Positions 1-64,000 of a stretch of DNA of 64,000 bases are shown in pieces. Below the pieces are notes generated by a model, which had not been told where the DNA came from, did no database searches, and worked only from the letters and a program-made list of their open reading frames with translations. The DNA comes from Pectinatus frisingensis (lineage in GTDB: Bacteria > Bacillota > Negativicutes > Selenomonadales > Selenomonadaceae). The stretch lies in NCBI RefSeq assembly GCF_015732285.1, contig NZ_WIQU01000032.1, forward strand, positions 62,626-126,625, read 5' to 3'. The position numbers and the translations under genes are program-made. Every line of letters begins with the position of its first letter. Positions within the stretch are counted from its first letter, which is position 1.

Positions 1-2
1 TA

Positions 3-107
3 GATTATGTTCCCAATAATGGACGACATCAGAAATGTTCTACTGCATTAACAAATTCTTTTGGATTTGGCGGGCAAAATGCTGTATTGGTACTTCGTAA
101 GATTTAA
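3..107 (+). CDS. fabF: 3-oxoacyl-ACP synthase II, C-terminal end (partial)
   Basis: The last 34 codons of a gene entering from the left edge. The reading frame starting at base 3 ends in a taa at 105-107. It contains [16 protein letters not shown], the C-terminal signature of KAS II condensing enzymes (usually NSFGFGGxNxxLxxxK). FabF elongates acyl-ACP with malonyl-ACP in cytosolic fatty acid synthesis. The Cys-His-His active site lies outside the window, so activity cannot be judged. A FabB or a secondary-metabolism ketosynthase would look similar over this short stretch. The AraC gene begins 30 bases downstream. Confidence 0.75.
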
Positions 108-137
108 AAGTCAAAATAACTGTTAGGAGTCGTAGCT

Positions 138-1022
138 ATGGTTGATACAAAAAGCACAATTAACCGTTGCCTTTCATTTATAGAAAAAAATATTACAGGA
201 AAGCTTAATCTGGATAAAATAGCAACGCATAGCTTAATATCGAAGTATCATTTACATCGTATGTTCAGAGCACTTACCGGAGAAACATTAATGGACTATG
301 TTCATGCAAGAAAGTTGTCAGAGAGTATATCTGATTTAATGTACAGTAACTTGCGTATTTTAGATATCGCATTAAAATATGGTTTTGAATATGAGCAGTC
401 ATACATTCGTGCTTTTAAGCAAAGTTTCAATTGTACACCTCAGCAGGCACGTCGCAGAAAGGTGTCATTGCGGATTATTGAAAAAATGAACATAAATGAT
501 ATTTACGGAGTAGAAAATTCAGCAATTTATAAACCTTTTTTTGTGTTTAGATCAAAAACATATTTGATAGGACCGAAAACTAAAATTATGTATAAGTCAG
601 GTGATCGTGCAGCAAACGAACTTGGAAAGAAATTTTTTTATGGTGAGCGGCAAAAAATAAAAAATGTCTTAAATGAAAATATATATTATGGGTATACTGA
701 CTGGAGCAATAGCAAAAATGGCTATATCTATTATATGCCTGCAACACAGGTGGAAAATTTACAATATATACCTGAAGGAATGTCTGGAATTGAAGTCCCT
801 GCAGGTAAATATGTTGTTTTTCGTTTTGTCGGATTTTTTCGCCCGGAAGATCTTAATGGGCGAAAGATAGGACGATTATTGGTGCATATGTATAATAAAT
901 GGATTTATAATTCAGGATATCGTTTTTCGGTTCCATTTAGATTTGAATTAATTGATAGCAATATAGCAGCAGATAATTATTGTGAATTGGATATATACCA
1001 GCCGATTGAACCGGTTCATTAA
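138..1022 (+). CDS. AraC family regulator with GyrI-like effector domain
   Basis: A 294-residue transcription regulator. Residues about 5-108 form an AraC-type double helix-turn-helix, including ISKYHLHRMFRALTGETLMDY and a second helix pair around SYIRAFKQSFNCTPQQARR. Residues about 115-290 look like the GyrI/BmrR-type effector-binding fold, which usually binds small hydrophobic or cationic ligands. This order (HTH first, ligand domain second) is that of the Rob/SoxS-like AraC-E_bind family, typically regulators of stress or drug response. The start is supported by AGGAG at 125-129, eight bases before the ATG. No obvious target gene is adjacent: downstream sequence is non-coding for about 660 bases. 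Ligand and targets are unknown. Confidence 0.85.
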   Translation: MVDTKSTINRCLSFIEKNITGKLNLDKIATHSLISKYHLHRMFRALTGETLMDYVHARKLSESISDLMYSNLRILDIALKYGFEYEQSYIRAFKQSFNCTPQQARRRKVSLRIIEKMNINDIYGVENSAIYKPFFVFRSKTYLIGPKTKIMYKSGDRAANELGKKFFYGERQKIKNVLNENIYYGYTDWSNSKNGYIYYMPATQVENLQYIPEGMSGIEVPAGKYVVFRFVGFFRPEDLNGRKIGRLLVHMYNKWIYNSGYRFSVPFRFELIDSNIAADNYCELDIYQPIEPVH

Positions 1023-1406
1023 AATTATAAAATTAAAGTAGGTGAAAATATGATTATGGTAGTGTAATACTTTATGGAGCAAGGCTTATTAGAGAAGAAA
1101 ATTGCGGTTCGGGCCGTATTTATAAATTAGGTTGAAAAGTATACATACAGAAATTATGGTAAAGACTGGAGAGTGAAATGGGATGAGGATAGTAACGCAT
1201 TTGGTGAAGGTCAGTGGGAGGGTATTTGAGTAAGATGAAAATATGAGAGTGTAAGCCATTTTGTATAATTTTCATGTGTATATATGCTGAAATGGTACTT
1301 GTTGCCTTAGTTGTCAATAGTCAATTAAGCCGTTTTTGCTGTCATTTTAAAAGTCATGATTTTTATGATACCAGACTCAACTATATAGGGAAAATATTTA
1401 TCGAAA

Positions 1407-1442
1407 CAAACATATTGAAAATTAATATTTACAATATGTTTG
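1407..1442. repeat. 11-bp inverted repeat
   Basis: CAAACATATTG (1407-1417) and CAATATGTTTG (1432-1442) are perfect reverse complements separated by 14 AT-rich bases. No T-run follows, so it is more operator-like than terminator-like. Its function is unknown. Confidence 0.45.
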
Positions 1443-1501
1443 ATAAAGGGCGTAAATAGAACTTTTATATCAGGCTAAATGAAATTTATAAATTGTTGTA
1501 A

Positions 1502-1531
1502 AAACCTTGGCGTTTATATCTGCCAAGGTTT
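1502..1531. terminator. Probable intrinsic terminator
   Basis: A ten-base-pair stem (arms AACCTTGGC at 1503-1511 and GCCAAGGTT at 1522-1530, plus an A-T pair) with a 10-base loop, followed by TATTTACTT. It lies between the AraC gene and the PTS regulator and would insulate the PTS operon from upstream transcription. Confidence 0.6.
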
Positions 1532-1687
1532 ATTTACTTATTAATCAAGGTATATTACAAGTTTCCATATTACTCATAGAAAAAATAGTATACTAATTTA
1601 TGGAATATATTGTAGAAACATTTTGGTATTTTTGCAATATTAAAAAAATGTTATTATAAAAATAGAAAAAGAACAGGGGGAGGTCAG

Positions 1688-3475
1688 ATGGAAGACTTAT
1701 ATAACAGACAAAGATTACTTATAAAATACTTATTGGAGACTGATGATTTTACACCCGTTAAAGTTTTCGCAAAAAACTTATCATGTTCTGATAAGACCAT
1801 TCGTAATGATTTAAATTATTGGGAAAGCCGGGGTATCACAATAGAAAAAATAGCAGGTAAAGGAATAAAAATAGCTGATACGCAAAAATACCTTGTAAAT
1901 GATATATTAAATCAAAAACAAGGCAGCAGTATATCTACCAAGGAACGTCGTATGAAAATATTATTTGAGCTGCTTGAAGGGAAACAGATGCGTTTATCTA
2001 TTCAAGGTTTGTCTGATAAATATTTTGTAAGTAAAACATCTATTGTGAATGACCTGCAAATGATTGAAACACAAATAGCTCCATATGATCTAAACCTGCA
2101 TAAAGATGTTAAAGGAACATCCTTAGCTGGTTCCGAGACGAATATACGCCGTGCATTGGTGGATATGATTAATCAATTTGTAAAAACGAATGAAACTAAT
2201 CTGCTAAACAACTATTCACGAATAGATTATGACACATTACGAGAACTTGAGCAGCATTTTGGTCAGGATAATGTAAAAAAAGTAGAAAATATGATTGAAA
2301 AAATAGAAAGCTTTCTGGATTATAAAATTATTGAACCTTATTATATAAATCTTGTAACCCATATTTTGATACTAATAGGACGAATACAACATAATAAAAC
2401 TGTATTTTCTGAATTTAATTCAGATTCGCCTAATTATGACAGTAAATTTTATATAGCGGCAAAATCAATGCGGCAGTATATAGAAAACGATTTTAAAGTT
2501 TCTTTGAATTCTGCTGAGACTTTTTACATTTATCAATATCTGACATCTTCAGGTGGAATAGGCAGCGTGGCTGATTCAAATAATTCTCTTAATGATGATG
2601 TCCAGACGATCGCTGCCGATATTATCGAAATGAGCCTAAAAATATATCCTTTAAAATTTGCTTTCAGTCAAAGCCTATACAAAGCACTATTATTACATTT
2701 AAGACCTATGCTGAATCGTATAAACTATAAAATTTACATTAAAAATCCTATTTTGGATCAAGTCAAGTCTGAATTTCCCGAAGCTATGATTTTACTAAAA
2801 CTCATTATGCTTAAAATACAAATTAAATATGAGCTGCCAATGGTGAGTGAAGATGAAATAGCTTATCTAGCTGTATATTTTCAAAACGCTGTAGAAGAAA
2901 TCATAAACAAAAGGAATGTTGTTATTGTTTGCTCCAGTGGTATAGGGACATCACATCTCCTAAAAAAACGCATTGCAAAGTATTTTCCGGAATGGCACAT
3001 TGTAGATGTAATTTCGGCTAAGCAAATTGACAATATTATTATAAATAAACAGATTGATTTAATTATTGCCACTGTAAAATTAAATATAAAAACAAATATT
3101 CCAATTGCGTATGTGAGTGCGTTGTTTAATGAAACTGATGCCCAAAATCTGCGAAAATCTTTTATGAAACAGTTTCCTATGCCTGACAATGATAAAAAAG
3201 ATTTTTCAAAAGGCTGTTTTTATAAACGAAATGAAAATGTACATACAAAGAAAAGTATAGATAATATGTGCATAGCACAGTGTACTATAACACCATATCT
3301 TCATGTAACAGTTTATGAAAATAGTCTAATGGCAAAAACGAGAGTTGAGATTTATAATACTGTGATTTCCGAGGGCAGCTATGATAAAAATATAAATGTC
3401 TATCTGCCTAATAAAAATGAGTTATCTGAAGACGTTATAAAAAAAATTTATTATTGGATATTAGAAAACAAGTAA
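1688..3475 (+). CDS. BglG/MtlR-type PRD transcriptional regulator
   Basis: A 595-residue PTS-controlled regulator. In order it shows an N-terminal DeoR-like HTH (about 5-60), an Mga-like HTH (about 85-145), two PRD domains (about 190-400) and a PTS EIIB-like domain starting near residue 410. The EIIB domain has the loop VIVCSSGIGTSHLL, with the expected phospho-cysteine at residue 415. PRD2 has the typical histidine motif LHLRPMLNR. The last 90 residues do not show the EIIA motif that often ends MtlR-type proteins; instead a separate EIIA gene follows 15 bases downstream. Phosphorylation of PRD and EIIB residues normally tells such regulators whether substrate and preferred sugars are present. 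GGGGGAGG sits just upstream of the start. It probably activates its own operon, which runs to 7195. Confidence 0.88.
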   Translation: MEDLYNRQRLLIKYLLETDDFTPVKVFAKNLSCSDKTIRNDLNYWESRGITIEKIAGKGIKIADTQKYLVNDILNQKQGSSISTKERRMKILFELLEGKQMRLSIQGLSDKYFVSKTSIVNDLQMIETQIAPYDLNLHKDVKGTSLAGSETNIRRALVDMINQFVKTNETNLLNNYSRIDYDTLRELEQHFGQDNVKKVENMIEKIESFLDYKIIEPYYINLVTHILILIGRIQHNKTVFSEFNSDSPNYDSKFYIAAKSMRQYIENDFKVSLNSAETFYIYQYLTSSGGIGSVADSNNSLNDDVQTIAADIIEMSLKIYPLKFAFSQSLYKALLLHLRPMLNRINYKIYIKNPILDQVKSEFPEAMILLKLIMLKIQIKYELPMVSEDEIAYLAVYFQNAVEEIINKRNVVIVCSSGIGTSHLLKKRIAKYFPEWHIVDVISAKQIDNIIINKQIDLIIATVKLNIKTNIPIAYVSALFNETDAQNLRKSFMKQFPMPDNDKKDFSKGCFYKRNENVHTKKSIDNMCIAQCTITPYLHVTVYENSLMAKTRVEIYNTVISEGSYDKNINVYLPNKNELSEDVIKKIYYWILENK

Positions 3476-3490
3476 TATGGGGGCCTTTTA

Positions 3491-3958
3491 ATGGATATAG
3501 CCGGAGTTAGAGAAATTTTTAATGAACGTCTTATTGATTTGGATATGAAATCAGTTAATAAAAGAGAAGCAATAGAAGAATTAACCGACAGTCTCTACAA
3601 AGAAGGACATATCATTGACTGTAAGGCTTTTGTAGATGATGTTTATCTTAGAGAAAATGAGGGACAAACAGGAATAGGAAATCATATTGCTATTCCACAT
3701 GGTAAGTCTGATGCTGTAAAAATAACATCTATAGCATTTGGAAGAACTAAAAATGATCTGGCGTGGGAAAGTCCGGATGACGAACCAGTACATGTAGTAA
3801 TTCTATTTGCCGTACGTAATGTAGATAAAACCACAGTGCATTTAAAACTATTATCCCAAGTAGCAATGGCACTGGCAGATGATGCTACATTGGATAAGCT
3901 GTTAAAAACAAATGACAAAACAGAAATAATAAGATTGTTGTCACAGGAAATGAATTGA
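3491..3958 (+). CDS. PTS fructose-family EIIA component
   Basis: A 155-residue PTS_EIIA_2-type protein. It accepts phosphate from HPr and passes it to the EIIB encoded at 4906. The active-site histidine lies in GIGNHIAIPHGKSDAV, at residue 70, where mannitol/fructose EIIA proteins have their phospho-His. It lacks a fused HPr (FPr) domain. The ribosome-binding site GGGGG lies in the 15-base gap after the regulator gene, so the two are co-transcribed. The substrate cannot be read from this subunit. Confidence 0.9.
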   Translation: MDIAGVREIFNERLIDLDMKSVNKREAIEELTDSLYKEGHIIDCKAFVDDVYLRENEGQTGIGNHIAIPHGKSDAVKITSIAFGRTKNDLAWESPDDEPVHVVILFAVRNVDKTTVHLKLLSQVAMALADDATLDKLLKTNDKTEIIRLLSQEMN

Positions 3959-3975
3959 TATTTTAATCAGCGCTA

Positions 3976-3993
3976 ATTAAACAATTGTTTAAT
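3976..3993. promoter_or_regulatory. 18-bp perfect palindrome inside PTS operon
   Basis: ATTAAACAATTGTTTAAT is a perfect 18-bp palindrome in the 62-base gap between the EIIA gene and the first aldolase gene. It has no GC-rich stem or T-run, so it resembles an operator more than a terminator. It is a candidate binding site for the operon's own regulator or a second repressor. Confidence 0.5.
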
Positions 3994-4020
3994 ATATAAA
4001 TATAAAAGGGGTTTTTATTT

Positions 4021-4887
4021 ATGTTAGTTACTATGAAAGAAATGCTTGAAACAGCTCAAAAAAATAAGTTTGCCGTTCCTGCTTTTAATGCCGGAACAGG
4101 GCAATTACTTACAGCTATGATGGAAAGTGCTGAAGAAAAACAAGCACCGGTTATCATGGCAATTCATCCTGATGAGTTGAAATTTTTAAGAGACAGTTTT
4201 ATAAGCAGTGTTATTTATGAAGCCAACCATACTAGAATACCGGTGGTAATACATCTCGACCATGGTGCAACCTATGAACAATGCATCCATGCTATCCAGT
4301 TGGGATTCACTTCGGTGATGATTGATGGTTCGCTGCTGCCTTTTACAGAAAATATTGCTTTAACTAAAAAAGTTGCAGATGCAGCTCATTCTGTTGGAGT
4401 CTCAGTTGAAGGTGAATTGGGCACTATAGGACAAACAGGTGACTCCATAGAAGGCGGTACTACTCAGATAGTTTATACTAAACCGACTGATGTAAAAATT
4501 TTTGTGGAAAAAACAGAAGTTGATTCTTTAGCTGTAGCTATCGGCACGGCACATGGTATTTATCCGAAAGGTTTTGTACCAAAACTAAAACTGGACTTAT
4601 TATCAGAAATCAAAAACATTGTTGATATACCTTTGGTTTTACATGGTGGTTCGAGTAATTCAGACAGCGAAATCGCTGAATCCATAAAAAGAGGAATTTG
4701 CAAAATTAATATATCAAGTGATATTAAATTCAGCTTTATGAAAGGAATAGAAAAATATTTGCAAGAAAAAGGATTTGAACGTGAACCAAATGTAATTTAT
4801 CCATCTTGCATTCGTATGTGTCGAAATACCATTGAAGAAAAAATAGCTTTATTTAATGACAGTGATAAAGTAAAGTGTTTTTACTGA
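4021..4887 (+). CDS. Class II ketose-(bis)phosphate aldolase, copy 1
   Basis: A 288-residue zinc-dependent aldolase of the FbaA/GatY/KbaY family, which cleaves ketose phosphates to dihydroxyacetone phosphate plus an aldehyde. The motif VVIHLDHG carries the catalytic Asp80 and zinc ligand His81. The further zinc ligands are His178 (IGTAHGIY) and His208 (LVLHGGSS). VEGELG at 129-134 is the usual acidic motif. Length fits the short GatY/IolJ-like branch. It lies between EIIA and EIIB genes of a fructose-family PTS, so the substrate is probably derived from the imported sugar. Which ketose phosphate it cleaves cannot be decided from sequence. RBS AAAAGGGG precedes the ATG. Confidence 0.88.
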   Translation: MLVTMKEMLETAQKNKFAVPAFNAGTGQLLTAMMESAEEKQAPVIMAIHPDELKFLRDSFISSVIYEANHTRIPVVIHLDHGATYEQCIHAIQLGFTSVMIDGSLLPFTENIALTKKVADAAHSVGVSVEGELGTIGQTGDSIEGGTTQIVYTKPTDVKIFVEKTEVDSLAVAIGTAHGIYPKGFVPKLKLDLLSEIKNIVDIPLVLHGGSSNSDSEIAESIKRGICKINISSDIKFSFMKGIEKYLQEKGFEREPNVIYPSCIRMCRNTIEEKIALFNDSDKVKCFY

Positions 4888-4905
4888 GTAAAGGGGAAGA
4901 TAGTG

Positions 4906-5220
4906 ATGAATATAGTCGGTGTTGCTGCATGTACCTCTGGTATCGCCCATACTTATATTGCTAAAGAAAAATTAATGAAGGCCGGAAAAGCATTGGGACA
5001 CAATATTCATATTGAAACGCAGGGTACGATAGGTACAGAAAATAAATTAACTGCCAATGACATATCTGCTGCTGATGTAGTCATCATCGCTGCCGATATT
5101 AAAATCAATGGAACAGAACGTTTCACAGGCAAAAGAATTGTTGAAGTTCCAACCAGTGTTGTAATTAAATCTCCTAAAGGACTTATTAACAAAATTCAAG
5201 TCGAACTTGGCTTAACGTAA
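4906..5220 (+). CDS. PTS fructose-family EIIB component
   Basis: A 104-residue EIIB of the fructose family. It opens with NIVGVAACTSGIAHTYIA, whose Cys9 is the phospho-cysteine that hands phosphate to the sugar during transport. The C-terminal half is a normal Rossmann-like EIIB fold. I chose the ATG at 4906 over an in-frame GTG at 4903 because AGGGGA (4892-4897) is eight bases from the ATG. The gene starts 18 bases after the first aldolase gene and ends 15 bases before the EIIC gene. EIIA, EIIB and EIIC are thus three separate polypeptides in this operon. Confidence 0.9.
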   Translation: MNIVGVAACTSGIAHTYIAKEKLMKAGKALGHNIHIETQGTIGTENKLTANDISAADVVIIAADIKINGTERFTGKRIVEVPTSVVIKSPKGLINKIQVELGLT

Positions 5221-5235
5221 AAGGAGGCAAAATAA

Positions 5236-6321
5236 ATGGTAAATGAACTTAGATTAAGTGAACTAAAACGTCATGCAATGACAGGAGTATCTTATATGCT
5301 GCCGCTTGTTGTAGCTTCAGGTTTACTAATTGCAATAGGAAATATTTTTGGTGGTAATCCGTCTTTGATTTCAAATTATAAAGGTTCTTATTCTATATGG
5401 CAGGCAGCGGTCACGCTCGGCGTTTATGGTATGCAGCTTATACCGGCAATTATGTCAGCTGCAATTGCGTATTCTATTGCAGACAGGCCCGGAATAGCTC
5501 CCGGACTCTTAATGGGTATGATTGCTAATGCTATCGGTGCTGGTTTTTTTGGTGGGATGCTTGGAGGGTATTTGGCTGGCTGGTGTGTAAACTTTCTCAA
5601 AAAAGTTGTCAAGGTTCCCAATTGGGCTCAGGCCTTAATGCCAATGCTTATTCTACCACTGCTGGCATCAGTTATTATTGGTTTTATAATGTTCTTCATA
5701 ATTGGTGGACCTGTGGCTGCAGCATCTTTTGCTCTTACGGATATGCTGCAAAATATGCAAGGCGGTTCAGCTGCATTATTTGGCGCAATAATGGGAGCGA
5801 TGGCTGCATTTGATTTTGGCGGGCCGGTTAATAAGGTTGCTTCATTATTTGCTGATGGTTTATTATTGCAGGGAGTATGCGGACCAGAAGCAATAAAAAT
5901 ATGTGCATCCATGATACCGCCATTTGGTGTAACTCTTTCATGGTTAATGCGCAAAAAAAGATATAGCAAAGGTGAATCTGATAACATCAAAATTGCTTTT
6001 CCCCTGGGGATCTGTATGATTACCGAAGGAGTAATTCCAATAGCCGCAGTAGATCCTTTACGTGTTGTATTTTCCTGTTCGGCAGGTGCAGCTGTTGGTG
6101 GAGCTATCATTATGTTATTGGGTGTACAATCACCTGTTCCCTCCGGGGGAATGTTTATCGTCCCTGCAATGAATAATCCAATAGGATTCCTTATAGCACT
6201 TGGGATTGGAACAGTCATCACGGCAGCTTTGCTTTCTTTATTAAAAAAGGATGCTGTTGAAGAAGAACCTATAGAGGAAGAAGAAGCAGAGCTCGACTTA
6301 GGTGACATACAAATCAAATGA
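5236..6321 (+). CDS. PTS fructose-family EIIC permease
   Basis: A 361-residue integral membrane protein forming the sugar channel of the PTS. Several hydrophobic spans are visible, starting at about residue 14 (MTGVSYMLPLVVASGLLIAI). The fructose-EIIC signature FDFGGPVNKVA lies near residue 194. The tail is short and acidic (EEEPIEEEEAELDL). The start has a strong AAAGGAGG. It forms the transporter with the separate EIIA and EIIB. Fructose-family EIICs also carry mannose-like sugars, mannosylglycerate and 2-O-glycosides, so fructose itself should not be assumed. Confidence 0.9.
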   Translation: MVNELRLSELKRHAMTGVSYMLPLVVASGLLIAIGNIFGGNPSLISNYKGSYSIWQAAVTLGVYGMQLIPAIMSAAIAYSIADRPGIAPGLLMGMIANAIGAGFFGGMLGGYLAGWCVNFLKKVVKVPNWAQALMPMLILPLLASVIIGFIMFFIIGGPVAAASFALTDMLQNMQGGSAALFGAIMGAMAAFDFGGPVNKVASLFADGLLLQGVCGPEAIKICASMIPPFGVTLSWLMRKKRYSKGESDNIKIAFPLGICMITEGVIPIAAVDPLRVVFSCSAGAAVGGAIIMLLGVQSPVPSGGMFIVPAMNNPIGFLIALGIGTVITAALLSLLKKDAVEEEPIEEEEAELDLGDIQIK

Positions 6322-6343
6322 AATTCGAGGGGGAAGTAATACA

Positions 6344-7195
6344 ATGTACGTTTCTATGAAAAATATGCTCGAAAAAGCAAATGCTGAAAATTATGCTGTT
6401 ATGGCAATTAACTGTTTTAATTTAGAAACAGTACGGAGTGTAATAACTGCCGCAGAACAAGAAAACGCTCCTATCATAATTGATATATACAATGATCATC
6501 TTTTACAACATTGTGACAGTGAACTGATAACACCTATCGTTAAAACACTTGCATATAGATCTAAAATAAATGTGGCTTTAAATTTTGATCATGGTCAAGA
6601 AGTTATTGATATAAAAAAAGCAATTGATGATGGTTTTTCTTCTGTGATGGTAGATGCTTCGCGTTATGGATTAGAAGAGAATATAACCATAACCAAAGGT
6701 ATTGTTAACTATGCACATTCAAGAGGAGTAAGTGTTGAAGGAGAAATTGGCTGTATTGGTGCAGTAGCTGGAGAAAATTATACAAGCAATTCTATGTATA
6801 CAGACCCAGACGAGGCTGAAAGGTTTATAAAAAGCACTGATATAAACGCATTAGCAATATCCATTGGATCATCGCATGGCATATATCCGGATGGAATGAT
6901 TCCTGATTTTGATTTTGAACGTTTGCAGAAAATAAAGTCATTGGTGAATATACCTTTGGTATTGCATGGTGGTTCTGGTTCAGGAGAGAAAAATATTTTA
7001 ACATGTGTCAAATATGGTATCAATAAAATTAATGTAGGGGGTGATTTTATGACGGCAAATACTGATGCTGTTAAAAAAGCCTTAAAAAAAGACCCTGCCA
7101 TCAACTTTTTCGATTTAATAACGAAAACTGAAAGGGAAAGTATTATAACTATAAGAAATTACATTAGCCTATCGGGTTCTGCAAATAAAAATTAA
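6344..7195 (+). CDS. Class II ketose-(bis)phosphate aldolase, copy 2
   Basis: A 283-residue second class II aldolase, clearly diverged from the one at 4021. Catalytic and zinc residues are present in VALNFDHG, SIGSSHGIY and LVLHGGSG. The frame is open upstream to 6302, overlapping the EIIC gene. The start was placed at the ATG at 6344 because GAGGGGGAAG (6327-6336) precedes it and family members begin like MYVSMKNMLEKAN. Two aldolase genes in one PTS operon may form a hetero-oligomer, act on two stereoisomers, or reflect duplication with specialisation. No 1-phosphofructokinase or tagatose-6-phosphate kinase is encoded here. Confidence 0.86.
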   Translation: MYVSMKNMLEKANAENYAVMAINCFNLETVRSVITAAEQENAPIIIDIYNDHLLQHCDSELITPIVKTLAYRSKINVALNFDHGQEVIDIKKAIDDGFSSVMVDASRYGLEENITITKGIVNYAHSRGVSVEGEIGCIGAVAGENYTSNSMYTDPDEAERFIKSTDINALAISIGSSHGIYPDGMIPDFDFERLQKIKSLVNIPLVLHGGSGSGEKNILTCVKYGINKINVGGDFMTANTDAVKKALKKDPAINFFDLITKTERESIITIRNYISLSGSANKN

Positions 7196-7289
7196 TTACT
7201 GGTACTATTTAGAATGAAATTTCGAAAAACATAATAAATAGATTCACTTAAGTCAAGTGTATCTATATTTTAGACAGAGATATTTAAAT

Positions 7290-7372
7290 GGGACTATCGC
7301 ATAAATAAAATTACCTTATAAGGATGCGGTTCACCATCGCTACGCGATTTTTTGTCCTTTTAAGAGCGGAGA
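7290..7372. repeat. Decayed copy of dispersed palindromic (MITE-like) repeat
   Basis: The sequence starts GGGACTATCGCATAAATA and continues through a core with TTTTTTGTCC and TTTTAAGAGCGG. It shares terminus and core with the copies at 21662-23289 and 59813-59948. The opposite terminus (TGCGACAGTCC-like) is missing, so this copy looks one-ended. Confidence 0.55.
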
Positions 7373-7413
7373 TATTTTGGGAATAAGATGTAAGTCGGCT
7401 GATTACGCCTGCC

Positions 7414-8058
7414 TCATTTCATTGTTTTAATTTTTAAGCAGGTTTTAAGCAGGTCATTTTCAAAAGCAATATCAAAATCCCGGTAATGTTGACTTTCGCC
7501 CCATTGGTGCATTTCTTCATGATCGGGATGCTTAGGATTGTTCCAGACACGGAGAAATTTCTCATATCCAGGAATCCCGCCTACGTCCTCAGGTGGACAG
7601 GCACCTTCACCCTCTAGAATTGTCGGATAGCCAAATTGATATTCAGCAATGATTTTTTCAAGTTTTATTTGGTGTTGCCAGTCATCGCCGAAATCGTAAA
7701 TATAAGTAAGTGTTTTATATTCCTCCAGATATCGATCAATTTTAATGGTCTGTGGCTGCCTTATAACTGTCTCCAATGTCCGGGCAATAAACCCGTGTGG
7801 ATCATTGTGCTTGGTCAGTGTCTTTCCCTTAAATTTTTTTTGGTAGAACTTAAACGCTTCATAGGCTTCTTTATCATTTGTGATGCGAAGCTTTTCCTGC
7901 GAAAATTCAAACTCATATAAATGGCTGTCCCACCAATCCATAGCAAACTGGATAGTGTCATGCAGCCGCTTAAAGGTGATATCTGCCGGAATAATGACCC
8001 TGCGCCAAATAAGCGGTTTCGAATCAACCAACTCTATCTTTATCTGATATGCTTTCAT
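7414..8058 (-). CDS. Plasmid pRiA4b ORF-3-like protein
   Basis: A 214-residue protein of the pRiA4b ORF-3/IS1096 passenger-like family, recognised from the N-terminal LVDSKPLIWRRVIIPADITF followed by LHDTIQFAMDWWDSHLYEF. A later block, TYIYDFGDDWQHQIKLE, is also typical of this fold. Molecular function is not established; members often occur in accessory DNA and near mobile elements. GAGGTG lies upstream of the start on the minus strand. It stands between a dispersed repeat and a radical SAM gene, so this stretch is probably accessory. Confidence 0.85.
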   Translation of the reverse strand: MKAYQIKIELVDSKPLIWRRVIIPADITFKRLHDTIQFAMDWWDSHLYEFEFSQEKLRITNDKEAYEAFKFYQKKFKGKTLTKHNDPHGFIARTLETVIRQPQTIKIDRYLEEYKTLTYIYDFGDDWQHQIKLEKIIAEYQFGYPTILEGEGACPPEDVGGIPGYEKFLRVWNNPKHPDHEEMHQWGESQHYRDFDIAFENDLLKTCLKIKTMK

Positions 8059-8195
8059 CTATATTCACCTCATAGCACATTAAAAAACGGGTGCGTCTGG
8101 GTAACACCCTGTGGACTTCATTTTTATAATATGGAACTTCTTCTAAGAAAATTATTAATTTGATAATGCTTGCCGTTATGTCAAGGGTTATGGTC

Positions 8196-9068
8196 TCAGT
8201 CGAATAAGCTTAGCTGTTTGGCAGAGTGTTTTTCTTCAAATGCATTCAAATAGTCAAATATTTTCCTGTTGTCGTGTAGTATACCGTGTTGCTTGCATTT
8301 TTGATGAAACAGTTTCATTAAGATACTATTGTCAGGACTGTTTATTTCATACTGGTTTCCGTAGATTCGTATATATTTTTCTTTCATGCGAGGAAAATTC
8401 AAATCCAGTTGACGGTAAAAATATTCCCTATTTCCTTCTCTGAGTGTCAATCCCATACCGAAACAGATAATGCCACGAACCTTGGCCTCAATACACATAT
8501 CTAAGATACCGAAAATATTGTCTTTGGTATCGTTAATAAAAGGTAAAATAGGAGATAACCATACAATGGTGGGTATTCCAATATCATATAATTTTTTCAA
8601 AACCTCAAAACGTTCCCTTGTTGTACACACATTAGGTTCGATTTTTCTGCATAAATCTTCATCATAAGTAGTCAGTGTCATTTGTACAACGCATTTTGTT
8701 TTATTATTTATCTTCTGCAAAAGATCTAAGTCCCGTAAAATACGGTTTGATTTCGTAATTACTGTGAATCCAAATCCCTGCTCATATATCAAATGCAAGG
8801 CCTTTCTAACATTCTTTAGTTCCATTTCTAAAGGGATATAGGGATCGGTCATGGAACCGGTACCTATCATACATTTTTTTCGTTTATGTGTAAGGGCATA
8901 CTTTAACAGATCAAGTGCATTTTCCTTGACTTCAATATCTTCAAAAGCGTGGTCAATATGATAACACCTGCTCCTGGAATCACAATAAATGCATCCGTGG
9001 GAACAACCACGATACAAATTCATTCCGTTTTTTGAAGATAGTATGCCTTTTGCTGCCACGAAGTGCAT
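8196..9068 (-). CDS. SPL-family radical SAM protein
   Basis: A 290-residue radical SAM enzyme. RGCSHGCIYCDSRSRCY carries the CX3CX2C motif (Cys22, Cys26, Cys29) that binds the 4Fe-4S cluster and SAM. The CX3CX2C spacing, with GTGSMTDPYIPLE after it, matches the spore-photoproduct-lyase-like (SPL) group. True SplB is longer and has an extra catalytic cysteine, so a repair role is not claimed. The substrate is unknown. The gene is monocistronic, transcribed away from the CRISPR region, with its start about 400 bases from the HTH gene at 9465. Confidence 0.85.
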   Translation of the reverse strand: MHFVAAKGILSSKNGMNLYRGCSHGCIYCDSRSRCYHIDHAFEDIEVKENALDLLKYALTHKRKKCMIGTGSMTDPYIPLEMELKNVRKALHLIYEQGFGFTVITKSNRILRDLDLLQKINNKTKCVVQMTLTTYDEDLCRKIEPNVCTTRERFEVLKKLYDIGIPTIVWLSPILPFINDTKDNIFGILDMCIEAKVRGIICFGMGLTLREGNREYFYRQLDLNFPRMKEKYIRIYGNQYEINSPDNSILMKLFHQKCKQHGILHDNRKIFDYLNAFEEKHSAKQLSLFD

Positions 9069-9464
9069 TTACTTCCTCCCTGTATATTTAAATTACCTTT
9101 TGTGTGGTTAGATTTTCCATAGCTTTGATCATAATGAATTGCCTGGCCGTATAGGAATATTGCTATGGAACTGTCTTAAATAATTATATCAGATGTATTT
9201 TATACTTCAAGTTTGTAATTTTTGAAGAATTTATAAAAAATGTGTTTGAAAGATTTCTTATCATTTAAAATTGGCAGTCATTAGTTATACTAAGAATTTT
9301 TATTTTCACGTACATAGCTATTTCATTTATACACTGGGAAATAATAAAGATATATGCATAATAGTAAAATTTGCTGTTTTTAACTTGGCGTTATTCTGAT
9401 TGACATATTTTATTATACATATTACTATATATTTTAAGGTATTTAAATATATAGAGGTATAAAT
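9069..9464. other. 396-bp divergent intergenic region
   Basis: It separates the radical SAM gene (minus) from the HTH gene (plus). It is very AT-rich. Only the promoter and motif at 9400-9457 could be recognised, close to the HTH gene. Nothing else coding or structured was seen. Confidence 0.5.
9400..9457 (+). promoter_or_regulatory. Promoter and putative autoregulatory site of the HTH gene
   Basis: TTGACA (9400-9405), a 17-base spacer and TACTAT (9423-9428) form a vegetative promoter. Just after the -10 lies AAGGTATTTAAA (9436-9447), the same word found in the decamer array at 10031-10080. An RBS (AGAGGT, 9452-9457) follows. Location at the expected transcription start suggests a repressor site. 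Confidence 0.6.
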
Positions 9465-9956
9465 ATGAGATTTTTAACACCGGAGCAAGTGGCTGATTTA
9501 TTGCAGGTAGATTCTAATACGATATTGTTGTGGCTCAAACAAAAAAAAATACCAGGTGTCAGAATTGGCAATATTTGGCGTATAGAAGAAGAAAGATTGC
9601 AAACTTTCTTAACACAGAAACTTGACAAGCAGACAGAAAAATCTTCTTCCTATGAAGAGTATGAAGAGAATTTTGAGCGGGCAATTACACGGGGGCGTCG
9701 TGGCAGAAAACCTACGGGTAAATATGACGGTCTCAAAAATTTTTTAAAAAGTAATAAAGGTATAATTCTACATATGAGCTTTGCAGAAGTACAAGATTAT
9801 GTGGAGGATAAATTACCGCAATCAGCATATCGGCTACGGCCATGGTGGGCAAATGATTATTCACATTCTCAGGCAAGGGCATGGCTTCACGCCGGCTGGC
9901 AGACAAAAAGTGTTGATTTAAAAAAGCATAAGGTTACATTTGAAAAACGTAAATAA
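9465..9956 (+). CDS. Excisionase-type HTH protein, candidate cas-locus regulator
   Basis: A 163-residue protein. Residues 1-50 (FLTPEQVADLLQVDSNTI, then IPGVRIGNIWRIEEERL) are a MerR/excisionase-type winged HTH. After a charged linker with RRGRRGRKPTG, residues about 88-160 form a separate domain with SAYRLRPWWANDYSHSQARA and WLHAGWQT. This is a widespread small domain of unknown role (I recall it as DUF7662-like, not certain). The gene has its own promoter and terminator and precedes the csm operon. Its promoter shares AAGGTATTTAAA with the array in front of the next transcript, so it may repress itself and the small ORF/cas operon. An alternative is an unrelated passenger DNA-binding protein. 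Confidence 0.8.
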   Translation: MRFLTPEQVADLLQVDSNTILLWLKQKKIPGVRIGNIWRIEEERLQTFLTQKLDKQTEKSSSYEEYEENFERAITRGRRGRKPTGKYDGLKNFLKSNKGIILHMSFAEVQDYVEDKLPQSAYRLRPWWANDYSHSQARAWLHAGWQTKSVDLKKHKVTFEKRK

Positions 9957-9987
9957 AAACCAGGCAGATTCTAATCCTGGTTTTTTT
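9956..9987 (+). terminator. Intrinsic terminator after HTH gene
   Basis: AAAACCAGG (9956-9964), an 11-base loop and CCTGGTTTTTTT (9976-9987) form a hairpin with a T7 run directly at the stop codon of the HTH gene. The following cas transcript therefore needs its own promoter. Confidence 0.85.
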
Positions 9988-9993
9988 ATGCTC

Positions 9994-10021
9994 TTGACAA
10001 AAGTGGAAATATTGTTATAAT
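9994..10021 (+). promoter_or_regulatory. Strong vegetative promoter before small ORF and csm operon
   Basis: TTGACA (9994-9999), a 16-base spacer and TATAAT (10016-10021) both match consensus exactly. The predicted start near 10028 falls just before the decamer array. Confidence 0.8.
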
Positions 10022-10030
10022 TAGATATAA

Positions 10031-10080
10031 TTTAAAAGTATTTAAAGGTATTTAAAAGTATTTAAAGGTATTTTAAATAA
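10031..10080. repeat. Tandem decamer array (iteron-like operator)
   Basis: Four head-to-tail copies of TTTAAA(A/G)GTA at 10031-10070, alternating A and G, followed by a partial TTTTAAATAA. The 10-bp period puts every copy on the same face of the helix. The G-type copies create AAGGTATTTAAA (10045-10056), identical to the site in the HTH gene's promoter. The array begins a few bases after the predicted transcription start, where bound protein would block transcription. Confidence 0.75.
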
Positions 10081-10092
10081 AGGAGATTTATA

Positions 10093-10218
10093 ATGGAGAT
10101 GAATTATTTATCAATGCGTGACAGACGCAGACGTAAAAATAAGTATGCACCGGTAATCCAGGGATTGCCACTAGGATTTAGTAGAAATTACTGGCAAACC
10201 CGTAAAAAAAAACAATAA
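10093..10218 (+). CDS. 41-residue basic small protein
   Basis: Reading from the ATG at 10093 gives 41 residues with a strongly basic character: MRDRRRRKNKY in the N-terminal half and a TRKKKQ tail, around a central APVIQGLPLGFSRNYW. AAAGGAG (10078-10084) lies eight bases upstream, and the frame follows a consensus promoter and operator array. These signals make a real small gene likely. I do not recognise a family. A nucleic-acid-binding role fits the charge, but function is unknown. It is the first gene of the transcript that could continue into csm1, 132 bases downstream, with no terminator seen between. Confidence 0.6.
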   Translation: MEMNYLSMRDRRRRKNKYAPVIQGLPLGFSRNYWQTRKKKQ

Positions 10219-10350
10219 TTAAAATAAAATTGTGATATAATTATTTTAATTGCTGAACTTTTCTCATAAATCAGTACAAGTTCGGATATTTAGGTATAAT
10301 GGTTTTATAGAAGGGGTATAGAAAAAGAGAGAGAGGGAAGATTATTGATA

Positions 10351-12987
10351 ATGCAAGAGAAAATGGTGAATAAAATTTCACTAGCAGCACTTCTTCATGA
10401 TATTGGTAAAATTGTTTATAGGGCTGACAATACCCATATAAATCATTCTGTGTTAGGTAAAAATTTGCTGGAAAAATACTGTACAGATAAAGATATTTTA
10501 CAGGCAGTCGCTTATCATCATGAAAAAACATTAGTTAAGGCACGTATAGCTGAGAATCACATAGCTTATATAATATATGAGGCAGATAATATTGCTGCTG
10601 GTGCGGATAGACGGGAAGAAACTGACGGTGAATATGGATTTGATAAATATAGTCCATTGGAAAGTATTTTTAATCAATTGAATGGTAAATGTTCCGATAG
10701 TGAAAAATGTTACCATAGATTACGTGGTTTAGATCAAACTGAAAAAATTAATTATGGAATACCGATATGGCAGCAAAATATAAAAGCTGCCAGGGATAAG
10801 TATGAGAAGTTACTTTCTTATATGGAAAATAACTTCAAAAAATTGGCTAAGGAAAATAGTAAGGATGGATTTATTTCTGTAGAACCGGCACAATTACTTA
10901 AAATAATGGAAGATATTTGTTCTTACATGCCATCCAGTACAAAAGTTTCACAAGCCTGTGATGTATCTTTATATGACCATGTAAAGTTAACAGCAGCCAT
11001 TGCTAATGCGATGTATCTTTATTTTGTCGATAATAATATAATTGACTATAAAAAAGCTTGTTTTAGTAAACAAAATAAGATATATCGGCAAAAAAATATG
11101 TTTTTACTGGTATCTGGAGATATGTCCGGGATACAGGATTTTATCTATACTATATCGAGTGCTGGTGCATTGAAATCACTGCGGGGACGTTCGTTTTATC
11201 TGGATATGATCCTTGAATATATTGTCGATGAAGTATTGGGAACATTGGAACTTAACCGTTGTAATCTAATTTATACTGGTGGTGGGCATTTTTATTTATT
11301 GGCACCAAATACACAAAACGTGAAAGACAAGTTGAAACAATTCAAAAACAAATGTAATGAGTGGTTTTTGCGAAAAACAGGAACGTCTTTATATTTGGAA
11401 ATGGGATATCAGGAATGCAGCGCGGTAAATTTCATGGTGCCAGAAAGTAATAGAAATGCGGATGGTGATTATGAACAGATCGGTGAGATATTCCGGATAT
11501 TGAGCAATAAGCTCAGCCAGCAAAAATTGTGTCGCTATAATCAAGAACAATTATCAGCAATGTTTGATCCGGCAAGCAATATAAATAGAACACGTGACGG
11601 CAGCAGGGAATGTGGTGTATGCCATACTTCATCAGTAGATAAATTAGATGAGTTTCATGGTAAACATGATGGAAATACGCAAGCCTGTAATCTGTGTAAT
11701 AAATTATATGATTTTGGCAAAAAAATTATATCTGATAAAAATATTTTTGCTGTAATAGAAAGTGCAGAGGGGCTGCCACTGCCTTCATTGGATGGACATG
11801 AGTACAGCTTATTATCGATGGATAAGGACGGTCTGCTGAAATTTTACAATGGCAGTAATATTAAGCGTTTGTATACAAAAAATGCGGCTGAAACAGGTAA
11901 ATTATTATCTACCAATTTGTGGGTAGGAGATTATATTACTCATATATTGCAGCAGGAAAACTCCAAAGACGAAAAAACAGCCGATTTTGAATACCTGGCA
12001 GGGCAAAGCCGTGGTATTAAACGCCTGGGTGTACTTCGTGCTGATGTAGACAGACTTGGACAAACGTTTGCTACAGCATTTAGTGATGAAAATGGAGCGC
12101 ATTACTTGACACTATCGCGTATGGCATCATTATCTAGGCAGATGTCAATGTTTTTTAAAAAGTATATAAATTCTATATGTGCCGGACGTATAGAGGGTGA
12201 AAATGAACAGGAAAAACCAATTTTTTCTTTGTGGAATAATAAAAAGCAGGCAAGAAAATTAGTTATTGTTTATTCAGGCGGAGATGACGTTTTTGTAGTT
12301 GGCGCATGGGATGAAGTATTGGAATTTGCTGTAGATTTATACCAGTCATTACAGCGCTTTACTAATGGAAAGATAACATTATCAGCAGGGATGGCGATGC
12401 TTGAACACAAGTATCCGATCAGTCAGATGGCGAACATTGCCGGCCAGATGGAATCCATAGCTAAAGATAGCGGCCGTAACCGTATTGCATTGCTGGACAT
12501 GCAGGAAAAAATGCAAACAAATGGGGAAGATAATAAAAATAAACAGGTAGTTCATTGCTATGAATGGCAAACATTTATAAATGAAGTTGCCGGTGAAAAA
12601 TTACAGTTTTTAATTAAATATTTCTTATTTAATACAGAACAGACGAATGCGGATGAAACGCCTATAGGAAAAGGACATTTAGCAATTGGTAAAGGGCAGC
12701 TTTACAGACTGGTAGAATTTATACGCAGAAAAATTAATATCAGCGATCAAGATCAGAATACGCCTAAACGTATGAATATAGTACGATTTATTTATTGGCT
12801 GGCAAGGCTGGAACCTGACAAAAAAAATGAATCAGCATATGCAGATTATCAGGAAGTAAGAGGAAAACTATATGACTGGTTGGTAAAAGATGATTTACAA
12901 GACAGCAGACAGTTGTTAACAGCGATATTTCTGGTGATATATGGTATCCGTGATAAAAATGATGTAAAAGATATGATAGATGAATAA
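10351..12987 (+). CDS. csm1: Type III-A CRISPR Cas10/Csm1
   Basis: The 878-residue large subunit of the Csm complex. An N-terminal HD nuclease domain is intact (LLHDIGK, His16-Asp17; then HSVLGKNLL and YHHE). Next come a Palm domain, a zinc-binding region (CGVC ... CNLC) and the second Palm with YSGGDDVFV, GGDD at 643-646. HD cuts single-stranded DNA, and GGDD makes cyclic oligoadenylates from ATP when target RNA is bound. Both motifs being present suggests both activities. An upstream in-frame TTG at 10345 exists, but AGGGAAG (10334-10340) fits the ATG at 10351 better. It is the first cas gene of a nine-gene operon. Confidence 0.95.
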   Translation: MQEKMVNKISLAALLHDIGKIVYRADNTHINHSVLGKNLLEKYCTDKDILQAVAYHHEKTLVKARIAENHIAYIIYEADNIAAGADRREETDGEYGFDKYSPLESIFNQLNGKCSDSEKCYHRLRGLDQTEKINYGIPIWQQNIKAARDKYEKLLSYMENNFKKLAKENSKDGFISVEPAQLLKIMEDICSYMPSSTKVSQACDVSLYDHVKLTAAIANAMYLYFVDNNIIDYKKACFSKQNKIYRQKNMFLLVSGDMSGIQDFIYTISSAGALKSLRGRSFYLDMILEYIVDEVLGTLELNRCNLIYTGGGHFYLLAPNTQNVKDKLKQFKNKCNEWFLRKTGTSLYLEMGYQECSAVNFMVPESNRNADGDYEQIGEIFRILSNKLSQQKLCRYNQEQLSAMFDPASNINRTRDGSRECGVCHTSSVDKLDEFHGKHDGNTQACNLCNKLYDFGKKIISDKNIFAVIESAEGLPLPSLDGHEYSLLSMDKDGLLKFYNGSNIKRLYTKNAAETGKLLSTNLWVGDYITHILQQENSKDEKTADFEYLAGQSRGIKRLGVLRADVDRLGQTFATAFSDENGAHYLTLSRMASLSRQMSMFFKKYINSICAGRIEGENEQEKPIFSLWNNKKQARKLVIVYSGGDDVFVVGAWDEVLEFAVDLYQSLQRFTNGKITLSAGMAMLEHKYPISQMANIAGQMESIAKDSGRNRIALLDMQEKMQTNGEDNKNKQVVHCYEWQTFINEVAGEKLQFLIKYFLFNTEQTNADETPIGKGHLAIGKGQLYRLVEFIRRKINISDQDQNTPKRMNIVRFIYWLARLEPDKKNESAYADYQEVRGKLYDWLVKDDLQDSRQLLTAIFLVIYGIRDKNDVKDMIDE

Positions 12988-13011
12988 TAAAAAATGATGG
13001 AGGTGGATAAA

Positions 13012-13416
13012 ATGGCACAAAGTATATTAGATGAAGCTAAAAAATTATATGCAGAAGCAATAGATTTAAAAGGTGGCAGAGATGATTTAACTACATCACA
13101 ATTACGTAAATTTTTAAACGATGTTGTGAAAATTAGTAACCGTGTAGAAATTTTGCGGTCAAAACGTATACAGACAAAAGGCGAATCTAATGAATTGCCG
13201 CAGGAACTGCAAAATTCCATAGAATTTCTTGATGTAAAACTTATGTATCAGGTGGGACGTAATAATGATAGAGGTGCACTGAGAAAATTTTATGAAAAAG
13301 GGGATATGGCTTCAAGAATCACACAGGCCAAAAAAGGTATTGCAGAGTACAGAAAATTTGCTGATTTGATGGAAGCGGTTGTGGCATTGCATAAATATCA
13401 TGGAGGTAAAGACTAA
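13012..13416 (+). CDS. csm2: Type III-A CRISPR small subunit Csm2
   Basis: A 134-residue, largely helical protein matching Csm2 in length and position between csm1 and csm3. Csm2 copies line the middle of the effector complex and contact crRNA and target RNA. GGAGGTGG at 12999-13006 supports the ATG at 13012 rather than the in-frame ATG at 12994. Csm2 sequences are poorly conserved, so the call rests partly on context. The stop overlaps the csm3 start (TAATG). Confidence 0.9.
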   Translation: MAQSILDEAKKLYAEAIDLKGGRDDLTTSQLRKFLNDVVKISNRVEILRSKRIQTKGESNELPQELQNSIEFLDVKLMYQVGRNNDRGALRKFYEKGDMASRITQAKKGIAEYRKFADLMEAVVALHKYHGGKD

Positions 13417-14114
13417 TGGCAGATAATGTAAGAACGTTACAGGCTAAGATAAGTATTACTGGTGGTCTTAAGATATTGACAGGACTGCATATTGGCGGTG
13501 GTGGCAACACTTCGGCAATTGGCGCGGTAGATAGTCCAGTTATAAGAGACCCGCTTTCAAAATGTCCGATTATTCCAGGCAGTTCATTAAAAGGTAAAAT
13601 GCGTACCTTGCTGGCAAAACTGTATGATGACAAAGATACTGGTGTACTTGGTAAACCTGATAATGATAATTATATAGTAAAACGTTTATTTGGTTCCAGT
13701 GATCCGATACAACCAGCACGACTACAGTTTTTTGATATTTTTTTGCAGGAAAAAAGCAAAAAAAGTATTGAAAAGCTTGATACTGATCTGTATCTTACCG
13801 AGGTTAAATTTGAAAATACGATAACCCGTACGACATCGCAGGCTAATCCACGCCAAATAGAACGGGTTCCAGCCGGAGCTGAGTTTGCTTTTAAACTTAT
13901 TTATAATCTAGAAAGAATAGATGAATATCAAGACGATATGTTGGCATTACACAATGCATTTATTTTGCTTAAGGACGATTATATTGGTGGACATGGTTCG
14001 CGCGGCTATGGCCGAGTGGAATTAATTAACATAAATGTTGCAGTACCGATAAAAAGAGATGATATAAATATTGATAAGGAGCAGATAGCAGGTATTTTAA
14101 AAGGTGGCAAATGA
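13416..14114 (+). CDS. csm3: Type III-A CRISPR backbone RNase Csm3
   Basis: A 232-residue RAMP protein that forms the backbone filament and cuts target RNA every six bases. The conserved stretch TGLHIGGGGNTSAIGAVDSP has Asp39 in the position of the catalytic Asp33 of Streptococcus thermophilus Csm3. PIIPGSSLKGKMRTLLAK follows. The glycine-rich loop GGHGSRGYGRV near the C-terminus is typical of RAMPs. The start ATG shares a base with the csm2 stop. Confidence 0.95.
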   Translation: MADNVRTLQAKISITGGLKILTGLHIGGGGNTSAIGAVDSPVIRDPLSKCPIIPGSSLKGKMRTLLAKLYDDKDTGVLGKPDNDNYIVKRLFGSSDPIQPARLQFFDIFLQEKSKKSIEKLDTDLYLTEVKFENTITRTTSQANPRQIERVPAGAEFAFKLIYNLERIDEYQDDMLALHNAFILLKDDYIGGHGSRGYGRVELININVAVPIKRDDINIDKEQIAGILKGGK

Positions 14115-14115
14115 C

Positions 14116-15123
14116 ATGAACTATAGCATATATAAATTATCCTTTACAGCACCTTGCCGATTTGGCCCATCAGCAGCAGGAGCCGGGCTTAACAAAAGTG
14201 ATATTGCCTGTCAGGCAGATACACTGTTTTCAGCACTTGCCAATGAATGTGCAGCATTTTATGGGACAGATAAATTACAAATTTTTAAAGATATGGTGCA
14301 GACAGGCGCACTATTAGTAAGTGATTTGCTGCCATATAAAGATGATACGCTGTTCCTGCCGAAGCCATTATGGGCTTTAGAACACAAGAGAGAAGAAGAA
14401 GAGTCCCTGAACACTATAAAAAGCCGTATGTCAGGAGCTAAAAAACTAAAAAAACTACAGTATATACCAGTATATGACTTTGAAAATTACATTGACTGCA
14501 TAAAAGAAGGCAAATCGTACATTACTGACAATAACAAAATTGAAAGTATAGATGATATATATGAAAAACAATTATTAGAACGGGTAAATTGCCGTGGTGA
14601 AGAAAATTTGCCATACTTTGTAGAACAGGTGGTATTTGCCGAAAAATGCGGACTGTATTTTATTATTGGCTATAATGATGAAAGTCAGAGTAAAGTTATA
14701 AATGAACTTGTCAAATTGTTGTCATATAGTGGAATCGGCGGCAAACGTAGCAGCGGTTATGGCAAATTTACTTATGAAGTTATAGATTTAGCAGCCCAGG
14801 ATGTTGGTGAAGATACAAGCACTTTGTATCAATTGCTGACAACTGGTAAGGGCAGCATATATATGAACATATCCGATCTTATTCCTGATAAAGATGAAAT
14901 TGCCGCACTTCTTGAAAGTTTTTATCGTTTAGTACCGCGCAGCGGTTTTGTCACAGATGGCGGGTATAAAGCCACACCGTTTAAACGTAACCGTTACTTT
15001 GCTATTATGCATGGCAGCTGTTTTAAAAAACCGCTTAAAGGCAGTATAATTGATGCCGGAAATGGTGGCAGTCATCCTGTATATAGATATGGTAAGGGAT
15101 TATATGTGAGGTTAGATTTATGA
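14116..15123 (+). CDS. csm4: Type III-A CRISPR RAMP Csm4
   Basis: A 335-residue RAMP that binds the 5' tag of crRNA and docks to Cas10. FGPSAAGAGLNKSDIACQAD and TLFSALANE are typical of Csm4 N-termini, and GIGGKRSSGYGKF is the glycine-rich RAMP loop. An in-frame GTG at 14104 overlaps csm3, but AAAGGTGG (14099-14106) is well spaced for the ATG at 14116. The stop codon overlaps the csm5 start (ATGA). Confidence 0.92.
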   Translation: MNYSIYKLSFTAPCRFGPSAAGAGLNKSDIACQADTLFSALANECAAFYGTDKLQIFKDMVQTGALLVSDLLPYKDDTLFLPKPLWALEHKREEEESLNTIKSRMSGAKKLKKLQYIPVYDFENYIDCIKEGKSYITDNNKIESIDDIYEKQLLERVNCRGEENLPYFVEQVVFAEKCGLYFIIGYNDESQSKVINELVKLLSYSGIGGKRSSGYGKFTYEVIDLAAQDVGEDTSTLYQLLTTGKGSIYMNISDLIPDKDEIAALLESFYRLVPRSGFVTDGGYKATPFKRNRYFAIMHGSCFKKPLKGSIIDAGNGGSHPVYRYGKGLYVRLDL

Positions 15124-16382
15124 AAAATTTTCTGGAAACAAAAAGACTGCGATTGGATTGTCTGACACCGATACATATAGGCAGTGGTAATAAACTCAAT
15201 AAAAATGAATATATTTTTGATAAAAATAATGGGGTAGTTTATTTATTGCAGCAAAATAAATGGCTGGAATTTTTATACAACTATGAACCAGAAAAGCCAA
15301 AACAGGAAATGAATGCGATACGCGTTAAAGGGTTTGAGGCATTAGCACAAGCTATGGGACGCAAAACAAAAGATTTTTTGCAGGAATATAAGAAATTCAT
15401 TATAAATAATGCAGGCAGTAAAAATCTCAAGTCATTATATCAATGGTGCAGAGATAATGATATAAAAATGTCCGCTGCAGCAAAATGTGCCCTCGCAAAA
15501 ACATATATAAACAGTGAAAAGAATGATCTGAGCGACATGATGCCTTTCATGCGGCATGCCGATGGCAGTATATATATTCCCGGCAGCAGTATAAAAGGGG
15601 CTGTCCGTACAGCACTATTATATGAAATGATTAAAAAAGCACCACAATATAATTCTTGGCAGCGTGAATTGAAAAATATAAATCCACATGATAAAAAAAC
15701 ATATGGGAAATTGGCGAAAACAATAGAGAAAGCCGTTTTTAATAAATATACTGGATTTGTTGACAATAAGGGTGTGGTGACTGATGCCAGAGCTGATATT
15801 ATGCGTGGACTGCGAATAGGTGATGCTGAATTATGTGATAAGGGTACCAAAACACAGATATACAGGAAATATGATATAAGCCTGCATAAAAATAAACAGG
15901 GTGAATCAGTAAGGAGATTGCCATTATATAGGGAATGTGCACCAAGCGGCAGCAGCTTTGAATTTGCTGTTACATTGGAGAAACAATTTTTACAAGGTAC
16001 AGGAATTGATTCAATAGAAGATGTTTTTAAGATAACAAACTCATATGCAGCTGAAATAATCAGCATGGAAAAAAGTGTATTTGATCAGTATGGTGAATAT
16101 TGGAATGGCAAGGAAAACATGGCCAACATTATTATTGGCGGAGGAACGGGATTTTTGACAAAAACAATTATCTATGCACTTTTACCACGACAAGAAGCAG
16201 TTAATGTCGTAAAGAATTATCTTGATAGTTCTTTTACCACCTATGACAGAAAAGCACATGGACGTGTTCCGGCACATAATCATAAAATACTTGATACAAA
16301 ATTGTCACCGCGTACGCTGAAAGTTGCTGGTGATGTGAATAAAATGTATCATATGGGGTTGGGACAGATAATAATAAATTAG
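15120..16382 (+). CDS. csm5: Type III-A CRISPR RAMP Csm5
   Basis: A 420-residue RAMP that caps the 3' end of the Csm filament and takes part in crRNA maturation. Recognisable segments are LDCLTPIHIGSGNKL at the N-terminus, IPGSSIKGAVRTALLYEM in the middle and IIGGGTGFLTKTI near the end. It is at the long end for Csm5. It begins inside the last codons of csm4 and is followed by cas6 after 13 bases. Confidence 0.92.
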   Translation: MKNFLETKRLRLDCLTPIHIGSGNKLNKNEYIFDKNNGVVYLLQQNKWLEFLYNYEPEKPKQEMNAIRVKGFEALAQAMGRKTKDFLQEYKKFIINNAGSKNLKSLYQWCRDNDIKMSAAAKCALAKTYINSEKNDLSDMMPFMRHADGSIYIPGSSIKGAVRTALLYEMIKKAPQYNSWQRELKNINPHDKKTYGKLAKTIEKAVFNKYTGFVDNKGVVTDARADIMRGLRIGDAELCDKGTKTQIYRKYDISLHKNKQGESVRRLPLYRECAPSGSSFEFAVTLEKQFLQGTGIDSIEDVFKITNSYAAEIISMEKSVFDQYGEYWNGKENMANIIIGGGTGFLTKTIIYALLPRQEAVNVVKNYLDSSFTTYDRKAHGRVPAHNHKILDTKLSPRTLKVAGDVNKMYHMGLGQIIIN

Positions 16383-16395
16383 AAAGCAGATTTAT

Positions 16396-17190
16396 ATGAT
16401 AAAGCAATATGCATTTTATATTACACCACTGGATAATAATGAACGGATACATTTTAATATGGGTTCAATAATGCACGGATTTTTGATGGAATCACTGCCA
16501 CCGACAACAGTGCAACATTTGCATAGCACTGATGCCAGACCATACAGCCAGCACATACAAATGGAAAACAATATAGGAATATGGCAGATAAATGCTTTAA
16601 GCGATGACATTATAGGTTATATTGACGGCTTAATTAAAGATTGGGACGGACGGGATATTTATTTAAAGCAGCGTGATAAAAAATATCATTTACAGCTTTT
16701 TTATGTATCATCGCAGTATTCTTATCAGAAATTCAGTAAGTACTTTTTTACAGAGGCTGAACCGAGCCGCAATCTTAACGTACAATTTGCGACACCTACT
16801 TCTTTTAAAGTATATGGCAAGTATCAGATATTTCCTGACATCAGGCTTATATTGTCAAGCATCTGCAAAAGATGGAATGCTTTATCTGACAGTGTAGTGT
16901 TTGATGATGAACAGGCACTTACTGATATATGCAGTAGTACTTTTATAAAAAACTATCATTTGTCATCAATGAGATTTGCCTTGGAAAAAGTAAAAATAAC
17001 TGGCTTTGGCGGTAATATAGAAATCATGCTAACAGGGCCGGATATGACTGCACGCTGGATAAATATGCTTATGGCTTATGGACAGTTTTGTGGTATAGGC
17101 ATCAAGACTGCCCTTGGAATGGGTGCCGTTAAAGTGCAAAAAAAAGTATATAAAGCTGATAACATAGCGTATGTGGAAATGATAAATTAA
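16396..17190 (+). CDS. cas6: CRISPR pre-crRNA endoribonuclease Cas6
   Basis: A 264-residue Cas6. The N-terminal MGSIMHGFLM contains a candidate catalytic histidine (His27). The C-terminal glycine-rich loop FCGIGIKTALGMGAVKV is the family hallmark. Cas6 cuts the repeat RNA below its hairpin and leaves an eight-base 5' tag, here predicted as ACGAAAAC. Its position between csm5 and csm6 completes a self-sufficient type III-A operon. Confidence 0.92.
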   Translation: MIKQYAFYITPLDNNERIHFNMGSIMHGFLMESLPPTTVQHLHSTDARPYSQHIQMENNIGIWQINALSDDIIGYIDGLIKDWDGRDIYLKQRDKKYHLQLFYVSSQYSYQKFSKYFFTEAEPSRNLNVQFATPTSFKVYGKYQIFPDIRLILSSICKRWNALSDSVVFDDEQALTDICSSTFIKNYHLSSMRFALEKVKITGFGGNIEIMLTGPDMTARWINMLMAYGQFCGIGIKTALGMGAVKVQKKVYKADNIAYVEMIN

Positions 17191-17230
17191 ATAATATACG
17201 AAGAGGAGCTGTATTATTATAAAAGAATGT

Positions 17231-18544
17231 GTGCTTTTTTCACCGGTTGGCAGTACTGATCCGATAAGAGATGACTTTGACGGACCTATGCTGCATATAG
17301 TAAGATATTACAAGCCTAAGAAAGTATACTTGTTTTTTACTGCAGAAATGGCAAAACGTGACTACAAGGATAACATATATGAATGGACGTTGCAGCAACT
17401 TGACCCGGCAATGCAGATAGGAAAAATTTATCATGAAGATATAACTGATCCGCAAATTATGGATAAATTTGATAAATATTATCCAAAAGACATAGAAAAA
17501 ATATATAAAGAAAATCCTGACTGCCAGATAATTGTCAATGTTACCTCGGGAACTGCCCAAATGATGACTTCAATACGTATTTTTGCAGCACAGGCAGATT
17601 TCCCGATAAAGCTTATAGCTGTGGATACTCCAGCAAAAAAATCTAATCATAGTAAGCCTGTAGATGATAATTATGATAAGCTGCTTAGCTGGGAAAATAA
17701 TTTTGATAATGAAATAGATAATGCAGATGTTGTTTGCCGATGTAAGGAGATTAAGCACGACAATATAAAAAAAGCAATAATCAAAAGTATCATAGAAAAA
17801 TATATAGAAGTATATGACTACAAAGGTGCACTTATGGCTTTGCAGCAGGCACCTGGCTTTTTCAGTAGACAGCTGGGAACAATACTGCAGGGAGCCGATT
17901 ACCGTCTCCATTTAGAACATAATAAAGCACAGATAAGTTTTAATAATACAAATGTGGAATATAAGGATGTATATCCGGTACAGGCTAGCGATTGCCGTGA
18001 TATATTTGAGTACATACTGCATTTACAAAAACTAGGTGAAAGAGAATATTTACTTGAATTTGCCCAGGGATTTTCACCATTACTATTCAGATTGAGTTAT
18101 TCTTTTTTGAAAAAAATATTGAAAGTTCCCATAGATGAATATATACGAATTGATAAAAAACATGTGAAACATTATGATGAAGTAAAATTGCCTGATAAAT
18201 ATAAAACTGAATTGATAAAAGAATTTCATATAATAAATTATAAAACACCGCTTAATACAGCAAATCTTTTACCAATAATTGCATATGAAGCAGTACAGCA
18301 AAAAAAATTCGATGGTTATGAAAAAATAAACCGGCTCAGAAAATTTGAGGAAAGTGTACGGAATATTGCTGCCCATGAAATAAGTGCTATTTCAAAAGAA
18401 ACCTTTAAACGTGATGCGGAAACAACATGGGAAAAAATTATTACGGATTTTAAATCTTTATATCAAATAATATTTCATGGAACTGTTGATTGGGATAGCT
18501 ATGATGCCATGAATGAAAAAATAATGCAATATCTCAGATTATAA
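17231..18544 (+). CDS. csm6: CRISPR ancillary RNase Csm6 (CARF-HEPN)
   Basis: A protein of at least 437 residues. The N-terminal CARF domain, which senses cyclic oligoadenylate, begins LFSPVGSTDPIRDDFDGP and has VNVTSGTAQMMTS. The C-terminal HEPN ribonuclease domain has RNIAAH, an R-x4-H active site. Activated Csm6 cuts RNA without sequence specificity. The start is unusual: the GTG at 17231 is 22 bases past the only good RBS (GAGGAG, 17203-17208). The reading frame continues upstream as IIKECVLFSPVG to ATT codons at 17213 and 17216, which are well spaced from that RBS. A non-ATG start, possibly ATT, is therefore likely. Confidence 0.9.
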   Translation: MLFSPVGSTDPIRDDFDGPMLHIVRYYKPKKVYLFFTAEMAKRDYKDNIYEWTLQQLDPAMQIGKIYHEDITDPQIMDKFDKYYPKDIEKIYKENPDCQIIVNVTSGTAQMMTSIRIFAAQADFPIKLIAVDTPAKKSNHSKPVDDNYDKLLSWENNFDNEIDNADVVCRCKEIKHDNIKKAIIKSIIEKYIEVYDYKGALMALQQAPGFFSRQLGTILQGADYRLHLEHNKAQISFNNTNVEYKDVYPVQASDCRDIFEYILHLQKLGEREYLLEFAQGFSPLLFRLSYSFLKKILKVPIDEYIRIDKKHVKHYDEVKLPDKYKTELIKEFHIINYKTPLNTANLLPIIAYEAVQQKKFDGYEKINRLRKFEESVRNIAAHEISAISKETFKRDAETTWEKIITDFKSLYQIIFHGTVDWDSYDAMNEKIMQYLRL

Positions 18545-18568
18545 AAAGTAAAATCAGGAGATGTTATA

Positions 18569-19567
18569 ATGAGCTTTGCCTATATTACAGAAGATGGGGC
18601 TCGGATACAGAAAAAGGGCAATAAATTTATCATTGGCAGAAATTTAGAAACAATAATGGAAATACCAGCAGAAATACTGGAAGGATTAGTACTTATTGAA
18701 GATGTACAAGTATCTTCACAGGCAATAGTCGAATTGTTAAAACGAGGTATACCTGTCACATGGATATCATCTATTGGCAAGTTTTTTGGAAGATTAGAAT
18801 CTACTCAGCATGTAAATGTATTTAAACAAAAACAGCAAATGTTGCTGCAAGATTTACCATTTTCATTGGAATTAGGTAAAAAAATTATATTTGCCAAGGT
18901 CCATAATCAAATTATAGTGCTGCGCCGCTATAACCGTCGAATGCAATTAGAAAATATTAGTAGAATAATAAGAAATATTTTAGCGACAAGAAAAAATATT
19001 AATTCAGCAAAAACAAAAGAACAACTTATGGGTTATGAAGGGATAATCGCCCGACTTTATTTTGAAGCACTGGGGGAAATTGTTCCTGAAGAATTTGCTT
19101 TCACAAAAAGAAGTAAGCAACCACCGATTGATCCTTTTAATTCGATGATTAGCTTTGGCTATACACTTGTAATGTATGAAATATATACAGCTATCGTTAA
19201 TCAGGGACTTCATCCCTATTTTGGTTTTCTACATGCACTTAAAAATCATCATCCGGCGCTTGCTTCTGATTTATTAGAAGAATGGCGGGCTGTTATTGTT
19301 GATTCTTTGGCATTAAATCTAATTAAGCATAAAGAAATAACACTGGATCATTTTCAGCCGCCTAGTGATGATAATAATGGCATTTATTTAACACGTGAAG
19401 GAAGAAATATATTTTTAAAAGCTTATGAGAGAAAAATGCGTACAATAAATAACTATCAGGATAGTAAAAAATCTTATCGGCATACATTAAATTATAGTGT
19501 ACAGGCCTATTCACAGGCATTAATGGATGAGAATGTAAATATTTATAAACCTATATTTATTCGATAA
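18569..19567 (+). CDS. cas1: CRISPR integrase Cas1
   Basis: A 332-residue metal-dependent integrase that joins new spacers to the array. The expected metal ligands are Glu157 (MGYEGI), His222 (GFLHAL) and Glu237 (SDLLEEWR). The N-terminal beta domain and helical C-terminal domain have full family length. CAGGAG upstream supports the ATG. It follows csm6 by 24 bases and precedes cas2, so adaptation and interference genes are in one cluster. No reverse transcriptase is fused or adjacent. Confidence 0.95.
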   Translation: MSFAYITEDGARIQKKGNKFIIGRNLETIMEIPAEILEGLVLIEDVQVSSQAIVELLKRGIPVTWISSIGKFFGRLESTQHVNVFKQKQQMLLQDLPFSLELGKKIIFAKVHNQIIVLRRYNRRMQLENISRIIRNILATRKNINSAKTKEQLMGYEGIIARLYFEALGEIVPEEFAFTKRSKQPPIDPFNSMISFGYTLVMYEIYTAIVNQGLHPYFGFLHALKNHHPALASDLLEEWRAVIVDSLALNLIKHKEITLDHFQPPSDDNNGIYLTREGRNIFLKAYERKMRTINNYQDSKKSYRHTLNYSVQAYSQALMDENVNIYKPIFIR

Positions 19568-19605
19568 AAGTATGCTATAATAAATAATTATGGTAGGCAA
19601 ATAAA

Positions 19606-19923
19606 ATGGATAATAATGCAGATGAAAATGAATTTGTTGCTATTGATGATAGACGCTATATAATACTGGCAATTTATGATATTGTCAACGATAAGCGCAG
19701 AAGTAAAATGGTCAAATGTCTTGAGGGGTTCGGAGTCCGAGTGCAAAAATCAGCTTTTGAAGCTTATTTGACGAAAAAAAGCTATGAAAAATTAATGAAT
19801 ACAGCAAGCCATATAATTGATATCAAAGAAGATTCGCTGCGTGTATATTTGCTTGCAAGTCATACTTCTGTGCGCTCATGGGGCAAGGGGCATGATCATG
19901 TTGAAGATGTTATAATATTTTAA
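19606..19923 (+). CDS. cas2: CRISPR adaptation protein Cas2
   Basis: A 105-residue Cas2 that bridges Cas1 dimers in the spacer integration complex. The first beta strand is IILAIYDIVNDKRRSK with the conserved Asp25. The N-terminus carries about 17 extra residues before it. The RBS is weak (GGTAGG) and a TATAAT-like element lies just upstream, so it may also have its own promoter. It ends 133 bases before the first repeat. Confidence 0.92.
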   Translation: MDNNADENEFVAIDDRRYIILAIYDIVNDKRRSKMVKCLEGFGVRVQKSAFEAYLTKKSYEKLMNTASHIIDIKEDSLRVYLLASHTSVRSWGKGHDHVEDVIIF

Positions 19924-20056
19924 TCCGCGCCGCACTGCTGATAGCAATGTTTTTAAGTTGATTTTTTAGGAGAGAAGCTTATTGAAAGCAAAAAAAATGA
20001 TCCGCGCCGTAAACAGACAAACTGATTCAGTATTGTCAGGCATCCCAGGGCACAGT
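19924..20056 (+). promoter_or_regulatory. CRISPR leader
   Basis: Non-coding stretch between cas2 and the first repeat. It contains a 10-base word, ATCCGCGCCG, twice (19923-19932 and 20000-20009, 77 bases apart), GC-rich in otherwise AT-rich surroundings. The leader is placed here because repeats are identical at this end and degenerate at the other, which is the normal polarity of spacer acquisition. Confidence 0.65.
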
Positions 20057-21585
20057 AATAAAAACCATTAACCCCTGTAGGGGACGAAAACTATAATCGT
20101 GTTATCATTAAAAGTAAAGCTATTGACAACAATAAAAACCATTAACCCCTGTAGGGGACGAAAACAATCGACAAATATGCTTAATGTACCCTGCTAAATC
20201 ATAATAAAAACCATTAACCCCTGTAGGGGACGAAAACTTAAAAAATATAAAGGTGTTATTGAACACGGTTATCCAATAAAAACCATTAACCCCTGTAGGG
20301 GACGAAAACTATGCGCTTGCGAATGGAAGAAAGGAACGTAACAGAAGAAATAAAAACCATTAACCCCTGTAGGGGACGAAAACGTTATTACTCTCCTTCT
20401 TGCATTTTTTTGGATTTCTTAATAAAAACCATTAACCCCTGTAGGGGACGAAAACAACAAGGACACAACGTATAGCGTCAGTTTTTCCACAATAAAAACC
20501 ATTAACCCCTGTAGGGGACGAAAACTTAAAAATATTCATCTCTTTTTAAATTTACATTTTCTAATAAAAACCATTAACCCCTGTAGGGGACGAAAACTAC
20601 TTTAAACATTTAAAACGCTCCTTTAAATTGTTTTAAATAAAAACCATTAACCCCTGTAGGGGACGAAAACAACTTTTATAATAGTGGATACAGCTCCACC
20701 TATTAACAATAAAAACCATTAACCCCTGTAGGGGACGAAAACTCAGTTGTTTATCAACGATTATTGCAGATACAGTATAAATAAAAACCATTAACCCCTG
20801 TAGGGGACGAAAACGTCGTACAGTGCGTTGGTAGAAACAATGTTGCCGTAATAAAAACCATTAACCCCTGTAGGGGACGAAAACAAAAATATTTTTGAAA
20901 TTGCGGCAAATTGGCACGAAATAAAAACCATTAACCCCTGTAGGGGACGAAAACTATCTCCTGCTGTTGCGGCTCCCATATATCCTGCTGTAATAAAAAC
21001 CATTAACCCCTGTAGGGGACGAAAACTATCTGACAGTATTTCTCCTACTGCTTGCCAACCAGATTAATAAAAACCATTAACCTCTGTAGGGGACGAAAAC
21101 TAATTTTTTCTGTACATCCTTCTTCATCAATTTCCGTAATAAAAACCATTAACCCCTGTAGGGGACGAAAACAAGTCATTATTTTCACTGGCAATATTAT
21201 TTTTTAATAAAAACCATTAACCCCTGTAGGGGACGAAAACTTTTTAACAAAAAATACTTATAATTAGCATTTATGTCAATAAAAACCATTAACCCCTGTA
21301 GGGGACGAAAACTTCTAGGTCGATAACTTCAACATCGCCGAGGTATTCGTCGGCCAATAAAAACCATTAACCCCTGTAGGGGACGAAAACTTAGCTAACA
21401 TTTCGATGATGTTAGCTTTTAGCTCTTAATAAAAACCATTAACCCCTGTAGGGGACGAAAACATCTGACTCATTTCTAATTTTGTGCCTGCAATTCTTAA
21501 TAAAAACCATTACCCCCTGTAGGGGATGAAAACTCATATTCGGATCCGTCAGATCCCCAGCTTTCAATAATAAAAACCATTAACC
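20057..21585 (+). CRISPR. Type III-A CRISPR array, 21 full repeats plus a truncated one
   Basis: Repeat length is 35 bases: it opens AATAAAAACCATTAA and closes CCCCTGTAGGGGACGAAAAC. The centre CCCC-TGTA-GGGG can form a small hairpin, and the last eight bases ACGAAAAC fit a type III crRNA 5' tag. Full repeats begin at 20057, 20131, 20203, 20275, 20349, 20421, 20491, 20563, 20636, 20708, 20780, 20850, 20920, 20992, 21066, 21138, 21206, 21278, 21356, 21428 and 21499. The repeat at 21066 has one change and the one at 21499 has two. A final partial repeat (21569-21585) keeps only the first 17 bases. The 21 spacers are 33 to 43 bases. Short open frames across spacers are artefacts of the array. Confidence 0.98.
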
Positions 21586-21678
21586 TTGAACGAACATTTC
21601 CATTTCATGAGGATATATGGGTAAAATTTAAGAATCAATAAATTTTTTGACAAAATAAAGAGACTGCTACACATAAAC
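21586..21678. other. Array-to-IS junction
   Basis: AT-rich stretch after the truncated last repeat. Its end (GACTGCTACACATAAAC, 21662-21678) is the left terminus of a dispersed palindromic repeat interrupted by the IS. Confidence 0.5.
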
Positions 21679-21739
21679 TGATATGCTCCCCCTATAGGAG
21701 ACAATGAAAAAATAAATTGTCAACTATAGAGGGATTTCT

Positions 21740-22425
21740 ATGTCAGTTAAAACTAAAGCAACTCCTGAAGACAAGATTAAACTGGTGGAACAATATATGT
21801 CTGGAGAAATTAGCCAGCATGAGATCAGTCGAATTACTGGATTAATGGTCGCATCGATTCAGGATTGGATATGTAAATATAAAGCGGAAGGATCTGTTGT
21901 TTTCTTATCAACGAGTAAAAATCGGAAATATACGCCTGAACTTAAGGGGAAAGTGGTAAAAGAATATCTCTCTGGAAATGGGAGTTTATTAACGCTGTGT
22001 GAAAAATATAAAATTCGTTCCAAGACTCAAATCCTTCGTTGGATTAAGATGTATAATCGTCATGAAGAATGTACTCGTCTACTCATCGAGGAGGACATCG
22101 AAACATGACGAAAGCACGCAAAACCACGCAGGAAGAGCGAGTAATAATTGCTAAAGAGTGCCTTGCAACCGACAGAGATTATGGCGAAATTGCGGAAAAA
22201 TACCAGGTAACCTACCAGCAGGTTTATGCCTGGACAAATAAATTTGCTGAATTAGGGATATCTGGTGTGGAAGACCGGCGAGGCAAACGTATAAGCCAAC
22301 AAGAACCACGAACCGAAGAAGAAAGGCTCAAAATCAAACGGAAAATAAACGTATCGCACAGTTCATTGAAACGATACATAGGGAAACCCCGGATAAGGGT
22401 TGCCGGCGTATCCGGGATGACTTAG
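21740..22425 (+). pseudogene. IS3 OrfA, frameshifted
   Basis: Two overlapping frames together make one OrfA. The first (21740-22108) has the HTH ISQHEISRITGLMVASIQDW and a second HTH with GNGSLLTLCEKYKI. The second (about 22069-22425) continues with MTKARKTTQEERVIIAKECL and YQQVYAWTNKFAELGI. In intact relatives these form a single reading frame, so a frameshift lies near 22080-22095. The C-terminal coiled coil expected after EERLKIK is missing, pointing to a deletion near 22340. Confidence 0.75.
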
Positions 22426-23084
22426 CCCATGATTATAATACAAAGATAAATGACAAACGCGTGTTGAGAATATGTTGGCAACTTGCTATAAAATCAACGA
22501 TTAAATACAGCAATCATGGTTGTACCCGGCAAGCTGCTAAGCCACAGCATATAGCGGAAAATATTTTAAACCGTAACTTTAATGCCGATAAGCCGAATGA
22601 AAAATGGCTGACCGACGTGACAGAATTCAAGTATTATATAGGACCTGAAAAACACAAGGTTTATCTCAGCGCCATCCTAGATCTCTATGACCGCCGGATC
22701 GTTTCCTTCATCATACGTGATTACAACAACAACCAATTGGCATACGATACCTTTCATGCAGCCGTAACGGCCAATCCGTCAGTTTACCCGTTATTTCACA
22801 GCGACAGAGAATTTTCGTATACCAATCGAACATTTCATGGGATGCTTGTAAAAGCCGGGATGACGCAGAGCATGTCTCGGGAGGAAAATGCATTGATAAC
22901 GGCCCAATGGAAGGCTTTTGGGGGATTTTGAAGCGGGAACGGTATTATGAAACGTTTTATGGATAGAGAGTCTTTAATTAACATGATTAAACGTTATATA
23001 AATTATTACAACACGAAACGAGTACAACGAAATCTTGGTGTCTTGACTCCATGTGAAAAACATGAGATGTATTTAGCCGCATAA
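22344..23084 (+). pseudogene. IS3 OrfB (DDE transposase), frameshifted
   Basis: The frame from 22344 reads NKRIAQFIETIHRETPDKGC, then the rve integrase core with WLTDVTEF and LDLYDRR (the two Asp). It shifts frame near 22878-22890: the continuation CIDNGPMEGFWGILKRER, which carries the catalytic Glu, is in another frame. A further indel near 22948 is needed to reach FMDRESLINMIKRYINYY and the C-terminus NLGVLTPCEKHEMYLAA. The N-terminal part is missing. Transposition by this copy is not expected. Confidence 0.8.
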
Positions 23085-23291
23085 AAAAATGTCAGCAACT
23101 CATTTATTAGGGTCGCTGACAACAGAAATGATTTTATATATTTCATTGTTCACTTGACGGGTAGCAGTTCAAACACGTTTCTTCATAAATGTTAACCACC
23201 TTTCCTTTGTCTACCCTTGGAGGGGCAGAGAACCGCTTTAGCGGTGACGGCTGCATCTTTATGAAATTAGTGTCGTTTGTGCGACAGTCCA

Positions 23292-23402
23292 TTTTGGCTG
23301 CAAATAGATGCAGCTAAGTTTTTTATGTGACTTAGAGAATAATTTTTTATTACTCCTGTATCCGGTGCCGGATGGTTCAAAGCAATATAACGAGGCGAGG
23401 AA
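23292..23402. other. Gap with small hairpins
   Basis: After the repeat terminus lies GGCTGC, AAATAGAT, GCAGC, then TAAGTTTTTT, a possible rightward terminator near 23296-23325. ATCCGGTGCCGGAT (about 23359-23372) is a short palindrome. No gene is seen. Confidence 0.35.
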
Positions 23403-24584
23403 TCAGTGACAGTAATTTTTTACTCTGTCTAAAATAGGTTTTTCTAGTAAAAACCACGATAAAGAGGCCACGGTATAAGCTGCTATTATAACTGCTAAAC
23501 TTCCTATAAGCCAGTCGGTGATGCTGGCAGTTCCTTTTGTTGTGCCAGAGTAAAATATTGCGGCAACAAAGATATAATGCCAGATATAAAGGCCAAAGGA
23601 AATTTTGGCTGTATAAGAAAAAAATGGATTGTCAAATAAATGACCAATATGTTTTGAAAGCGGTATCACTGCAATAATAAGAGCAGCACAGCCGGAGAAG
23701 AGCGGATAATGATAAGGCTGGTTTTGTATACTGATAGCAAATTCAGGTATAGTTGAAAAGAAAAATAACATAATAATATAAGCAGATATACCTAGTAGAG
23801 ATAAAATGTCGAATAAATTACGTTTTTGCATATAATTATATAGTTTTGGGGTACGTTCAAACCATATGGTTATGCCTGCCGCCGCTATGCCCAGCATATA
23901 CTGAGCGAAAAAACCTATAGGATTATAATTTGGCATCCAATATTTTGCACCACCTACTATACCATACTGCCAGCCGCGATTTATATTATCTGGTTGGCAG
24001 TATATTTGAATGGCGTGATTAATTAACAATACTATGATTAATGCCAGTAGCCAGTAAAATACTGCGTGATGCTTATAATGCTTTTGGGAGAAAAATAATC
24101 CAAACATGAATACAGGCAACAAAATATAGGTAATGACTTCAAAGCTTATTGACCATAATGGACCATCCAGCATTGTAGGGAAAAATGTTTTGTAGTTGAA
24201 ACCGGATAAAAAGGTAAAAGCACTGAAAAATCTTAAAAACCTATTTGGTTGTTCAGGAATGATAAACAATTCTAAAAGAAATGTAATAGCCAGGACTGAG
24301 TAAAACGCCGGAAGTATTCGCGCGGCTCGGTGAATAAAAAAAACATGAAGATTCGGCATTGCTTTATCGTCAAGATATCGAAGCCAAAATCTTCGTGATA
24401 ATAGTGCACCGCTCAACACAAAAAAAATAGTCACACATGACTGTAAGGAAGACAGGCATGTGTGGTGGATAAATTCAATGTTGGGATTTGTAAAAGCTGT
24501 ATTATATGTCTGGGAAAGATGATGCAGGATAATCATAAGACAGGCACAAGCCCTTATACCGTTAAGACCGGATAGTTTGGACAT
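23403..24584 (-). CDS. Acyltransferase 3 family membrane protein
   Basis: A 393-residue multi-pass acyltransferase of the OafA/YrhL group, which O-acetylates cell-surface sugars. The family signature at the N-terminus is LNGIRACACLMIILHHLSQT, with the His of the acyl-transfer motif. About ten membrane spans follow, and LWSISFEVITY is a conserved later motif. The frame is open to 24635, but AAGGAG upstream of the ATG at 24584 and the family N-terminus MSKLSGLNGIRA favour the shorter start. The target polymer is unknown. Confidence 0.88.
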   Translation of the reverse strand: MSKLSGLNGIRACACLMIILHHLSQTYNTAFTNPNIEFIHHTCLSSLQSCVTIFFVLSGALLSRRFWLRYLDDKAMPNLHVFFIHRAARILPAFYSVLAITFLLELFIIPEQPNRFLRFFSAFTFLSGFNYKTFFPTMLDGPLWSISFEVITYILLPVFMFGLFFSQKHYKHHAVFYWLLALIIVLLINHAIQIYCQPDNINRGWQYGIVGGAKYWMPNYNPIGFFAQYMLGIAAAGITIWFERTPKLYNYMQKRNLFDILSLLGISAYIIMLFFFSTIPEFAISIQNQPYHYPLFSGCAALIIAVIPLSKHIGHLFDNPFFSYTAKISFGLYIWHYIFVAAIFYSGTTKGTASITDWLIGSLAVIIAAYTVASLSWFLLEKPILDRVKNYCH

Positions 24585-24613
24585 CTTTATAATACTCCTT
24601 TGTATAGATGGTA

Positions 24614-24958
24614 TTAAAAAAATGGAATGTGGCACCAGAGCAGTTCACTGCCGGAATGTATATTCAATTGCAACTTTTCCAAATCAATCGACTCATCAAG
24701 CTCTTTAAAAGCAGCGGCCAATAATTCTTTTTCCTGCCATTTTAAAAATCTGATATATACTGTGCGCCAGTCGCCAAATTTTATCGGCAAATCCTGCCAG
24801 CCAGAGCCGCTGCGTGCGACCCAGACAATAGCATTTATTAATTTACGCAGTTGTCGATGAGAATGCCCAAGCTCTTTTTTTAATTGTTTTGGTAAATATG
24901 ATTCTATATTATGCCATTCAAAGTCAGTCAACTCATATTTTCTTTGCGAAACAATCAT
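24614..24958 (-). pseudogene. IS5-family transposase fragment (DUF4096-type N-terminus)
   Basis: 114 codons. YELTDFEWHNIESYLP and the segment AIVWVARSGSGWQDLPIKFG are the conserved N-terminal part of IS5-family transposases. The match ends near residue 95, and the tail SGSELLWCHIPFF is not family sequence. No OrfB/DDE part is nearby, so this is a remnant. Terminal inverted repeats were not found. Confidence 0.8.
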
Positions 24959-25022
24959 ATCTTTACCTCGAAAATCAATTTATAAATCATGCCATTGAAA
25001 TATAGCATATTCAATTTTAATA

Positions 25023-25817
25023 TTAAACAAATCTTTTGCTGAATAAATCTTTTAATCCGATGTCAGGATGATGGTAGCGTTTGCGACCCTTGGTACGGAT
25101 ACCAAGTTCAATAGATTTTTCCGGACATATATGCAGACAGGCGAGGCATTGTGTACAAGAATGCAGCCACTTTGGTGAACCTGCCTCAATAATTATATTG
25201 GCCCGTGGACATATTTTTGCGCATAGACCGCAATCGGAACAATTGCCGGACAGGCTGAATTGTTCATCCAGTTTTTCGGGATGACTATTATATCTGCTGT
25301 GAATAATTTTAGAAATGAGATTGAAATATTCATGGGCAGATACTGTTTGATGTGATGATATTTTTTCAGCAATAGAATCTAATTTATCGTCAGCAGATAA
25401 TAATCTTTTCAACATTTTAGATCTGGGTGGTAAATCGTTAAGTGGTAAATAGATAGAAACCATATCAACATAGAACGCGGCATGTAATTTTCCATGCCTG
25501 TTTTCAATGATTTGTTTTAATTCATGAAATGCGTTGCTTATATAATGAAAACCGCAGGTAATTACTGCGAAAACATAACTGGTTTGTGATAAATCCAATT
25601 TGGATAAAAATTCTTCGACTAATATCGGCAGGGCAAAAAAATGAAGCGGCAGAACTAAACCAATACTGCCCTTAGGAGTAATTGCGGTTTCTTTTATAAT
25701 GTCAGGAATTGAATACAGTGATACGTTCGTTTCGGAAAGTGATAATTTTTCAGCTAATTTTTTGGCTGCATGCAGAGAATTACCGGTTGCCGACAAATAG
25801 TAAATCGTAATAGACAT
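25023..25817 (-). CDS. EFR1-type flavodoxin-ferredoxin protein
   Basis: 264 residues. The N-terminal flavodoxin-like half starts IYYLSATGNSLHAAKKLAEK, where the loop normally binds FMN phosphate. The C-terminal half carries two 4Fe-4S motifs, CSDCGLCAKICP and CTQCLACLHICP. This combination is the EFR1 family, probably an electron carrier between an unknown donor and acceptor. It is 32 bases downstream of the flavoprotein gene at 25850, in the same direction. Together with the PadR gene they form a likely redox-response operon. Confidence 0.88.
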   Translation of the reverse strand: MSITIYYLSATGNSLHAAKKLAEKLSLSETNVSLYSIPDIIKETAITPKGSIGLVLPLHFFALPILVEEFLSKLDLSQTSYVFAVITCGFHYISNAFHELKQIIENRHGKLHAAFYVDMVSIYLPLNDLPPRSKMLKRLLSADDKLDSIAEKISSHQTVSAHEYFNLISKIIHSRYNSHPEKLDEQFSLSGNCSDCGLCAKICPRANIIIEAGSPKWLHSCTQCLACLHICPEKSIELGIRTKGRKRYHHPDIGLKDLFSKRFV

Positions 25818-25849
25818 GAGATTGCACCTTCAATATTAGAAATTAATAT

Positions 25850-26584
25850 TCAGCTTTGTTGCTGCAGTCGTGATAAAGCAGCATCAAAGAAATCATTTTG
25901 ATATTTTATGAAAATATCATCCGGCAGAAACTTTTTATTTAATGCCCGTTGTGTTTCGGTAGAAATTTTTTTATCAGTTACGATTTCTTTACCGGCTTTG
26001 GACATATAATCAAAGTATTCAGTCATTATTGATTTTACGCATGGTGTGTTATTTTGCAGTAAACTACCTTGAGACGTATATAATTCACATAACAATTCTG
26101 TATTCATATTTAAGGCCATTCGCTTGATCCAATGAGAAACCACTTGAAAATGAGAATGTTCTGCAAAACCACAATTCGACATAAAAATCAACTTTGGAAA
26201 TTTTTTATTTAATCTGTTGGGGTGGCGGCATTCACCATTAGTGTCTTTATTGAAATGAGGATCGATAGTGACAATAAACCGATCTACAAAATCTTTCATC
26301 AGTCCTGTAATATTGTCAACATAAAGAGGTGAAGCCAGAAGTAAAATATCTGCATTAGTACATATCTGGACTAATGCCTCCATGTCATCTTTTATAATGC
26401 ATTTTCCAGGTGTTTTTAACCAACAGGCAAAGCAGCCGCGGCAATGTTCAATATGTTTTTCTGCTAAAAAAATATTGACGGTTTGGGCATTGGCTTGCCG
26501 GGCACCGTCTAAAAACGATTTTACCATTTGGTGTGTGTTGCTGTTTCTACCTCGCGGGCTGCCATTTATGGCTGCTATTTTCAT
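25850..26584 (-). CDS. NADPH-dependent FMN reductase-like flavoprotein
   Basis: 244 residues. The N-terminus MKIAAINGSPRGRNSNTHQM is the FMN phosphate loop of the NADPH-dependent FMN reductase/iron-sulfur flavoprotein group. HCRGCFACWLKTPGKC carries a cysteine cluster that in relatives holds a 4Fe-4S or disulfide. LLLASPLYVDNITGLMKDF is the second flavodoxin motif. It probably transfers electrons to quinones, metals or xenobiotics. It lies between the PadR gene (upstream) and the EFR1-type gene. Confidence 0.87.
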   Translation of the reverse strand: MKIAAINGSPRGRNSNTHQMVKSFLDGARQANAQTVNIFLAEKHIEHCRGCFACWLKTPGKCIIKDDMEALVQICTNADILLLASPLYVDNITGLMKDFVDRFIVTIDPHFNKDTNGECRHPNRLNKKFPKLIFMSNCGFAEHSHFQVVSHWIKRMALNMNTELLCELYTSQGSLLQNNTPCVKSIMTEYFDYMSKAGKEIVTDKKISTETQRALNKKFLPDDIFIKYQNDFFDAALSRLQQQS

Positions 26585-26626
26585 ATTTAAAGTCTCCCTT
26601 ATAAAATAATCAATGGGTAACAGTAA

Positions 26627-27184
26627 TTAAAAGTTGACTTGTTTTTTCAGGTATTTATCAATATCATCAAGACATTTCTGGGCCCATTTTATATCAGCGG
26701 TACAGCAGCTGATGCCACGCTGAAGTGTCATGTTGCCGAAAAAACATATTTTCTCATTTAGATTTGCCGAGATATGTTTTTTGATGTCATTGTAAGTGTC
26801 AAGTTCGTGCTGTTTTTTATTTATAAAATTTTTTAATTGATATATCAGCTGAGTGATATCCATATTATCGGCAAAAAAAATCTTTGTCAAAAATTCACTT
26901 TTTATTGTTTCCGACGATGGGACTGAACAATCCCTGAGCCAGTTTAAAAATTCTTTTTTGCCGGTATCTGTGATAGAATAAATTTTTTTATCTGGTTTTC
27001 CATTTTGGGGTTGTATTTTGCAACTGACCCAGCCTTTTTTCTTCATGCCGGAAAGTTCACGATAAATTTGGCTTATGTGTGCATCCCAGAAAAAAACAAT
27101 TGATGATGCAAATTTTTGTTTTATTTGATAACCGGTCATAGAATTACGTGATAGTAAACCGAGCAGTGCATGGTGTAGCAGCAT
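26627..27184 (-). CDS. PadR family transcriptional regulator
   Basis: 185 residues with an N-terminal winged helix (HALLGLLSRNSMTGYQIKQ, then ISQIYRELSGMKKKGWVSC) and a C-terminal helical Vir-like dimerisation part. PadR proteins usually repress detoxification or efflux genes and release on binding phenolic or other ligands. It is the first gene of the minus-strand group with the flavoprotein and EFR1-type genes. A dyad in its promoter suggests autoregulation. Confidence 0.9.
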   Translation of the reverse strand: MLLHHALLGLLSRNSMTGYQIKQKFASSIVFFWDAHISQIYRELSGMKKKGWVSCKIQPQNGKPDKKIYSITDTGKKEFLNWLRDCSVPSSETIKSEFLTKIFFADNMDITQLIYQLKNFINKKQHELDTYNDIKKHISANLNEKICFFGNMTLQRGISCCTADIKWAQKCLDDIDKYLKKQVNF

Positions 27185-27221
27185 GATTAATCTCCCTAAA
27201 AGTATTTATATTAATATTGTT

Positions 27222-27251
27222 ATATTAGCATATGCATATATGTATTGTCAA
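27222..27251 (-). promoter_or_regulatory. Promoter of padR operon with internal dyad
   Basis: On the minus strand TTGACA (27251-27246), an 18-base spacer and TAATAT (27227-27222). The spacer holds the palindrome ATATGCATAT (27230-27239), a plausible PadR operator because binding there would cover the promoter. Confidence 0.6.
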
Positions 27252-27394
27252 ATATACAGCGCTTTATCTGATACAATTATTTGTAATAAAAAAAGATTTT
27301 GCGCGTTCTTGTAAAATCTTTAAAATAAAATTAATAAAAAATATTTTATGTTTGAATTAAATAATATCCATTTTATATAGAATAGTATATTTTT

Positions 27395-28144
27395 TTATTC
27401 ATATACATAGTTTTGTATTTGTTCGCGCCATATATTATAACCTTTTTTATTTAGATGAAGCCCGTCGATGGTCTCATCTGATGGTAATTTACCATCATTG
27501 CCTGTAAATGGGGCTGTTATATCAAGATAAGGATAATTATATTTATTAGCTAATTTTCTTATATAGGTATTTAATAATTTTATATCGGCATTTGTTCTCA
27601 AATACACTGATGGGAAAATGTCATCATTAAAAGGAAGGACACTTTCCACATATACTTTTGTTCCCGGTAAATTTCTATGTAATAAAAATAGGATTTTGTC
27701 ATAATTATTTACGGTGTCGGATATGGAGCGGTTGTAACAAAGATCATTGGTGCCGATCATCAAAAATATTTTAGGCGGTTTGAGCGCTATTATCTGATTA
27801 ATACGGTTAAGTACACCGAGTGTGGTATCTCCACCTATACCGCGATTGACTACATTTTTGTCGGGGAACAGTTTTGCCCAATCACCTTCATCAGTCATAC
27901 TGTCTCCCAGAAATACTATGGGATTTTTTTCATGCGGTTCCACAGCAAAGTAGGCTTTGCGGATGCGATAATGCAGGCTTAGATAAGGTGGACTGTCCGG
28001 ACTGCGGCCTATGTCGTTTATATATGAGTTAAATCTTCGTTGTCCCCGTTTCAGACTGCCGTTTTGCACAGATACGGCGGCTGCTGCAGCTAATAAAATA
28101 ACTAAAAATATATACAGCTTTTTTGTAATGTTTTCTTTTTCCAA
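27395..28144 (-). CDS. SGNH/GDSL-family hydrolase, membrane-anchored
   Basis: 249 residues. An N-terminal hydrophobic segment (about 9-26) anchors or exports it. The SGNH blocks are complete: FLGDSMTD with nucleophile Ser82, GIGGDTT (Gly104), MIGTNDL (Asn133) and IDGLHLN with Asp227 and His230. Such enzymes de-esterify surface polysaccharides, peptidoglycan or lipids. It is monocistronic, facing away from the tetR gene. The substrate is unknown. Confidence 0.85.
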   Translation of the reverse strand: MEKENITKKLYIFLVILLAAAAAVSVQNGSLKRGQRRFNSYINDIGRSPDSPPYLSLHYRIRKAYFAVEPHEKNPIVFLGDSMTDEGDWAKLFPDKNVVNRGIGGDTTLGVLNRINQIIALKPPKIFLMIGTNDLCYNRSISDTVNNYDKILFLLHRNLPGTKVYVESVLPFNDDIFPSVYLRTNADIKLLNTYIRKLANKYNYPYLDITAPFTGNDGKLPSDETIDGLHLNKKGYNIWREQIQNYVYE

Positions 28145-28274
28145 TTAAAGTTCACTCCTATAAAACATGTTTGCCGATAAATGGCGATAAATATATTTTA
28201 TCATAAAAACCTGTGATCGGTATTTGAATATGAAGTGAATCAGTTTATTGATCGAAGGCAATTTTATAAAACTG

Positions 28275-28322
28275 TTTACATAAGCATGAGATTGTTTTAT
28301 AATATATAGACCAATTGATATA
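28275..28322 (+). promoter_or_regulatory. tetR promoter and TetR operator
   Basis: TTTACA (28275-28280), a 17-base spacer and TATAAT (28298-28303). Directly after the -10 lies ATAGACCAATTGATAT (28306-28321), which matches the site in front of the MFS gene (28965-28980, reverse strand) at 13 of 16 positions. It resembles LmrA/YxaF-type operators. Confidence 0.75.
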
Positions 28323-28350
28323 ATTAACTTTATAGAAGGAGAATATATAT

Positions 28351-28920
28351 ATGAATACAAAAAACAATTCTCGTGAAAAGATTGTGGGAACGGCATCAGA
28401 TTTGTTTCAGTCCCAGGGGTTCTATGCAACAGGTCTGAATGAAATAATTAAAAAAAGCGGGTCACCTAAGGGATCATTATATTATTACTTTCCCGAGGGA
28501 AAAGAAGAACTTGGTGTAGCTGCTGTTAAATTTGCCGGCAGATCCATCCAGCAAAAAATTAAGGATGGTTTAGATCGATATACCGATCCAATATTGGCAA
28601 TTAATGCAGTCATAAAAGATATGATAACCGCATTGAAACAAGATGGAAAACTAAAAAACACTTCGCTGAGTCTGGTCGCATTGGAAACCTATTTATCTAG
28701 TGAAGCATTGCGGACAGCTTGTAGTGAATCGTTTTCTGCCTTGGAAAATATTTATGCCCAAAAATTATTGGATAGTGGGGTACCAAAGGAGCGGGCAGAA
28801 CAATTGGGTATAGTAATCCAATCACTTATGGAAGGAGCTATTTTACTTTCTGTTACACATCACGATACAACCGCATTGGGGTTGGCTGCAAAACAAATTG
28901 AAATTTTATTAAAAAAATAA
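28351..28920 (+). CDS. TetR/AcrR family repressor (LmrA/YxaF-like)
   Basis: 189 residues. The N-terminal HTH spans about 8-55 (REKIVGTASDLFQSQGFYAT, then GLNEIIKKSGSPKGSLYYYF). The C-terminal ligand domain resembles the LmrA/YxaF group, whose members control multidrug MFS pumps. GAAGGAGA precedes the ATG. Operators in its own promoter and in front of the following MFS gene indicate a drug-responsive repressor of both. Confidence 0.88.
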   Translation: MNTKNNSREKIVGTASDLFQSQGFYATGLNEIIKKSGSPKGSLYYYFPEGKEELGVAAVKFAGRSIQQKIKDGLDRYTDPILAINAVIKDMITALKQDGKLKNTSLSLVALETYLSSEALRTACSESFSALENIYAQKLLDSGVPKERAEQLGIVIQSLMEGAILLSVTHHDTTALGLAAKQIEILLKK

Positions 28921-28964
28921 TTAAAAAAATAGTTAAAGAGATAATATCTTTTTTGGCATAATAT

Positions 28965-28980
28965 ATAACAACTAGTCTAT
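28965..28980 (-). promoter_or_regulatory. Second TetR operator, in front of MFS gene
   Basis: Read on the minus strand: ATAGACTAGTTGTTAT. Compared with ATAGACCAATTGATAT before tetR, it differs at three positions. It sits 19 bases upstream of the MFS start codon. Confidence 0.7.
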
Positions 28981-28998
28981 ATAAAGGAAGCAATTAGT

Positions 28999-30405
28999 AT
29001 GCAAGATAAACATAGCAAATATTCGGTCCGAGCAATGATGCTGGTTTTATTGCTTGGTGGTTTTTTATCACTTTTTAATGAAACAATTTTAAATGTAGCT
29101 TTGACGCCAATCATGCGTGAAATGAATGTTACCGCCGCAATAGTACAGTGGCTTTCAACGGGATATGTCCTGACCGTAGCAGTGATGGTTCCAATTTCAG
29201 CTTTTTTAATACATACTTTTACGACCAGACAGCTATACTTAGGAGCGATGGGGCTTTTTTTCGCGGGAACGATTTTGGCTGTTTTTGCTCCTGCATTCAT
29301 AGTATTGTTGTTGGCAAGAATGTTGCAGGCCACGGGAACCGGGTTACTGGCACCTATTATGATTGATACAGCGCTGGCTATTTATCCGCGTGAGAAATAC
29401 GGTTATGTTATGGGAATTTGTACATGTATCATTTTGGTCGGACCATCAGTCGGACCAATTGTTTCCGGTATCGTATTACAATTTTTCCCATGGCGGGCAT
29501 TATTTATATTATTAATGCCGATTATTGCAGTATGTATGTTAGGCAGCTGGTTTTGTCTGAAAAGCGTGATAAAAATTACTCATCCGCGTATTGATGTGTT
29601 ATCAATTATTTTTTCGACAACTGGTTTTGCAGCGTTGGTTTATGGTATGAGTGTGATTGGCTCGAATGCCGATATGATTGTGATAATGTCGATCTTTATA
29701 GTAGGTGTTTTATCCTTAGCAATTTTTGCTAAAAGACAATTGTCACTACAAGAACCAATGCTTAATATCAGGGTATTTGCAAAACCATATTTTACTTTAT
29801 GTGCTATATTGGTTATTATAATTCAAATGGTGCAATTTTCTATAAATATAATTTTACCAATGCTATTTGAAGATGGGTTGAGACTATCTTCACTTCAGGC
29901 AGCATTGATTTTATTTCCTGCGGTGCTGGTATGCAGTGTTATGACAACGGTATCCGGTAGAATGTATGACAGGCTTGGCGGAAAAACATTAATTCCATTG
30001 GGAATATTTTTAATGGGGATTTTTTTATTTATTTTGTCCAGGGTGCAAGTCACTACTTCGGTTTTGACAATTGCTTTGCTCGATGCAGTTATATATTTTG
30101 GCATAGCTTTGGCATGGGCACCGGTTCAGTCCACTGCGCTGCAACAATTGTCAACACGCAGCCAGACACATGGTGTGGCAATTATCAACACCTTTGTACA
30201 ATTAGGGTCAGCATTGGGAACGCCGTTGTTTGTCGGTCTTATGACAGCAGGTAAAAATTCTTATTTAATGAATTCTCAGCAGTTAGATACTGCATTAGTG
30301 CACACTCAAGCATTGTATAGTGGTTTCAATTATGCTATAAGTGTAGGAACGATTATAATATTCACAGCTTTTTTGGCGGCATTACTGCTAAGATTAAAAA
30401 AATAA
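28999..30405 (+). CDS. MFS multidrug efflux transporter (DHA2-like)
   Basis: 468 residues and highly hydrophobic, with the length and predicted 14 spans of the DHA2 family. The motif-C-like stretch GICTCIILVGPSVGPIVSGI and the opening LLLGGFLSLFNETILNVALT are typical of proton-driven drug exporters. AAAGGAAG precedes the ATG. It lies 78 bases after tetR, with its own operator, so substrates probably include the ligand sensed by TetR. Confidence 0.88.
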   Translation: MQDKHSKYSVRAMMLVLLLGGFLSLFNETILNVALTPIMREMNVTAAIVQWLSTGYVLTVAVMVPISAFLIHTFTTRQLYLGAMGLFFAGTILAVFAPAFIVLLLARMLQATGTGLLAPIMIDTALAIYPREKYGYVMGICTCIILVGPSVGPIVSGIVLQFFPWRALFILLMPIIAVCMLGSWFCLKSVIKITHPRIDVLSIIFSTTGFAALVYGMSVIGSNADMIVIMSIFIVGVLSLAIFAKRQLSLQEPMLNIRVFAKPYFTLCAILVIIIQMVQFSINIILPMLFEDGLRLSSLQAALILFPAVLVCSVMTTVSGRMYDRLGGKTLIPLGIFLMGIFLFILSRVQVTTSVLTIALLDAVIYFGIALAWAPVQSTALQQLSTRSQTHGVAIINTFVQLGSALGTPLFVGLMTAGKNSYLMNSQQLDTALVHTQALYSGFNYAISVGTIIIFTAFLAALLLRLKK

Positions 30406-30423
30406 ATTTAAAATTGTAATATA

Positions 30424-30452
30424 TTGAACTTTTCAGTTAATAATACTATAAT
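30424..30452 (+). promoter_or_regulatory. Promoter of the dehydrogenase gene
   Basis: TTGAAC (30424-30429), a 17-base spacer and TATAAT (30447-30452), placed 46 bases before the ATG at 30499. It separates this gene from the efflux pair. Confidence 0.65.
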
Positions 30453-30498
30453 TGAGTTAGTGAAAAAAATCTCATATGTATGAAGGGAAGTTTTGGAA

Positions 30499-31608
30499 AT
30501 GAGCACAATTCCGGAAAAGGCAAGAATTGCCGTTCTCACGGGAACTAAAAAAATCGATATCATGGAATTACCAGTACCTTCTATTAATGATGATGAGGTA
30601 TTGGTAAAAGTTGAACAAGTAGGGATTTGCGGTACGGATGTTCATGAATACAAAGGAGATCCATTTGGTTATATTCCTGTGGAACTGGGGCATGAAGGGA
30701 CAGGAACAATTGTAAAAATTGGTAAGAATGTCACCAAGGATTATTCGGGTAAACCATTAAAAATCGGGGATAAGGTCGTTACAGGCTTAAAACCATGCGG
30801 TGTCTGTGAAACATGCACTAAACATCCTGAGATAATTCATCTTTGTGATCACGGTGAAATTTTCGGATTGCTGCCGGGCGAGGCGGCTTACAGAAATTTC
30901 AACGGATGGTTTGGTGAATATATGAAGATAAATGCCGGAGGTGTTATTTTTAATGTAAGTGATATGGACGTTGATTTAAGAACATTAATTGAACCATCGG
31001 CCGTTATTATTCATGCGATAGAAAAAGCAAAGGAAATATTTGATTTTAAACATGGTTCATATGTTCTGGTCCAGGGCTGCGGACCGATTGGCCTGCTTTT
31101 GCTGACTGCCGTGCGTACTATGGGAGTGCGTAATATCATTGCCGTCGATGGAGATGAAAAGCGTTTGACAATGGCCAAGAAACTGGGAGCTGCAGTTACT
31201 ATTAACTTTATGAAAGAAGATGCCTTAGCCAAAGTCAAGGAATTGGCAAACGGGTATGGAGTGGAAATGGCATTTCAGTGCACAGGCTCACCTAAAGCGG
31301 CGTCGACGATATGGCATTATGTAAGACGTGGCGGATCAATGTGCGAATTGGGATTTTTTGTTAATAACGGTGAAACCACCTACAATCCTCATTTTGATAT
31401 CTGCAATAAAGAAATAAAAGTCACCGGATCATGGACTTATCAGGCTAAAGACTGGCTGCAGGCAATGGATTTTCTGAAAGAAGCACAGGAACGCAAACTA
31501 CCGGTTACCGAATTACTAACACATAAATATAATTTGGCGGACATTAACGATGCTATGGAAATGAATATAAGCATGCAGGGATTGAAGATCGTTATAAAAG
31601 GTGAATGA
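30499..31608 (+). CDS. Zinc-dependent polyol-type dehydrogenase (MDR family)
   Basis: 369 residues. Catalytic zinc ligands are Cys44 (GICGTDVHE), His65 and Glu66 (LGHEGTG). The structural-zinc cysteines are in CGVCETC plus a fourth at residue 116. The NAD(P)-binding motif is VLVQGCGPIGLL. This matches sorbitol/L-iditol, xylitol or threonine dehydrogenases; the exact alcohol is undetermined. The ATG at 30499 was preferred to the in-frame TTG at 30493 because AAGGGA lies ten bases before it. No neighbouring gene fixes the pathway. Confidence 0.87.
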   Translation: MSTIPEKARIAVLTGTKKIDIMELPVPSINDDEVLVKVEQVGICGTDVHEYKGDPFGYIPVELGHEGTGTIVKIGKNVTKDYSGKPLKIGDKVVTGLKPCGVCETCTKHPEIIHLCDHGEIFGLLPGEAAYRNFNGWFGEYMKINAGGVIFNVSDMDVDLRTLIEPSAVIIHAIEKAKEIFDFKHGSYVLVQGCGPIGLLLLTAVRTMGVRNIIAVDGDEKRLTMAKKLGAAVTINFMKEDALAKVKELANGYGVEMAFQCTGSPKAASTIWHYVRRGGSMCELGFFVNNGETTYNPHFDICNKEIKVTGSWTYQAKDWLQAMDFLKEAQERKLPVTELLTHKYNLADINDAMEMNISMQGLKIVIKGE

Positions 31609-31644
31609 TGAAAGACAAATAGGCATGTTTGTTTTGGAGCATAT

Positions 31645-31737
31645 GGGGCTGTCGCACGCAACTATTTTTGTAAGGTCAATGTTGTTTATGTGACAGCCCC
31701 ATCTTTATGAGGTCGATATTATTCGTGTGACAGCTCC
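31645..31737. repeat. Short copy of dispersed palindromic repeat, plus half copy
   Basis: GGGGCTGTCGCAC (from 31645) pairs with TATGTGACAGCCCC (ending 31700) around a 30-base centre. A second right terminus, ending CGTGTGACAGCTCC at 31737, follows and could pair with GGAGC at 31636-31640. It lies between convergent genes and may act as a bidirectional terminator. Confidence 0.65.
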
Positions 31738-31764
31738 AATGATAAATGTGAAAGAAAATGACAA

Positions 31765-32412
31765 TTAGGTAAAAAATTCATTTTCTATGGCTATACATAG
31801 TGCATGATAAATTGGCAGGTGTAATTCTTGAATTTTGTAAGTATTTAGTTCAGGAACTTTAATGCAAATATCAGAAAAATTTTGTAATTTACCGCCGGTT
31901 TTACCTGTGAGAGCGATAGTTATCATATGCTTTGCTTTAGCTATTTGCATAGCATAAATAATATTGTCAGAGTTACCGGAAGTACTAATTCCTAATAGTA
32001 TATCACCCTCATTGCCGAGTCCTAATACTTGTTGGGCAAATACTAAATCAGCTGACTGATCATTAGAAAATGCAGTAGTTAGGGCAACTTGATTTACTAA
32101 AGAAAGGGCAGGAAGACTTTCTTGTAAATTGTTAAAAAAATATGCAGCATTTTCAGGATAAAGATTTTTTAATTTTTGATATAATGAATGTTTTAATTTC
32201 CTTGATAATAAAAATCCTTTCATTAACTCGCCTACAATATGCTCGGAATCAGCAGCGCTGCCACCATTACCGCAAATCAATAATTTGTGGTTGTGGCGGT
32301 AGGTATTGCAAATTGCTGTTAGCGCATTTGTAATATCTTTTTTACATATAAATAAAGCACTATATCGTTCCATGAGTTCGTTTATTACAAGTAAAGTCGA
32401 TTTTTTTATCAA
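31765..32412 (-). CDS. SIS-domain phosphosugar isomerase (GmhA/DiaA-like)
   Basis: 215 residues with a single SIS fold. ICGNGGSAADSEHIVGELM is the phosphate-binding motif of GmhA (sedoheptulose-7-phosphate isomerase) and DiaA-like proteins; GISTSGNSDNIIYA is the second SIS motif. It is the last gene of a minus-strand operon with an ascorbate-family PTS and a split transketolase. That context suggests a catabolic aldose-ketose phosphate isomerase rather than LPS heptose synthesis. Confidence 0.83.
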   Translation of the reverse strand: MIKKSTLLVINELMERYSALFICKKDITNALTAICNTYRHNHKLLICGNGGSAADSEHIVGELMKGFLLSRKLKHSLYQKLKNLYPENAAYFFNNLQESLPALSLVNQVALTTAFSNDQSADLVFAQQVLGLGNEGDILLGISTSGNSDNIIYAMQIAKAKHMITIALTGKTGGKLQNFSDICIKVPELNTYKIQELHLPIYHALCIAIENEFFT

Positions 32413-32434
32413 TGTATTTACTCCTTGGAGAAAG

Positions 32435-33373
32435 TTACATATTGTTTTTCATTGTAATAGCTTTTTTTACAGCGGCTGCGATATCAGTGGCTTTTAGATG
32501 ATAAGCCTGCAATAAGACATTGTAATCGCCTGATGTCCCATAACAATCCTTGATACCGACAAACTGCATAGGTACAGGAACCGTTGTGCTTAGAACTTCT
32601 GATACGGCTGAACCAAGTCCGCCGATTATATTGTGTTCTTCTGCAGTGACGATAGCACCGGTAACTTTTGCGGCACGAATAATAAGGTTACGGTCAATGG
32701 GCTTTATAGAGGGCATATTGATAACACAAAGACTGATATTGGATTTTTTTAGTAATTTTGCTGCCGTTATAGCTTCTGGTACCATAATGCCAGTAGCTAT
32801 GACACTGCAATCAGTTCCCGGACATATTATTTCACCTTGACCAATTTTGAATTTATAATTTTCGTCATGATAATCATTGACACCAATCCGGCTTATACGC
32901 ATATATACTGGTCCCTGATAATTATAAGCCGTTTTTAGCATAGCGGCTGTTTCAGGTGCATCAGATGAACATAATACGGTCATATTGGGAAGAGCTCTCA
33001 TTATAGCCAAATCGGCCACGGCCTCATGAGAAGCGCCATCATAGCCTACACTGACACCGGCATGAGTGCCTGCTAACTTCACATTTAGGTTTGGATAGGC
33101 AATTGTATTGCGGATTTGGTCCAGTGCCCGTCCAACTAAAAATACAGAGAAGGTTGAGACAATTGGAATCATTCCGCATACAGAAAGGCCGGCAGCGGTA
33201 CCGACCATATCCTGTTCGGCAATACCGACATCTATATAGCGCTGTGGACAGACACTTTTAAACATTAATGATTTTGTGGCAGAACCAAGATCGGCGTCCA
33301 AAACGACGAGCCGCGGATCATCTTTCATCAATTGCAGTGTACGGCCAAATGTTTCACGCATAGCAATCCCCAT
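32435..33373 (-). CDS. Transketolase, C-terminal subunit
   Basis: 312 residues carrying the pyrimidine-binding and C-terminal domains of transketolase. VGIAEQDMVGTAAGL contains the catalytic Glu that activates thiamine diphosphate. FLVGRALDQIRN follows, and the last third is the transketolase C domain. It overlaps the N-terminal subunit gene by one base, so the two are translationally coupled and expected to form one enzyme. Gene splitting of this type is common in Firmicutes and archaea. Confidence 0.9.
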   Translation of the reverse strand: MGIAMRETFGRTLQLMKDDPRLVVLDADLGSATKSLMFKSVCPQRYIDVGIAEQDMVGTAAGLSVCGMIPIVSTFSVFLVGRALDQIRNTIAYPNLNVKLAGTHAGVSVGYDGASHEAVADLAIMRALPNMTVLCSSDAPETAAMLKTAYNYQGPVYMRISRIGVNDYHDENYKFKIGQGEIICPGTDCSVIATGIMVPEAITAAKLLKKSNISLCVINMPSIKPIDRNLIIRAAKVTGAIVTAEEHNIIGGLGSAVSEVLSTTVPVPMQFVGIKDCYGTSGDYNVLLQAYHLKATDIAAAVKKAITMKNNM

Positions 33374-34191
33374 TATAGTTCACCTTCAAGTTCCTGTAAG
33401 GCTGTTTTATATTCCTGCGGGTTAGGCACACCGCTATGCCATTTGATATTGTTTTCCATGTATGAGATCCCCTTCCCTTTTATTGTCTTTGCAATGATGA
33501 CCGAGGGTTTGTTCTTTACTCTTTTTACTTTTTTCAGAGCGGTTAATATTTGTGGGATAGCGTTGCCGTCAATAACTATGGTATTCCAACCGAAGGCAGA
33601 AAATTTTTTATCAATGGGTTCCACCTGCATCACTTCATCAGTAGGACCGTTGATTTGCAGACCATTTGCATCAATTATTGCTATGAGATTGTCCAGATGA
33701 TATTTTGATGCTGTCATCGCAGCTTCCCATATCTGCCCTTCTTCTAATTCACCGTCACCTAACAATACATAGACACGATAACTTTTATTCTGCAATTTTG
33801 CTGCCAATGCCATTCCATTTCCAATGGATAAGCCTTGACCTAAAGACCCGGATGACATATCCAGTCCAGGCGTTGATTTCATGTCAGGATGTCCTTGCAA
33901 TATAGATCCATATTGACGTAGAGTCAATAATTTTTCTTTTTGGAAAAAACCTTTTTCGGCCAATGCAGCATACAACGAAGTGCATCCATGTCCCTTGGAC
34001 AGTATAAATCTATCACGATCTGGCCATGCGGGATTTTGGACGTCAATATTGAGTTCATTGAAATAAAGAACAGCTAAGATATCGGCTATAGATAAAGCTC
34101 CACCAGGATGACCTGTTTTTACATGATAGATAGCTTTGATGGTATCCAGACGAATTCTCCTGGACACTTCTGTTAAATCGGTAATATCCAT
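33373..34191 (-). CDS. Transketolase, N-terminal subunit
   Basis: 272 residues: the thiamine-diphosphate-binding half. The GDG motif is LLGDGELEEGQIWEAAM with the Asn of IIDANGLQ downstream. KTGHPGGALSIADILAVLYF is the typical N-terminus. It lies 47 bases after the EIIC gene and overlaps the C-terminal subunit gene. A dedicated transketolase in a PTS operon suggests that the imported sugar phosphate is, or becomes, a ketopentose or ketohexose phosphate donor. Confidence 0.9.
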   Translation of the reverse strand: MDITDLTEVSRRIRLDTIKAIYHVKTGHPGGALSIADILAVLYFNELNIDVQNPAWPDRDRFILSKGHGCTSLYAALAEKGFFQKEKLLTLRQYGSILQGHPDMKSTPGLDMSSGSLGQGLSIGNGMALAAKLQNKSYRVYVLLGDGELEEGQIWEAAMTASKYHLDNLIAIIDANGLQINGPTDEVMQVEPIDKKFSAFGWNTIVIDGNAIPQILTALKKVKRVKNKPSVIIAKTIKGKGISYMENNIKWHSGVPNPQEYKTALQELEGEL

Positions 34192-34238
34192 GATGTTTGT
34201 CTCCTGTTAATAATATATTTCGTGTAAATTTTTCATTA

Positions 34239-35516
34239 TTAACTAAATAAAGCGACTATTTTTGCAAAAATTAATCCAACAGTGGCATAGAATGGATCTC
34301 CAAATGTACTGCCTGTGTCGGCTAATGCACCTGTGCTTGGTATTAGTAAACCTGTTCCTATTGCTAGTATTACACCAATTATAAACGGACCGACGATGGC
34401 TCCCTTCCAACCGCCGGTACTATTACCAAATATTCCGGCAGTACCGCCGGCAAAAAATGCGGGAACGATGCCTGGCAGAATAATGTAGGCAGCACCGGTA
34501 CCAAATTGAATAAACATACCGATAATCATACCAATGAACATTGCCACAAAACCAAATATAAGTGCCGTAGGAGCGTAGGGAAATACGGCAGGGCAGTCAA
34601 TGGCGGGAATAGCACCGGGAATGAATTTATCGGAAATACCTGAAAAGGCAGGTATAATTTCAGATAACATCATACGTACCCCGGCCAATACGATTGTTAC
34701 CCCGCCGGCAAAGGTTAAGCCCTGCATAAAGGCAAATATAAACGGATTAGAATCTTTGCTGATATGTTCTTGGACATATTGCGGACCGGTTATTAGGACA
34801 GCGGCTAAGAATATGATGACCATTGTCACAGCCATACTCGCCGTTGAATCCCTGAAAAATCCTAAGCTTTTGGGTAATTTAAATTTTTCAGCGCTATGTT
34901 CCGGGTTGCCGATGTATTTGCCTAACCAGGCAGAAAACCAGTAGCCTACATCACCGGTATGCCCGATTGTGAAATCTTCACCGCCAGTTATTTTTTGTGT
35001 GTATGGATTAAGCAAGGCGGGCATGAAGGTAAAATAAATACCCATTGTTATAGAACCTGCAATAAAAAGAGGTATCCCGGTTAAGTGAGCCAATGACATA
35101 TAAATAGCAGTAACAAATAAAGACACATATAACATGATGTGACCAGTTAAATATATGAATTTAAATTTGGTGATTTTAGCTAATATAATGTTTGTTATAA
35201 ACCCGCCTACCATTATTAAAGCGCCCATTGAACCAAAGTGTGCAATAGCAAATGGTAAGACAGCCTCATTAGTGGGAATAATTCCTTTTATTCCTAAACC
35301 GGCATTTAAAATATCGCCTAATGGGGCAAGTGAATTACCGACTATTCCGGCACCGCCGCCAATTATTAAAACACCGATTATTGTTTTTAATGTCCCCATT
35401 ATAATTTGGTTGATAGGTCTTTTTTGCAGTAACAGACCTATCAATGCAACAATACCAAGTAAAATAGCGGGTTGCGAAAGCAACTGAAAAACTATAAAGT
35501 TGATAAGTGTCATCAT
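34239..35516 (-). CDS. PTS ascorbate/galactitol-type EIIC (UlaA-like)
   Basis: 425 residues, about 11 hydrophobic spans, matching the UlaA/SgaT permease family. Typical parts are the N-terminal LSQPAILLGIVALIGLLLQK and the polar NPYTQKITGGEDFTIGHTGD. It forms a three-part transporter with the EIIB at 35513 and EIIA at 35839. Its start overlaps the EIIB stop (ATGA). The substrate is not necessarily ascorbate: no UlaD, UlaE, UlaF or UlaG homologue is encoded here. Confidence 0.88.
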   Translation of the reverse strand: MMTLINFIVFQLLSQPAILLGIVALIGLLLQKRPINQIIMGTLKTIIGVLIIGGGAGIVGNSLAPLGDILNAGLGIKGIIPTNEAVLPFAIAHFGSMGALIMVGGFITNIILAKITKFKFIYLTGHIMLYVSLFVTAIYMSLAHLTGIPLFIAGSITMGIYFTFMPALLNPYTQKITGGEDFTIGHTGDVGYWFSAWLGKYIGNPEHSAEKFKLPKSLGFFRDSTASMAVTMVIIFLAAVLITGPQYVQEHISKDSNPFIFAFMQGLTFAGGVTIVLAGVRMMLSEIIPAFSGISDKFIPGAIPAIDCPAVFPYAPTALIFGFVAMFIGMIIGMFIQFGTGAAYIILPGIVPAFFAGGTAGIFGNSTGGWKGAIVGPFIIGVILAIGTGLLIPSTGALADTGSTFGDPFYATVGLIFAKIVALFS

Positions 35517-35812
35517 ATATCCCTCCCACTTTGGCGCAATTCTTCAACTTTTTCTACGACTTTTTTTTCAATTTCACTTTTTTTAAAAAAATTAGTGATA
35601 AAAATAATTTTCTGTGGATCGATGTGTTTTAAGGAATCCTTTAGTTCCTCAATGGTGATTATTAAATCAAAATTTTCACCAACTATTGAGGCGATTCCGG
35701 CTGTTTCTACTTCGTTTTCTACACCTAATTTGTCTAATATTGCTCTTACATGAATTTTGGCTATCATACTGCTGCCGAGTCCCTGAGGACACACTGTAAA
35801 AACCTTTAGCAT
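35513..35812 (-). CDS. PTS EIIB component (UlaB-like)
   Basis: 99 residues. The N-terminus MLKVFTVCPQGLGSSMIAKI has the phospho-cysteine Cys8 in the P-loop of lactose/ascorbate-family EIIB proteins. The start at 35812 is preferred to the longer frame (35830) because AGGAGG lies just upstream of this ATG on the minus strand. It is coupled to the EIIC gene by a four-base overlap. Confidence 0.88.
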   Translation of the reverse strand: MLKVFTVCPQGLGSSMIAKIHVRAILDKLGVENEVETAGIASIVGENFDLIITIEELKDSLKHIDPQKIIFITNFFKKSEIEKKVVEKVEELRQSGRDI

Positions 35813-35838
35813 AATTATTACCTCCTGCATAAAATTAT

Positions 35839-36285
35839 TTAATTGACATTAGAGAAAATGTCTAATATAGCTTTGATGGTGGTTGCACTTTTTATTTGCT
35901 GTACATTAGAATCATTTCCCAATACTTTGACTAATTCAGATAACTCTTTTAGATGGTCGTTATTTTTAGTTGCCGATAAACATATGACTATAGATACGGG
36001 ATCATTATCTTTATTGCCAAAGTATACCGGAGTATTGAGTGTTATCAAGCTCATACCGAGGCCTTTCACCCCAAATCGGGGATTAGCATGAGGCATGGCT
36101 ATTCCTGGTGCTAAAACTATATATGGACCAATGTCTTTAACAGATTGAATCATTGCATCAATGTATTCCTGTCCTATGATACCCGATTTTTTTAATAAAT
36201 TTCCTCCTATTCTTATAGCATCTTCCCAGTCTTTTGCATTAACATTTGTTCTTACGGTATTTTCATTGATTAAGTCGTTTAGCAA
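35839..36285 (-). CDS. PTS EIIA component (fructose/mannitol fold, UlaC-like)
   Basis: 148 residues of the PTS_EIIA_2 fold. The active-site histidine lies in LAPGIAMPHANPRFGVKG. It passes phosphate from HPr to the EIIB encoded next. Its stop-to-start distance from the upstream regulator gene is 14 bases. The EIIA domain at the end of the regulator (PGVAMPHARYDDGAKK) is closely similar, so the two probably share ancestry. Confidence 0.88.
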   Translation of the reverse strand: MLNDLINENTVRTNVNAKDWEDAIRIGGNLLKKSGIIGQEYIDAMIQSVKDIGPYIVLAPGIAMPHANPRFGVKGLGMSLITLNTPVYFGNKDNDPVSIVICLSATKNNDHLKELSELVKVLGNDSNVQQIKSATTIKAILDIFSNVN

Positions 36286-36299
36286 ATGTTTTCACATCC

Positions 36300-38327
36300 T
36301 TAGTTAAGAAAATTTTGAATAAAATGATGAATATCAAGATAAGTATTGGCAATTCGTAACTGCTTCAGGATTTTTTTATTTGTAAATACTTTCCATAAAT
36401 CCGTAATCAGGTGCAGGTGATCTTTTTCATTTATTGTTGAAAAGGCAAATATTAAATCTACAGGTTTTTGGCAATCTGCGTCAAAATATACGGCCTTTTT
36501 TAGTCTTATAAAACTTACAGCGACTTTTTTCGCACCGTCGTCATAGCGGGCGTGCGGCATAGCTACACCAGGGCATACTATAATATACGGGCCTATATCA
36601 TTGATACATTGAACCATTTTGTTTACATATTCTTCAGTAACTGCATCGGCTCTTACTAACAGAGCACCGGCCGCCCGAATTGCTGCCTGCCAATCTGGAA
36701 CGGCTACATCGAGGGCTATCATGTTTTTTGTAAGTAATGATGCCAAACCATTTTTTTGAGGTGAAGATATTGCATTTACAGGTTTTGGTGTAATTTTTTT
36801 GTTGTAAAAATAATTAAGCTGTCCTTCAATGACACTTATTTCAGCTTCGGTAAGAATCGGTGATACTCGTAAAACAGCTTTGCCGGTGATGTCCAGCGAC
36901 ACGGTACTAATAATGATATCGATGTCAGAGAGGTTTTGCTCATCCAGCTTGTATAACGAAAGTATTTCTTTTATATAAATATAAGGAATACGGCTTTTCA
37001 AAGTATTTGACAAAAGATTGGCCGTACCTACACCGTTACCGCACACCAACAAAACTGATAATTTTTTTGTGCGTCGTATTTTGTGCCGTTCTACTGCTGC
37101 TCCCAGATGAATGGTCAGATATCCTATTTCGTCTTCAGAAAGCTTGATGTGCATTTTTTTCCCTAATTGCATGGCAGCCCTGCGCGCTATCATAAAAAGA
37201 TCGCTGTATTGTGTCCTGATCTGCAGTAATAGGGGATTTGTAAGGACAATACCACAATGGGCCCGCTCGATAGCCGGTTGCAAATGAACTGCCAGATTAT
37301 AAATGAGCTCATCATCATCCATATAGATATCACCCAGCCATACCTGCACATATTTGATAAAATCTTTAGCCATACTGATAGCTTTTAAGCTGGAGTCGTT
37401 CGGCAGAATTTGTTTAGGCAATGTGTTGGGAAAGTATATTCGACTATGAAGGAGTTCCTTCATAATGAACTCAATTTCTGTCGGAGTATTTATACGGGAA
37501 TCATAAATTTTCATTTCATCGGCAATAGTGCGGGATAGTTCTTTTAACTGTTCACCTTCATCTGAAAGAAAGTCGATAGGCTTGCCCCTCGGGATCAGGT
37601 AATTTTGCTGCAGTCGTTTGATTTGTACTATTAAAGCGCAAATCATGCGGTTAGTAGAAGTATCGTTTTCCACAATGTTTTTTTCTTTTATAATATTGAG
37701 AAAATGTATGGCAGTTTTTTGTACAGGGAGTTTTGCGGTATATTGACAAAAAACTTTTTGTATCCCCCAAAAATATTCTTTTTTTGCATTGAATTTGCGA
37801 AAATCGTATAAATATTTGGAAAAGATATGAATCAGCATATCCCTGATATCTTGTTCTTTGCCTTGTGCCCAAATACCTAGACCACGTTTAGAATTATATT
37901 GCAGGTTTCGTTTTATGAGAATTTGTTGTACATTTTTTAGATCAGATAGCAGAGTATTTCTGCTGACCTTGATATGATTGGCTAAATCATCTATGGCAAC
38001 GTTAGTTTCGTCCAATAAGGCTACAATTATCATGTCATAGCGCTCTTTATGACTTAGTATATAGTCATCATTATTAGAGGACGCGATTGTGGTTTTTATG
38101 GCTGTAAGTGGCTGCTCCAGCCAGATGCCCTTGCGTGATTTTTTATGGAGTACAAAACCTTCAGCAGTTATATCATCCTTTAGAAAATTCAAATCGTAGC
38201 GGATAGTGCGGGCAGAGACTTGAAGAAGTGTAGATAGCTTGAATATTGTTATCGGGGCATCATCAAAAGTGGTTTTTAGTATTTTGAGTAATTTTTGACG
38301 ACGTTCATTCGTGATGATATAAATCAC
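36300..38327 (-). CDS. BglG/MtlR-type PRD regulator with EIIB and EIIA domains
   Basis: 675 residues and full MtlR-like architecture: N-terminal HTH (about 8-60), Mga-like HTH (about 90-165), two PRDs (about 190-410, with LAVHLQPAIER in PRD2), an EIIB domain with LLVCGNGVGTANLL, and a C-terminal EIIA domain with GVAMPHARYDD. Unlike the regulator at 1688 it keeps its own EIIA domain. It is the first gene of the minus-strand PTS-transketolase operon and presumably its activator, responding to PTS phosphorylation. Confidence 0.9.
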   Translation of the reverse strand: MIYIITNERRQKLLKILKTTFDDAPITIFKLSTLLQVSARTIRYDLNFLKDDITAEGFVLHKKSRKGIWLEQPLTAIKTTIASSNNDDYILSHKERYDMIIVALLDETNVAIDDLANHIKVSRNTLLSDLKNVQQILIKRNLQYNSKRGLGIWAQGKEQDIRDMLIHIFSKYLYDFRKFNAKKEYFWGIQKVFCQYTAKLPVQKTAIHFLNIIKEKNIVENDTSTNRMICALIVQIKRLQQNYLIPRGKPIDFLSDEGEQLKELSRTIADEMKIYDSRINTPTEIEFIMKELLHSRIYFPNTLPKQILPNDSSLKAISMAKDFIKYVQVWLGDIYMDDDELIYNLAVHLQPAIERAHCGIVLTNPLLLQIRTQYSDLFMIARRAAMQLGKKMHIKLSEDEIGYLTIHLGAAVERHKIRRTKKLSVLLVCGNGVGTANLLSNTLKSRIPYIYIKEILSLYKLDEQNLSDIDIIISTVSLDITGKAVLRVSPILTEAEISVIEGQLNYFYNKKITPKPVNAISSPQKNGLASLLTKNMIALDVAVPDWQAAIRAAGALLVRADAVTEEYVNKMVQCINDIGPYIIVCPGVAMPHARYDDGAKKVAVSFIRLKKAVYFDADCQKPVDLIFAFSTINEKDHLHLITDLWKVFTNKKILKQLRIANTYLDIHHFIQNFLN

Positions 38328-38437
38328 TTCCCTTATAAAATCTACATATTATCAGGTCGCATGTTTAGAAATATTGTAGGAATAATGTTCTTTGTTTCTT
38401 GAGTTAATTATATAATCTGATTATTATGCCAACAAGA

Positions 38438-38471
38438 ACAACGTTTGTCATAATAATATGACAAACGTTGT
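38438..38471. promoter_or_regulatory. 15-bp perfect inverted repeat upstream of the PRD regulator gene
   Basis: ACAACGTTTGTCATA (38438-38452) and TATGACAAACGTTGT (38457-38471) are perfect reverse complements with a four-base ATAA centre. It lies 110 bases upstream of the regulator start and downstream of the PEtN transferase gene. No U-run follows on either strand. It is either an operator (for the PRD regulator or a repressor) or a strong RNA hairpin. Confidence 0.6.
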
Positions 38472-38496
38472 ATTAAGAAAATATTATATGATAAAA

Positions 38497-38557
38497 AAGA
38501 CTGTCATATATAAACGGCATTTTTATAAATTCAGTGTCGTTTATGTATAACAGTCTT
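38497..38557. repeat. Short copy of dispersed palindromic repeat
   Basis: AAGACTGTCATATATAAACG pairs with CGTTTATGTATAACAGTCTT over 61 bp. It is the simple palindrome form of the family, and lies directly behind the stop of the PEtN transferase gene, where it could serve as a terminator. Confidence 0.65.
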
Positions 38558-38579
38558 GTTTTGCTGTATATAAAAAGCT

Positions 38580-40415
38580 TTATTTTAAATACGGATCATC
38601 AGTCAATTTCCTTTCACCTAACATAGTAGTCAGATTCTGCAGATTGAAACGATATTGTGGAGAGGAAAAATCCTGCCCGACATCATAACGATTGGAAGGT
38701 GCATTCAAAATACCGCAGACAGTATCATAGACCATATCATTAGTAAAAAATTGTTTTTCATTGTGTTTAAGTGCTTTAGTCTGCACCGGATAAGATTTTT
38801 GATATTCATTCGACAGATAGACAAACATAGGAATCCGAACCATATCAAAGCGAAAAACATCAGGATTATGCGAGATATTGATATCTTCACCGTGATCGGA
38901 ATAATAGATCATTGCTTGTAGATGGAGATGTTCTTTAGCATAGTTATAGATTTGGGATAAGATATAGTCGGTATAGAGTATGCTGTTAGCATAAGAGGCT
39001 TGATTAGGATTACCTTCTTCATCCTGCCATTTTTCAAATTCAGCCGGATAACGATTGTTATAATAAATATGGCTTCCCATAAGATGTAAAACAACAAAGT
39101 TATTTTTATTGGGGTCAACTTCTGGTAAAAAATTAAGCAGGGAATCGTCAAACTTATCGGTAAACACGTAGGAATCATCAGTCCATTTAGCATAATCGGC
39201 AGTTTTGGCGACCAACGTAATAGCACTGTCGTATTGGCCGTAACGGCCCTGATTGCTGAACCAATAAGTATCATAACCAGCCTTTTTAGCGACGTCTATT
39301 ACCGAAGTTGAGTTAAAGAACTGTTTATTATTATATTGGCTTTGTTCTGTTAAGGCACGCTGCAGCACTTGTACTGTCTGAACCCATGACGAATAAACAT
39401 TGCGAAATACGACAAAATTGGGATCTTGCATACGCTGCTGCAGCCAGGGGGTGTCATCATAAGGAAAATCAGGGGTATAAGCTTTCATGTAGTTACGGGA
39501 AGCAGATTCACCAATGACCATTATGACCGTACCCGGATTGGTTTGGGCTAAAGTGGCAGTACTGTTATTTAGCTTTAAATCGTTAAATCGTTCCACATAA
39601 TTAGTACTGTAACGTTCATTTTGGTGCACATAATCAGATACTTCTGTCCAATTGGTTATTATTGATGTCTGTGAAAAAAGAAAGAAAAATAAATAACCAA
39701 ACATAAATATTGCCGTGACGGACAAGATAATACGTTTTTTTAAACTATATGTGACGGATTGAGCTTTTATTAAATAATCTCTGTTTGCCCGATAAGCCAA
39801 ATAAAAGAAAAAACAGACACCGGCAACAGTCCCGATGAAAGCAGGAACAGTGACGTTTGACTGCAGAAAATCAATCGCTTCTTGAGGATTGGTTAAATAT
39901 AATGCCATCAAAGAGGCAGGTGAGAGGCAATGCTGATAAATACAATAGTATGAAATTTCTAAAAAAGGAATCAATAAACAAAGAATATCTAAAATAGCAA
40001 AAACAGCAGCTATGACTCTGGGGTAGTGACGGGGGAAATAGCATAGTGTCTGAAGTGTGGTGAGCAAAACGAATAATCCTGTACCAAAGAGAAAGTCAAT
40101 GCGGATTTCCGAAATATACCATGCTGTATGGTATGTCCAGGAATACAGCAGCGGGAAGGTAATGCACCATGCCAGTCCGACGATAAGATGCGGCAGATAA
40201 TCAAGAGAAAACATGCTGGCAGCTGTTGCGTACTGCATAAGACATAAAGCTGCTATAGTCGGTAAAAAATATACCAGATAATTAATTGGAGCCATATCTT
40301 CCCCAATATTTATATAAAATACAATTAAGCAGATATAAAAAATTAAAGCAGATAAGAAAAAGTTGAGACTCCTCACTTGATAAGTTTTTGCCAGTATACG
40401 CATAATTCGAATCAT
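38580..40415 (-). CDS. Phosphoethanolamine transferase-like sulfatase-fold protein
   Basis: 611 residues. Five to seven membrane spans occupy residues about 19-250, followed by an extracytoplasmic sulfatase/alkaline-phosphatase-fold domain. VIMVIGESASRNYMKAY holds the nucleophile position, here Ser304 where EptA has Thr (GETAR). YYSDHGEDI and VVLHLMGSHIYY are further metal-site motifs. EptA-like enzymes move phosphoethanolamine from phosphatidylethanolamine to lipid A, core sugar or glycans. Gram-positive LtaS is the other relative, but the GES-x-x-R motif and short tail favour the PEtN group. Confidence 0.82.
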   Translation of the reverse strand: MIRIMRILAKTYQVRSLNFFLSALIFYICLIVFYINIGEDMAPINYLVYFLPTIAALCLMQYATAASMFSLDYLPHLIVGLAWCITFPLLYSWTYHTAWYISEIRIDFLFGTGLFVLLTTLQTLCYFPRHYPRVIAAVFAILDILCLLIPFLEISYYCIYQHCLSPASLMALYLTNPQEAIDFLQSNVTVPAFIGTVAGVCFFFYLAYRANRDYLIKAQSVTYSLKKRIILSVTAIFMFGYLFFFLFSQTSIITNWTEVSDYVHQNERYSTNYVERFNDLKLNNSTATLAQTNPGTVIMVIGESASRNYMKAYTPDFPYDDTPWLQQRMQDPNFVVFRNVYSSWVQTVQVLQRALTEQSQYNNKQFFNSTSVIDVAKKAGYDTYWFSNQGRYGQYDSAITLVAKTADYAKWTDDSYVFTDKFDDSLLNFLPEVDPNKNNFVVLHLMGSHIYYNNRYPAEFEKWQDEEGNPNQASYANSILYTDYILSQIYNYAKEHLHLQAMIYYSDHGEDINISHNPDVFRFDMVRIPMFVYLSNEYQKSYPVQTKALKHNEKQFFTNDMVYDTVCGILNAPSNRYDVGQDFSSPQYRFNLQNLTTMLGERKLTDDPYLK

Positions 40416-40488
40416 CCTTTATAAGTTCTTTCATGATCAAAACAACATAATATACTATATCATAAAAATTGTCCAGTGGCATAAATTA

Positions 40489-41604
40489 TTATAAAGTTTC
40501 AAACGGATCACGGGTATTTTGGTCATAAATAATTTTTATTTGCCAGGCGTTTTCCTGGGCAAGGGTTTGAAGCTCGGCAGATAATGCGCTGACTATTGGG
40601 TATTCGGTTCCAAAGTGCCCACCGTCGATTAAATTAATGCCTAAATCTTGAGCCCGCTGTGCTTCATGATATTTAACGTCACCGGTAATATAGACATCAG
40701 CGCCCATCATTTTTGCTTTGTCGATGAACTCTGCACCGGCACCGCTGCATAAAGCGACTTTTTTGATTTTTTTATCATTGACTTTAACGATACGAATGTT
40801 ATTAGCCGGCAGACTAGCCTTTACGGCAGCGGCAAAATCGACAAAAGATGTTTCTTCGGGTAATTCACCGATTCTTCCTAGTCCGGTTATATCGCCGTTT
40901 GTTTTTAGGGGATATATTTCATAAGCTGGTTCTTCGTAAGGATGTGTTTTTAACATGGCTTTAATTACCCTGTCTTTTATTTTTAATGGTAAAATAGTTT
41001 CTACTTTTATTTCTTTTACGGCAGCAATTTTACCTATTTTACCGATAAACGGATGGGTACCTTCAAGTGGTAAAAAATGTCCGGTACCTTCACTCACGAA
41101 ACTGCAATGGGAATAGTTGCCAATGAAACCGGCACCAGCCTTGCCAAGTGCAAGACGAACTTTTTCGGCATGGGCTTCCGGAACGAATACAACTAATTTG
41201 ACAAGCTCCTCTTGAAAACTTATGTCAAGTGGAGCAACATCATGCAGGTTCCACAGTTCACATAATAAATCATTGATGCCACCGTGTGCACTATCAAGGT
41301 TAGTATGCGCTGCAAATACGGCGATATTGTTTTGCAGAAGTTTTTGTATTAAATGTCCCTGAGGCAAATCAGTCCGTATTTTTTTGATGGCATGAAAGAT
41401 AAAAGGGTGATGGGATATTATTAAATCACATTTTTCGGTGATTGCTTTTTCTACCACCTGGGAATTGACGTCAAGGCAGATAATGATTTTATTTACTGTC
41501 TGGGAAGGGCTGCCGAGCAGCAAGCCGGGATTATCCCATTCTTCAGCTAATATGCGAGGAGCTATTTTTTCCATTGCATCCATTATAACCTGGCATTTTA
41601 TCAT
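40489..41604 (-). CDS. Nif3-like dinuclear metal centre protein (YqfO type)
   Basis: 371 residues, the length of the YqfO form with an inserted PII-like domain (about 130-240). Metal-binding histidines are visible in LIISHHPFIFHA and FAAHTNLD, with the C-terminal GGHFGTEYP. The function is still uncertain in the family; it is often called GTP cyclohydrolase 1 type 2. The start at 41604 overlaps trmK by 62 bases, supported by GGAG upstream and by family N-termini. trmK-nif3 is a conserved Firmicutes pair. Confidence 0.9.
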   Translation of the reverse strand: MIKCQVIMDAMEKIAPRILAEEWDNPGLLLGSPSQTVNKIIICLDVNSQVVEKAITEKCDLIISHHPFIFHAIKKIRTDLPQGHLIQKLLQNNIAVFAAHTNLDSAHGGINDLLCELWNLHDVAPLDISFQEELVKLVVFVPEAHAEKVRLALGKAGAGFIGNYSHCSFVSEGTGHFLPLEGTHPFIGKIGKIAAVKEIKVETILPLKIKDRVIKAMLKTHPYEEPAYEIYPLKTNGDITGLGRIGELPEETSFVDFAAAVKASLPANNIRIVKVNDKKIKKVALCSGAGAEFIDKAKMMGADVYITGDVKYHEAQRAQDLGINLIDGGHFGTEYPIVSALSAELQTLAQENAWQIKIIYDQNTRDPFETL

Positions 41605-42280
41605 ATTTATTCAACTCCAAATCATTAATCAGGGTTAATAAGTTTCTGCGGGCAAGTTTATTTTTTGGCAGCTGCGAATTTGCCAGTTCAGCTGCTATTT
41701 TTTTATTGCGGTGCAATAATACATCAAGGTGAAGGGAAAATAAAGGTGGTCTTTCCCTTAATAACATCGGACCTATTTCAAGAGAAACGCTATCAGGCAT
41801 TTCTCGCCTGCCGGGTATGGCATAGATGATTTGATAGATATGGTGCTGTTCTTTTGCTAATGTTTCAGCTTCTATATGCCAGCCAATTTCATAAATATAA
41901 CGCCGCAGTTTTTCAGCAGCGAGCTGCGGCTGCAAAATAAGGCCGTGAAGAGAAGCAACCGTTGCCGAAGAGGCTTTTAATAAATTGGTGATAAGTGTGC
42001 CACCCATGCCGGCAAAGACTGCTATATCGACTTCATTAGGATGTATGACAGATAAGCCGCTGCCAAGTCGGACTTCGATCTGCCGGGTAAGATTGTGCTG
42101 TGTTACAGCTGACTGGGCAGTGGAAAAAGGACCTTCACGAACGTCGACAGCAATAGCGGCAGTGATCTTATGTAAATTCATCAGAAAAATCGGCAGATTG
42201 GCATGATCAGTACCAATATCGGCAAGGCGAACATTCAGTGGGACAAAATCGGCCACAGCTTTTAATCGTGGTGTGAGCAT
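41543..42280 (-). CDS. trmK: tRNA (adenine-N1)-methyltransferase TrmK
   Basis: 245 residues. It methylates N1 of A22 in tRNA using SAM. LADIGTDHANLPIFLM is the SAM-binding motif I, and VFAGMGGTLITNLL matches the NPPY-region equivalent of this family. Synteny with nif3 is typical. The C-terminal tail is extended slightly into the nif3 start. No sigma factor gene (sigA), the usual upstream neighbour, is present in the window. Confidence 0.9.
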   Translation of the reverse strand: MLTPRLKAVADFVPLNVRLADIGTDHANLPIFLMNLHKITAAIAVDVREGPFSTAQSAVTQHNLTRQIEVRLGSGLSVIHPNEVDIAVFAGMGGTLITNLLKASSATVASLHGLILQPQLAAEKLRRYIYEIGWHIEAETLAKEQHHIYQIIYAIPGRREMPDSVSLEIGPMLLRERPPLFSLHLDVLLHRNKKIAAELANSQLPKNKLARRNLLTLINDLELNKYDKMPGYNGCNGKNSSSHIS

Positions 42281-42661
42281 CTGATACCATCCTTTTAAAA
42301 CTTTATATTTATCATTATAGCATACACACTGTGCAATTTAAGGCAATAACAAAGAAATAAATGAAAGCGTTATGAATATAGTATTATTTTAATCGTTACT
42401 TATATGCCAGATAAAAAATAATATTATATATTTCATTTACTAATACCTTTAAACGATTGTATCTTGCAATGATTTAGTTATTATATAAGAAAAATAAACT
42501 TGGCTATATTTTAAATGAAACCATATTATATTGTAAAAAATATGATATATAATATCAATATATATCTTTGATATTTACATCAGTGCTGGAAAATGATATG
42601 TTTAATAAGAAGGACTTTAGACTGCTTTTATTGTAATAGAAAACTGAATAGGAGAATAAGC
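42281..42661. other. 381-bp AT-rich divergent region
   Basis: Between trmK (minus) and fbp (plus). It is very AT-rich and no confident promoter, riboswitch or repeat was recognised. Confidence 0.4.
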
Positions 42662-44557
42662 ATGAATGATCAAGATCAAAAGTACAAATATCTCAAACTA
42701 TTGGCAGAAAAATATCCTACACGTCAATCGGTCTATGCGGAACTTATTCATTTAAACGGGGTACTAAGCCTGCCAAAACCTACAGAACATTTTATGAGTG
42801 ATTTGCACGGTGAATATGAATCTTTTTTTCACATTCTTAATAATTGCTCAGGAGTAATTAAGGAAAAAGTTGAAAAAGTGTTCGCTGAAAAAATGAATGA
42901 GGAAGAAATGGCTGATTTTTGCACACTTATTTATTATCCTAAAGAAAAATTGGCAGCGATGAAAAAAAATAAACATCTTTCTCCTAAATACTATAAAAAG
43001 ACTATTTTGAATCTTCTCGATTTAGCCAAATTTATGTCATACAAATACCAGCCAAGGGAAATTAATACAGCCATCCCACAAGGCTATGGATACATAATTG
43101 ATGAATTACTGCGCGGCCGGCCTGATGCTGATTATGTACCGAGGGTATATCGGCAGAAAATGCTTGATACCCTTATAAGCATCGGCAGCGGCAACGATTT
43201 TATTTTCGCGTTTACAGTATTGATTAAAAGACTAGCTGTTGCCAGGCTTCACATAGTTGGAGATTTCTTTGATCGTGGTAAGCGCCCGGATGCCATTTTG
43301 GATATGTTGATGAAACACTATAGTGTGGACATCCAATGGGGCAATCATGATGTGCTGTGGATGGGAGCAGCATGCGGCAGTGAGACTTGCATAGCCGAAG
43401 TTGTGCGAATAACCCTGAGATATAATAATGTTGATGTCTTAGAAAGAGGTTATGCAATAAGTGTGCGACCGTTATTTCTATTCGCGGCAAGACTTTATCC
43501 TGATGATAATCCTAATGATGCGGCGCAAAAGGCAATAGCCATTATTTTATTCAAGGAAGAATACCGGTTAATTAAACGTAATCCGGAGTTTGGTATGGAA
43601 TCGAGAATATTACTTGATAAAATAGACTATAAGAATAAATACTTTGTTTTGAATGGCAAAAAGTATGAACTCAGTATTAAAGATTTTCCGACTATCGATC
43701 CGCAGGACCCGTTTGCCCTGACTGAAGATGAATGCGCTATAATTAAAAATCTGCGTTCATCTTTTATAGAAAGTTCGCAGTTACGGCGTCATATACAATT
43801 CCTTTATCAAAAAGGGAGTCTTTATAAATGTTATAATGGTAATTTACTATTTCACGGCTGCGTTCCGGTCGATAAGGAAGGCAGATTGAAAACAATTCGC
43901 CTGGATGGAAAAAATTACAGTGGGCGTGCATATCTTGACTGTGTAGACCAAAAAATACGTCAAGCGTACTTTGGGGAAAGAAACCAGACAGCAACAGACT
44001 TTATGTGGTATTTGTGGTGTGGTATAAATTCACCTGTATCAGGACGAAGAATGAAGATCTTTGAACGGACATTTACTTTGGATAAGGCGCTTTGGGAAGA
44101 AGAATCAAATGCCTATTTTTATTATTATGACAAAGAATGGTTCTGTCGACAGATATTAGAAGAATTTGGTCTTGATGCGAAACATGGACATATAATAAAC
44201 GGACATGTACCTATTAAGGTGAAAGACGGTGAAAGCCCGATTAAGGCAAATGGCAAGGCCATAGTAATCGACGGGGGATTTTGTCAGGCTTATCATAAGA
44301 AGACAGGAATCGCGGGATTTACACTGGTATCCAATTCACGTGGACTAAGACTGATAGAACATCGTAACTTCACTAATGTAAAAGCGGCAATAATGGATAA
44401 TGAAGATATTGAATCAGTTTCCAAATCAATTGAAGTGCAAAGTTATCAAACGACAATCGCTGATACTGACGAGGGCGAAAAGATACAAGAACAAATAAAT
44501 GATCTGTATCATCTGATGCTGCTATACAAAAATGGTATATTAAAACCGGTAAAATGA
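42662..44557 (+). CDS. fbp: Fructose-1,6-bisphosphatase, class III
   Basis: 631 residues. The gluconeogenic enzyme converts fructose 1,6-bisphosphate to fructose 6-phosphate. It is the Firmicutes class III type with a calcineurin-like metallophosphatase core: SDLHGEYESFF, VGDFFDRGKRPD, WGNHDVLWMG, NGHVPIKV and IDGGFCQAYH. The frame is open to 42593, but AGGAGA just upstream and the family N-terminus (MNDQDQKYKYLKLLAEKYPT) support the ATG at 42662. It is monocistronic; the MATE gene converges 23 bases downstream. Confidence 0.95.
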   Translation: MNDQDQKYKYLKLLAEKYPTRQSVYAELIHLNGVLSLPKPTEHFMSDLHGEYESFFHILNNCSGVIKEKVEKVFAEKMNEEEMADFCTLIYYPKEKLAAMKKNKHLSPKYYKKTILNLLDLAKFMSYKYQPREINTAIPQGYGYIIDELLRGRPDADYVPRVYRQKMLDTLISIGSGNDFIFAFTVLIKRLAVARLHIVGDFFDRGKRPDAILDMLMKHYSVDIQWGNHDVLWMGAACGSETCIAEVVRITLRYNNVDVLERGYAISVRPLFLFAARLYPDDNPNDAAQKAIAIILFKEEYRLIKRNPEFGMESRILLDKIDYKNKYFVLNGKKYELSIKDFPTIDPQDPFALTEDECAIIKNLRSSFIESSQLRRHIQFLYQKGSLYKCYNGNLLFHGCVPVDKEGRLKTIRLDGKNYSGRAYLDCVDQKIRQAYFGERNQTATDFMWYLWCGINSPVSGRRMKIFERTFTLDKALWEEESNAYFYYYDKEWFCRQILEEFGLDAKHGHIINGHVPIKVKDGESPIKANGKAIVIDGGFCQAYHKKTGIAGFTLVSNSRGLRLIEHRNFTNVKAAIMDNEDIESVSKSIEVQSYQTTIADTDEGEKIQEQINDLYHLMLLYKNGILKPVK

Positions 44558-44580
44558 ATAAATAGTTCTTTAGAAGTTCG

Positions 44581-45939
44581 TTATTCAAAATTTTTCTGCA
44601 GAAAGTTTTTTTCTACTATTCTTAGACGAAGCATTAGCAAAATAGCTCCGCTGAGCAAACCGGCAATGAGTCCGACCCAGTAACCATAAGGTCCCATATT
44701 AAAGAAAGTGGACAGTATCCAACCGAACGGCAGGCCAATCAGCCAATATGAAAGGACAGCAAGATAAAATGTGATTTTAACATCCTTATAGCCCCGCAAA
44801 GTCCCTTGCAAAGGGGCATTTATACCATCGGTAAGCTGCATACAGACGGCATAAACGAGAAAAGATATCAATAGACTCTTTACAGCGGGATCATTGGTGT
44901 ATAATGAAGCTATTTCCATGCGGAAGTTCACTAAGACAGAAGCTAAAGCCGCGGCAAAAGTCAAGGAAAGTATTCGTCCCAGTCTGCTGTACCTTTTAGC
45001 GTCAGGGAAACGACCTGCGCCTAATTCATAGCCAACCAGTATGGTCAGAGCCATACTGATACTCAAAGGTATCATATATACCATCGTAGTGAAGTTGATT
45101 GCCGACTGATGGGCAGCGATAACAACGGTGCCATAAGTAGTCATTAAAAGACCGACGGCACCAAAGATACTTTGTTCACAAAAAATAGTGCTGCCGATAG
45201 GAATACCGATTGATAATTGGTGATGCCACTCCTTCAATGACGGATAGGGGAGCTTGCGAAATATGTGATAACCTTTAAAGGGAGATATACAGGTAACTAC
45301 GATTATATTAAATAGTAAATTTAAATAATAAGTGATGGCAGTGCCGACACCAGCACCAATGCCGCCCAGCGCTGGTAAACCGCCGATACCGAAAATGAAA
45401 AGATAATTGAGAAATATATTTATAGGGACAGTGCATATGGTGATGCACATGGTTAATCTGGTGAATCCCAGAGCGTCTATAAAATTTCGCAGTACAGCGC
45501 CTATGAATATAGGACAGACACCAAAGGCAATGATTGCTAAAAAATGAGTAAAAACATAGTTGACGCGCGGTTCCAATCCAAGCAGCGGGGCAAGTGGCTT
45601 TACCAGCAACAGACCTAAGATAATGAACAATATCGCTAACCCGAAAGACCAATAGATTCCCTGCTGTACAACAAAACGTATTTTTTCATGCTGACCTGCG
45701 CCGTATAAGTAAGCAATAGTCGGTGTCAGGCCGGAAATAATTCCTAAACTACTGTTGAAAAAAGGAAAGAACAAATTAGTGGCGATGGCTACACCGGCTA
45801 ATTCACGTTCGCCTGCATGCCCGGACATTATAGTATCAAAAAAACCGATAGAAACTATGGAGAGCTGTGTTATAAAAATGGGCAGCAATACAGCAAAAAA
45901 CTGCAGGGCCTTTTGCTGATACGAATATGTTTGTTTCAT
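44581..45939 (-). CDS. MATE family efflux transporter
   Basis: 452 residues, 12 predicted membrane spans in two similar halves. LSIVSIGFFDTIMSGHAGER near the N-terminus is the MATE signature. It belongs to the NorM-like branch that exports cationic drugs with Na+ or H+ antiport. GGAGG lies before the ATG. A terminator-like hairpin lies in its 5' leader, suggesting attenuation control. Confidence 0.9.
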   Translation of the reverse strand: MKQTYSYQQKALQFFAVLLPIFITQLSIVSIGFFDTIMSGHAGERELAGVAIATNLFFPFFNSSLGIISGLTPTIAYLYGAGQHEKIRFVVQQGIYWSFGLAILFIILGLLLVKPLAPLLGLEPRVNYVFTHFLAIIAFGVCPIFIGAVLRNFIDALGFTRLTMCITICTVPINIFLNYLFIFGIGGLPALGGIGAGVGTAITYYLNLLFNIIVVTCISPFKGYHIFRKLPYPSLKEWHHQLSIGIPIGSTIFCEQSIFGAVGLLMTTYGTVVIAAHQSAINFTTMVYMIPLSISMALTILVGYELGAGRFPDAKRYSRLGRILSLTFAAALASVLVNFRMEIASLYTNDPAVKSLLISFLVYAVCMQLTDGINAPLQGTLRGYKDVKITFYLAVLSYWLIGLPFGWILSTFFNMGPYGYWVGLIAGLLSGAILLMLRLRIVEKNFLQKNFE

Positions 45940-45963
45940 ATTACCTCCGTAAATCTTTAGACA

Positions 45964-45993
45964 AAATAAGAGCTGCGGCTGCAGCTCTTATTT
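45964..45993 (-). terminator. Terminator-like hairpin in MATE leader
   Basis: On the minus strand AAATAAGAGCTGC, loop AGCC, GCAGCTCTTATTT: a 13-bp perfect stem followed by TGTC. It lies 24 bases upstream of the MATE start codon and close to the RBS. Because no gene on the minus strand ends here, an attenuator of the MATE gene is the simplest reading. Confidence 0.6.
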
Positions 45994-46181
45994 CGATGAT
46001 AACATATAGGAAGGTTTTTGGCAACACAGGATGATTTGTAATAACTGTAATATTGAACGTTTGCATAATTAAGGTGCAGCAGTCAATGGAATTTAATAAG
46101 AATAAAAAATACAATATACAATATATTTCAATAATTATGTAAAATATTGATTAAAACTCATATTAATAAGCAAATATTTAT

Positions 46182-46210
46182 TTGACAATTTGATTACTGC
46201 ATGATATAGT
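46182..46210 (+). promoter_or_regulatory. Promoter of csp transcript
   Basis: TTGACA (46182-46187), a 17-base spacer and TATAGT (46205-46210). The predicted start is near 46217, giving a 5' leader of about 136 bases. Confidence 0.75.
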
Positions 46211-46240
46211 AAGACTGTATTCAGAGATTGGCAACGGACT

Positions 46241-46300
46241 CACATGCTCTTGTAAGTCATTGATTGGTTAATTCGATGTTTTACAAGAGCATGTGCTTTT
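46241..46300 (+). terminator. Perfect 15-bp hairpin with T-run in csp leader
   Basis: CACATGCTCTTGTAA (46241-46255) pairs perfectly with TTACAAGAGCATGTG (46281-46295), followed by CTTTTTG. This is a strong intrinsic terminator located between the csp promoter and the csp start codon. It would yield an RNA of about 84 bases unless read through. Confidence 0.7.
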
Positions 46301-46352
46301 TGTTTGGTTCTATTGAATATATAATATTTTTATTCTCAGGAGGACTCATATA

Positions 46353-46562
46353 ATGACAGGAACAGTTAAATGGTTTAACGCTGGTAAAGGCTATGGTTTC
46401 ATTACTAATGATGATGGAAGTGGCGATTTATTCGTACATTTCTCTGCTATCAAAGCTGATGGCTACAAAACCCTTGAAGAAGGCCAGAAAGTAACTTTCG
46501 ATGCTGAACCAGATAGCCGCGACAGCAGCAAAATGCGTGCTGTTAATGTTTGCGTTGCCTAA
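46353..46562 (+). CDS. csp: Cold shock protein, CspA family
   Basis: 69 residues, a single cold-shock domain. It has RNP1 (GKGYGFI) and RNP2 (LFVHFSAI), the single-strand nucleic acid-binding motifs. Csp proteins act as RNA chaperones. AGGAGG lies nine bases before the ATG. A long structured leader precedes it and a terminator follows at 46591-46624. Confidence 0.97.
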
Positions 46563-46590
46563 TTAATCATATAGGAATACAAATTTAGCG

Positions 46591-46624
46591 ATACCGCTTG
46601 GCAATTTTGTCAAGCGGTATTTTC
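46591..46624 (+). terminator. Terminator after csp
   Basis: ATACCGCTTG (46591-46600) and CAAGCGGTAT (46611-46620), a 10-bp stem, 10-base loop, then TTTCG. Confidence 0.7.
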
Positions 46625-46855
46625 GTGTGCAAATTTATAGTGTATTGTCATATTTTTGTCATAATTTATTGATATGATTTGTTGCATCAAGATAGATGTC
46701 TTGATATATCGGAGAAGAATTCCTGTCATCTTTAATTGCCGCGGCTGCTTTTTTAATGTTATAATTAAAATCATTGGAGTTCAGGAATTGCTTTTAAGCT
46801 TTGCTGATCTCTTTGAAATATAATCAATTATAATAAAGAATGTGGGGCTTAAATT

Positions 46856-47644
46856 GTGCACGTTTCTGTTTTAGCCAGCGGCAGTAAGGGTAATTCAATT
46901 TTTGTAGAAATAAATAATACACTTATATTGGTGGATGCGGGAATCAGTGCCCGTCGTATAACCAATTCACTTAGCGATATCGGCGTAGATATCCGCGATA
47001 TTGAGGGGATTGTAGTCACTCACGAACATCGTGACCATGTAAGTGGGTTGGTGACATTGTGTAAAAAGTATGGTTTGCCTGTTTATTCCAGATTAGCTAC
47101 TTTTAAATCGATGTATTGTATTGATAAGCTACCATTGGAATGTCTGCATCCGATAAAGGAAAAATTTGCTATTGGTAATCTTGTTGTGGAGGCTTTTAAT
47201 ATCTCGCATGATGCTGCAGATCCGGTAGGTTACAGTATAAAAGGGCGACAGCAAAAATGCACAGTGGCAACTGATTTGGGATTTGTCACTAGTAATGTTC
47301 AGGAAGCTATCGACAACTCGGATGTACTTGTATTAGAAGCCAACCACGATATCGATATGCTGAAAAACGGTGATTATCCGCTGGCATTAAAGCGGCGCAT
47401 AATGGGGAAACAAGGGCATCTTTCTAATAGTGATGCCGCGTGGGCTTTGGTAAGAATGAAAAAACAGCATTCATATGTTTTTTTGGCTCATATGAGCGAA
47501 GAAAACAATCGGCCGGATATTGCTAAAAAAACGATAACTGATATCATGTGGCAGCAGGGGATTAAGCTAGGAGAAGATATAGATATCAAAATGGCTAAGC
47601 AGGACGAAATAGTTACGATGTCAGCAGACAAAAAATCATCTTGA
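46856..47644 (+). CDS. MBL-fold hydrolase, YycJ/WalJ-like
   Basis: 262 residues starting at GTG. VTHEHRDHVSGL gives the metal ligands His56, His58, Asp60 and His61 of the metallo-beta-lactamase fold. The N-terminus VSVLASGSKGNSIFVE is typical of YycJ/WalJ, implicated in DNA repair or cell-wall homeostasis as a probable 5'-3' exonuclease. In many Firmicutes it neighbours walRK and htrA; here htrA and rlmH follow but walRK is absent. Confidence 0.88.
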   Translation: MHVSVLASGSKGNSIFVEINNTLILVDAGISARRITNSLSDIGVDIRDIEGIVVTHEHRDHVSGLVTLCKKYGLPVYSRLATFKSMYCIDKLPLECLHPIKEKFAIGNLVVEAFNISHDAADPVGYSIKGRQQKCTVATDLGFVTSNVQEAIDNSDVLVLEANHDIDMLKNGDYPLALKRRIMGKQGHLSNSDAAWALVRMKKQHSYVFLAHMSEENNRPDIAKKTITDIMWQQGIKLGEDIDIKMAKQDEIVTMSADKKSS

Positions 47645-47693
47645 GTTTGAAAATAAATATTGTTTACGGTCAGTAATGAAAGGATGATGTTAT

Positions 47694-48821
47694 ATGATAA
47701 AAAATCCGAAATACAAATCTTATTTGTCACATGGGGTTTCTTTTTTGGCAGGCATACTGGTTGTTGCTATTGTTTTATTGGCTGGTTGTTCACTGGGAAC
47801 GGCAAAAAATGGCAGTCCATCATCATCCGGTACAGCTTCACAGATGGCTCAGACAGCATCAGGACCTGTTTCTGATGCCAGAAACACACCTATTGTCCGT
47901 GCCGCTAAGGCTGTGGGACCAGCGGTAGTAGGTATAACCAATAAGGCTGTGGCACGTGATTGGTTTAATAATCAGGTAGAAGTCAGCCAAGGCGTTGGGT
48001 CCGGTGTAATTTTTAAAAGTGATGGATATATAGTTACCAACAATCATGTTATTGATGGAGCTAAGGAAATCACCGTATCACTTTCTGACGGTCGCACTTT
48101 GCCGGGAAAATTAGTGGGAGCGGATCCTGTAACAGATATTGCTGTGGTAAAAGTGGATGCCAAAGATCTGCCTACAGCTAAATTTGGTAATTCAGACGAT
48201 ATAATGGTAGGCGAACCGGCTATTGCCATAGGGAATCCGATGGGGCTGGAATTTCAGGGCAGTGTTACCGCTGGTGTGATAAGTGCTTTGAATAGAACAT
48301 TGGATATTGGTGAAGGACGAGTAAAGCTTCTACAAACTGATGCGGCCATTAATCCGGGCAACTCAGGTGGTGCGCTGGTAAATGCTGACGGGTTGGTAAT
48401 TGGGATAAACAGTGCTAAACTTGCGGCTAATGGAGTGGAAGGAATGGGGTTTGCCATTCCTATAAATACCGTCAGCTCAATTGTAGATCAAATAATAGCA
48501 AATGGGCATGTATCTCGTCCTTATCTTGGTGTAGGAGTTTTTGATAAGGAAACGGCAGCTAAGAATGGCTATTTGCTGAATATCGATAAAGGGGTATATG
48601 TAGCCCAAGTGGCGGCAGATGGACCGGCGGCTGCGGCAGGCATTCAGCGTGGCGATATCATTGAACAAATTGATAATAAGGCAATTAATACAGTCAGTGA
48701 TTTACGCGATGCCATAGCAGCACATAAAATCTCTGATAATGTCTCAATTGTATTATTGAGAAATGGCGGTGAAATGACAGTAACAGCACAGCTGAAAGAA
48801 ATGCCGGCAAATAATCAATGA
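47694..48821 (+). CDS. htrA: HtrA/DegP-type serine protease with PDZ domain
   Basis: 375 residues. The trypsin-like domain has the triad His118 (TNNHVI), Asp148 (VTDIAVV) and Ser224 (NPGNSGGAL). One PDZ domain covers about 265-365. The N-terminus has a hydrophobic segment ending LLAGCS, a possible lipobox with Cys32, so the protein may be a lipoprotein rather than simply membrane-anchored. It degrades misfolded envelope proteins. AAAGGATG precedes the start; the stop overlaps the rlmH start by four bases. Confidence 0.93.
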   Translation: MIKNPKYKSYLSHGVSFLAGILVVAIVLLAGCSLGTAKNGSPSSSGTASQMAQTASGPVSDARNTPIVRAAKAVGPAVVGITNKAVARDWFNNQVEVSQGVGSGVIFKSDGYIVTNNHVIDGAKEITVSLSDGRTLPGKLVGADPVTDIAVVKVDAKDLPTAKFGNSDDIMVGEPAIAIGNPMGLEFQGSVTAGVISALNRTLDIGEGRVKLLQTDAAINPGNSGGALVNADGLVIGINSAKLAANGVEGMGFAIPINTVSSIVDQIIANGHVSRPYLGVGVFDKETAAKNGYLLNIDKGVYVAQVAADGPAAAAGIQRGDIIEQIDNKAINTVSDLRDAIAAHKISDNVSIVLLRNGGEMTVTAQLKEMPANNQ

Positions 48822-49297
48822 AGATAACGATAATTAGCGCGGGAAAGATAAAAGAAAGTTATCTGCGCGCAGGGATTGCTGAGTTTACAAAACGTCTTCA
48901 TCCGTTTACACAGTTGGATATAGTGGAAATCAGTGAAGAGAAAATGCCAGAGACTCCTTCATTAGCCGAAAAGAAGAAGATTCTTACCATTGAGGGGCAG
49001 AGATTATTGAAACAAGTTCCGGCAAATAACTTTTTGTTTGTGCTTGATGTTTATGGCAGACAGTTCTCGTCTGAGGAGCTGGCAGAGAAGATACGGACTG
49101 TGACACTTGAGGGACAAAGCAATCTGGCTTTCGTAATTGGCGGAGCTTTTGGTTTATCTGATGAATTACGGGGAAAGGCCGACATTTGCATTAGTTTTTC
49201 CAGGATGACTTTTACACATCAGATGGTGAAACTGCTGCTGATTGAACAAATATACAGGGCATTTAAAATAAATCGCGGAGAAAAATACCACTGGTAA
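48818..49297 (+). CDS. rlmH: 23S rRNA (pseudouridine1915-N3)-methyltransferase RlmH
   Basis: 159 residues, the standard length of this small SPOUT methyltransferase. The SAM-binding C-terminal knot contains LAFVIGGAFGLSDELRGKAD and the tail FKINRGEKYHW. It methylates pseudouridine 1915 in helix 69 of 23S rRNA. ATGA overlap with htrA indicates coupling, a common Firmicutes arrangement. Confidence 0.95.
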   Translation: MKITIISAGKIKESYLRAGIAEFTKRLHPFTQLDIVEISEEKMPETPSLAEKKKILTIEGQRLLKQVPANNFLFVLDVYGRQFSSEELAEKIRTVTLEGQSNLAFVIGGAFGLSDELRGKADICISFSRMTFTHQMVKLLLIEQIYRAFKINRGEKYHW

Positions 49298-49490
49298 TAT
49301 TACCGGTGGTATTTTATTCATGGATATTAAAAAAAACAACGGATAAAAATTTTTTATTAAATCGTCAGAGAACTTTAGTTGTGCGTATATAATGCCGATA
49401 TAATATATAGGAGCGATATAGACACTTAGACATTAGTCAGCAGTGGGAAAAACTGAACGTCATGATTTATTGGAAAAAGGAGGGCTTTTT

Positions 49491-49691
49491 ATGGTACCGC
49501 GTATTGAAAAAATTACTGGAACCAGTAAGATAACAATGAATTATTGGAATGGTAAATCATTTGTAAATGATAGAGATTTGAGAAAAAATAAAAAAAAGAA
49601 GCCGCTCTCTTTCAAAAAAATTTTACATGACGCCAGTAACCAACAAGAAGATATGCCATATAAGGTGGAGTTGAATGATAGGGAAACCTGA
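49491..49691 (+). CDS. Small hypothetical protein upstream of tadA
   Basis: 66 residues, rich in lysine (LRKNKKKKPLSFKKILHDAS), with no family I recognise. AAGGAGG, well spaced, supports the ATG at 49491; the frame extends upstream to 49443 but without a good RBS there. It overlaps the tadA start by 17 bases, so the two are probably co-translated. Confidence 0.6.
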   Translation: MVPRIEKITGTSKITMNYWNGKSFVNDRDLRKNKKKKPLSFKKILHDASNQQEDMPYKVELNDRET

Positions 49692-50148
49692 TGCGGAAAT
49701 GATGCTGCGGGCATTGGAATGTGCACGTTTGGCTTTTTCAGCGGATGAAGTACCGGTAGGTGCTGTCATTGCGGACAAAAAAGGGAATGTGGTTGCGACA
49801 GGCTACAATATGCAGGAACATTCACGGGACGCCACGGCGCATGCCGAAATTTTAGTGATAAGAAAAGCTTGTAAAGTGCTGGGCCGTCGCAGACTCGATG
49901 ATATGACGCTCTATGTTACATTGGAACCATGTCCTATGTGCGCTGGTGCAATATTGCTGAGCAATATTGGGCGATTGGTCTATGGGGCTGCCGATTCACG
50001 GCTAGGGGCGGTCGATTCATTATTTGCATTGTTGACACATCCTGCTTTAAATCATGATATTGAGATAAGGGCAGGTGTGAGAGAAGATGAATGCCGCAGC
50101 ATCCTTCAGCAGTTTTTTGTGAACAAACGCAGCTGGACAGGCAAATAA
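49675..50148 (+). CDS. tadA: tRNA-specific adenosine deaminase TadA
   Basis: 157 residues. It converts A34 to inosine in tRNA-Arg. The zinc site is His56 and Glu58 (TAHAEIL) with Cys86 and Cys89 (PCPMCAG). VPVGAVI and the C-terminal RxxxxxxLxxFF-like segment CRSILQQFF are as expected. GGTGGAG precedes the start inside the small upstream ORF. Confidence 0.95.
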   Translation: MIGKPDAEMMLRALECARLAFSADEVPVGAVIADKKGNVVATGYNMQEHSRDATAHAEILVIRKACKVLGRRRLDDMTLYVTLEPCPMCAGAILLSNIGRLVYGAADSRLGAVDSLFALLTHPALNHDIEIRAGVREDECRSILQQFFVNKRSWTGK

Positions 50149-50197
50149 ATATCAGTAATAAAATTTTCCTGCAGCGGCAGGCTCCCGTGATCAATTA

Positions 50198-50226
50198 TAG
50201 ACAATCCGTAATAATTATATTATAAT
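50198..50226 (+). promoter_or_regulatory. Promoter of usp gene
   Basis: TAGACA (50198-50203), a 17-base spacer and TATAAT (50221-50226), 39 bases before the start codon. Confidence 0.65.
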
Positions 50227-50264
50227 TATTTATAGAAGCACAAGAAGAAAATGGAGGAATTCAT

Positions 50265-50687
50265 ATGGATGACATAAAAACAATTCTTGTCCCGGTGGAT
50301 GGTTCCGAGGGTTCAAATAAGGCAGTTGATTTTGCAATTACCCTGGCGCAGGCATATAAAGCCAAATTAGAGTTTCTTTATATTGCAAATATTAATCAGA
50401 TGGCAATAAATGCATGCTTGTCAGATGCTATTTTGGATGCTGTCACCAAAGCAGGAGATGCTATCTTGGATAAGGCTTTGGCAGAAGTCCCACATGATGT
50501 TCCGGCAGAGGCTTTTTCAGAAACAGGCTCTCCCTCAGTAACTATTCTGGAATTTGCTGAAGAAAATAAAAATAATATGATTGTAATGGGCAGCCGTGGC
50601 CTCGGTGTCGTAAAGGGTGTTCTTCTAGGCAGTGTAAGTCAATATGTAGTGGAAAATGCCAAATGTCCTGTCGTAATCATAAAATAA
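50265..50687 (+). CDS. Universal stress protein (UspA family)
   Basis: 140 residues, a single Usp domain. The ATP-binding motif G-2x-G-9x-G(S/T) is present in GSRGLGVVKGVLLGSVSQYV. It opens ILVPVDGSEGSNKAVDFA. It is monocistronic with its own promoter and a strong terminator. The role is general stress survival; nothing more specific can be read. Confidence 0.93.
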   Translation: MDDIKTILVPVDGSEGSNKAVDFAITLAQAYKAKLEFLYIANINQMAINACLSDAILDAVTKAGDAILDKALAEVPHDVPAEAFSETGSPSVTILEFAEENKNNMIVMGSRGLGVVKGVLLGSVSQYVVENAKCPVVIIK

Positions 50688-50704
50688 AATTTTGTGAAAA
50701 ACTG

Positions 50705-50738
50705 AAATCCCCCCATCCTGTACTGATGGGGGGATTTT
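50705..50738. terminator. Bidirectional terminator between usp and purL
   Basis: AAATCCCCCCATC and GATGGGGGGATTT, a 13-bp stem with a 7-base loop, then TTTAG. The A-rich left flank lets it also serve the convergent purL gene. Confidence 0.85.
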
Positions 50739-50774
50739 AGTTATGCTATGAAATAGTTTGCAATACAGACTTCA

Positions 50775-53700
50775 TTATCTGTAGTAAGCAACACCGGATT
50801 CAAATAATAATTGGTTTTTTTCACCGGGAACATTTATTGCCAAATCGTTAGTTATACGTTCAGAGTGGCCCATTTTACCAAAAATGCGTCCGTCAGGGCT
50901 GGTGATGCCTTCAATTGCATCGATAGAACCATTAGGATTGTAATTGATATCCATAGAAGCATTGCCTTCATGGTCGACATATTGAGTTGCAATCTGACCT
51001 TTTTTGCGTAAACCGCTGATTACCTGCTGAGTGGCAAAGAATCGGCCTTCGCCATGAGAAACAGCCATGGTATGAATATCATCCAATGATGTTTTGGCGA
51101 GCCATGGAGAAAGATCAGAAACAACTTTTGTTTGTACTATTCTGGAGACATGACGGCCAATCTGGTTGTAAGTAAGAGTTGGTGAATCAAGATTCAAGTC
51201 GCGTATTTCACCGTATGGTAAAAGTCCCAGCTTTATCAGTGCCTGAAAACCATTGCAAATACCGAGCATTAAACCATCACGCTGATACAGCAGTTTATTT
51301 ATTGCATCGGCAATGCGGGGATTTCTGAAAGTAGCGGCAATGAATTTACCGCTGCCGTCAGGTTCATCTCCACCGGAAAATCCTCCGGGCAGCATCACTA
51401 TTTGGGCTGTATTGATAGCCTTTTCTATTGCCAGAACAGATTCTTCAACGGCTGTCGGTGTCAGATTTTTTACCACCAGGGTTTGTACTTTGGCTCCTGC
51501 TCTAAGGAAAGCAGCCTCAGTATCGTATTCGCAGTTGGTACCGGGGAATACGGGTATAAATACTTGCGGTTTGGCAATAGAAACAGATCGATTGATAATT
51601 TTTTTTGCCTTGTATATCATACTTACAGCTTTATTGTAACGTCGGCTGCCGGACAGTGAAATATTAAGGCTGGTATCAGTAAAAAGCTTTTCCGCTTCAA
51701 AACCGATGGAATTGTCAAGTACGGGTAAATCATTATCGCGTTTTACAGTCGTTTTTATCTGAGTGGGGAAAATTTTTTCTAATGGCTTTTCGTAAGATTT
51801 AGCAATATCATTGATGTTTATTGTTACATTGCCATAGATGACGGTGGGAGTATTGATTATCTGGCCGAGCAAATAAAAACCGGTGCTTTCTAATTCGGTC
51901 AGATCAGCATTATTGGCTAATTCGATTATTAAAGTACCATAAGAACTGCCAAACATTTTGGGAATATCATATGATATATTTTCATTAAATTTAAAACCGA
52001 GGTTTTCACCAAGACACATTTTGCTTATAGTAGCGGCGATACCGCCCTTACCTACACTCATTGCTGAAAACAGTTTGTGGTTTTCAGCCAATTTATTAAC
52101 CGCAGCAAAATTTTTCTTCAGTTTATTAAATATTGGCAGGTCGTGTTTGTCGCGTAAGGCAGGTAATACATAAACACGGTTGCCGGCTAGTTTAAATTCA
52201 GATGAAACAACTTTATTGGACAGTGTAGGACAAACTGCAAAAGTTAGTAGTGACGGCGGTACATTCATATTCATAAAGGTACCGGACATGGAATCTTTTC
52301 CACCGATGGCGGCGGTGCCAAATTCATGCTGGGCACGCAGCGCTCCCAGCAAGGCGGCAAATGGTTTACCCCATTTTGCTGCATCTTTTCCCAAGCTTTC
52401 GAAATATTCCTGAAACGTCAATCTGGCAAGCGTATAATCGCCACCCATAGCGGTGATTTTGGCTAAAGCAGCTATGACTGAGTAAACAGCACCATGATAG
52501 GGACTCCAGTCCATGAGGTAAGGATCGAAACCGAAAGCCATAAGCGTTGCCGTATCAGTTTTACCGCCGATTACCGGCAGCTTTGCAGCCATACCTTCGG
52601 AAGGAGTACGTTGTGTATAGCCGCCGTAAGGCATCAGTAAAGTACCGGCTCCAATAGTAGAATCAAACTGTTCAACAAGACCTTTTTGGTCACAGACATT
52701 TATATCTTCGAGATTTCTTAACCAGAGTTTTTCAACAGAATTTTTTCCATAATCAAGAGTGGGCAATTGGGAAAAGTAGGTGTCATATTTATTGGGGGCA
52801 TTTATCTTGACAGATACATGTTGCTGGATGCCGTTTGTCTGTAAGAATGTTCTGCTGATATTTACAATGTTTTTGCCGCGCCAAACCATTCGCAGCCGAT
52901 TGTCAGCAGTGACTGCCGCGACGATAGCAGCTTCAAGGTTTTCTTCAGCCGCATAGTCGATAAATTTTTGTGCATCAGCAGCGGTGACTACTACTGCCAT
53001 TCGTTCCTGTGATTCGGAAATAGCCAGTTCAGTACCGTCAAGACCGTCATATTTTTTCTTTATGTTATCTAATTTTATATATAAGCCGTCGGAAAGTTCT
53101 CCGATTGCAACAGCTACGCCGCCGGCACCAAAATCATTACAGCGTTTTATCAGGCGGCTGACTTCCTTTTTGCGGAACAGGCGCTGCAGTTTGCGTTCTG
53201 TCGGTGGATTACCTTTTTGCACTTCGGCACCGCAGGTTTCCAATGATTCCAATGTATGTTCTTTAGAAGAACCTGTAGCTCCGCCTATACCGTCACGTCC
53301 GGTTCGTCCGCCTACAAGAATTATCTGGTCACCAGGCTGCGGTTCCTGACGCACGACATTTTCTTGTGGTACAGCGGCAATAACGGCACCAACTTCCAAT
53401 CGTTTGGCAAGAAAACCTTCGTGATAAACTTCGTGTACCTGTCCCGTTGCCAAACCTATTTGATTGCCATAGGAACTATAGCCACTGGCAGCGTCCCGAG
53501 TGATTTTTCGCTGTGGCAGCTTGCCTTCGATAGTCTCATCAAGGCTGCGCCGCGGATCGGCGGCACCGGTTACACGCATTGCCTGATAGACATAGGCACG
53601 TCCCGACAGCGGATCGCGGATTGCACCGCCAAGGCAGGTAGCGGCACCGCCAAAAGGCTCAATTTCCGTGGGGTGATTGTGGGTCTCGTTTTTAAACATG

Positions 53701-54656
53701 ACCAACCAGTTTTCCTTTTTACCGTCGATTACTGCTGGGACAACGATACTACAGGCATTGATTTCTTCTGACACGTCAAGGTCACCAAGTTTACCCATCT
53801 GCCTGAGCTTTTTCATACCAATCACAGCCAGATCCATCAAAGTTACAGGATGGTTTTCCCTGTGTAAATCAGTGCGATCATGAAGGTATAGATTATATGA
53901 ATCCTTTATATCGGCGGTATATTCATCATCTTCAATAGTGACTGAGTCAATTGCTGTAGTGAACGTAGTATGACGGCAATGATCAGACCAATATGTATCG
54001 ATAACACGTATTTCAGTTATAGTCGGATCACGCTGTTCTTGTTCAGCAAAATACTTGCGGCAAAACAAAAAATCTTCATAACTCATTGCTAAACCTAATT
54101 TGTCATGAAGGGTATTTATTGTTTCATTTGACATTGCGGAAAAACCGGTGATGATCTGCACATCGGCAGGATTTTGTACAGTCATGGACAGTGTTTGCGG
54201 TTTTTCCATAGAAGCTTCACGGCATTCTACTTCATTTATGCAGTATTTTTTTATTTCATAAAAAGTCTCATCATCGACATTACCGACCAGGGCAATAATT
54301 TTAGCCGTACGGACAAGCGGACGTTCTTTTTGGGTGATGAGCTGCACACATTGTGCGGCTGAATCAGCAGTCTGGTCGAATTGGCCGGGGAGAAATTCCA
54401 TAGCGAACATACGTGTGTTTTTCATGGATGGCAGATTTTCATTATAGATTACATCGACAGGGGGATCAGCGAAAACAACATTTTTGGCTTTGCTAAATTC
54501 TTCGTCAGTCATTCCTTCTATATCATACCGACGAAAAATACGGACAAATCTCAAATCTGTCACGGTAAACATACTTTTTAAATCGGCACAAAGTTTTTGC
54601 GCCGGAGTATCGAAAAATCCGGGGCGCTTTTCCACATAAATTCTCTTAACTGACAT
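50775..54656 (-). CDS. purL: Phosphoribosylformylglycinamidine synthase, single-chain PurL
   Basis: 1293 residues. It makes FGAM from FGAR, glutamine and ATP in purine synthesis. It has an N-terminal PurS-like part, two AIRS-like synthetase halves (for example MFKNETHNHPTEIEPFGGAA) and a C-terminal glutamine amidotransferase with MLGICNGFQALIKLG carrying the catalytic Cys, and VSHGEGRFF. Thus PurS, PurL and PurQ functions are fused, unlike the three-gene Bacillus type. The ATG at 54656 with GGAGG upstream was chosen over the longer frame to 54725. No other pur gene is adjacent. Confidence 0.95.
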   Translation of the reverse strand: MSVKRIYVEKRPGFFDTPAQKLCADLKSMFTVTDLRFVRIFRRYDIEGMTDEEFSKAKNVVFADPPVDVIYNENLPSMKNTRMFAMEFLPGQFDQTADSAAQCVQLITQKERPLVRTAKIIALVGNVDDETFYEIKKYCINEVECREASMEKPQTLSMTVQNPADVQIITGFSAMSNETINTLHDKLGLAMSYEDFLFCRKYFAEQEQRDPTITEIRVIDTYWSDHCRHTTFTTAIDSVTIEDDEYTADIKDSYNLYLHDRTDLHRENHPVTLMDLAVIGMKKLRQMGKLGDLDVSEEINACSIVVPAVIDGKKENWLVMFKNETHNHPTEIEPFGGAATCLGGAIRDPLSGRAYVYQAMRVTGAADPRRSLDETIEGKLPQRKITRDAASGYSSYGNQIGLATGQVHEVYHEGFLAKRLEVGAVIAAVPQENVVRQEPQPGDQIILVGGRTGRDGIGGATGSSKEHTLESLETCGAEVQKGNPPTERKLQRLFRKKEVSRLIKRCNDFGAGGVAVAIGELSDGLYIKLDNIKKKYDGLDGTELAISESQERMAVVVTAADAQKFIDYAAEENLEAAIVAAVTADNRLRMVWRGKNIVNISRTFLQTNGIQQHVSVKINAPNKYDTYFSQLPTLDYGKNSVEKLWLRNLEDINVCDQKGLVEQFDSTIGAGTLLMPYGGYTQRTPSEGMAAKLPVIGGKTDTATLMAFGFDPYLMDWSPYHGAVYSVIAALAKITAMGGDYTLARLTFQEYFESLGKDAAKWGKPFAALLGALRAQHEFGTAAIGGKDSMSGTFMNMNVPPSLLTFAVCPTLSNKVVSSEFKLAGNRVYVLPALRDKHDLPIFNKLKKNFAAVNKLAENHKLFSAMSVGKGGIAATISKMCLGENLGFKFNENISYDIPKMFGSSYGTLIIELANNADLTELESTGFYLLGQIINTPTVIYGNVTININDIAKSYEKPLEKIFPTQIKTTVKRDNDLPVLDNSIGFEAEKLFTDTSLNISLSGSRRYNKAVSMIYKAKKIINRSVSIAKPQVFIPVFPGTNCEYDTEAAFLRAGAKVQTLVVKNLTPTAVEESVLAIEKAINTAQIVMLPGGFSGGDEPDGSGKFIAATFRNPRIADAINKLLYQRDGLMLGICNGFQALIKLGLLPYGEIRDLNLDSPTLTYNQIGRHVSRIVQTKVVSDLSPWLAKTSLDDIHTMAVSHGEGRFFATQQVISGLRKKGQIATQYVDHEGNASMDINYNPNGSIDAIEGITSPDGRIFGKMGHSERITNDLAINVPGEKNQLLFESGVAYYR

Positions 54657-54838
54657 TATCCAGCCTCCATATTGAAATAACTCAATAAATATTGATAGCA
54701 GTGTAACAAAAATATAATAATACATTAATATTTTACATTAGAAATAAAGCATTGTCTATCAGCTGTGTAGGATTAATTGCGGCAATGGCCTGATTTGGAA
54801 TAAAAAACTCTTTTTTGCAGTAAAATATCTAAATTAAA

Positions 54839-54853
54839 TGAAAATCATTTTCA
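54839..54853. promoter_or_regulatory. Fur-type box upstream of fumC
   Basis: TGAAAATCATTTTCA matches the 7-1-7 Fur consensus (TGATAATnATTATCA) except for one A/T swap in each arm, and stays fully palindromic. It lies 100 bases before the fumC start codon. PerR or Zur boxes have related dyads, so the exact regulator is an inference. Confidence 0.55.
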
Positions 54854-54953
54854 AAATATGCAGGGAGTTTTCCGGTTGACGTAGAATAAAAAAGATAGTT
54901 CATTTTAGAACATAGTAATATGCAATTTAAGATAGATAGTAGGAGGGATTTTG

Positions 54954-56342
54954 ATGCAGTATCGTGTTGAAAAGGATTCTATTGGAGAAATAAAAGTTCC
55001 GGCTGATAAATTATGGGGTGCACAGACACAGCGTAGTTACCAGAATTTTAAAATAGGTACGGAAAAAATACCTATAGAGCTGGTGCGGGTATTTTCCCGG
55101 TTAAAAAAGGCAGCTGCCAGGGTGAACCTGGACTTAAAACTGATTGACAAAGAAAGAGCCGAAGCTATTATGACAGCCTGCGATGAAGTTCATGCCGGTA
55201 AGCTGGATGATAATTTCCCGCTTGCAGTCTGGCAGACAGGCAGTGGGACACAGTTCAACATGAATGTGAATGAAGTTTTAGCACATCGGGCTATGCAGAT
55301 TTTGCAGGAACAAGGCAAAACTATTAAGGTTCATCCCAATGACCATGTGAATCATTCGCAAAGCTCCAACGATATTTTTCCCACAGCTTTGCATGTTGTC
55401 ACTTTGATGCTGATAAAAAAACATTTACTGCCGATAATGGATGATTTTATTGCTGCTTTAGATGAAAAATCAAATGAATTCAAAGATATTATTAAAATAG
55501 GCCGTACACATTTAATGGATGCTACGCCATTGACATTGGGGCAGGAAATAAGCGGCTGGAGTGGCATAGTGAAACGTGACCGCGAAATATTGGATCGGTC
55601 ACTTGAATATGTTCATTATTTGGCAATGGGAGGAACAGCTGTCGGCACTGGCATAAATACTCATCCTGAATTTGCAGTGAGAGTGGCTAAGGAAATAAGC
55701 AATCTTACTGGTGAAAATTTTGAAACGGCACCCAATAAATTTCAGGCATTGTCAAGTAAATCAGAACTGGCATCAGTTCATGGAATTTTGAAAGCTTTGG
55801 CAGCCGATTTGATGAAGATTGCCAATGATGTGCGCTGGCTGGCCAGCGGACCACGCTGCGGCATCGGTGAAATAACCATACCGGCAAATGAACCGGGCAG
55901 CTCGATAATGCCTTCAAAAGTAAATCCTACCCAAGCTGAAGCAATGACTATGGTTGCGGTACAGATTATGGGAAATGATACAACAATCGGATTTGCTGCC
56001 AGTCAGGGCAATTTTCAACTCAATGTATTTATGCCGGTCATTGCTTATAATATGATTCAAAGCATTCGTTTACTGGGAGACGCGATTAAATCATTCAATC
56101 ATAAATGTGTCACGGGTATACAGCCCAATTTACCAAGAATTAAGGAACATTTGAATCAGTCACTGATTTTAGTAACAGGACTGGTGCCATTGATTGGTTA
56201 TGATAAAGCAGCTGAAATCGGTAAAAAAGCTGCTAAGGAAAACACAACTCTCAAGCAGGCTGCATTGGCGCTGGGGTATGTTTCAGAAAAGGACTACGAT
56301 TTTTATATAGATCCACAGCGGCTGATAAAACCGGAAGCCTGA
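54954..56342 (+). CDS. fumC: Fumarate hydratase, class II
   Basis: 462 residues. It interconverts fumarate and malate without an iron-sulfur cluster. The superfamily signature GSSIMPSKVNPTQAEA is present, and TGSGTQFNMNVNEV and NHSQSSNDIFPTA are active-site motifs. Aspartate ammonia-lyase is the closest alternative, but these motifs and the length favour FumC. AGGAGGG supports the ATG at 54954 over a TTG at 54951. It is monocistronic; a Fur-type box upstream would fit induction during iron shortage. Confidence 0.93.
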   Translation: MQYRVEKDSIGEIKVPADKLWGAQTQRSYQNFKIGTEKIPIELVRVFSRLKKAAARVNLDLKLIDKERAEAIMTACDEVHAGKLDDNFPLAVWQTGSGTQFNMNVNEVLAHRAMQILQEQGKTIKVHPNDHVNHSQSSNDIFPTALHVVTLMLIKKHLLPIMDDFIAALDEKSNEFKDIIKIGRTHLMDATPLTLGQEISGWSGIVKRDREILDRSLEYVHYLAMGGTAVGTGINTHPEFAVRVAKEISNLTGENFETAPNKFQALSSKSELASVHGILKALAADLMKIANDVRWLASGPRCGIGEITIPANEPGSSIMPSKVNPTQAEAMTMVAVQIMGNDTTIGFAASQGNFQLNVFMPVIAYNMIQSIRLLGDAIKSFNHKCVTGIQPNLPRIKEHLNQSLILVTGLVPLIGYDKAAEIGKKAAKENTTLKQAALALGYVSEKDYDFYIDPQRLIKPEA

Positions 56343-56684
56343 TCATAAGGCCATATTATTATAGATTAAACTAAAAAACTGTCGCATGTAGCATTTGGCG
56401 GTAAATATGCAGCATAGTAAATTAATCGGCCTGTTAGAAGTCTGATTGTGGTTTTAACAGCGATGTTTGTAGAGCTTGCATGTTTATTTGACCTGGTACT
56501 ATATGCGGCAGTATTTTTATATATAAATTATCGATAATATAGTATGTTTTTTCTGTTAGGTTAGTATAGCAGTAATAATTATTGATTATTTACGGAACTT
56601 ATGATAAAGTATAGCTATTGTAATTAATACTTATTAAGTAAGGATTTAGATTATATAAAGTGATAACAGGGAGGAAAGGGCATA
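56343..56684. other. 342-bp intergenic region with decayed repeat
   Basis: Near 56378, CTGTCGCATGTAGCATTT resembles one terminus of the dispersed repeat, without a partner. The rest is AT-rich. No confident promoter was identified for the symporter gene. Confidence 0.4.
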
Positions 56685-58016
56685 ATGGTATTATTTAATT
56701 TATTGGTCATTGTTTTAATATTTGCCTTTTTGTTTTATTTAGAACGAAAGGGTGTTTCATTTGGCAAGCGGATATTATTTGCGCTGGCTATCGGTATTAT
56801 AATAGGAGCAGTTTATCAAGGCTCATATGGAATTGACTCTCCGGTAGTCAAAGGAACATTGAGCTGGCTCAATATTGTTGGTACAGGTTATATAAGAATG
56901 CTGATGCTGATTGTCATTCCACTGGTATTGGTATCAATAACATCGTCTATTTTGCAGATAAAAGATATGAAGACTTTTCGCACTACGGGTATATTGATCA
57001 TCGGCATACTTTTGTTTACCACAGTCATAGCAGCATCAGTAGGAGCAGCTTCAGCCTTGGGATATCACCTGTCGGCAGTGGGAATGCCGGCCGGTGACAG
57101 TGAAATAATCGCGGGACAGAATATTGAAACTAAATTGGATACATTTCAGAAAAAATCAGTTCAAGAACAGCTTATCGAGATAATTCCGACAAATGTGTTC
57201 TATGCTTTTACCGGTCAGCACAGTGCTGACACATTATCAGTGGTATTTATTGCCATACTCATCGGCATCAGTATTTTAAAGATAAGACAATATAAACCGG
57301 AAACGGCTGAGTTTCTGGAAAAAATAATATTGGCGTCGCAGGATATCATAATGGAGATCGTTGACCTGATACTGCGTATTACACCATATGGTATCTTGTC
57401 ATTAATCGTAAAGTTTATCGCGACCAGCGATATCAGCAGTATACTAAAGCTGGTGTCATTTGTGGCAGCATCGTACACGGCGATAATAGTGATGTTCGTC
57501 ATTCATTTGCTGCTGCTGGCATTGGTCAGATATAATCCGCTGCATTACATTAATGAAGCTTTTCCAGTCCTTTCTTTTGCATTTATGTCAAGGACAAGTG
57601 CAGGGACACTGCCGCTGACAGTAAGTGCATTAGAAAGTAAGATGGGAGTATCGAAGGGAATTGCCAATCTTGCTGCATCATTTGGCATCAGCATAGGACA
57701 AAACGGTTGTGCCGGTGTATATCCGGCAATGCTGGCAGTTATGATTGCGCCAACAGTGGGAATAGATCCGTTTACCCTGCCTTTTTTGTTGAAACTTGTA
57801 TTTGTGACAGCGCTCGGTTCACTCGGGATAGCCGGCGTCGGTGGTGGAGCCACATTCGCTGCATTAGTGGTTTTATCGACAATGGGGCTGCCGGTAGGAT
57901 TGGTAGGACTTTTGATTGCTGTGGAACCACTGATTGATATGGGACGCACGGCATTAAATGTAAGTGATGCCATGGTCACGGCGGTTATAACAGAAAAATT
58001 GACGACAAAAGTATAA
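56685..58016 (+). CDS. Dicarboxylate/amino acid:cation symporter, TcyP-like
   Basis: 443 residues, a DAACS-family transporter with about eight spans plus re-entrant loops. SFAFMSRTSAGTLPLTVSAL replaces the serine-rich loop, and GMGRT-like DMGRTALNVSDA is the C-terminal substrate motif. The N-terminus (FYLERKGVSFGKRILFALAI) is like TcyP L-cystine symporters. Glutamate or dicarboxylates remain possible. AGGGAGGAAA precedes the start. It lies just before the sigma-54 activator gene, separated by a strong terminator. Confidence 0.85.
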   Translation: MVLFNLLVIVLIFAFLFYLERKGVSFGKRILFALAIGIIIGAVYQGSYGIDSPVVKGTLSWLNIVGTGYIRMLMLIVIPLVLVSITSSILQIKDMKTFRTTGILIIGILLFTTVIAASVGAASALGYHLSAVGMPAGDSEIIAGQNIETKLDTFQKKSVQEQLIEIIPTNVFYAFTGQHSADTLSVVFIAILIGISILKIRQYKPETAEFLEKIILASQDIIMEIVDLILRITPYGILSLIVKFIATSDISSILKLVSFVAASYTAIIVMFVIHLLLLALVRYNPLHYINEAFPVLSFAFMSRTSAGTLPLTVSALESKMGVSKGIANLAASFGISIGQNGCAGVYPAMLAVMIAPTVGIDPFTLPFLLKLVFVTALGSLGIAGVGGGATFAALVVLSTMGLPVGLVGLLIAVEPLIDMGRTALNVSDAMVTAVITEKLTTKV

Positions 58017-58024
58017 ATGAAAAT

Positions 58025-58074
58025 AAAAAACTGCCGCAGCCGATTATATTTGTTATCGGCTGCGGCAGTTTTTT
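58025..58074. terminator. Strong intrinsic terminator after symporter gene
   Basis: AAAAAACTGCCGCAGCCGAT and ATCGGCTGCGGCAGTTTTTT form a 20-bp perfect stem with a 10-base loop. Confidence 0.95.
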
Positions 58075-58248
58075 GTCGCAAAGCACTCACGAAAATAAAT
58101 TTGGCCGGATGTAAAAAATAGTAAAGATGAAAATGATATTAAAGTGTTTTTACGGCACCATTGATAAATATTTTATAATGTGCGATTATTAATAAATAAA
58201 AATTAATAAAAAAATGGTATGATTTATTGGCAAACTGAGGTGGAAACA

Positions 58249-59799
58249 TTGAAAATACAGATTGAAAATCAGGACAGGCATGGCCTTGTGTATGATATAT
58301 CACGCATTATGTTGAAATACCATGTCAATATTATTTCGATGGAAGTCATAAAGAATATTACTTATCTGGAGCTGCCGGCGCTGCCGTTGATGAAAGAGAA
58401 TGCGATTGTGGCCGATATCGGCAGACTGCCTGACATAACAGATATAAAACAGATAGCAATAATGCCGCGCAATAAACAATACCAGCAAATGAAAACGGTT
58501 TTTGACACTATTAGTGAGGGAGTTATAGCCACTGATAAATCAGGATTAATTACTTATATAAATCGAGCTGCCGCGAAGATGCTCCAGTTAAACAATACGG
58601 ATAGTATTGGCGGCAATATTGATACGGTATTGCCGTTTCATTCACTGCTGAAAAAATCACTAACCTCCGGTCAGATTATTTCGCATCATGAGGTTTTTAT
58701 TCCGGAGCGCAATGTTCATTATATGGTCAGCAGCCAACCAATTTTTGATGAAACACAGTCAGTTTCGGGCTGTATTGCCTTGGTACGCAGTATAGAAGCT
58801 GTACGTAAGATCTATCAAAAGCTGACAGAACAGCCAGCCGCAAGTTTTACTGATATTTTGTACAGCAGTGAAATAATGGATACGCTGGTGAAAAATGCCA
58901 GACACTATGCTAATAGTTCCTCAACTATTTTGCTGCGCGGTGAAACAGGCTGCGGTAAGGAATTGTTTGCCCGCGCCATACATAATGCGTCACTGCGGCA
59001 TAATAATATTTTTTTGGCGATAAATTGTACGGCTATTCCGGAGACATTACTGGAAAGTGAATTGTTTGGCTATGAAGAAGGCAGCTTTACCGGAGCGCAT
59101 AAAGGCGGTAAACTGGGATTGTTTGAACTGGCTGACGGCGGGACATTGTTTCTTGATGAAATCGGTGATATTTCATTCGCACTTCAGGCTAAATTGCTGC
59201 GGGTTTTGCAGGAACATACAGTGCGACGTGTCGGGGCAGTGAGCGAAATACCGATAGATGTGCGTATAATAGCTGCAACTAACCGGGATCTTGAATACAT
59301 GATGCAGACTAACTGTTTCCGCAGTGACTTATATTATCGTCTTAATGTAATTCCACTGAATCTGCCGGCACTGCGCGAACACCCTGAGGACATAGAAATT
59401 CTGGCTAAACATCTCATGAAGGTTGCGGCACAGCACATAAATCCTGATATTGAGACGATTAATGTCCAGGCACTTCAGAAACTGAGACACTATGATTTCC
59501 CGGGAAATGTCCGTGAATTGGGTAATATTATTGAAAGAGCAGTAAATATTGCCACAACAAATGAGATAATGCCGGATGATATAGTTTTTGATACTGGCAG
59601 GGCAATATCTGTAAATAAGTTGCCGACAGAGATTTTACCGGAAAATCTTGACGAGGCTGTTGCTCAGGCTGAGCGTAATATTCTTGCAAGAGCAATGAAA
59701 AAATACAAAACCTCGCGGAAATTGGGGATGGCATTAGGAGTTTCACATACCAGTATATTGCGCAAAATGAAAAAGTACGGATTGTCTTTTGGCCGGTAA
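58249..59799 (+). CDS. Sigma-54-dependent activator with ACT and PAS domains (TyrR-like layout)
   Basis: 516 residues from a TTG start with GAGGTGG five bases upstream; an in-frame ATG at 58219 lacks a good RBS. Order: ACT domain (1-70, KIQIENQDRHGLVYDISRIM), PAS (about 82-180), AAA+ with Walker A GETGCGKE (231-238) and the sigma-54 loop GSFTGA (278-283), then a TyrR/Fis-type HTH. ACT domains commonly bind amino acids. Neighbours ald and an amino acid symporter support a role in amino acid catabolism. The loop is GSFTGA rather than the usual GAFTGA. Confidence 0.9.
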   Translation: MKIQIENQDRHGLVYDISRIMLKYHVNIISMEVIKNITYLELPALPLMKENAIVADIGRLPDITDIKQIAIMPRNKQYQQMKTVFDTISEGVIATDKSGLITYINRAAAKMLQLNNTDSIGGNIDTVLPFHSLLKKSLTSGQIISHHEVFIPERNVHYMVSSQPIFDETQSVSGCIALVRSIEAVRKIYQKLTEQPAASFTDILYSSEIMDTLVKNARHYANSSSTILLRGETGCGKELFARAIHNASLRHNNIFLAINCTAIPETLLESELFGYEEGSFTGAHKGGKLGLFELADGGTLFLDEIGDISFALQAKLLRVLQEHTVRRVGAVSEIPIDVRIIAATNRDLEYMMQTNCFRSDLYYRLNVIPLNLPALREHPEDIEILAKHLMKVAAQHINPDIETINVQALQKLRHYDFPGNVRELGNIIERAVNIATTNEIMPDDIVFDTGRAISVNKLPTEILPENLDEAVAQAERNILARAMKKYKTSRKLGMALGVSHTSILRKMKKYGLSFGR

Positions 59800-59812
59800 T
59801 AAATAAAAAGAC

Positions 59813-59948
59813 GGGGTTGCTGCACATAACCATTTTCATTCATAAATACGCAGTATGCCGCTTTTTTGTCCGCTTTTAAAAGGGCGGGATCGCATGATGG
59901 TGGCAGATTGTGTTTTTATGAGGTCAATGCCGTTTGTGCGACAGCTCC
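59813..59948. repeat. Full-length copy of dispersed MITE-like repeat
   Basis: GGGGTTGCTGCACATAAC at the left end and GTTTGTGCGACAGCTCC at the right end are imperfect inverted repeats. The core holds CGCTTTTTTGTCCGCTTTTA and AAAGGGCGGGATCGC. At 136 bp it is close to the element rebuilt at 21662-23289. It lies between convergent 3' ends, a neutral insertion site or a terminator. Confidence 0.65.
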
Positions 59949-59969
59949 GTTTACTTTATCAGTGTATAA

Positions 59970-61091
59970 TTACTTTAAAAACTCCCTGCTGTCAGTGTAG
60001 GGAAGACCAAGCCCATCGGCAACACCTTTATAGGTCAGTTTTCCATCGATGGTATTCAACCCTTGCAGCAAACCTGGATCATCAAAAAATGCTTTTTTAT
60101 AGCCCTTATTGGCAATGGACAGGGCATATGGTAAAGTAGCATTGGTGAGAGCCAGCGTTGATGTTCTGGCAACAGCTCCGGGAATATTGGCTACGGAATA
60201 ATGAATGACGTCATACTTTTTAAAAGTGGGATTATCATGGGTAGTGCAATGATCACATGTTTCAATAGCACCACCCTGATCAATAGCAACATCGACCACA
60301 ACTGAACCGGGTTTCATGGTTTTTACCATTGCTTCAGATACCAGTTTCGGTGTTTTGGAACCGGGAACTAATACGGCGCCAATCAGTAAATCAGCCCGTT
60401 TGACCCATTTTGCGATATTTAAACTGTTGGACATTTCGGTGATTATTCGTCCGGCGAAAATATCGTCAAGATAACGCAGCCGGTCTATTGATAAATCAAG
60501 TATGGTAACTCTGGCACCAAGTCCGGCGGCCATTTTAGCAGCATTAGTACCGACAATACCACCACCGACGATGACAACCTGAGCCGGACATACACCGCTG
60601 ACACCACCAAGAAGTATACCGCGGCCGCCAAAACGGCTTTCCAGATAATGTGCACCTGTCTGCACAGACATTCTGCCGGCTATTTCGCTCATTGGTGAAA
60701 GCAGCGGCAGACTGTGACCATCGTGGCCAACGACTGTTTCATAAGCTATGCTGATGACTTTGTGTTTGAGCAATGCCTCGGTGAGCTTTGGGGCGGGGGC
60801 GAGATGCAGGTACGTATAGAGAATTTGTCCCGCGTGAAAATAATCGTATTCTTCAGGTAAGGGTTCCTTGACCTTTATGATCATATCGGCATTATCAAAT
60901 AAAAGTTTCTTGTCGGTGATTATCTGAGCACCGGTCTGACTGTAGGATTCATCACTAAAACCACTGATAATTCCGGCCGATTTTTCTATCAGGACAGTAT
61001 GTCCGGCTTTTACCAAAGCTTCGCTGCCGGCTGGTGTCAGACCAACGCGGTTTTCGTTATTCTTGATTTCCTTGATTACACTTACTATCAT
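59970..61091 (-). CDS. ald: Alanine dehydrogenase
   Basis: 373 residues. It interconverts L-alanine and pyruvate with NAD+ and ammonia. Substrate residues match the family: Arg15, Lys75, His96 and an Asp at 271 (VAIDQGG). The NAD motif VIVGGGIVGTNAA is at about 173-185. Length is standard (about 370). A consensus sigma-54 promoter lies 44 bases upstream, and an activator with an ACT domain is encoded convergently next to it, so induction by an amino acid is likely. Confidence 0.95.
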   Translation of the reverse strand: MIVSVIKEIKNNENRVGLTPAGSEALVKAGHTVLIEKSAGIISGFSDESYSQTGAQIITDKKLLFDNADMIIKVKEPLPEEYDYFHAGQILYTYLHLAPAPKLTEALLKHKVISIAYETVVGHDGHSLPLLSPMSEIAGRMSVQTGAHYLESRFGGRGILLGGVSGVCPAQVVIVGGGIVGTNAAKMAAGLGARVTILDLSIDRLRYLDDIFAGRIITEMSNSLNIAKWVKRADLLIGAVLVPGSKTPKLVSEAMVKTMKPGSVVVDVAIDQGGAIETCDHCTTHDNPTFKKYDVIHYSVANIPGAVARTSTLALTNATLPYALSIANKGYKKAFFDDPGLLQGLNTIDGKLTYKGVADGLGLPYTDSREFLK

Positions 61092-61134
61092 AATATGACC
61101 CCCTTCAAATTTATAAAGCCGATTAATTATCAGA

Positions 61135-61149
61135 GCAAACCGTGTGCCA
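61135..61149 (-). promoter_or_regulatory. Sigma-54 (-24/-12) promoter of ald
   Basis: On the minus strand TGGCAC, ACGGT, TTGC, exactly the TGGCAC-N5-TTGC consensus with GG and GC in correct spacing. It lies 44 bases upstream of the ald start codon. The enhancer-binding protein encoded at 58249 is the obvious partner. Confidence 0.8.
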
Positions 61150-61307
61150 ATTTTTTATGGGAGTATTGAGAAATTAAGTATAACAGAGAAAAAATAAACT
61201 ATTTAATTATTAACTTACTTAATAATTAAAATATTATATGATTTATTAAGAAAAACATTGGTTTATTTACAAATGAGCGATAAGCATCATGGATGTTTAT
61301 TTATTAC

Positions 61308-61349
61308 ATGGCATAAAAATGTTACAAAACCGGAACATTTTTATGCCAT
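61308..61349. promoter_or_regulatory. 16-bp perfect inverted repeat between ald and garR-like gene
   Basis: ATGGCATAAAAATGTT (61308-61323) and AACATTTTTATGCCAT (61334-61349), with a 10-base centre. It lies about 160-200 bases upstream of the sigma-54 promoter, the usual distance for an enhancer site. It could also end the garR-like transcript, although no U-run follows on the minus strand. Confidence 0.5.
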
Positions 61350-61406
61350 ATGGAACGATAATATTACAAAAGACAATTTGCAGCATTGCCATATGGCCGG
61401 CAAATG

Positions 61407-62276
61407 TTAAAAATTATCTTTATAATATTTAATTAAACATTGTGTGCCCTCTTGTTCCAGACCCTTAGCAGCAAGATTTTCAGCTTGCTGTAATACCTGT
61501 TTTAAGATTGGCATATTAAGGCCGCAGGAGTCTCCTGCCTGTACGCCGATTTTCATGTCTTTGATAAAATGTTTAAGCATAAATCCCGGTTGATAATTTC
61601 CTTTTAAAGCATTGACGGCAACATGGCTCATTTGGAAGCTGCCGGCAGCACCCTGTGAAATGGCATCAAAGACTTTTTGTACATCAAGTCCGGCTGCTTT
61701 GGCGTAGGAAAGCGCTTCACATGCCCCGGCTAAGGCACCGGCAATGGCAATCTGATTACAAGCTTTTGTTTTTTGACCGGCTCCGGCAGTCCCTTCATAT
61801 ACAATATTGGTCCCCATTTTTAAAAGTAATGGTTTAACAGCGGTGAAAGCATCGGTATCGCCACCAACCAAAATGGAAAGAGAGGCATTTTGGGCACCGC
61901 TGTCGCCACCGGTTACAGGAGCATCAAGCGCAAAGATGCCCTTGTCTTTTGCCATCCGGTATATTTTTTGTGCAAGCTGTGGAGAGGACGTAGTCATATC
62001 AATGAGATAAGCACCTTCAGATGCGTTGTCCAGAACACCGTTTTTACCGAGATATATTTCTTCAACATCCTTGGGATAGCCTACGATGCTTATGATAACA
62101 TCCTGCCCTTTGGCACATTGTCCCGGAGTGTTACACCATACGGCGCCTTTTTGCAGTAAACTGTCAGCTTTGGCTTTGGTCCTGTTGTAAACACTGACTT
62201 CATAGCCTGCATTGAGCAGGTGTCCGGCCATGGCACTGCCCATTATACCGGTTCCAATAAATCCAATCTTTTTCAT
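61407..62276 (-). CDS. 2-hydroxy-3-oxopropionate reductase/3-hydroxyisobutyrate dehydrogenase family
   Basis: 290 residues. The N-terminus MKKIGFIGTGIMGSAMAGHL is the NAD(P)-binding motif of beta-hydroxyacid dehydrogenases. DAPVTGGDSGAQNASLSIL is the substrate motif, and GAGQKTKACNQ supplies the catalytic Lys. GarR (tartronate semialdehyde reductase) is the nearest match by these motifs; HIBADH and succinic semialdehyde reductases are alternatives. The frame is open to 62435, but GGAGGA and the conserved N-terminus support the ATG at 62276. Confidence 0.88.
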   Translation of the reverse strand: MKKIGFIGTGIMGSAMAGHLLNAGYEVSVYNRTKAKADSLLQKGAVWCNTPGQCAKGQDVIISIVGYPKDVEEIYLGKNGVLDNASEGAYLIDMTTSSPQLAQKIYRMAKDKGIFALDAPVTGGDSGAQNASLSILVGGDTDAFTAVKPLLLKMGTNIVYEGTAGAGQKTKACNQIAIAGALAGACEALSYAKAAGLDVQKVFDAISQGAAGSFQMSHVAVNALKGNYQPGFMLKHFIKDMKIGVQAGDSCGLNMPILKQVLQQAENLAAKGLEQEGTQCLIKYYKDNF

Positions 62277-62696
62277 ATGCATTCCTCCTGACATAATGGA
62301 TAAGCTTTTTATTTTATTATAACATGGGCAGGAGAAACTATCGGTATGCCGGCAAAATAAATTATGCAATACATTATCACTTTTGCGCGGTTCCCCGTCC
62401 TTTTGAGGGCGGACAAAAGGTAAGATCGTTTGCATGCTGCCGGCTAGAGTGTTGATTGGCTGTTTTTAACGTCTGAGTATCGATGATTTGCCACGATGAC
62501 AGCTGATAACCGCAGAGCAGAAAGTCAAAAACTTATGTTTGCTCATAGTATATATTTTTATCTGCCGCCTAAGTATAGATAAATTATTTCATTATTACAG
62601 CATATTTACAAATTTTTGTTGATAAATTTTATTAAAATAGCTATTATTGAATATGTGGTTACATTAAATTTTTTAGGAGGATTTGCTTAAACCATC
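62277..62696. other. 420-bp divergent region with repeat core fragment
   Basis: GTCCTTTTGAGGGCGGACAA (near 62398) resembles the core of the dispersed repeat, without the termini. No clear promoter for either flanking gene was recognised. AGGAGG at 62675-62680 precedes the alsS-like gene. Confidence 0.4.
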
Positions 62697-64000
62697 ATGA
62701 ATGAGAAAAGTAAGCGTTGTACTGCCGATTTGCTGGTAGAATGTTTGGAAGAGGAGGGTGTAAAGTACATTTTTGGCATCCCCGGGGAAGAAAATCTGGC
62801 AATAATGAATGCACTGGAAAATTCAAAAATACAATTTATTCCTACTCGGCATGAACAAGGTGCTGCTTTTATGGCTGATGTTTATGGTCGTCTTACCGGT
62901 AAGGCTGGCGTCTGCCTGGCTACGCTCGGCCCTGGTGCCACCAATCTGGTAACCGGTGTAGCTGACGCTGACAGCGACGGGGCACCGTTGGTCGCGATAA
63001 CCGGACAGGTTGGAACAGACCGCATGCATATTACATCACATCAATTTCTTGATTTGACTAAAATGTTTGAACCGATAACGCGCCGCACCAAGATGGTTGT
63101 GCGTCCGGATACAATAAATGAAATAGTGCGGCTGGCGTTTAAATATGCTGAACGGGAAAAACCGGGCGCTTGTCATATTGATCTGCCGGTAAATATCGGA
63201 TTGATGCCTATTGCGGATAAAGAACGTCCATTGCAAAAGCAGTATCCGGTCAGTGAATATGCTTCAGTTCATACTATTGATGAGGCAGCCGAGTTGATTT
63301 CATATGCTAAAAATCCGGTTATTTTAGCGGGCAGCGGAGTAATTCGCTCACATGCTTCAAAAGAATTAACAGCTTTTGCCGAAAAGTTAAAGATACCGGT
63401 GATAAATACGATGATGGCCAAAGGTGCTATTCCATTTGATAATAAGTATTCCATGTGGACGATTGGCATACCATTTCCTGATTATCAAAATAAGATACTG
63501 GAAAAAGCCAGTTTGGTAATCGCAGTTGGCTATGATATTATAGAATATGCTCCATCCAAATGGAACAAGAACGGCGATGTTGATATAATCCATATAGATG
63601 CATCGGCAGCCGATATAAATAAATTGTACCAGGCTAATGTAGAAGTAGTGGGAGACATTCCTGATGCCCTGAAGCGGATAATGCAACGGGCGGCACGGCT
63701 GCAGGAACCAAAAGAGGCTTTGATACTGCGGGAAAAGATGGTCAGCGAACATGAAAGCTATGCTTATGATCAGTCATTCCCGATGAAACCACAGCGTATT
63801 TTAAATGATGTCCGCAAAGTCATGGGACCTGATGATATCGTAATTTCCGATGTGGGAGCTAATAAAGTCTGGATAGCGCGCCATTACAACTGCTATAAAC
63901 CTAACACCTGTATCATTTCTAATGGATTTGCCACAATGGGAATTGCAGTTCCAGGGGCAGTAGCAGCCAAATTGGTGCATCCGGATAAAAGGGTGCTGGC
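62697..64000 (+). CDS. alsS: Acetolactate synthase, catabolic type (partial)
   Basis: The first 434 codons of a gene leaving the right edge. It joins two pyruvates to acetolactate using thiamine diphosphate. FGIPGEENL and HEQGAAFMAD (catalytic Glu53) are typical, and LVAITGQVG, SDVGANKVWIARHYN and NGFATMGIAVPGAVAAKL match AlsS-type rather than IlvB-type enzymes. The ATG at 62697 is used; an in-frame stop at 62688 rules out longer versions, although the AGGAGG is 16 bases away, longer than usual. alsD would be expected nearby. Confidence 0.9.
   Translation, partial: MNEKSKRCTADLLVECLEEEGVKYIFGIPGEENLAIMNALENSKIQFIPTRHEQGAAFMADVYGRLTGKAGVCLATLGPGATNLVTGVADADSDGAPLVAITGQVGTDRMHITSHQFLDLTKMFEPITRRTKMVVRPDTINEIVRLAFKYAEREKPGACHIDLPVNIGLMPIADKERPLQKQYPVSEYASVHTIDEAAELISYAKNPVILAGSGVIRSHASKELTAFAEKLKIPVINTMMAKGAIPFDNKYSMWTIGIPFPDYQNKILEKASLVIAVGYDIIEYAPSKWNKNGDVDIIHIDASAADINKLYQANVEVVGDIPDALKRIMQRAARLQEPKEALILREKMVSEHESYAYDQSFPMKPQRILNDVRKVMGPDDIVISDVGANKVWIARHYNCYKPNTCIISNGFATMGIAVPGAVAAKLVHPDKRVL

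What the first reader, a model, noticed from the sequence alone, without database searches (positions are those of the whole stretch)
9400..10218. A regulatory module in front of a type III-A locus: HTH gene, shared operator word, decamer array and a 41-codon basic ORF
The promoter of the excisionase-type HTH gene and the promoter before the csm operon both carry AAGGTATTTAAA just after the -10. At the second promoter it is part of four phased 10-bp repeats at 10031-10070. A terminator separates the two transcripts. This predicts autorepression and repression of the cas transcript by the HTH protein. Dedicated transcriptional control of this design is not something I know from described type III-A systems.
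Basis: partly seen in the sequence, partly recalled or inferred. Interest (0 to 1): 0.8.

Follow-up and report, generated by a model that had tools for sequence, protein, structure and literature searches.

The report
Candidate repressor before a CRISPR operon
A small DNA-binding protein gene sits at the head of a bacterial CRISPR immune locus, and its own promoter and the next promoter towards the immune genes share a repeated DNA word, an arrangement also kept in one related species, which suggests that this immune system carries its own on/off switch.

Summary
In the window (genus Pectinatus, by its same-genus relative) a 163-aa protein, winged HTH (HTH_17) plus DUF7662, heads a type III-A module (cas10/csm1-csm5, cas6, csm6, cas1). 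AAGGTATTTAAA lies behind its -10 (9436-9447) and recurs in a 10-bp-periodic array (10030-10077) behind a perfect TTGACA/TATAAT promoter that leads to a 41-codon basic ORF and csm1. New here: Pectinatus brassicae keeps the HTH gene (68% identical), the small ORF and forms of the decamer word in both promoters, while the flanks held do not match. A third Pectinatus with csm lacks gene, ORF and word. The best structural matches of the HTH are BldC-DNA complexes, in which monomers bind direct repeats head to tail (no match reaches E 0.001). I favour a locus-encoded autorepressor that coats decamer repeats and shuts the cas transcript. Not shown: binding, repression, or that csm1 lacks another promoter. 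Locus-encoded CRISPR or defence regulators are known (CvkR, BrxR-type WYL), and an autoregulating repressor of a III-A system encoded elsewhere is known (CasR): new variant of a known kind. Only 2 of 26 Csm1 loci over cut-off in the family have it.

The parts
9400..9428 (+). promoter of the HTH gene (TTGACA-17-TACTAT)
   Evidence: consensus scan 10/12; P. brassicae has TTGACA-17-TAATAT at the same place
9436..9462 (+). operator candidate in the HTH promoter: AAGGTATTTAAA followed by TATATAGAGGTATAAA, which overlaps the ribosome-binding site
   Evidence: AGGTA..TAAATATATAGAGGTATAAA conserved in P. brassicae; the BLASTN match of the two loci starts at 9437
9465..9956 (+). HTH_17 (residues 3-51) + DUF7662 (87-160) protein, 163 aa, candidate repressor
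   Evidence: Pfam over cut-off for both domains; ortholog 68% identical in P. brassicae; HTH part matches BldC-DNA complexes
9955..9987 (+). intrinsic terminator of the HTH transcript
   Evidence: stem-loop with T-run, z -3.4
9994..10021 (+). Pcas, perfect-consensus sigma-70-type promoter
   Evidence: 12/12; one of 49 such sites in the genome against 4 for the reversed control; the P. brassicae counterpart is also 12/12
10030..10077 (+). decamer array, operator candidate (four phased TTTAAA[AG]GTA plus an imperfect fifth)
   Evidence: paired decamers GGTACTTAAAGGTA and, inverted, GGTATTTAAAGGTT in the P. brassicae Pcas
10093..10218 (+). 41-codon basic ORF, first ORF behind Pcas
   Evidence: homolog between HTH gene and csm1 in P. 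brassicae, E 3.8e-7, 17 of 41 residues identical, 23/22/17 of 41 identical at codon positions 1/2/3
10345..12987 (+). cas10/csm1 (ATG at 10351 is the likelier start), head of the csm operon
   Evidence: TIGR02578 E 3e-216
12994..19923 (+). csm2, csm3, csm4, csm5, cas6, csm6, cas1; the 105-aa ORF at 19606-19923 is taken as cas2 by position only
   Evidence: Pfam and NCBIfam for the first seven; the last ORF was not searched

Best explanation
The HTH-DUF7662 protein is a locus-encoded transcriptional repressor of this type III-A system. Its winged HTH is of the BldC/Xis/RdfS kind; monomers bind side by side, head to tail, one per helical turn, on the 10-bp direct repeats. In the window this coats the start of the Pcas transcript (about +3 to +50 if transcription starts near 10028), in P. 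brassicae the -35/-10 spacer and the start region, so RNA polymerase is kept off an otherwise very strong promoter or cannot leave it. A shorter site behind its own -10 gives negative autoregulation. DUF7662 most likely provides oligomer contacts, extra DNA contact or the inducing signal. Shown: genes, promoter-like sites, array, conservation in one other species, absence of all three together in a third. Inferred: DNA binding, filament, repression, read-through from Pcas into csm1, the inducer.
For: Both domains over Pfam cut-off. The only PDB sequence matches at E 1 or better with the single protein are the two BldC entries, weak (E 0.025 and 0.041); the first seven fold matches are chains of the same entries (prob 1.00, TM by target 0.74-0.85, rmsd 1.3-1.6 A over 50-51 columns), with phage Xis 4J2N at rank 9, RacA at 13 and RdfS at 25. 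BldC binds 9-bp direct repeats head to tail (PMC5859096, passages); RdfS oligomerises likewise and represses its own promoter (PMC11963761, passages). P. brassicae keeps HTH gene, small ORF, csm order and forms of the word in both promoters. A matrix made from window sites only, scanned over 20 kb of P. brassicae on both strands, puts ranks 1 and 4 in its Pcas. Window-derived GGTATTTAAAGGTA with at most 1 mismatch has 6 hits among the rows listed for the P. brassicae genome, 2 of them in that one promoter (counted). TATATAGAGGTAT is shared by PrHTH and Pcas (inverted) in P. brassicae, reached in 3 of 1000 shuffled pairs. HTH protein (68%) and Csm1 (69.9%) diverged to a similar extent. Perfect-consensus promoters need no activator (established knowledge), so repression is the likelier sign.
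Against: No binding or expression data. Only two species carry the module, and the comparison rests on that one pair. BldC repeats are 9 bp, here 10. The fold match covers the HTH only, comes from a two-sequence alignment with mean pLDDT 61 and pTM 0.35, none of 702 matches has E at or below 0.001, and RepE replication initiators stand among the top rows. The Arg in BldC's recognition helix is aligned with Leu22 (that it is the base-reading Arg30 is inferred from the passages). The PrHTH site is not a decamer pair (GG-GG spacing 18) and its second half is also the ribosome-binding site; window-trained scores rank the PrHTH site of P. brassicae only 35th, and the window Pcas shares no unusual word with the P. 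brassicae PrHTH (10 letters, 146 of 1000 shuffles). Decamer pairs with one mismatch are at control level genome-wide (19 against 19 in 5 genomes). In P. brassicae one pair is inverted and sits in the promoter spacer. 126 nt (window) and 267 nt (P. brassicae) between small ORF and csm1 could hold another promoter, though only 9/12 matches were found at their edges.
Confidence: 0.57

Rival explanations
1. The HTH protein regulates only the small-ORF transcript; csm1 is driven by its own promoter downstream of 10218, so the cas genes are not under its control.
For: The gap small ORF-csm1 is 126 nt here and 267 nt in P. brassicae, longer than the gaps within the csm operon; in P. brassicae a further 36-codon ORF precedes the small ORF.
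Against: No promoter-like site above 9/12 in either gap and no terminator-like site on the + strand; the hairpin at 10213-10255 is nearly all A/T, with no T-run directly behind it (z -1.8).
Confidence: 0.15
2. The protein is an activator, or a MerR-like switch, of the cas transcript.
For: RdfS, a wHTH of the same fold, activates one promoter and represses its own; in P. brassicae an inverted decamer pair lies in the -35/-10 spacer, where classical MerR proteins bind.
Against: Both Pcas are 12/12 with normal spacers of 16 and 17 nt, and in the window the array lies downstream of the -10, where bound protein normally blocks.
Confidence: 0.1
3. The decamer array is bound by another host factor or is simply A/T-rich promoter and leader sequence; the HTH protein acts elsewhere.
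For: The 12-letter word alone is reached in 29 of 1000 shuffles; single decamers are not enriched in the window; the window Pcas and the P. brassicae PrHTH share no unusual word.
Against: Periodicity reached in 0 of 2000 shuffles; forms of the word at both promoters in two species, and none within 2 mismatches of the decamer pair in 13 kb around csm of the congener without the HTH gene.
Confidence: 0.13
4. The HTH gene is a recombination directionality factor or other leftover of a mobile element that carried the csm module.
For: HTH_17 is the excisionase fold; the flanks of the module do not match between the two species.
Against: I saw no integrase among the ORFs listed for 1-24000 (read by eye, most not searched against families); the fused DUF7662 and the matching promoter words fit regulation better; similar divergence to Csm1 indicates long co-residence.
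Confidence: 0.05

Closest known systems
BldC (Streptomyces; PDB 6AMA, 6AMK)
   Same: wHTH fold; operator of tandem direct repeats with about one helical turn per unit
   Different: BldC is 68 aa, wHTH only, 9-bp repeats AATTXXXX(C); here a C-terminal DUF7662, 10-bp repeats, CRISPR locus
RdfS and phage Xis (Pukovnik, 4J2N)
   Same: HTH_17 fold; RdfS forms head-to-tail oligomers and represses its own promoter
   Different: excision factors of mobile elements
CvkR, repressor of type V-K CAST
   Same: locus-encoded MerR-type repressor of CRISPR-type genes
   Different: homodimer, motif AnnACATnATGTnnT, type V-K transposon, own dimerisation and effector domains
CasR (Rv1776c) of M. tuberculosis
   Same: repressor of a type III-A cas cluster that also binds its own promoter
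   Different: TetR family, 20-bp palindrome, csm6 promoter; its gene lies away from the cas cluster (judged from gene numbers)
BrxR-type WYL regulators, Sll7009 and Csa3
   Same: regulators encoded in or beside defence loci
   Different: WYL or CARF domains, none detected here. WYL papers seen only as listing and abstract starts; Csa3 in passages; the role of Sll7009 is recalled

Membership tests
HTH_17 / excisionase-type wHTH | Pfam HTH_17 over gathering score | tested here: met
   44 bits against 27; TIGR01764 41.8 against 28.8
DUF7662 | Pfam DUF7662 over gathering score | tested here: met
   52.1 bits against 26
BldC family | NCBIfam HTH_BldC over cut-off | tested here: not met
   22.4 bits against 77
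BldC family | wHTH fold of BldC | tested here: met
   Foldseek rows 1-7 are 6AMA/6AMK chains, prob 1.00, TMt 0.74-0.85, E 8.4e-3 to 3.6e-2; model pLDDT about 75 in this part
BldC family | binds direct repeats head to tail | tested here: inconclusive
   10-bp direct repeats are present, BldC uses 9 bp; binding itself not testable with these tools
BldC family | wHTH domain only | tested here: not met
   DUF7662 at 87-160
CvkR family | operator AnnACATnATGTnnT in a V-K CAST | tested here: not met
   operator candidate is direct repeats TTTAAA[AG]GTA, locus is type III-A; CvkR motif itself not searched for
WYL or CARF (Csa3) defence regulators | WYL or CARF domain | tested here: not met
   no such Pfam match at E 0.1 in the 163-aa protein
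type III-A CRISPR-Cas | Csm1-Csm5 with Cas6 and Csm6 | tested here: met
   NCBIfam matches over cut-off for csm1-5, cas6 (58.9 against 58.65), csm6, cas1

The most novel reading that the evidence does not exclude
A CRISPR system governed by a BldC-type nucleoprotein filament whose fused DUF7662, a domain otherwise found alone or beside nuclease and, by my reading, alkyltransferase-like parts, senses foreign or damaged nucleic acid, so that infection strips the filament from the decamer array and induces a normally silent type III-A system, with the conserved 41-codon peptide made first as part of that switch.
Probability: 0.15. Interest if true: 0.8.

Novelty: new variant of a known kind. Interest (0 to 1): 0.5.

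Why it matters
The regulators of type III-A systems that my searches turned up are host regulators encoded elsewhere. A repressor carried by the locus itself, with an operator candidate in two species and a natural congener without it, would make induction of a type III-A system directly testable and would give DUF7662 a first functional context.

Tried and rejected
Rejected: excisionase or mobile-element remnant as main reading (no integrase seen, regulatory words conserved). Rejected: a widespread csm regulator. Of 26 Csm1 loci over the cut-off (four of them partial matches), tblastn with the HTH protein finds it only in G000 and G001 (next E 0.5); the DNA held upstream is about 1.3-1.5 kb (124 bp for G036, 935 bp for G025), and cas6, cas1/cas2 or genes that look unrelated stand there (read by eye). 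46 of the 72 Csm1-matching genomes were below the cut-off and were not examined. Of 23 plasmid records with a Csm1 match I opened 6; none has such a gene annotated upstream of csm1, in tables that are incomplete; a TIGR03985 gene stands divergently near the one of Nostoc. Led nowhere: single-protein scans of genome and viral contigs (the first missed even P. brassicae, found with an alignment); viral scan for DUF7662; Rfam (only OrzO-P at 23.3 bits against a cut-off of 60); padloc and phrogs give HTH-only matches such as mad1; small ORF in plasmids; papers: DUF7662 0, locus regulator of type III-A 0 at 3 of 6 terms, 3 at 5 of 6 terms on locus-encoded repressors, Pectinatus with CRISPR 19, 10 listed, none on this by title, two searches on defence-locus HTH regulators. 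No paper was read whole: passages of PMC5859096, PMC9938897, PMC9953421, PMC10013973 and PMC11963761; the rest only listings and abstract starts. The matrix held one mis-registered row and was replaced; there the reverse scan (P. brassicae sites on the window, ranks 1 and 2 at 10045 and 9436) is partly circular because those sites were picked by eye, the forward scan is not. The C allowed in the pattern came from the P. brassicae sequence, so its exact match there is by construction; the count of 2 of 6 uses the window letters only.

Full report
What is there. At 9465-9956 a 163-aa protein carries HTH_17 (3-51) and DUF7662 (87-160), both over the Pfam cut-off. Downstream stand a terminator (9955-9987), a perfect TTGACA-16-TATAAT promoter (9994-10021), an array of 10-bp repeats (10030-10077), a 41-codon ORF with 12 Lys or Arg, then csm1-csm5, cas6, csm6 and cas1 and the CRISPR array (repeats within 20129-21534).

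Is it more than chance. AAGGTATTTAAA occurs 3 times in the genome, twice here, once in what reads as a coding sequence. As the best shared word of two A/T-rich promoters it is only mildly unusual (29 of 1000 shuffled pairs reach 12), but the 10-bp periodicity is not reached in 2000 shuffles and has no equal in the window. Single near-matches to the decamer are at background.

Comparison. In P. brassicae the order HTH gene, small ORF, csm1 is kept. BLASTN at E 1e-5 between the window and 34 kb of P. brassicae aligns 9437-9944 and 10370-19492 of the window, then 19622-19923 and CRISPR repeats, and nothing in the flanks held: the HTH gene is the first gene of the conserved module and the match starts inside its promoter. 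The P. brassicae HTH promoter shares AGGTA..TAAATATATAGAGGTATAAA. Its Pcas is also a 12/12 promoter, with GGTACTTAAAGGTATAAA behind the -10 and, inverted, GGTATTTAAAGGTT in the spacer, the latter preceded on its strand by TATATAGAG, so that TATATAGAGGTAT is common to its two promoters (3 of 1000 shuffles). Not all pairs of promoters agree: the window Pcas and the P. brassicae HTH promoter share no unusual word (146 of 1000). GGTAYTTAAAGGTA with at most one mismatch gave 19 matches in 5 Pectinatus genomes and 19 for the reversed control, so the genome-wide number is background; but the one exact match and one more lie in the P. brassicae Pcas, and three lie in the window's array. A matrix from the five window sites ranks the P. 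brassicae Pcas sites 1 and 4 in 20 kb, its HTH-promoter site only 35.

Third species. G004 has csm1 but no DUF7662 match, no small ORF and nothing within 2 mismatches of the decamer pair in the 13 kb held around csm; its alignment to the window stops at csm1. In the Csm1 tree G001 and G004 are sisters (100/99) with G000 outside, so the simplest history is presence in the ancestor and loss in G004; two gains are not excluded. HTH protein and Csm1 show similar divergence between window and P. brassicae (68% and 69.9%).

Elsewhere. DUF7662 matches at E 0.001 were found in 4 of 189 family genomes, 6 of 380 class genomes and 18 of 398 phylum genomes; the sets overlap and include the own genome. Of the 25 loci so fetched I looked at the frame of each; only those of the window and of P. 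brassicae carry the HTH. In plasmids 24 records match, none over 80% of the protein, and in phages 3, all in the C-terminal half. Other partners of DUF7662 are GIY-YIG and HNH nucleases (plasmid annotation) and, by my reading of the letters, an acetyltransferase and alkyltransferase-like proteins, or none.

Mechanism. The best solved relatives by sequence (weak) and by fold are BldC-DNA complexes; phage Xis, RacA and RdfS follow among other rows. BldC monomers bind 9-bp direct repeats head to tail and RdfS represses its own promoter. Direct repeats at one per helical turn are what such a protein would read. A promoter that matches the consensus fully in both species, overlain by the repeats, points to repression rather than activation. 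Perfect promoters number 49 and 56 in the two genomes against 4 and 9 for the reversed control. These last steps are inference.

The small ORF. It is homologous between the two species (E 3.8e-7; next best of 100 relatives 0.0136). A two-row model searched in 379 class genomes also finds two copies in G286, of another family (E 1.2e-8 and 1.0e-7; the other matches are 0.007 or worse), each behind a ClpX-like gene with no csm gene in the 3 kb held (ClpX-like is my reading of the letters). So the peptide family is not CRISPR-specific; its role is unknown.

What is known. Regulators of type III-A include CasR of M. tuberculosis (passages) and SarA/ArcR, PigU and Rsm (titles and abstract starts). 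Locus-encoded repressors of CRISPR-type or defence genes include CvkR (passages) and WYL regulators (listing). I found no paper on an HTH_17-DUF7662 protein or a decamer operator at csm in the listings.

Verdict. A real, conserved, probably locus-specific control region; a new variant of a known kind, so far in two species.

Noticed in passing
L097:1408-1632 and L103:1411-1635 (G286): Two homologs of the 41-codon basic peptide, each directly behind a ClpX-like gene in what looks like a duplicated locus, with no csm gene in the 3 kb held.
   Followed up: partly
L015:10200-10310 (P. brassicae): A 36-codon ORF with a hydrophobic stretch is the first ORF behind Pcas there; I saw no counterpart in the window.
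   Followed up: no
L028 reversed (G004), 750-776 and 1087-1113, csm1 starting at 1489: Two copies of a 27-nt word beside hairpins stand where the HTH module would be, possibly traces of an insertion element linked to its loss.
   Followed up: no
window 21740-23084: IS3-like transposase pieces next to the far end of the CRISPR array (reading of the ORFs, not searched).
   Followed up: no
plasmid hits H9, H14, H15, H18; L054, L058, L061, L065, L068, L072: DUF7662 is found fused to GIY-YIG or HNH nucleases (annotation for the plasmid hits, my reading for L054, L058, L061), to an acetyltransferase (L065) and to alkyltransferase-like proteins (L068, L072), in bacteria and archaea, which hints at a nucleic-acid-related role.
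   Followed up: partly
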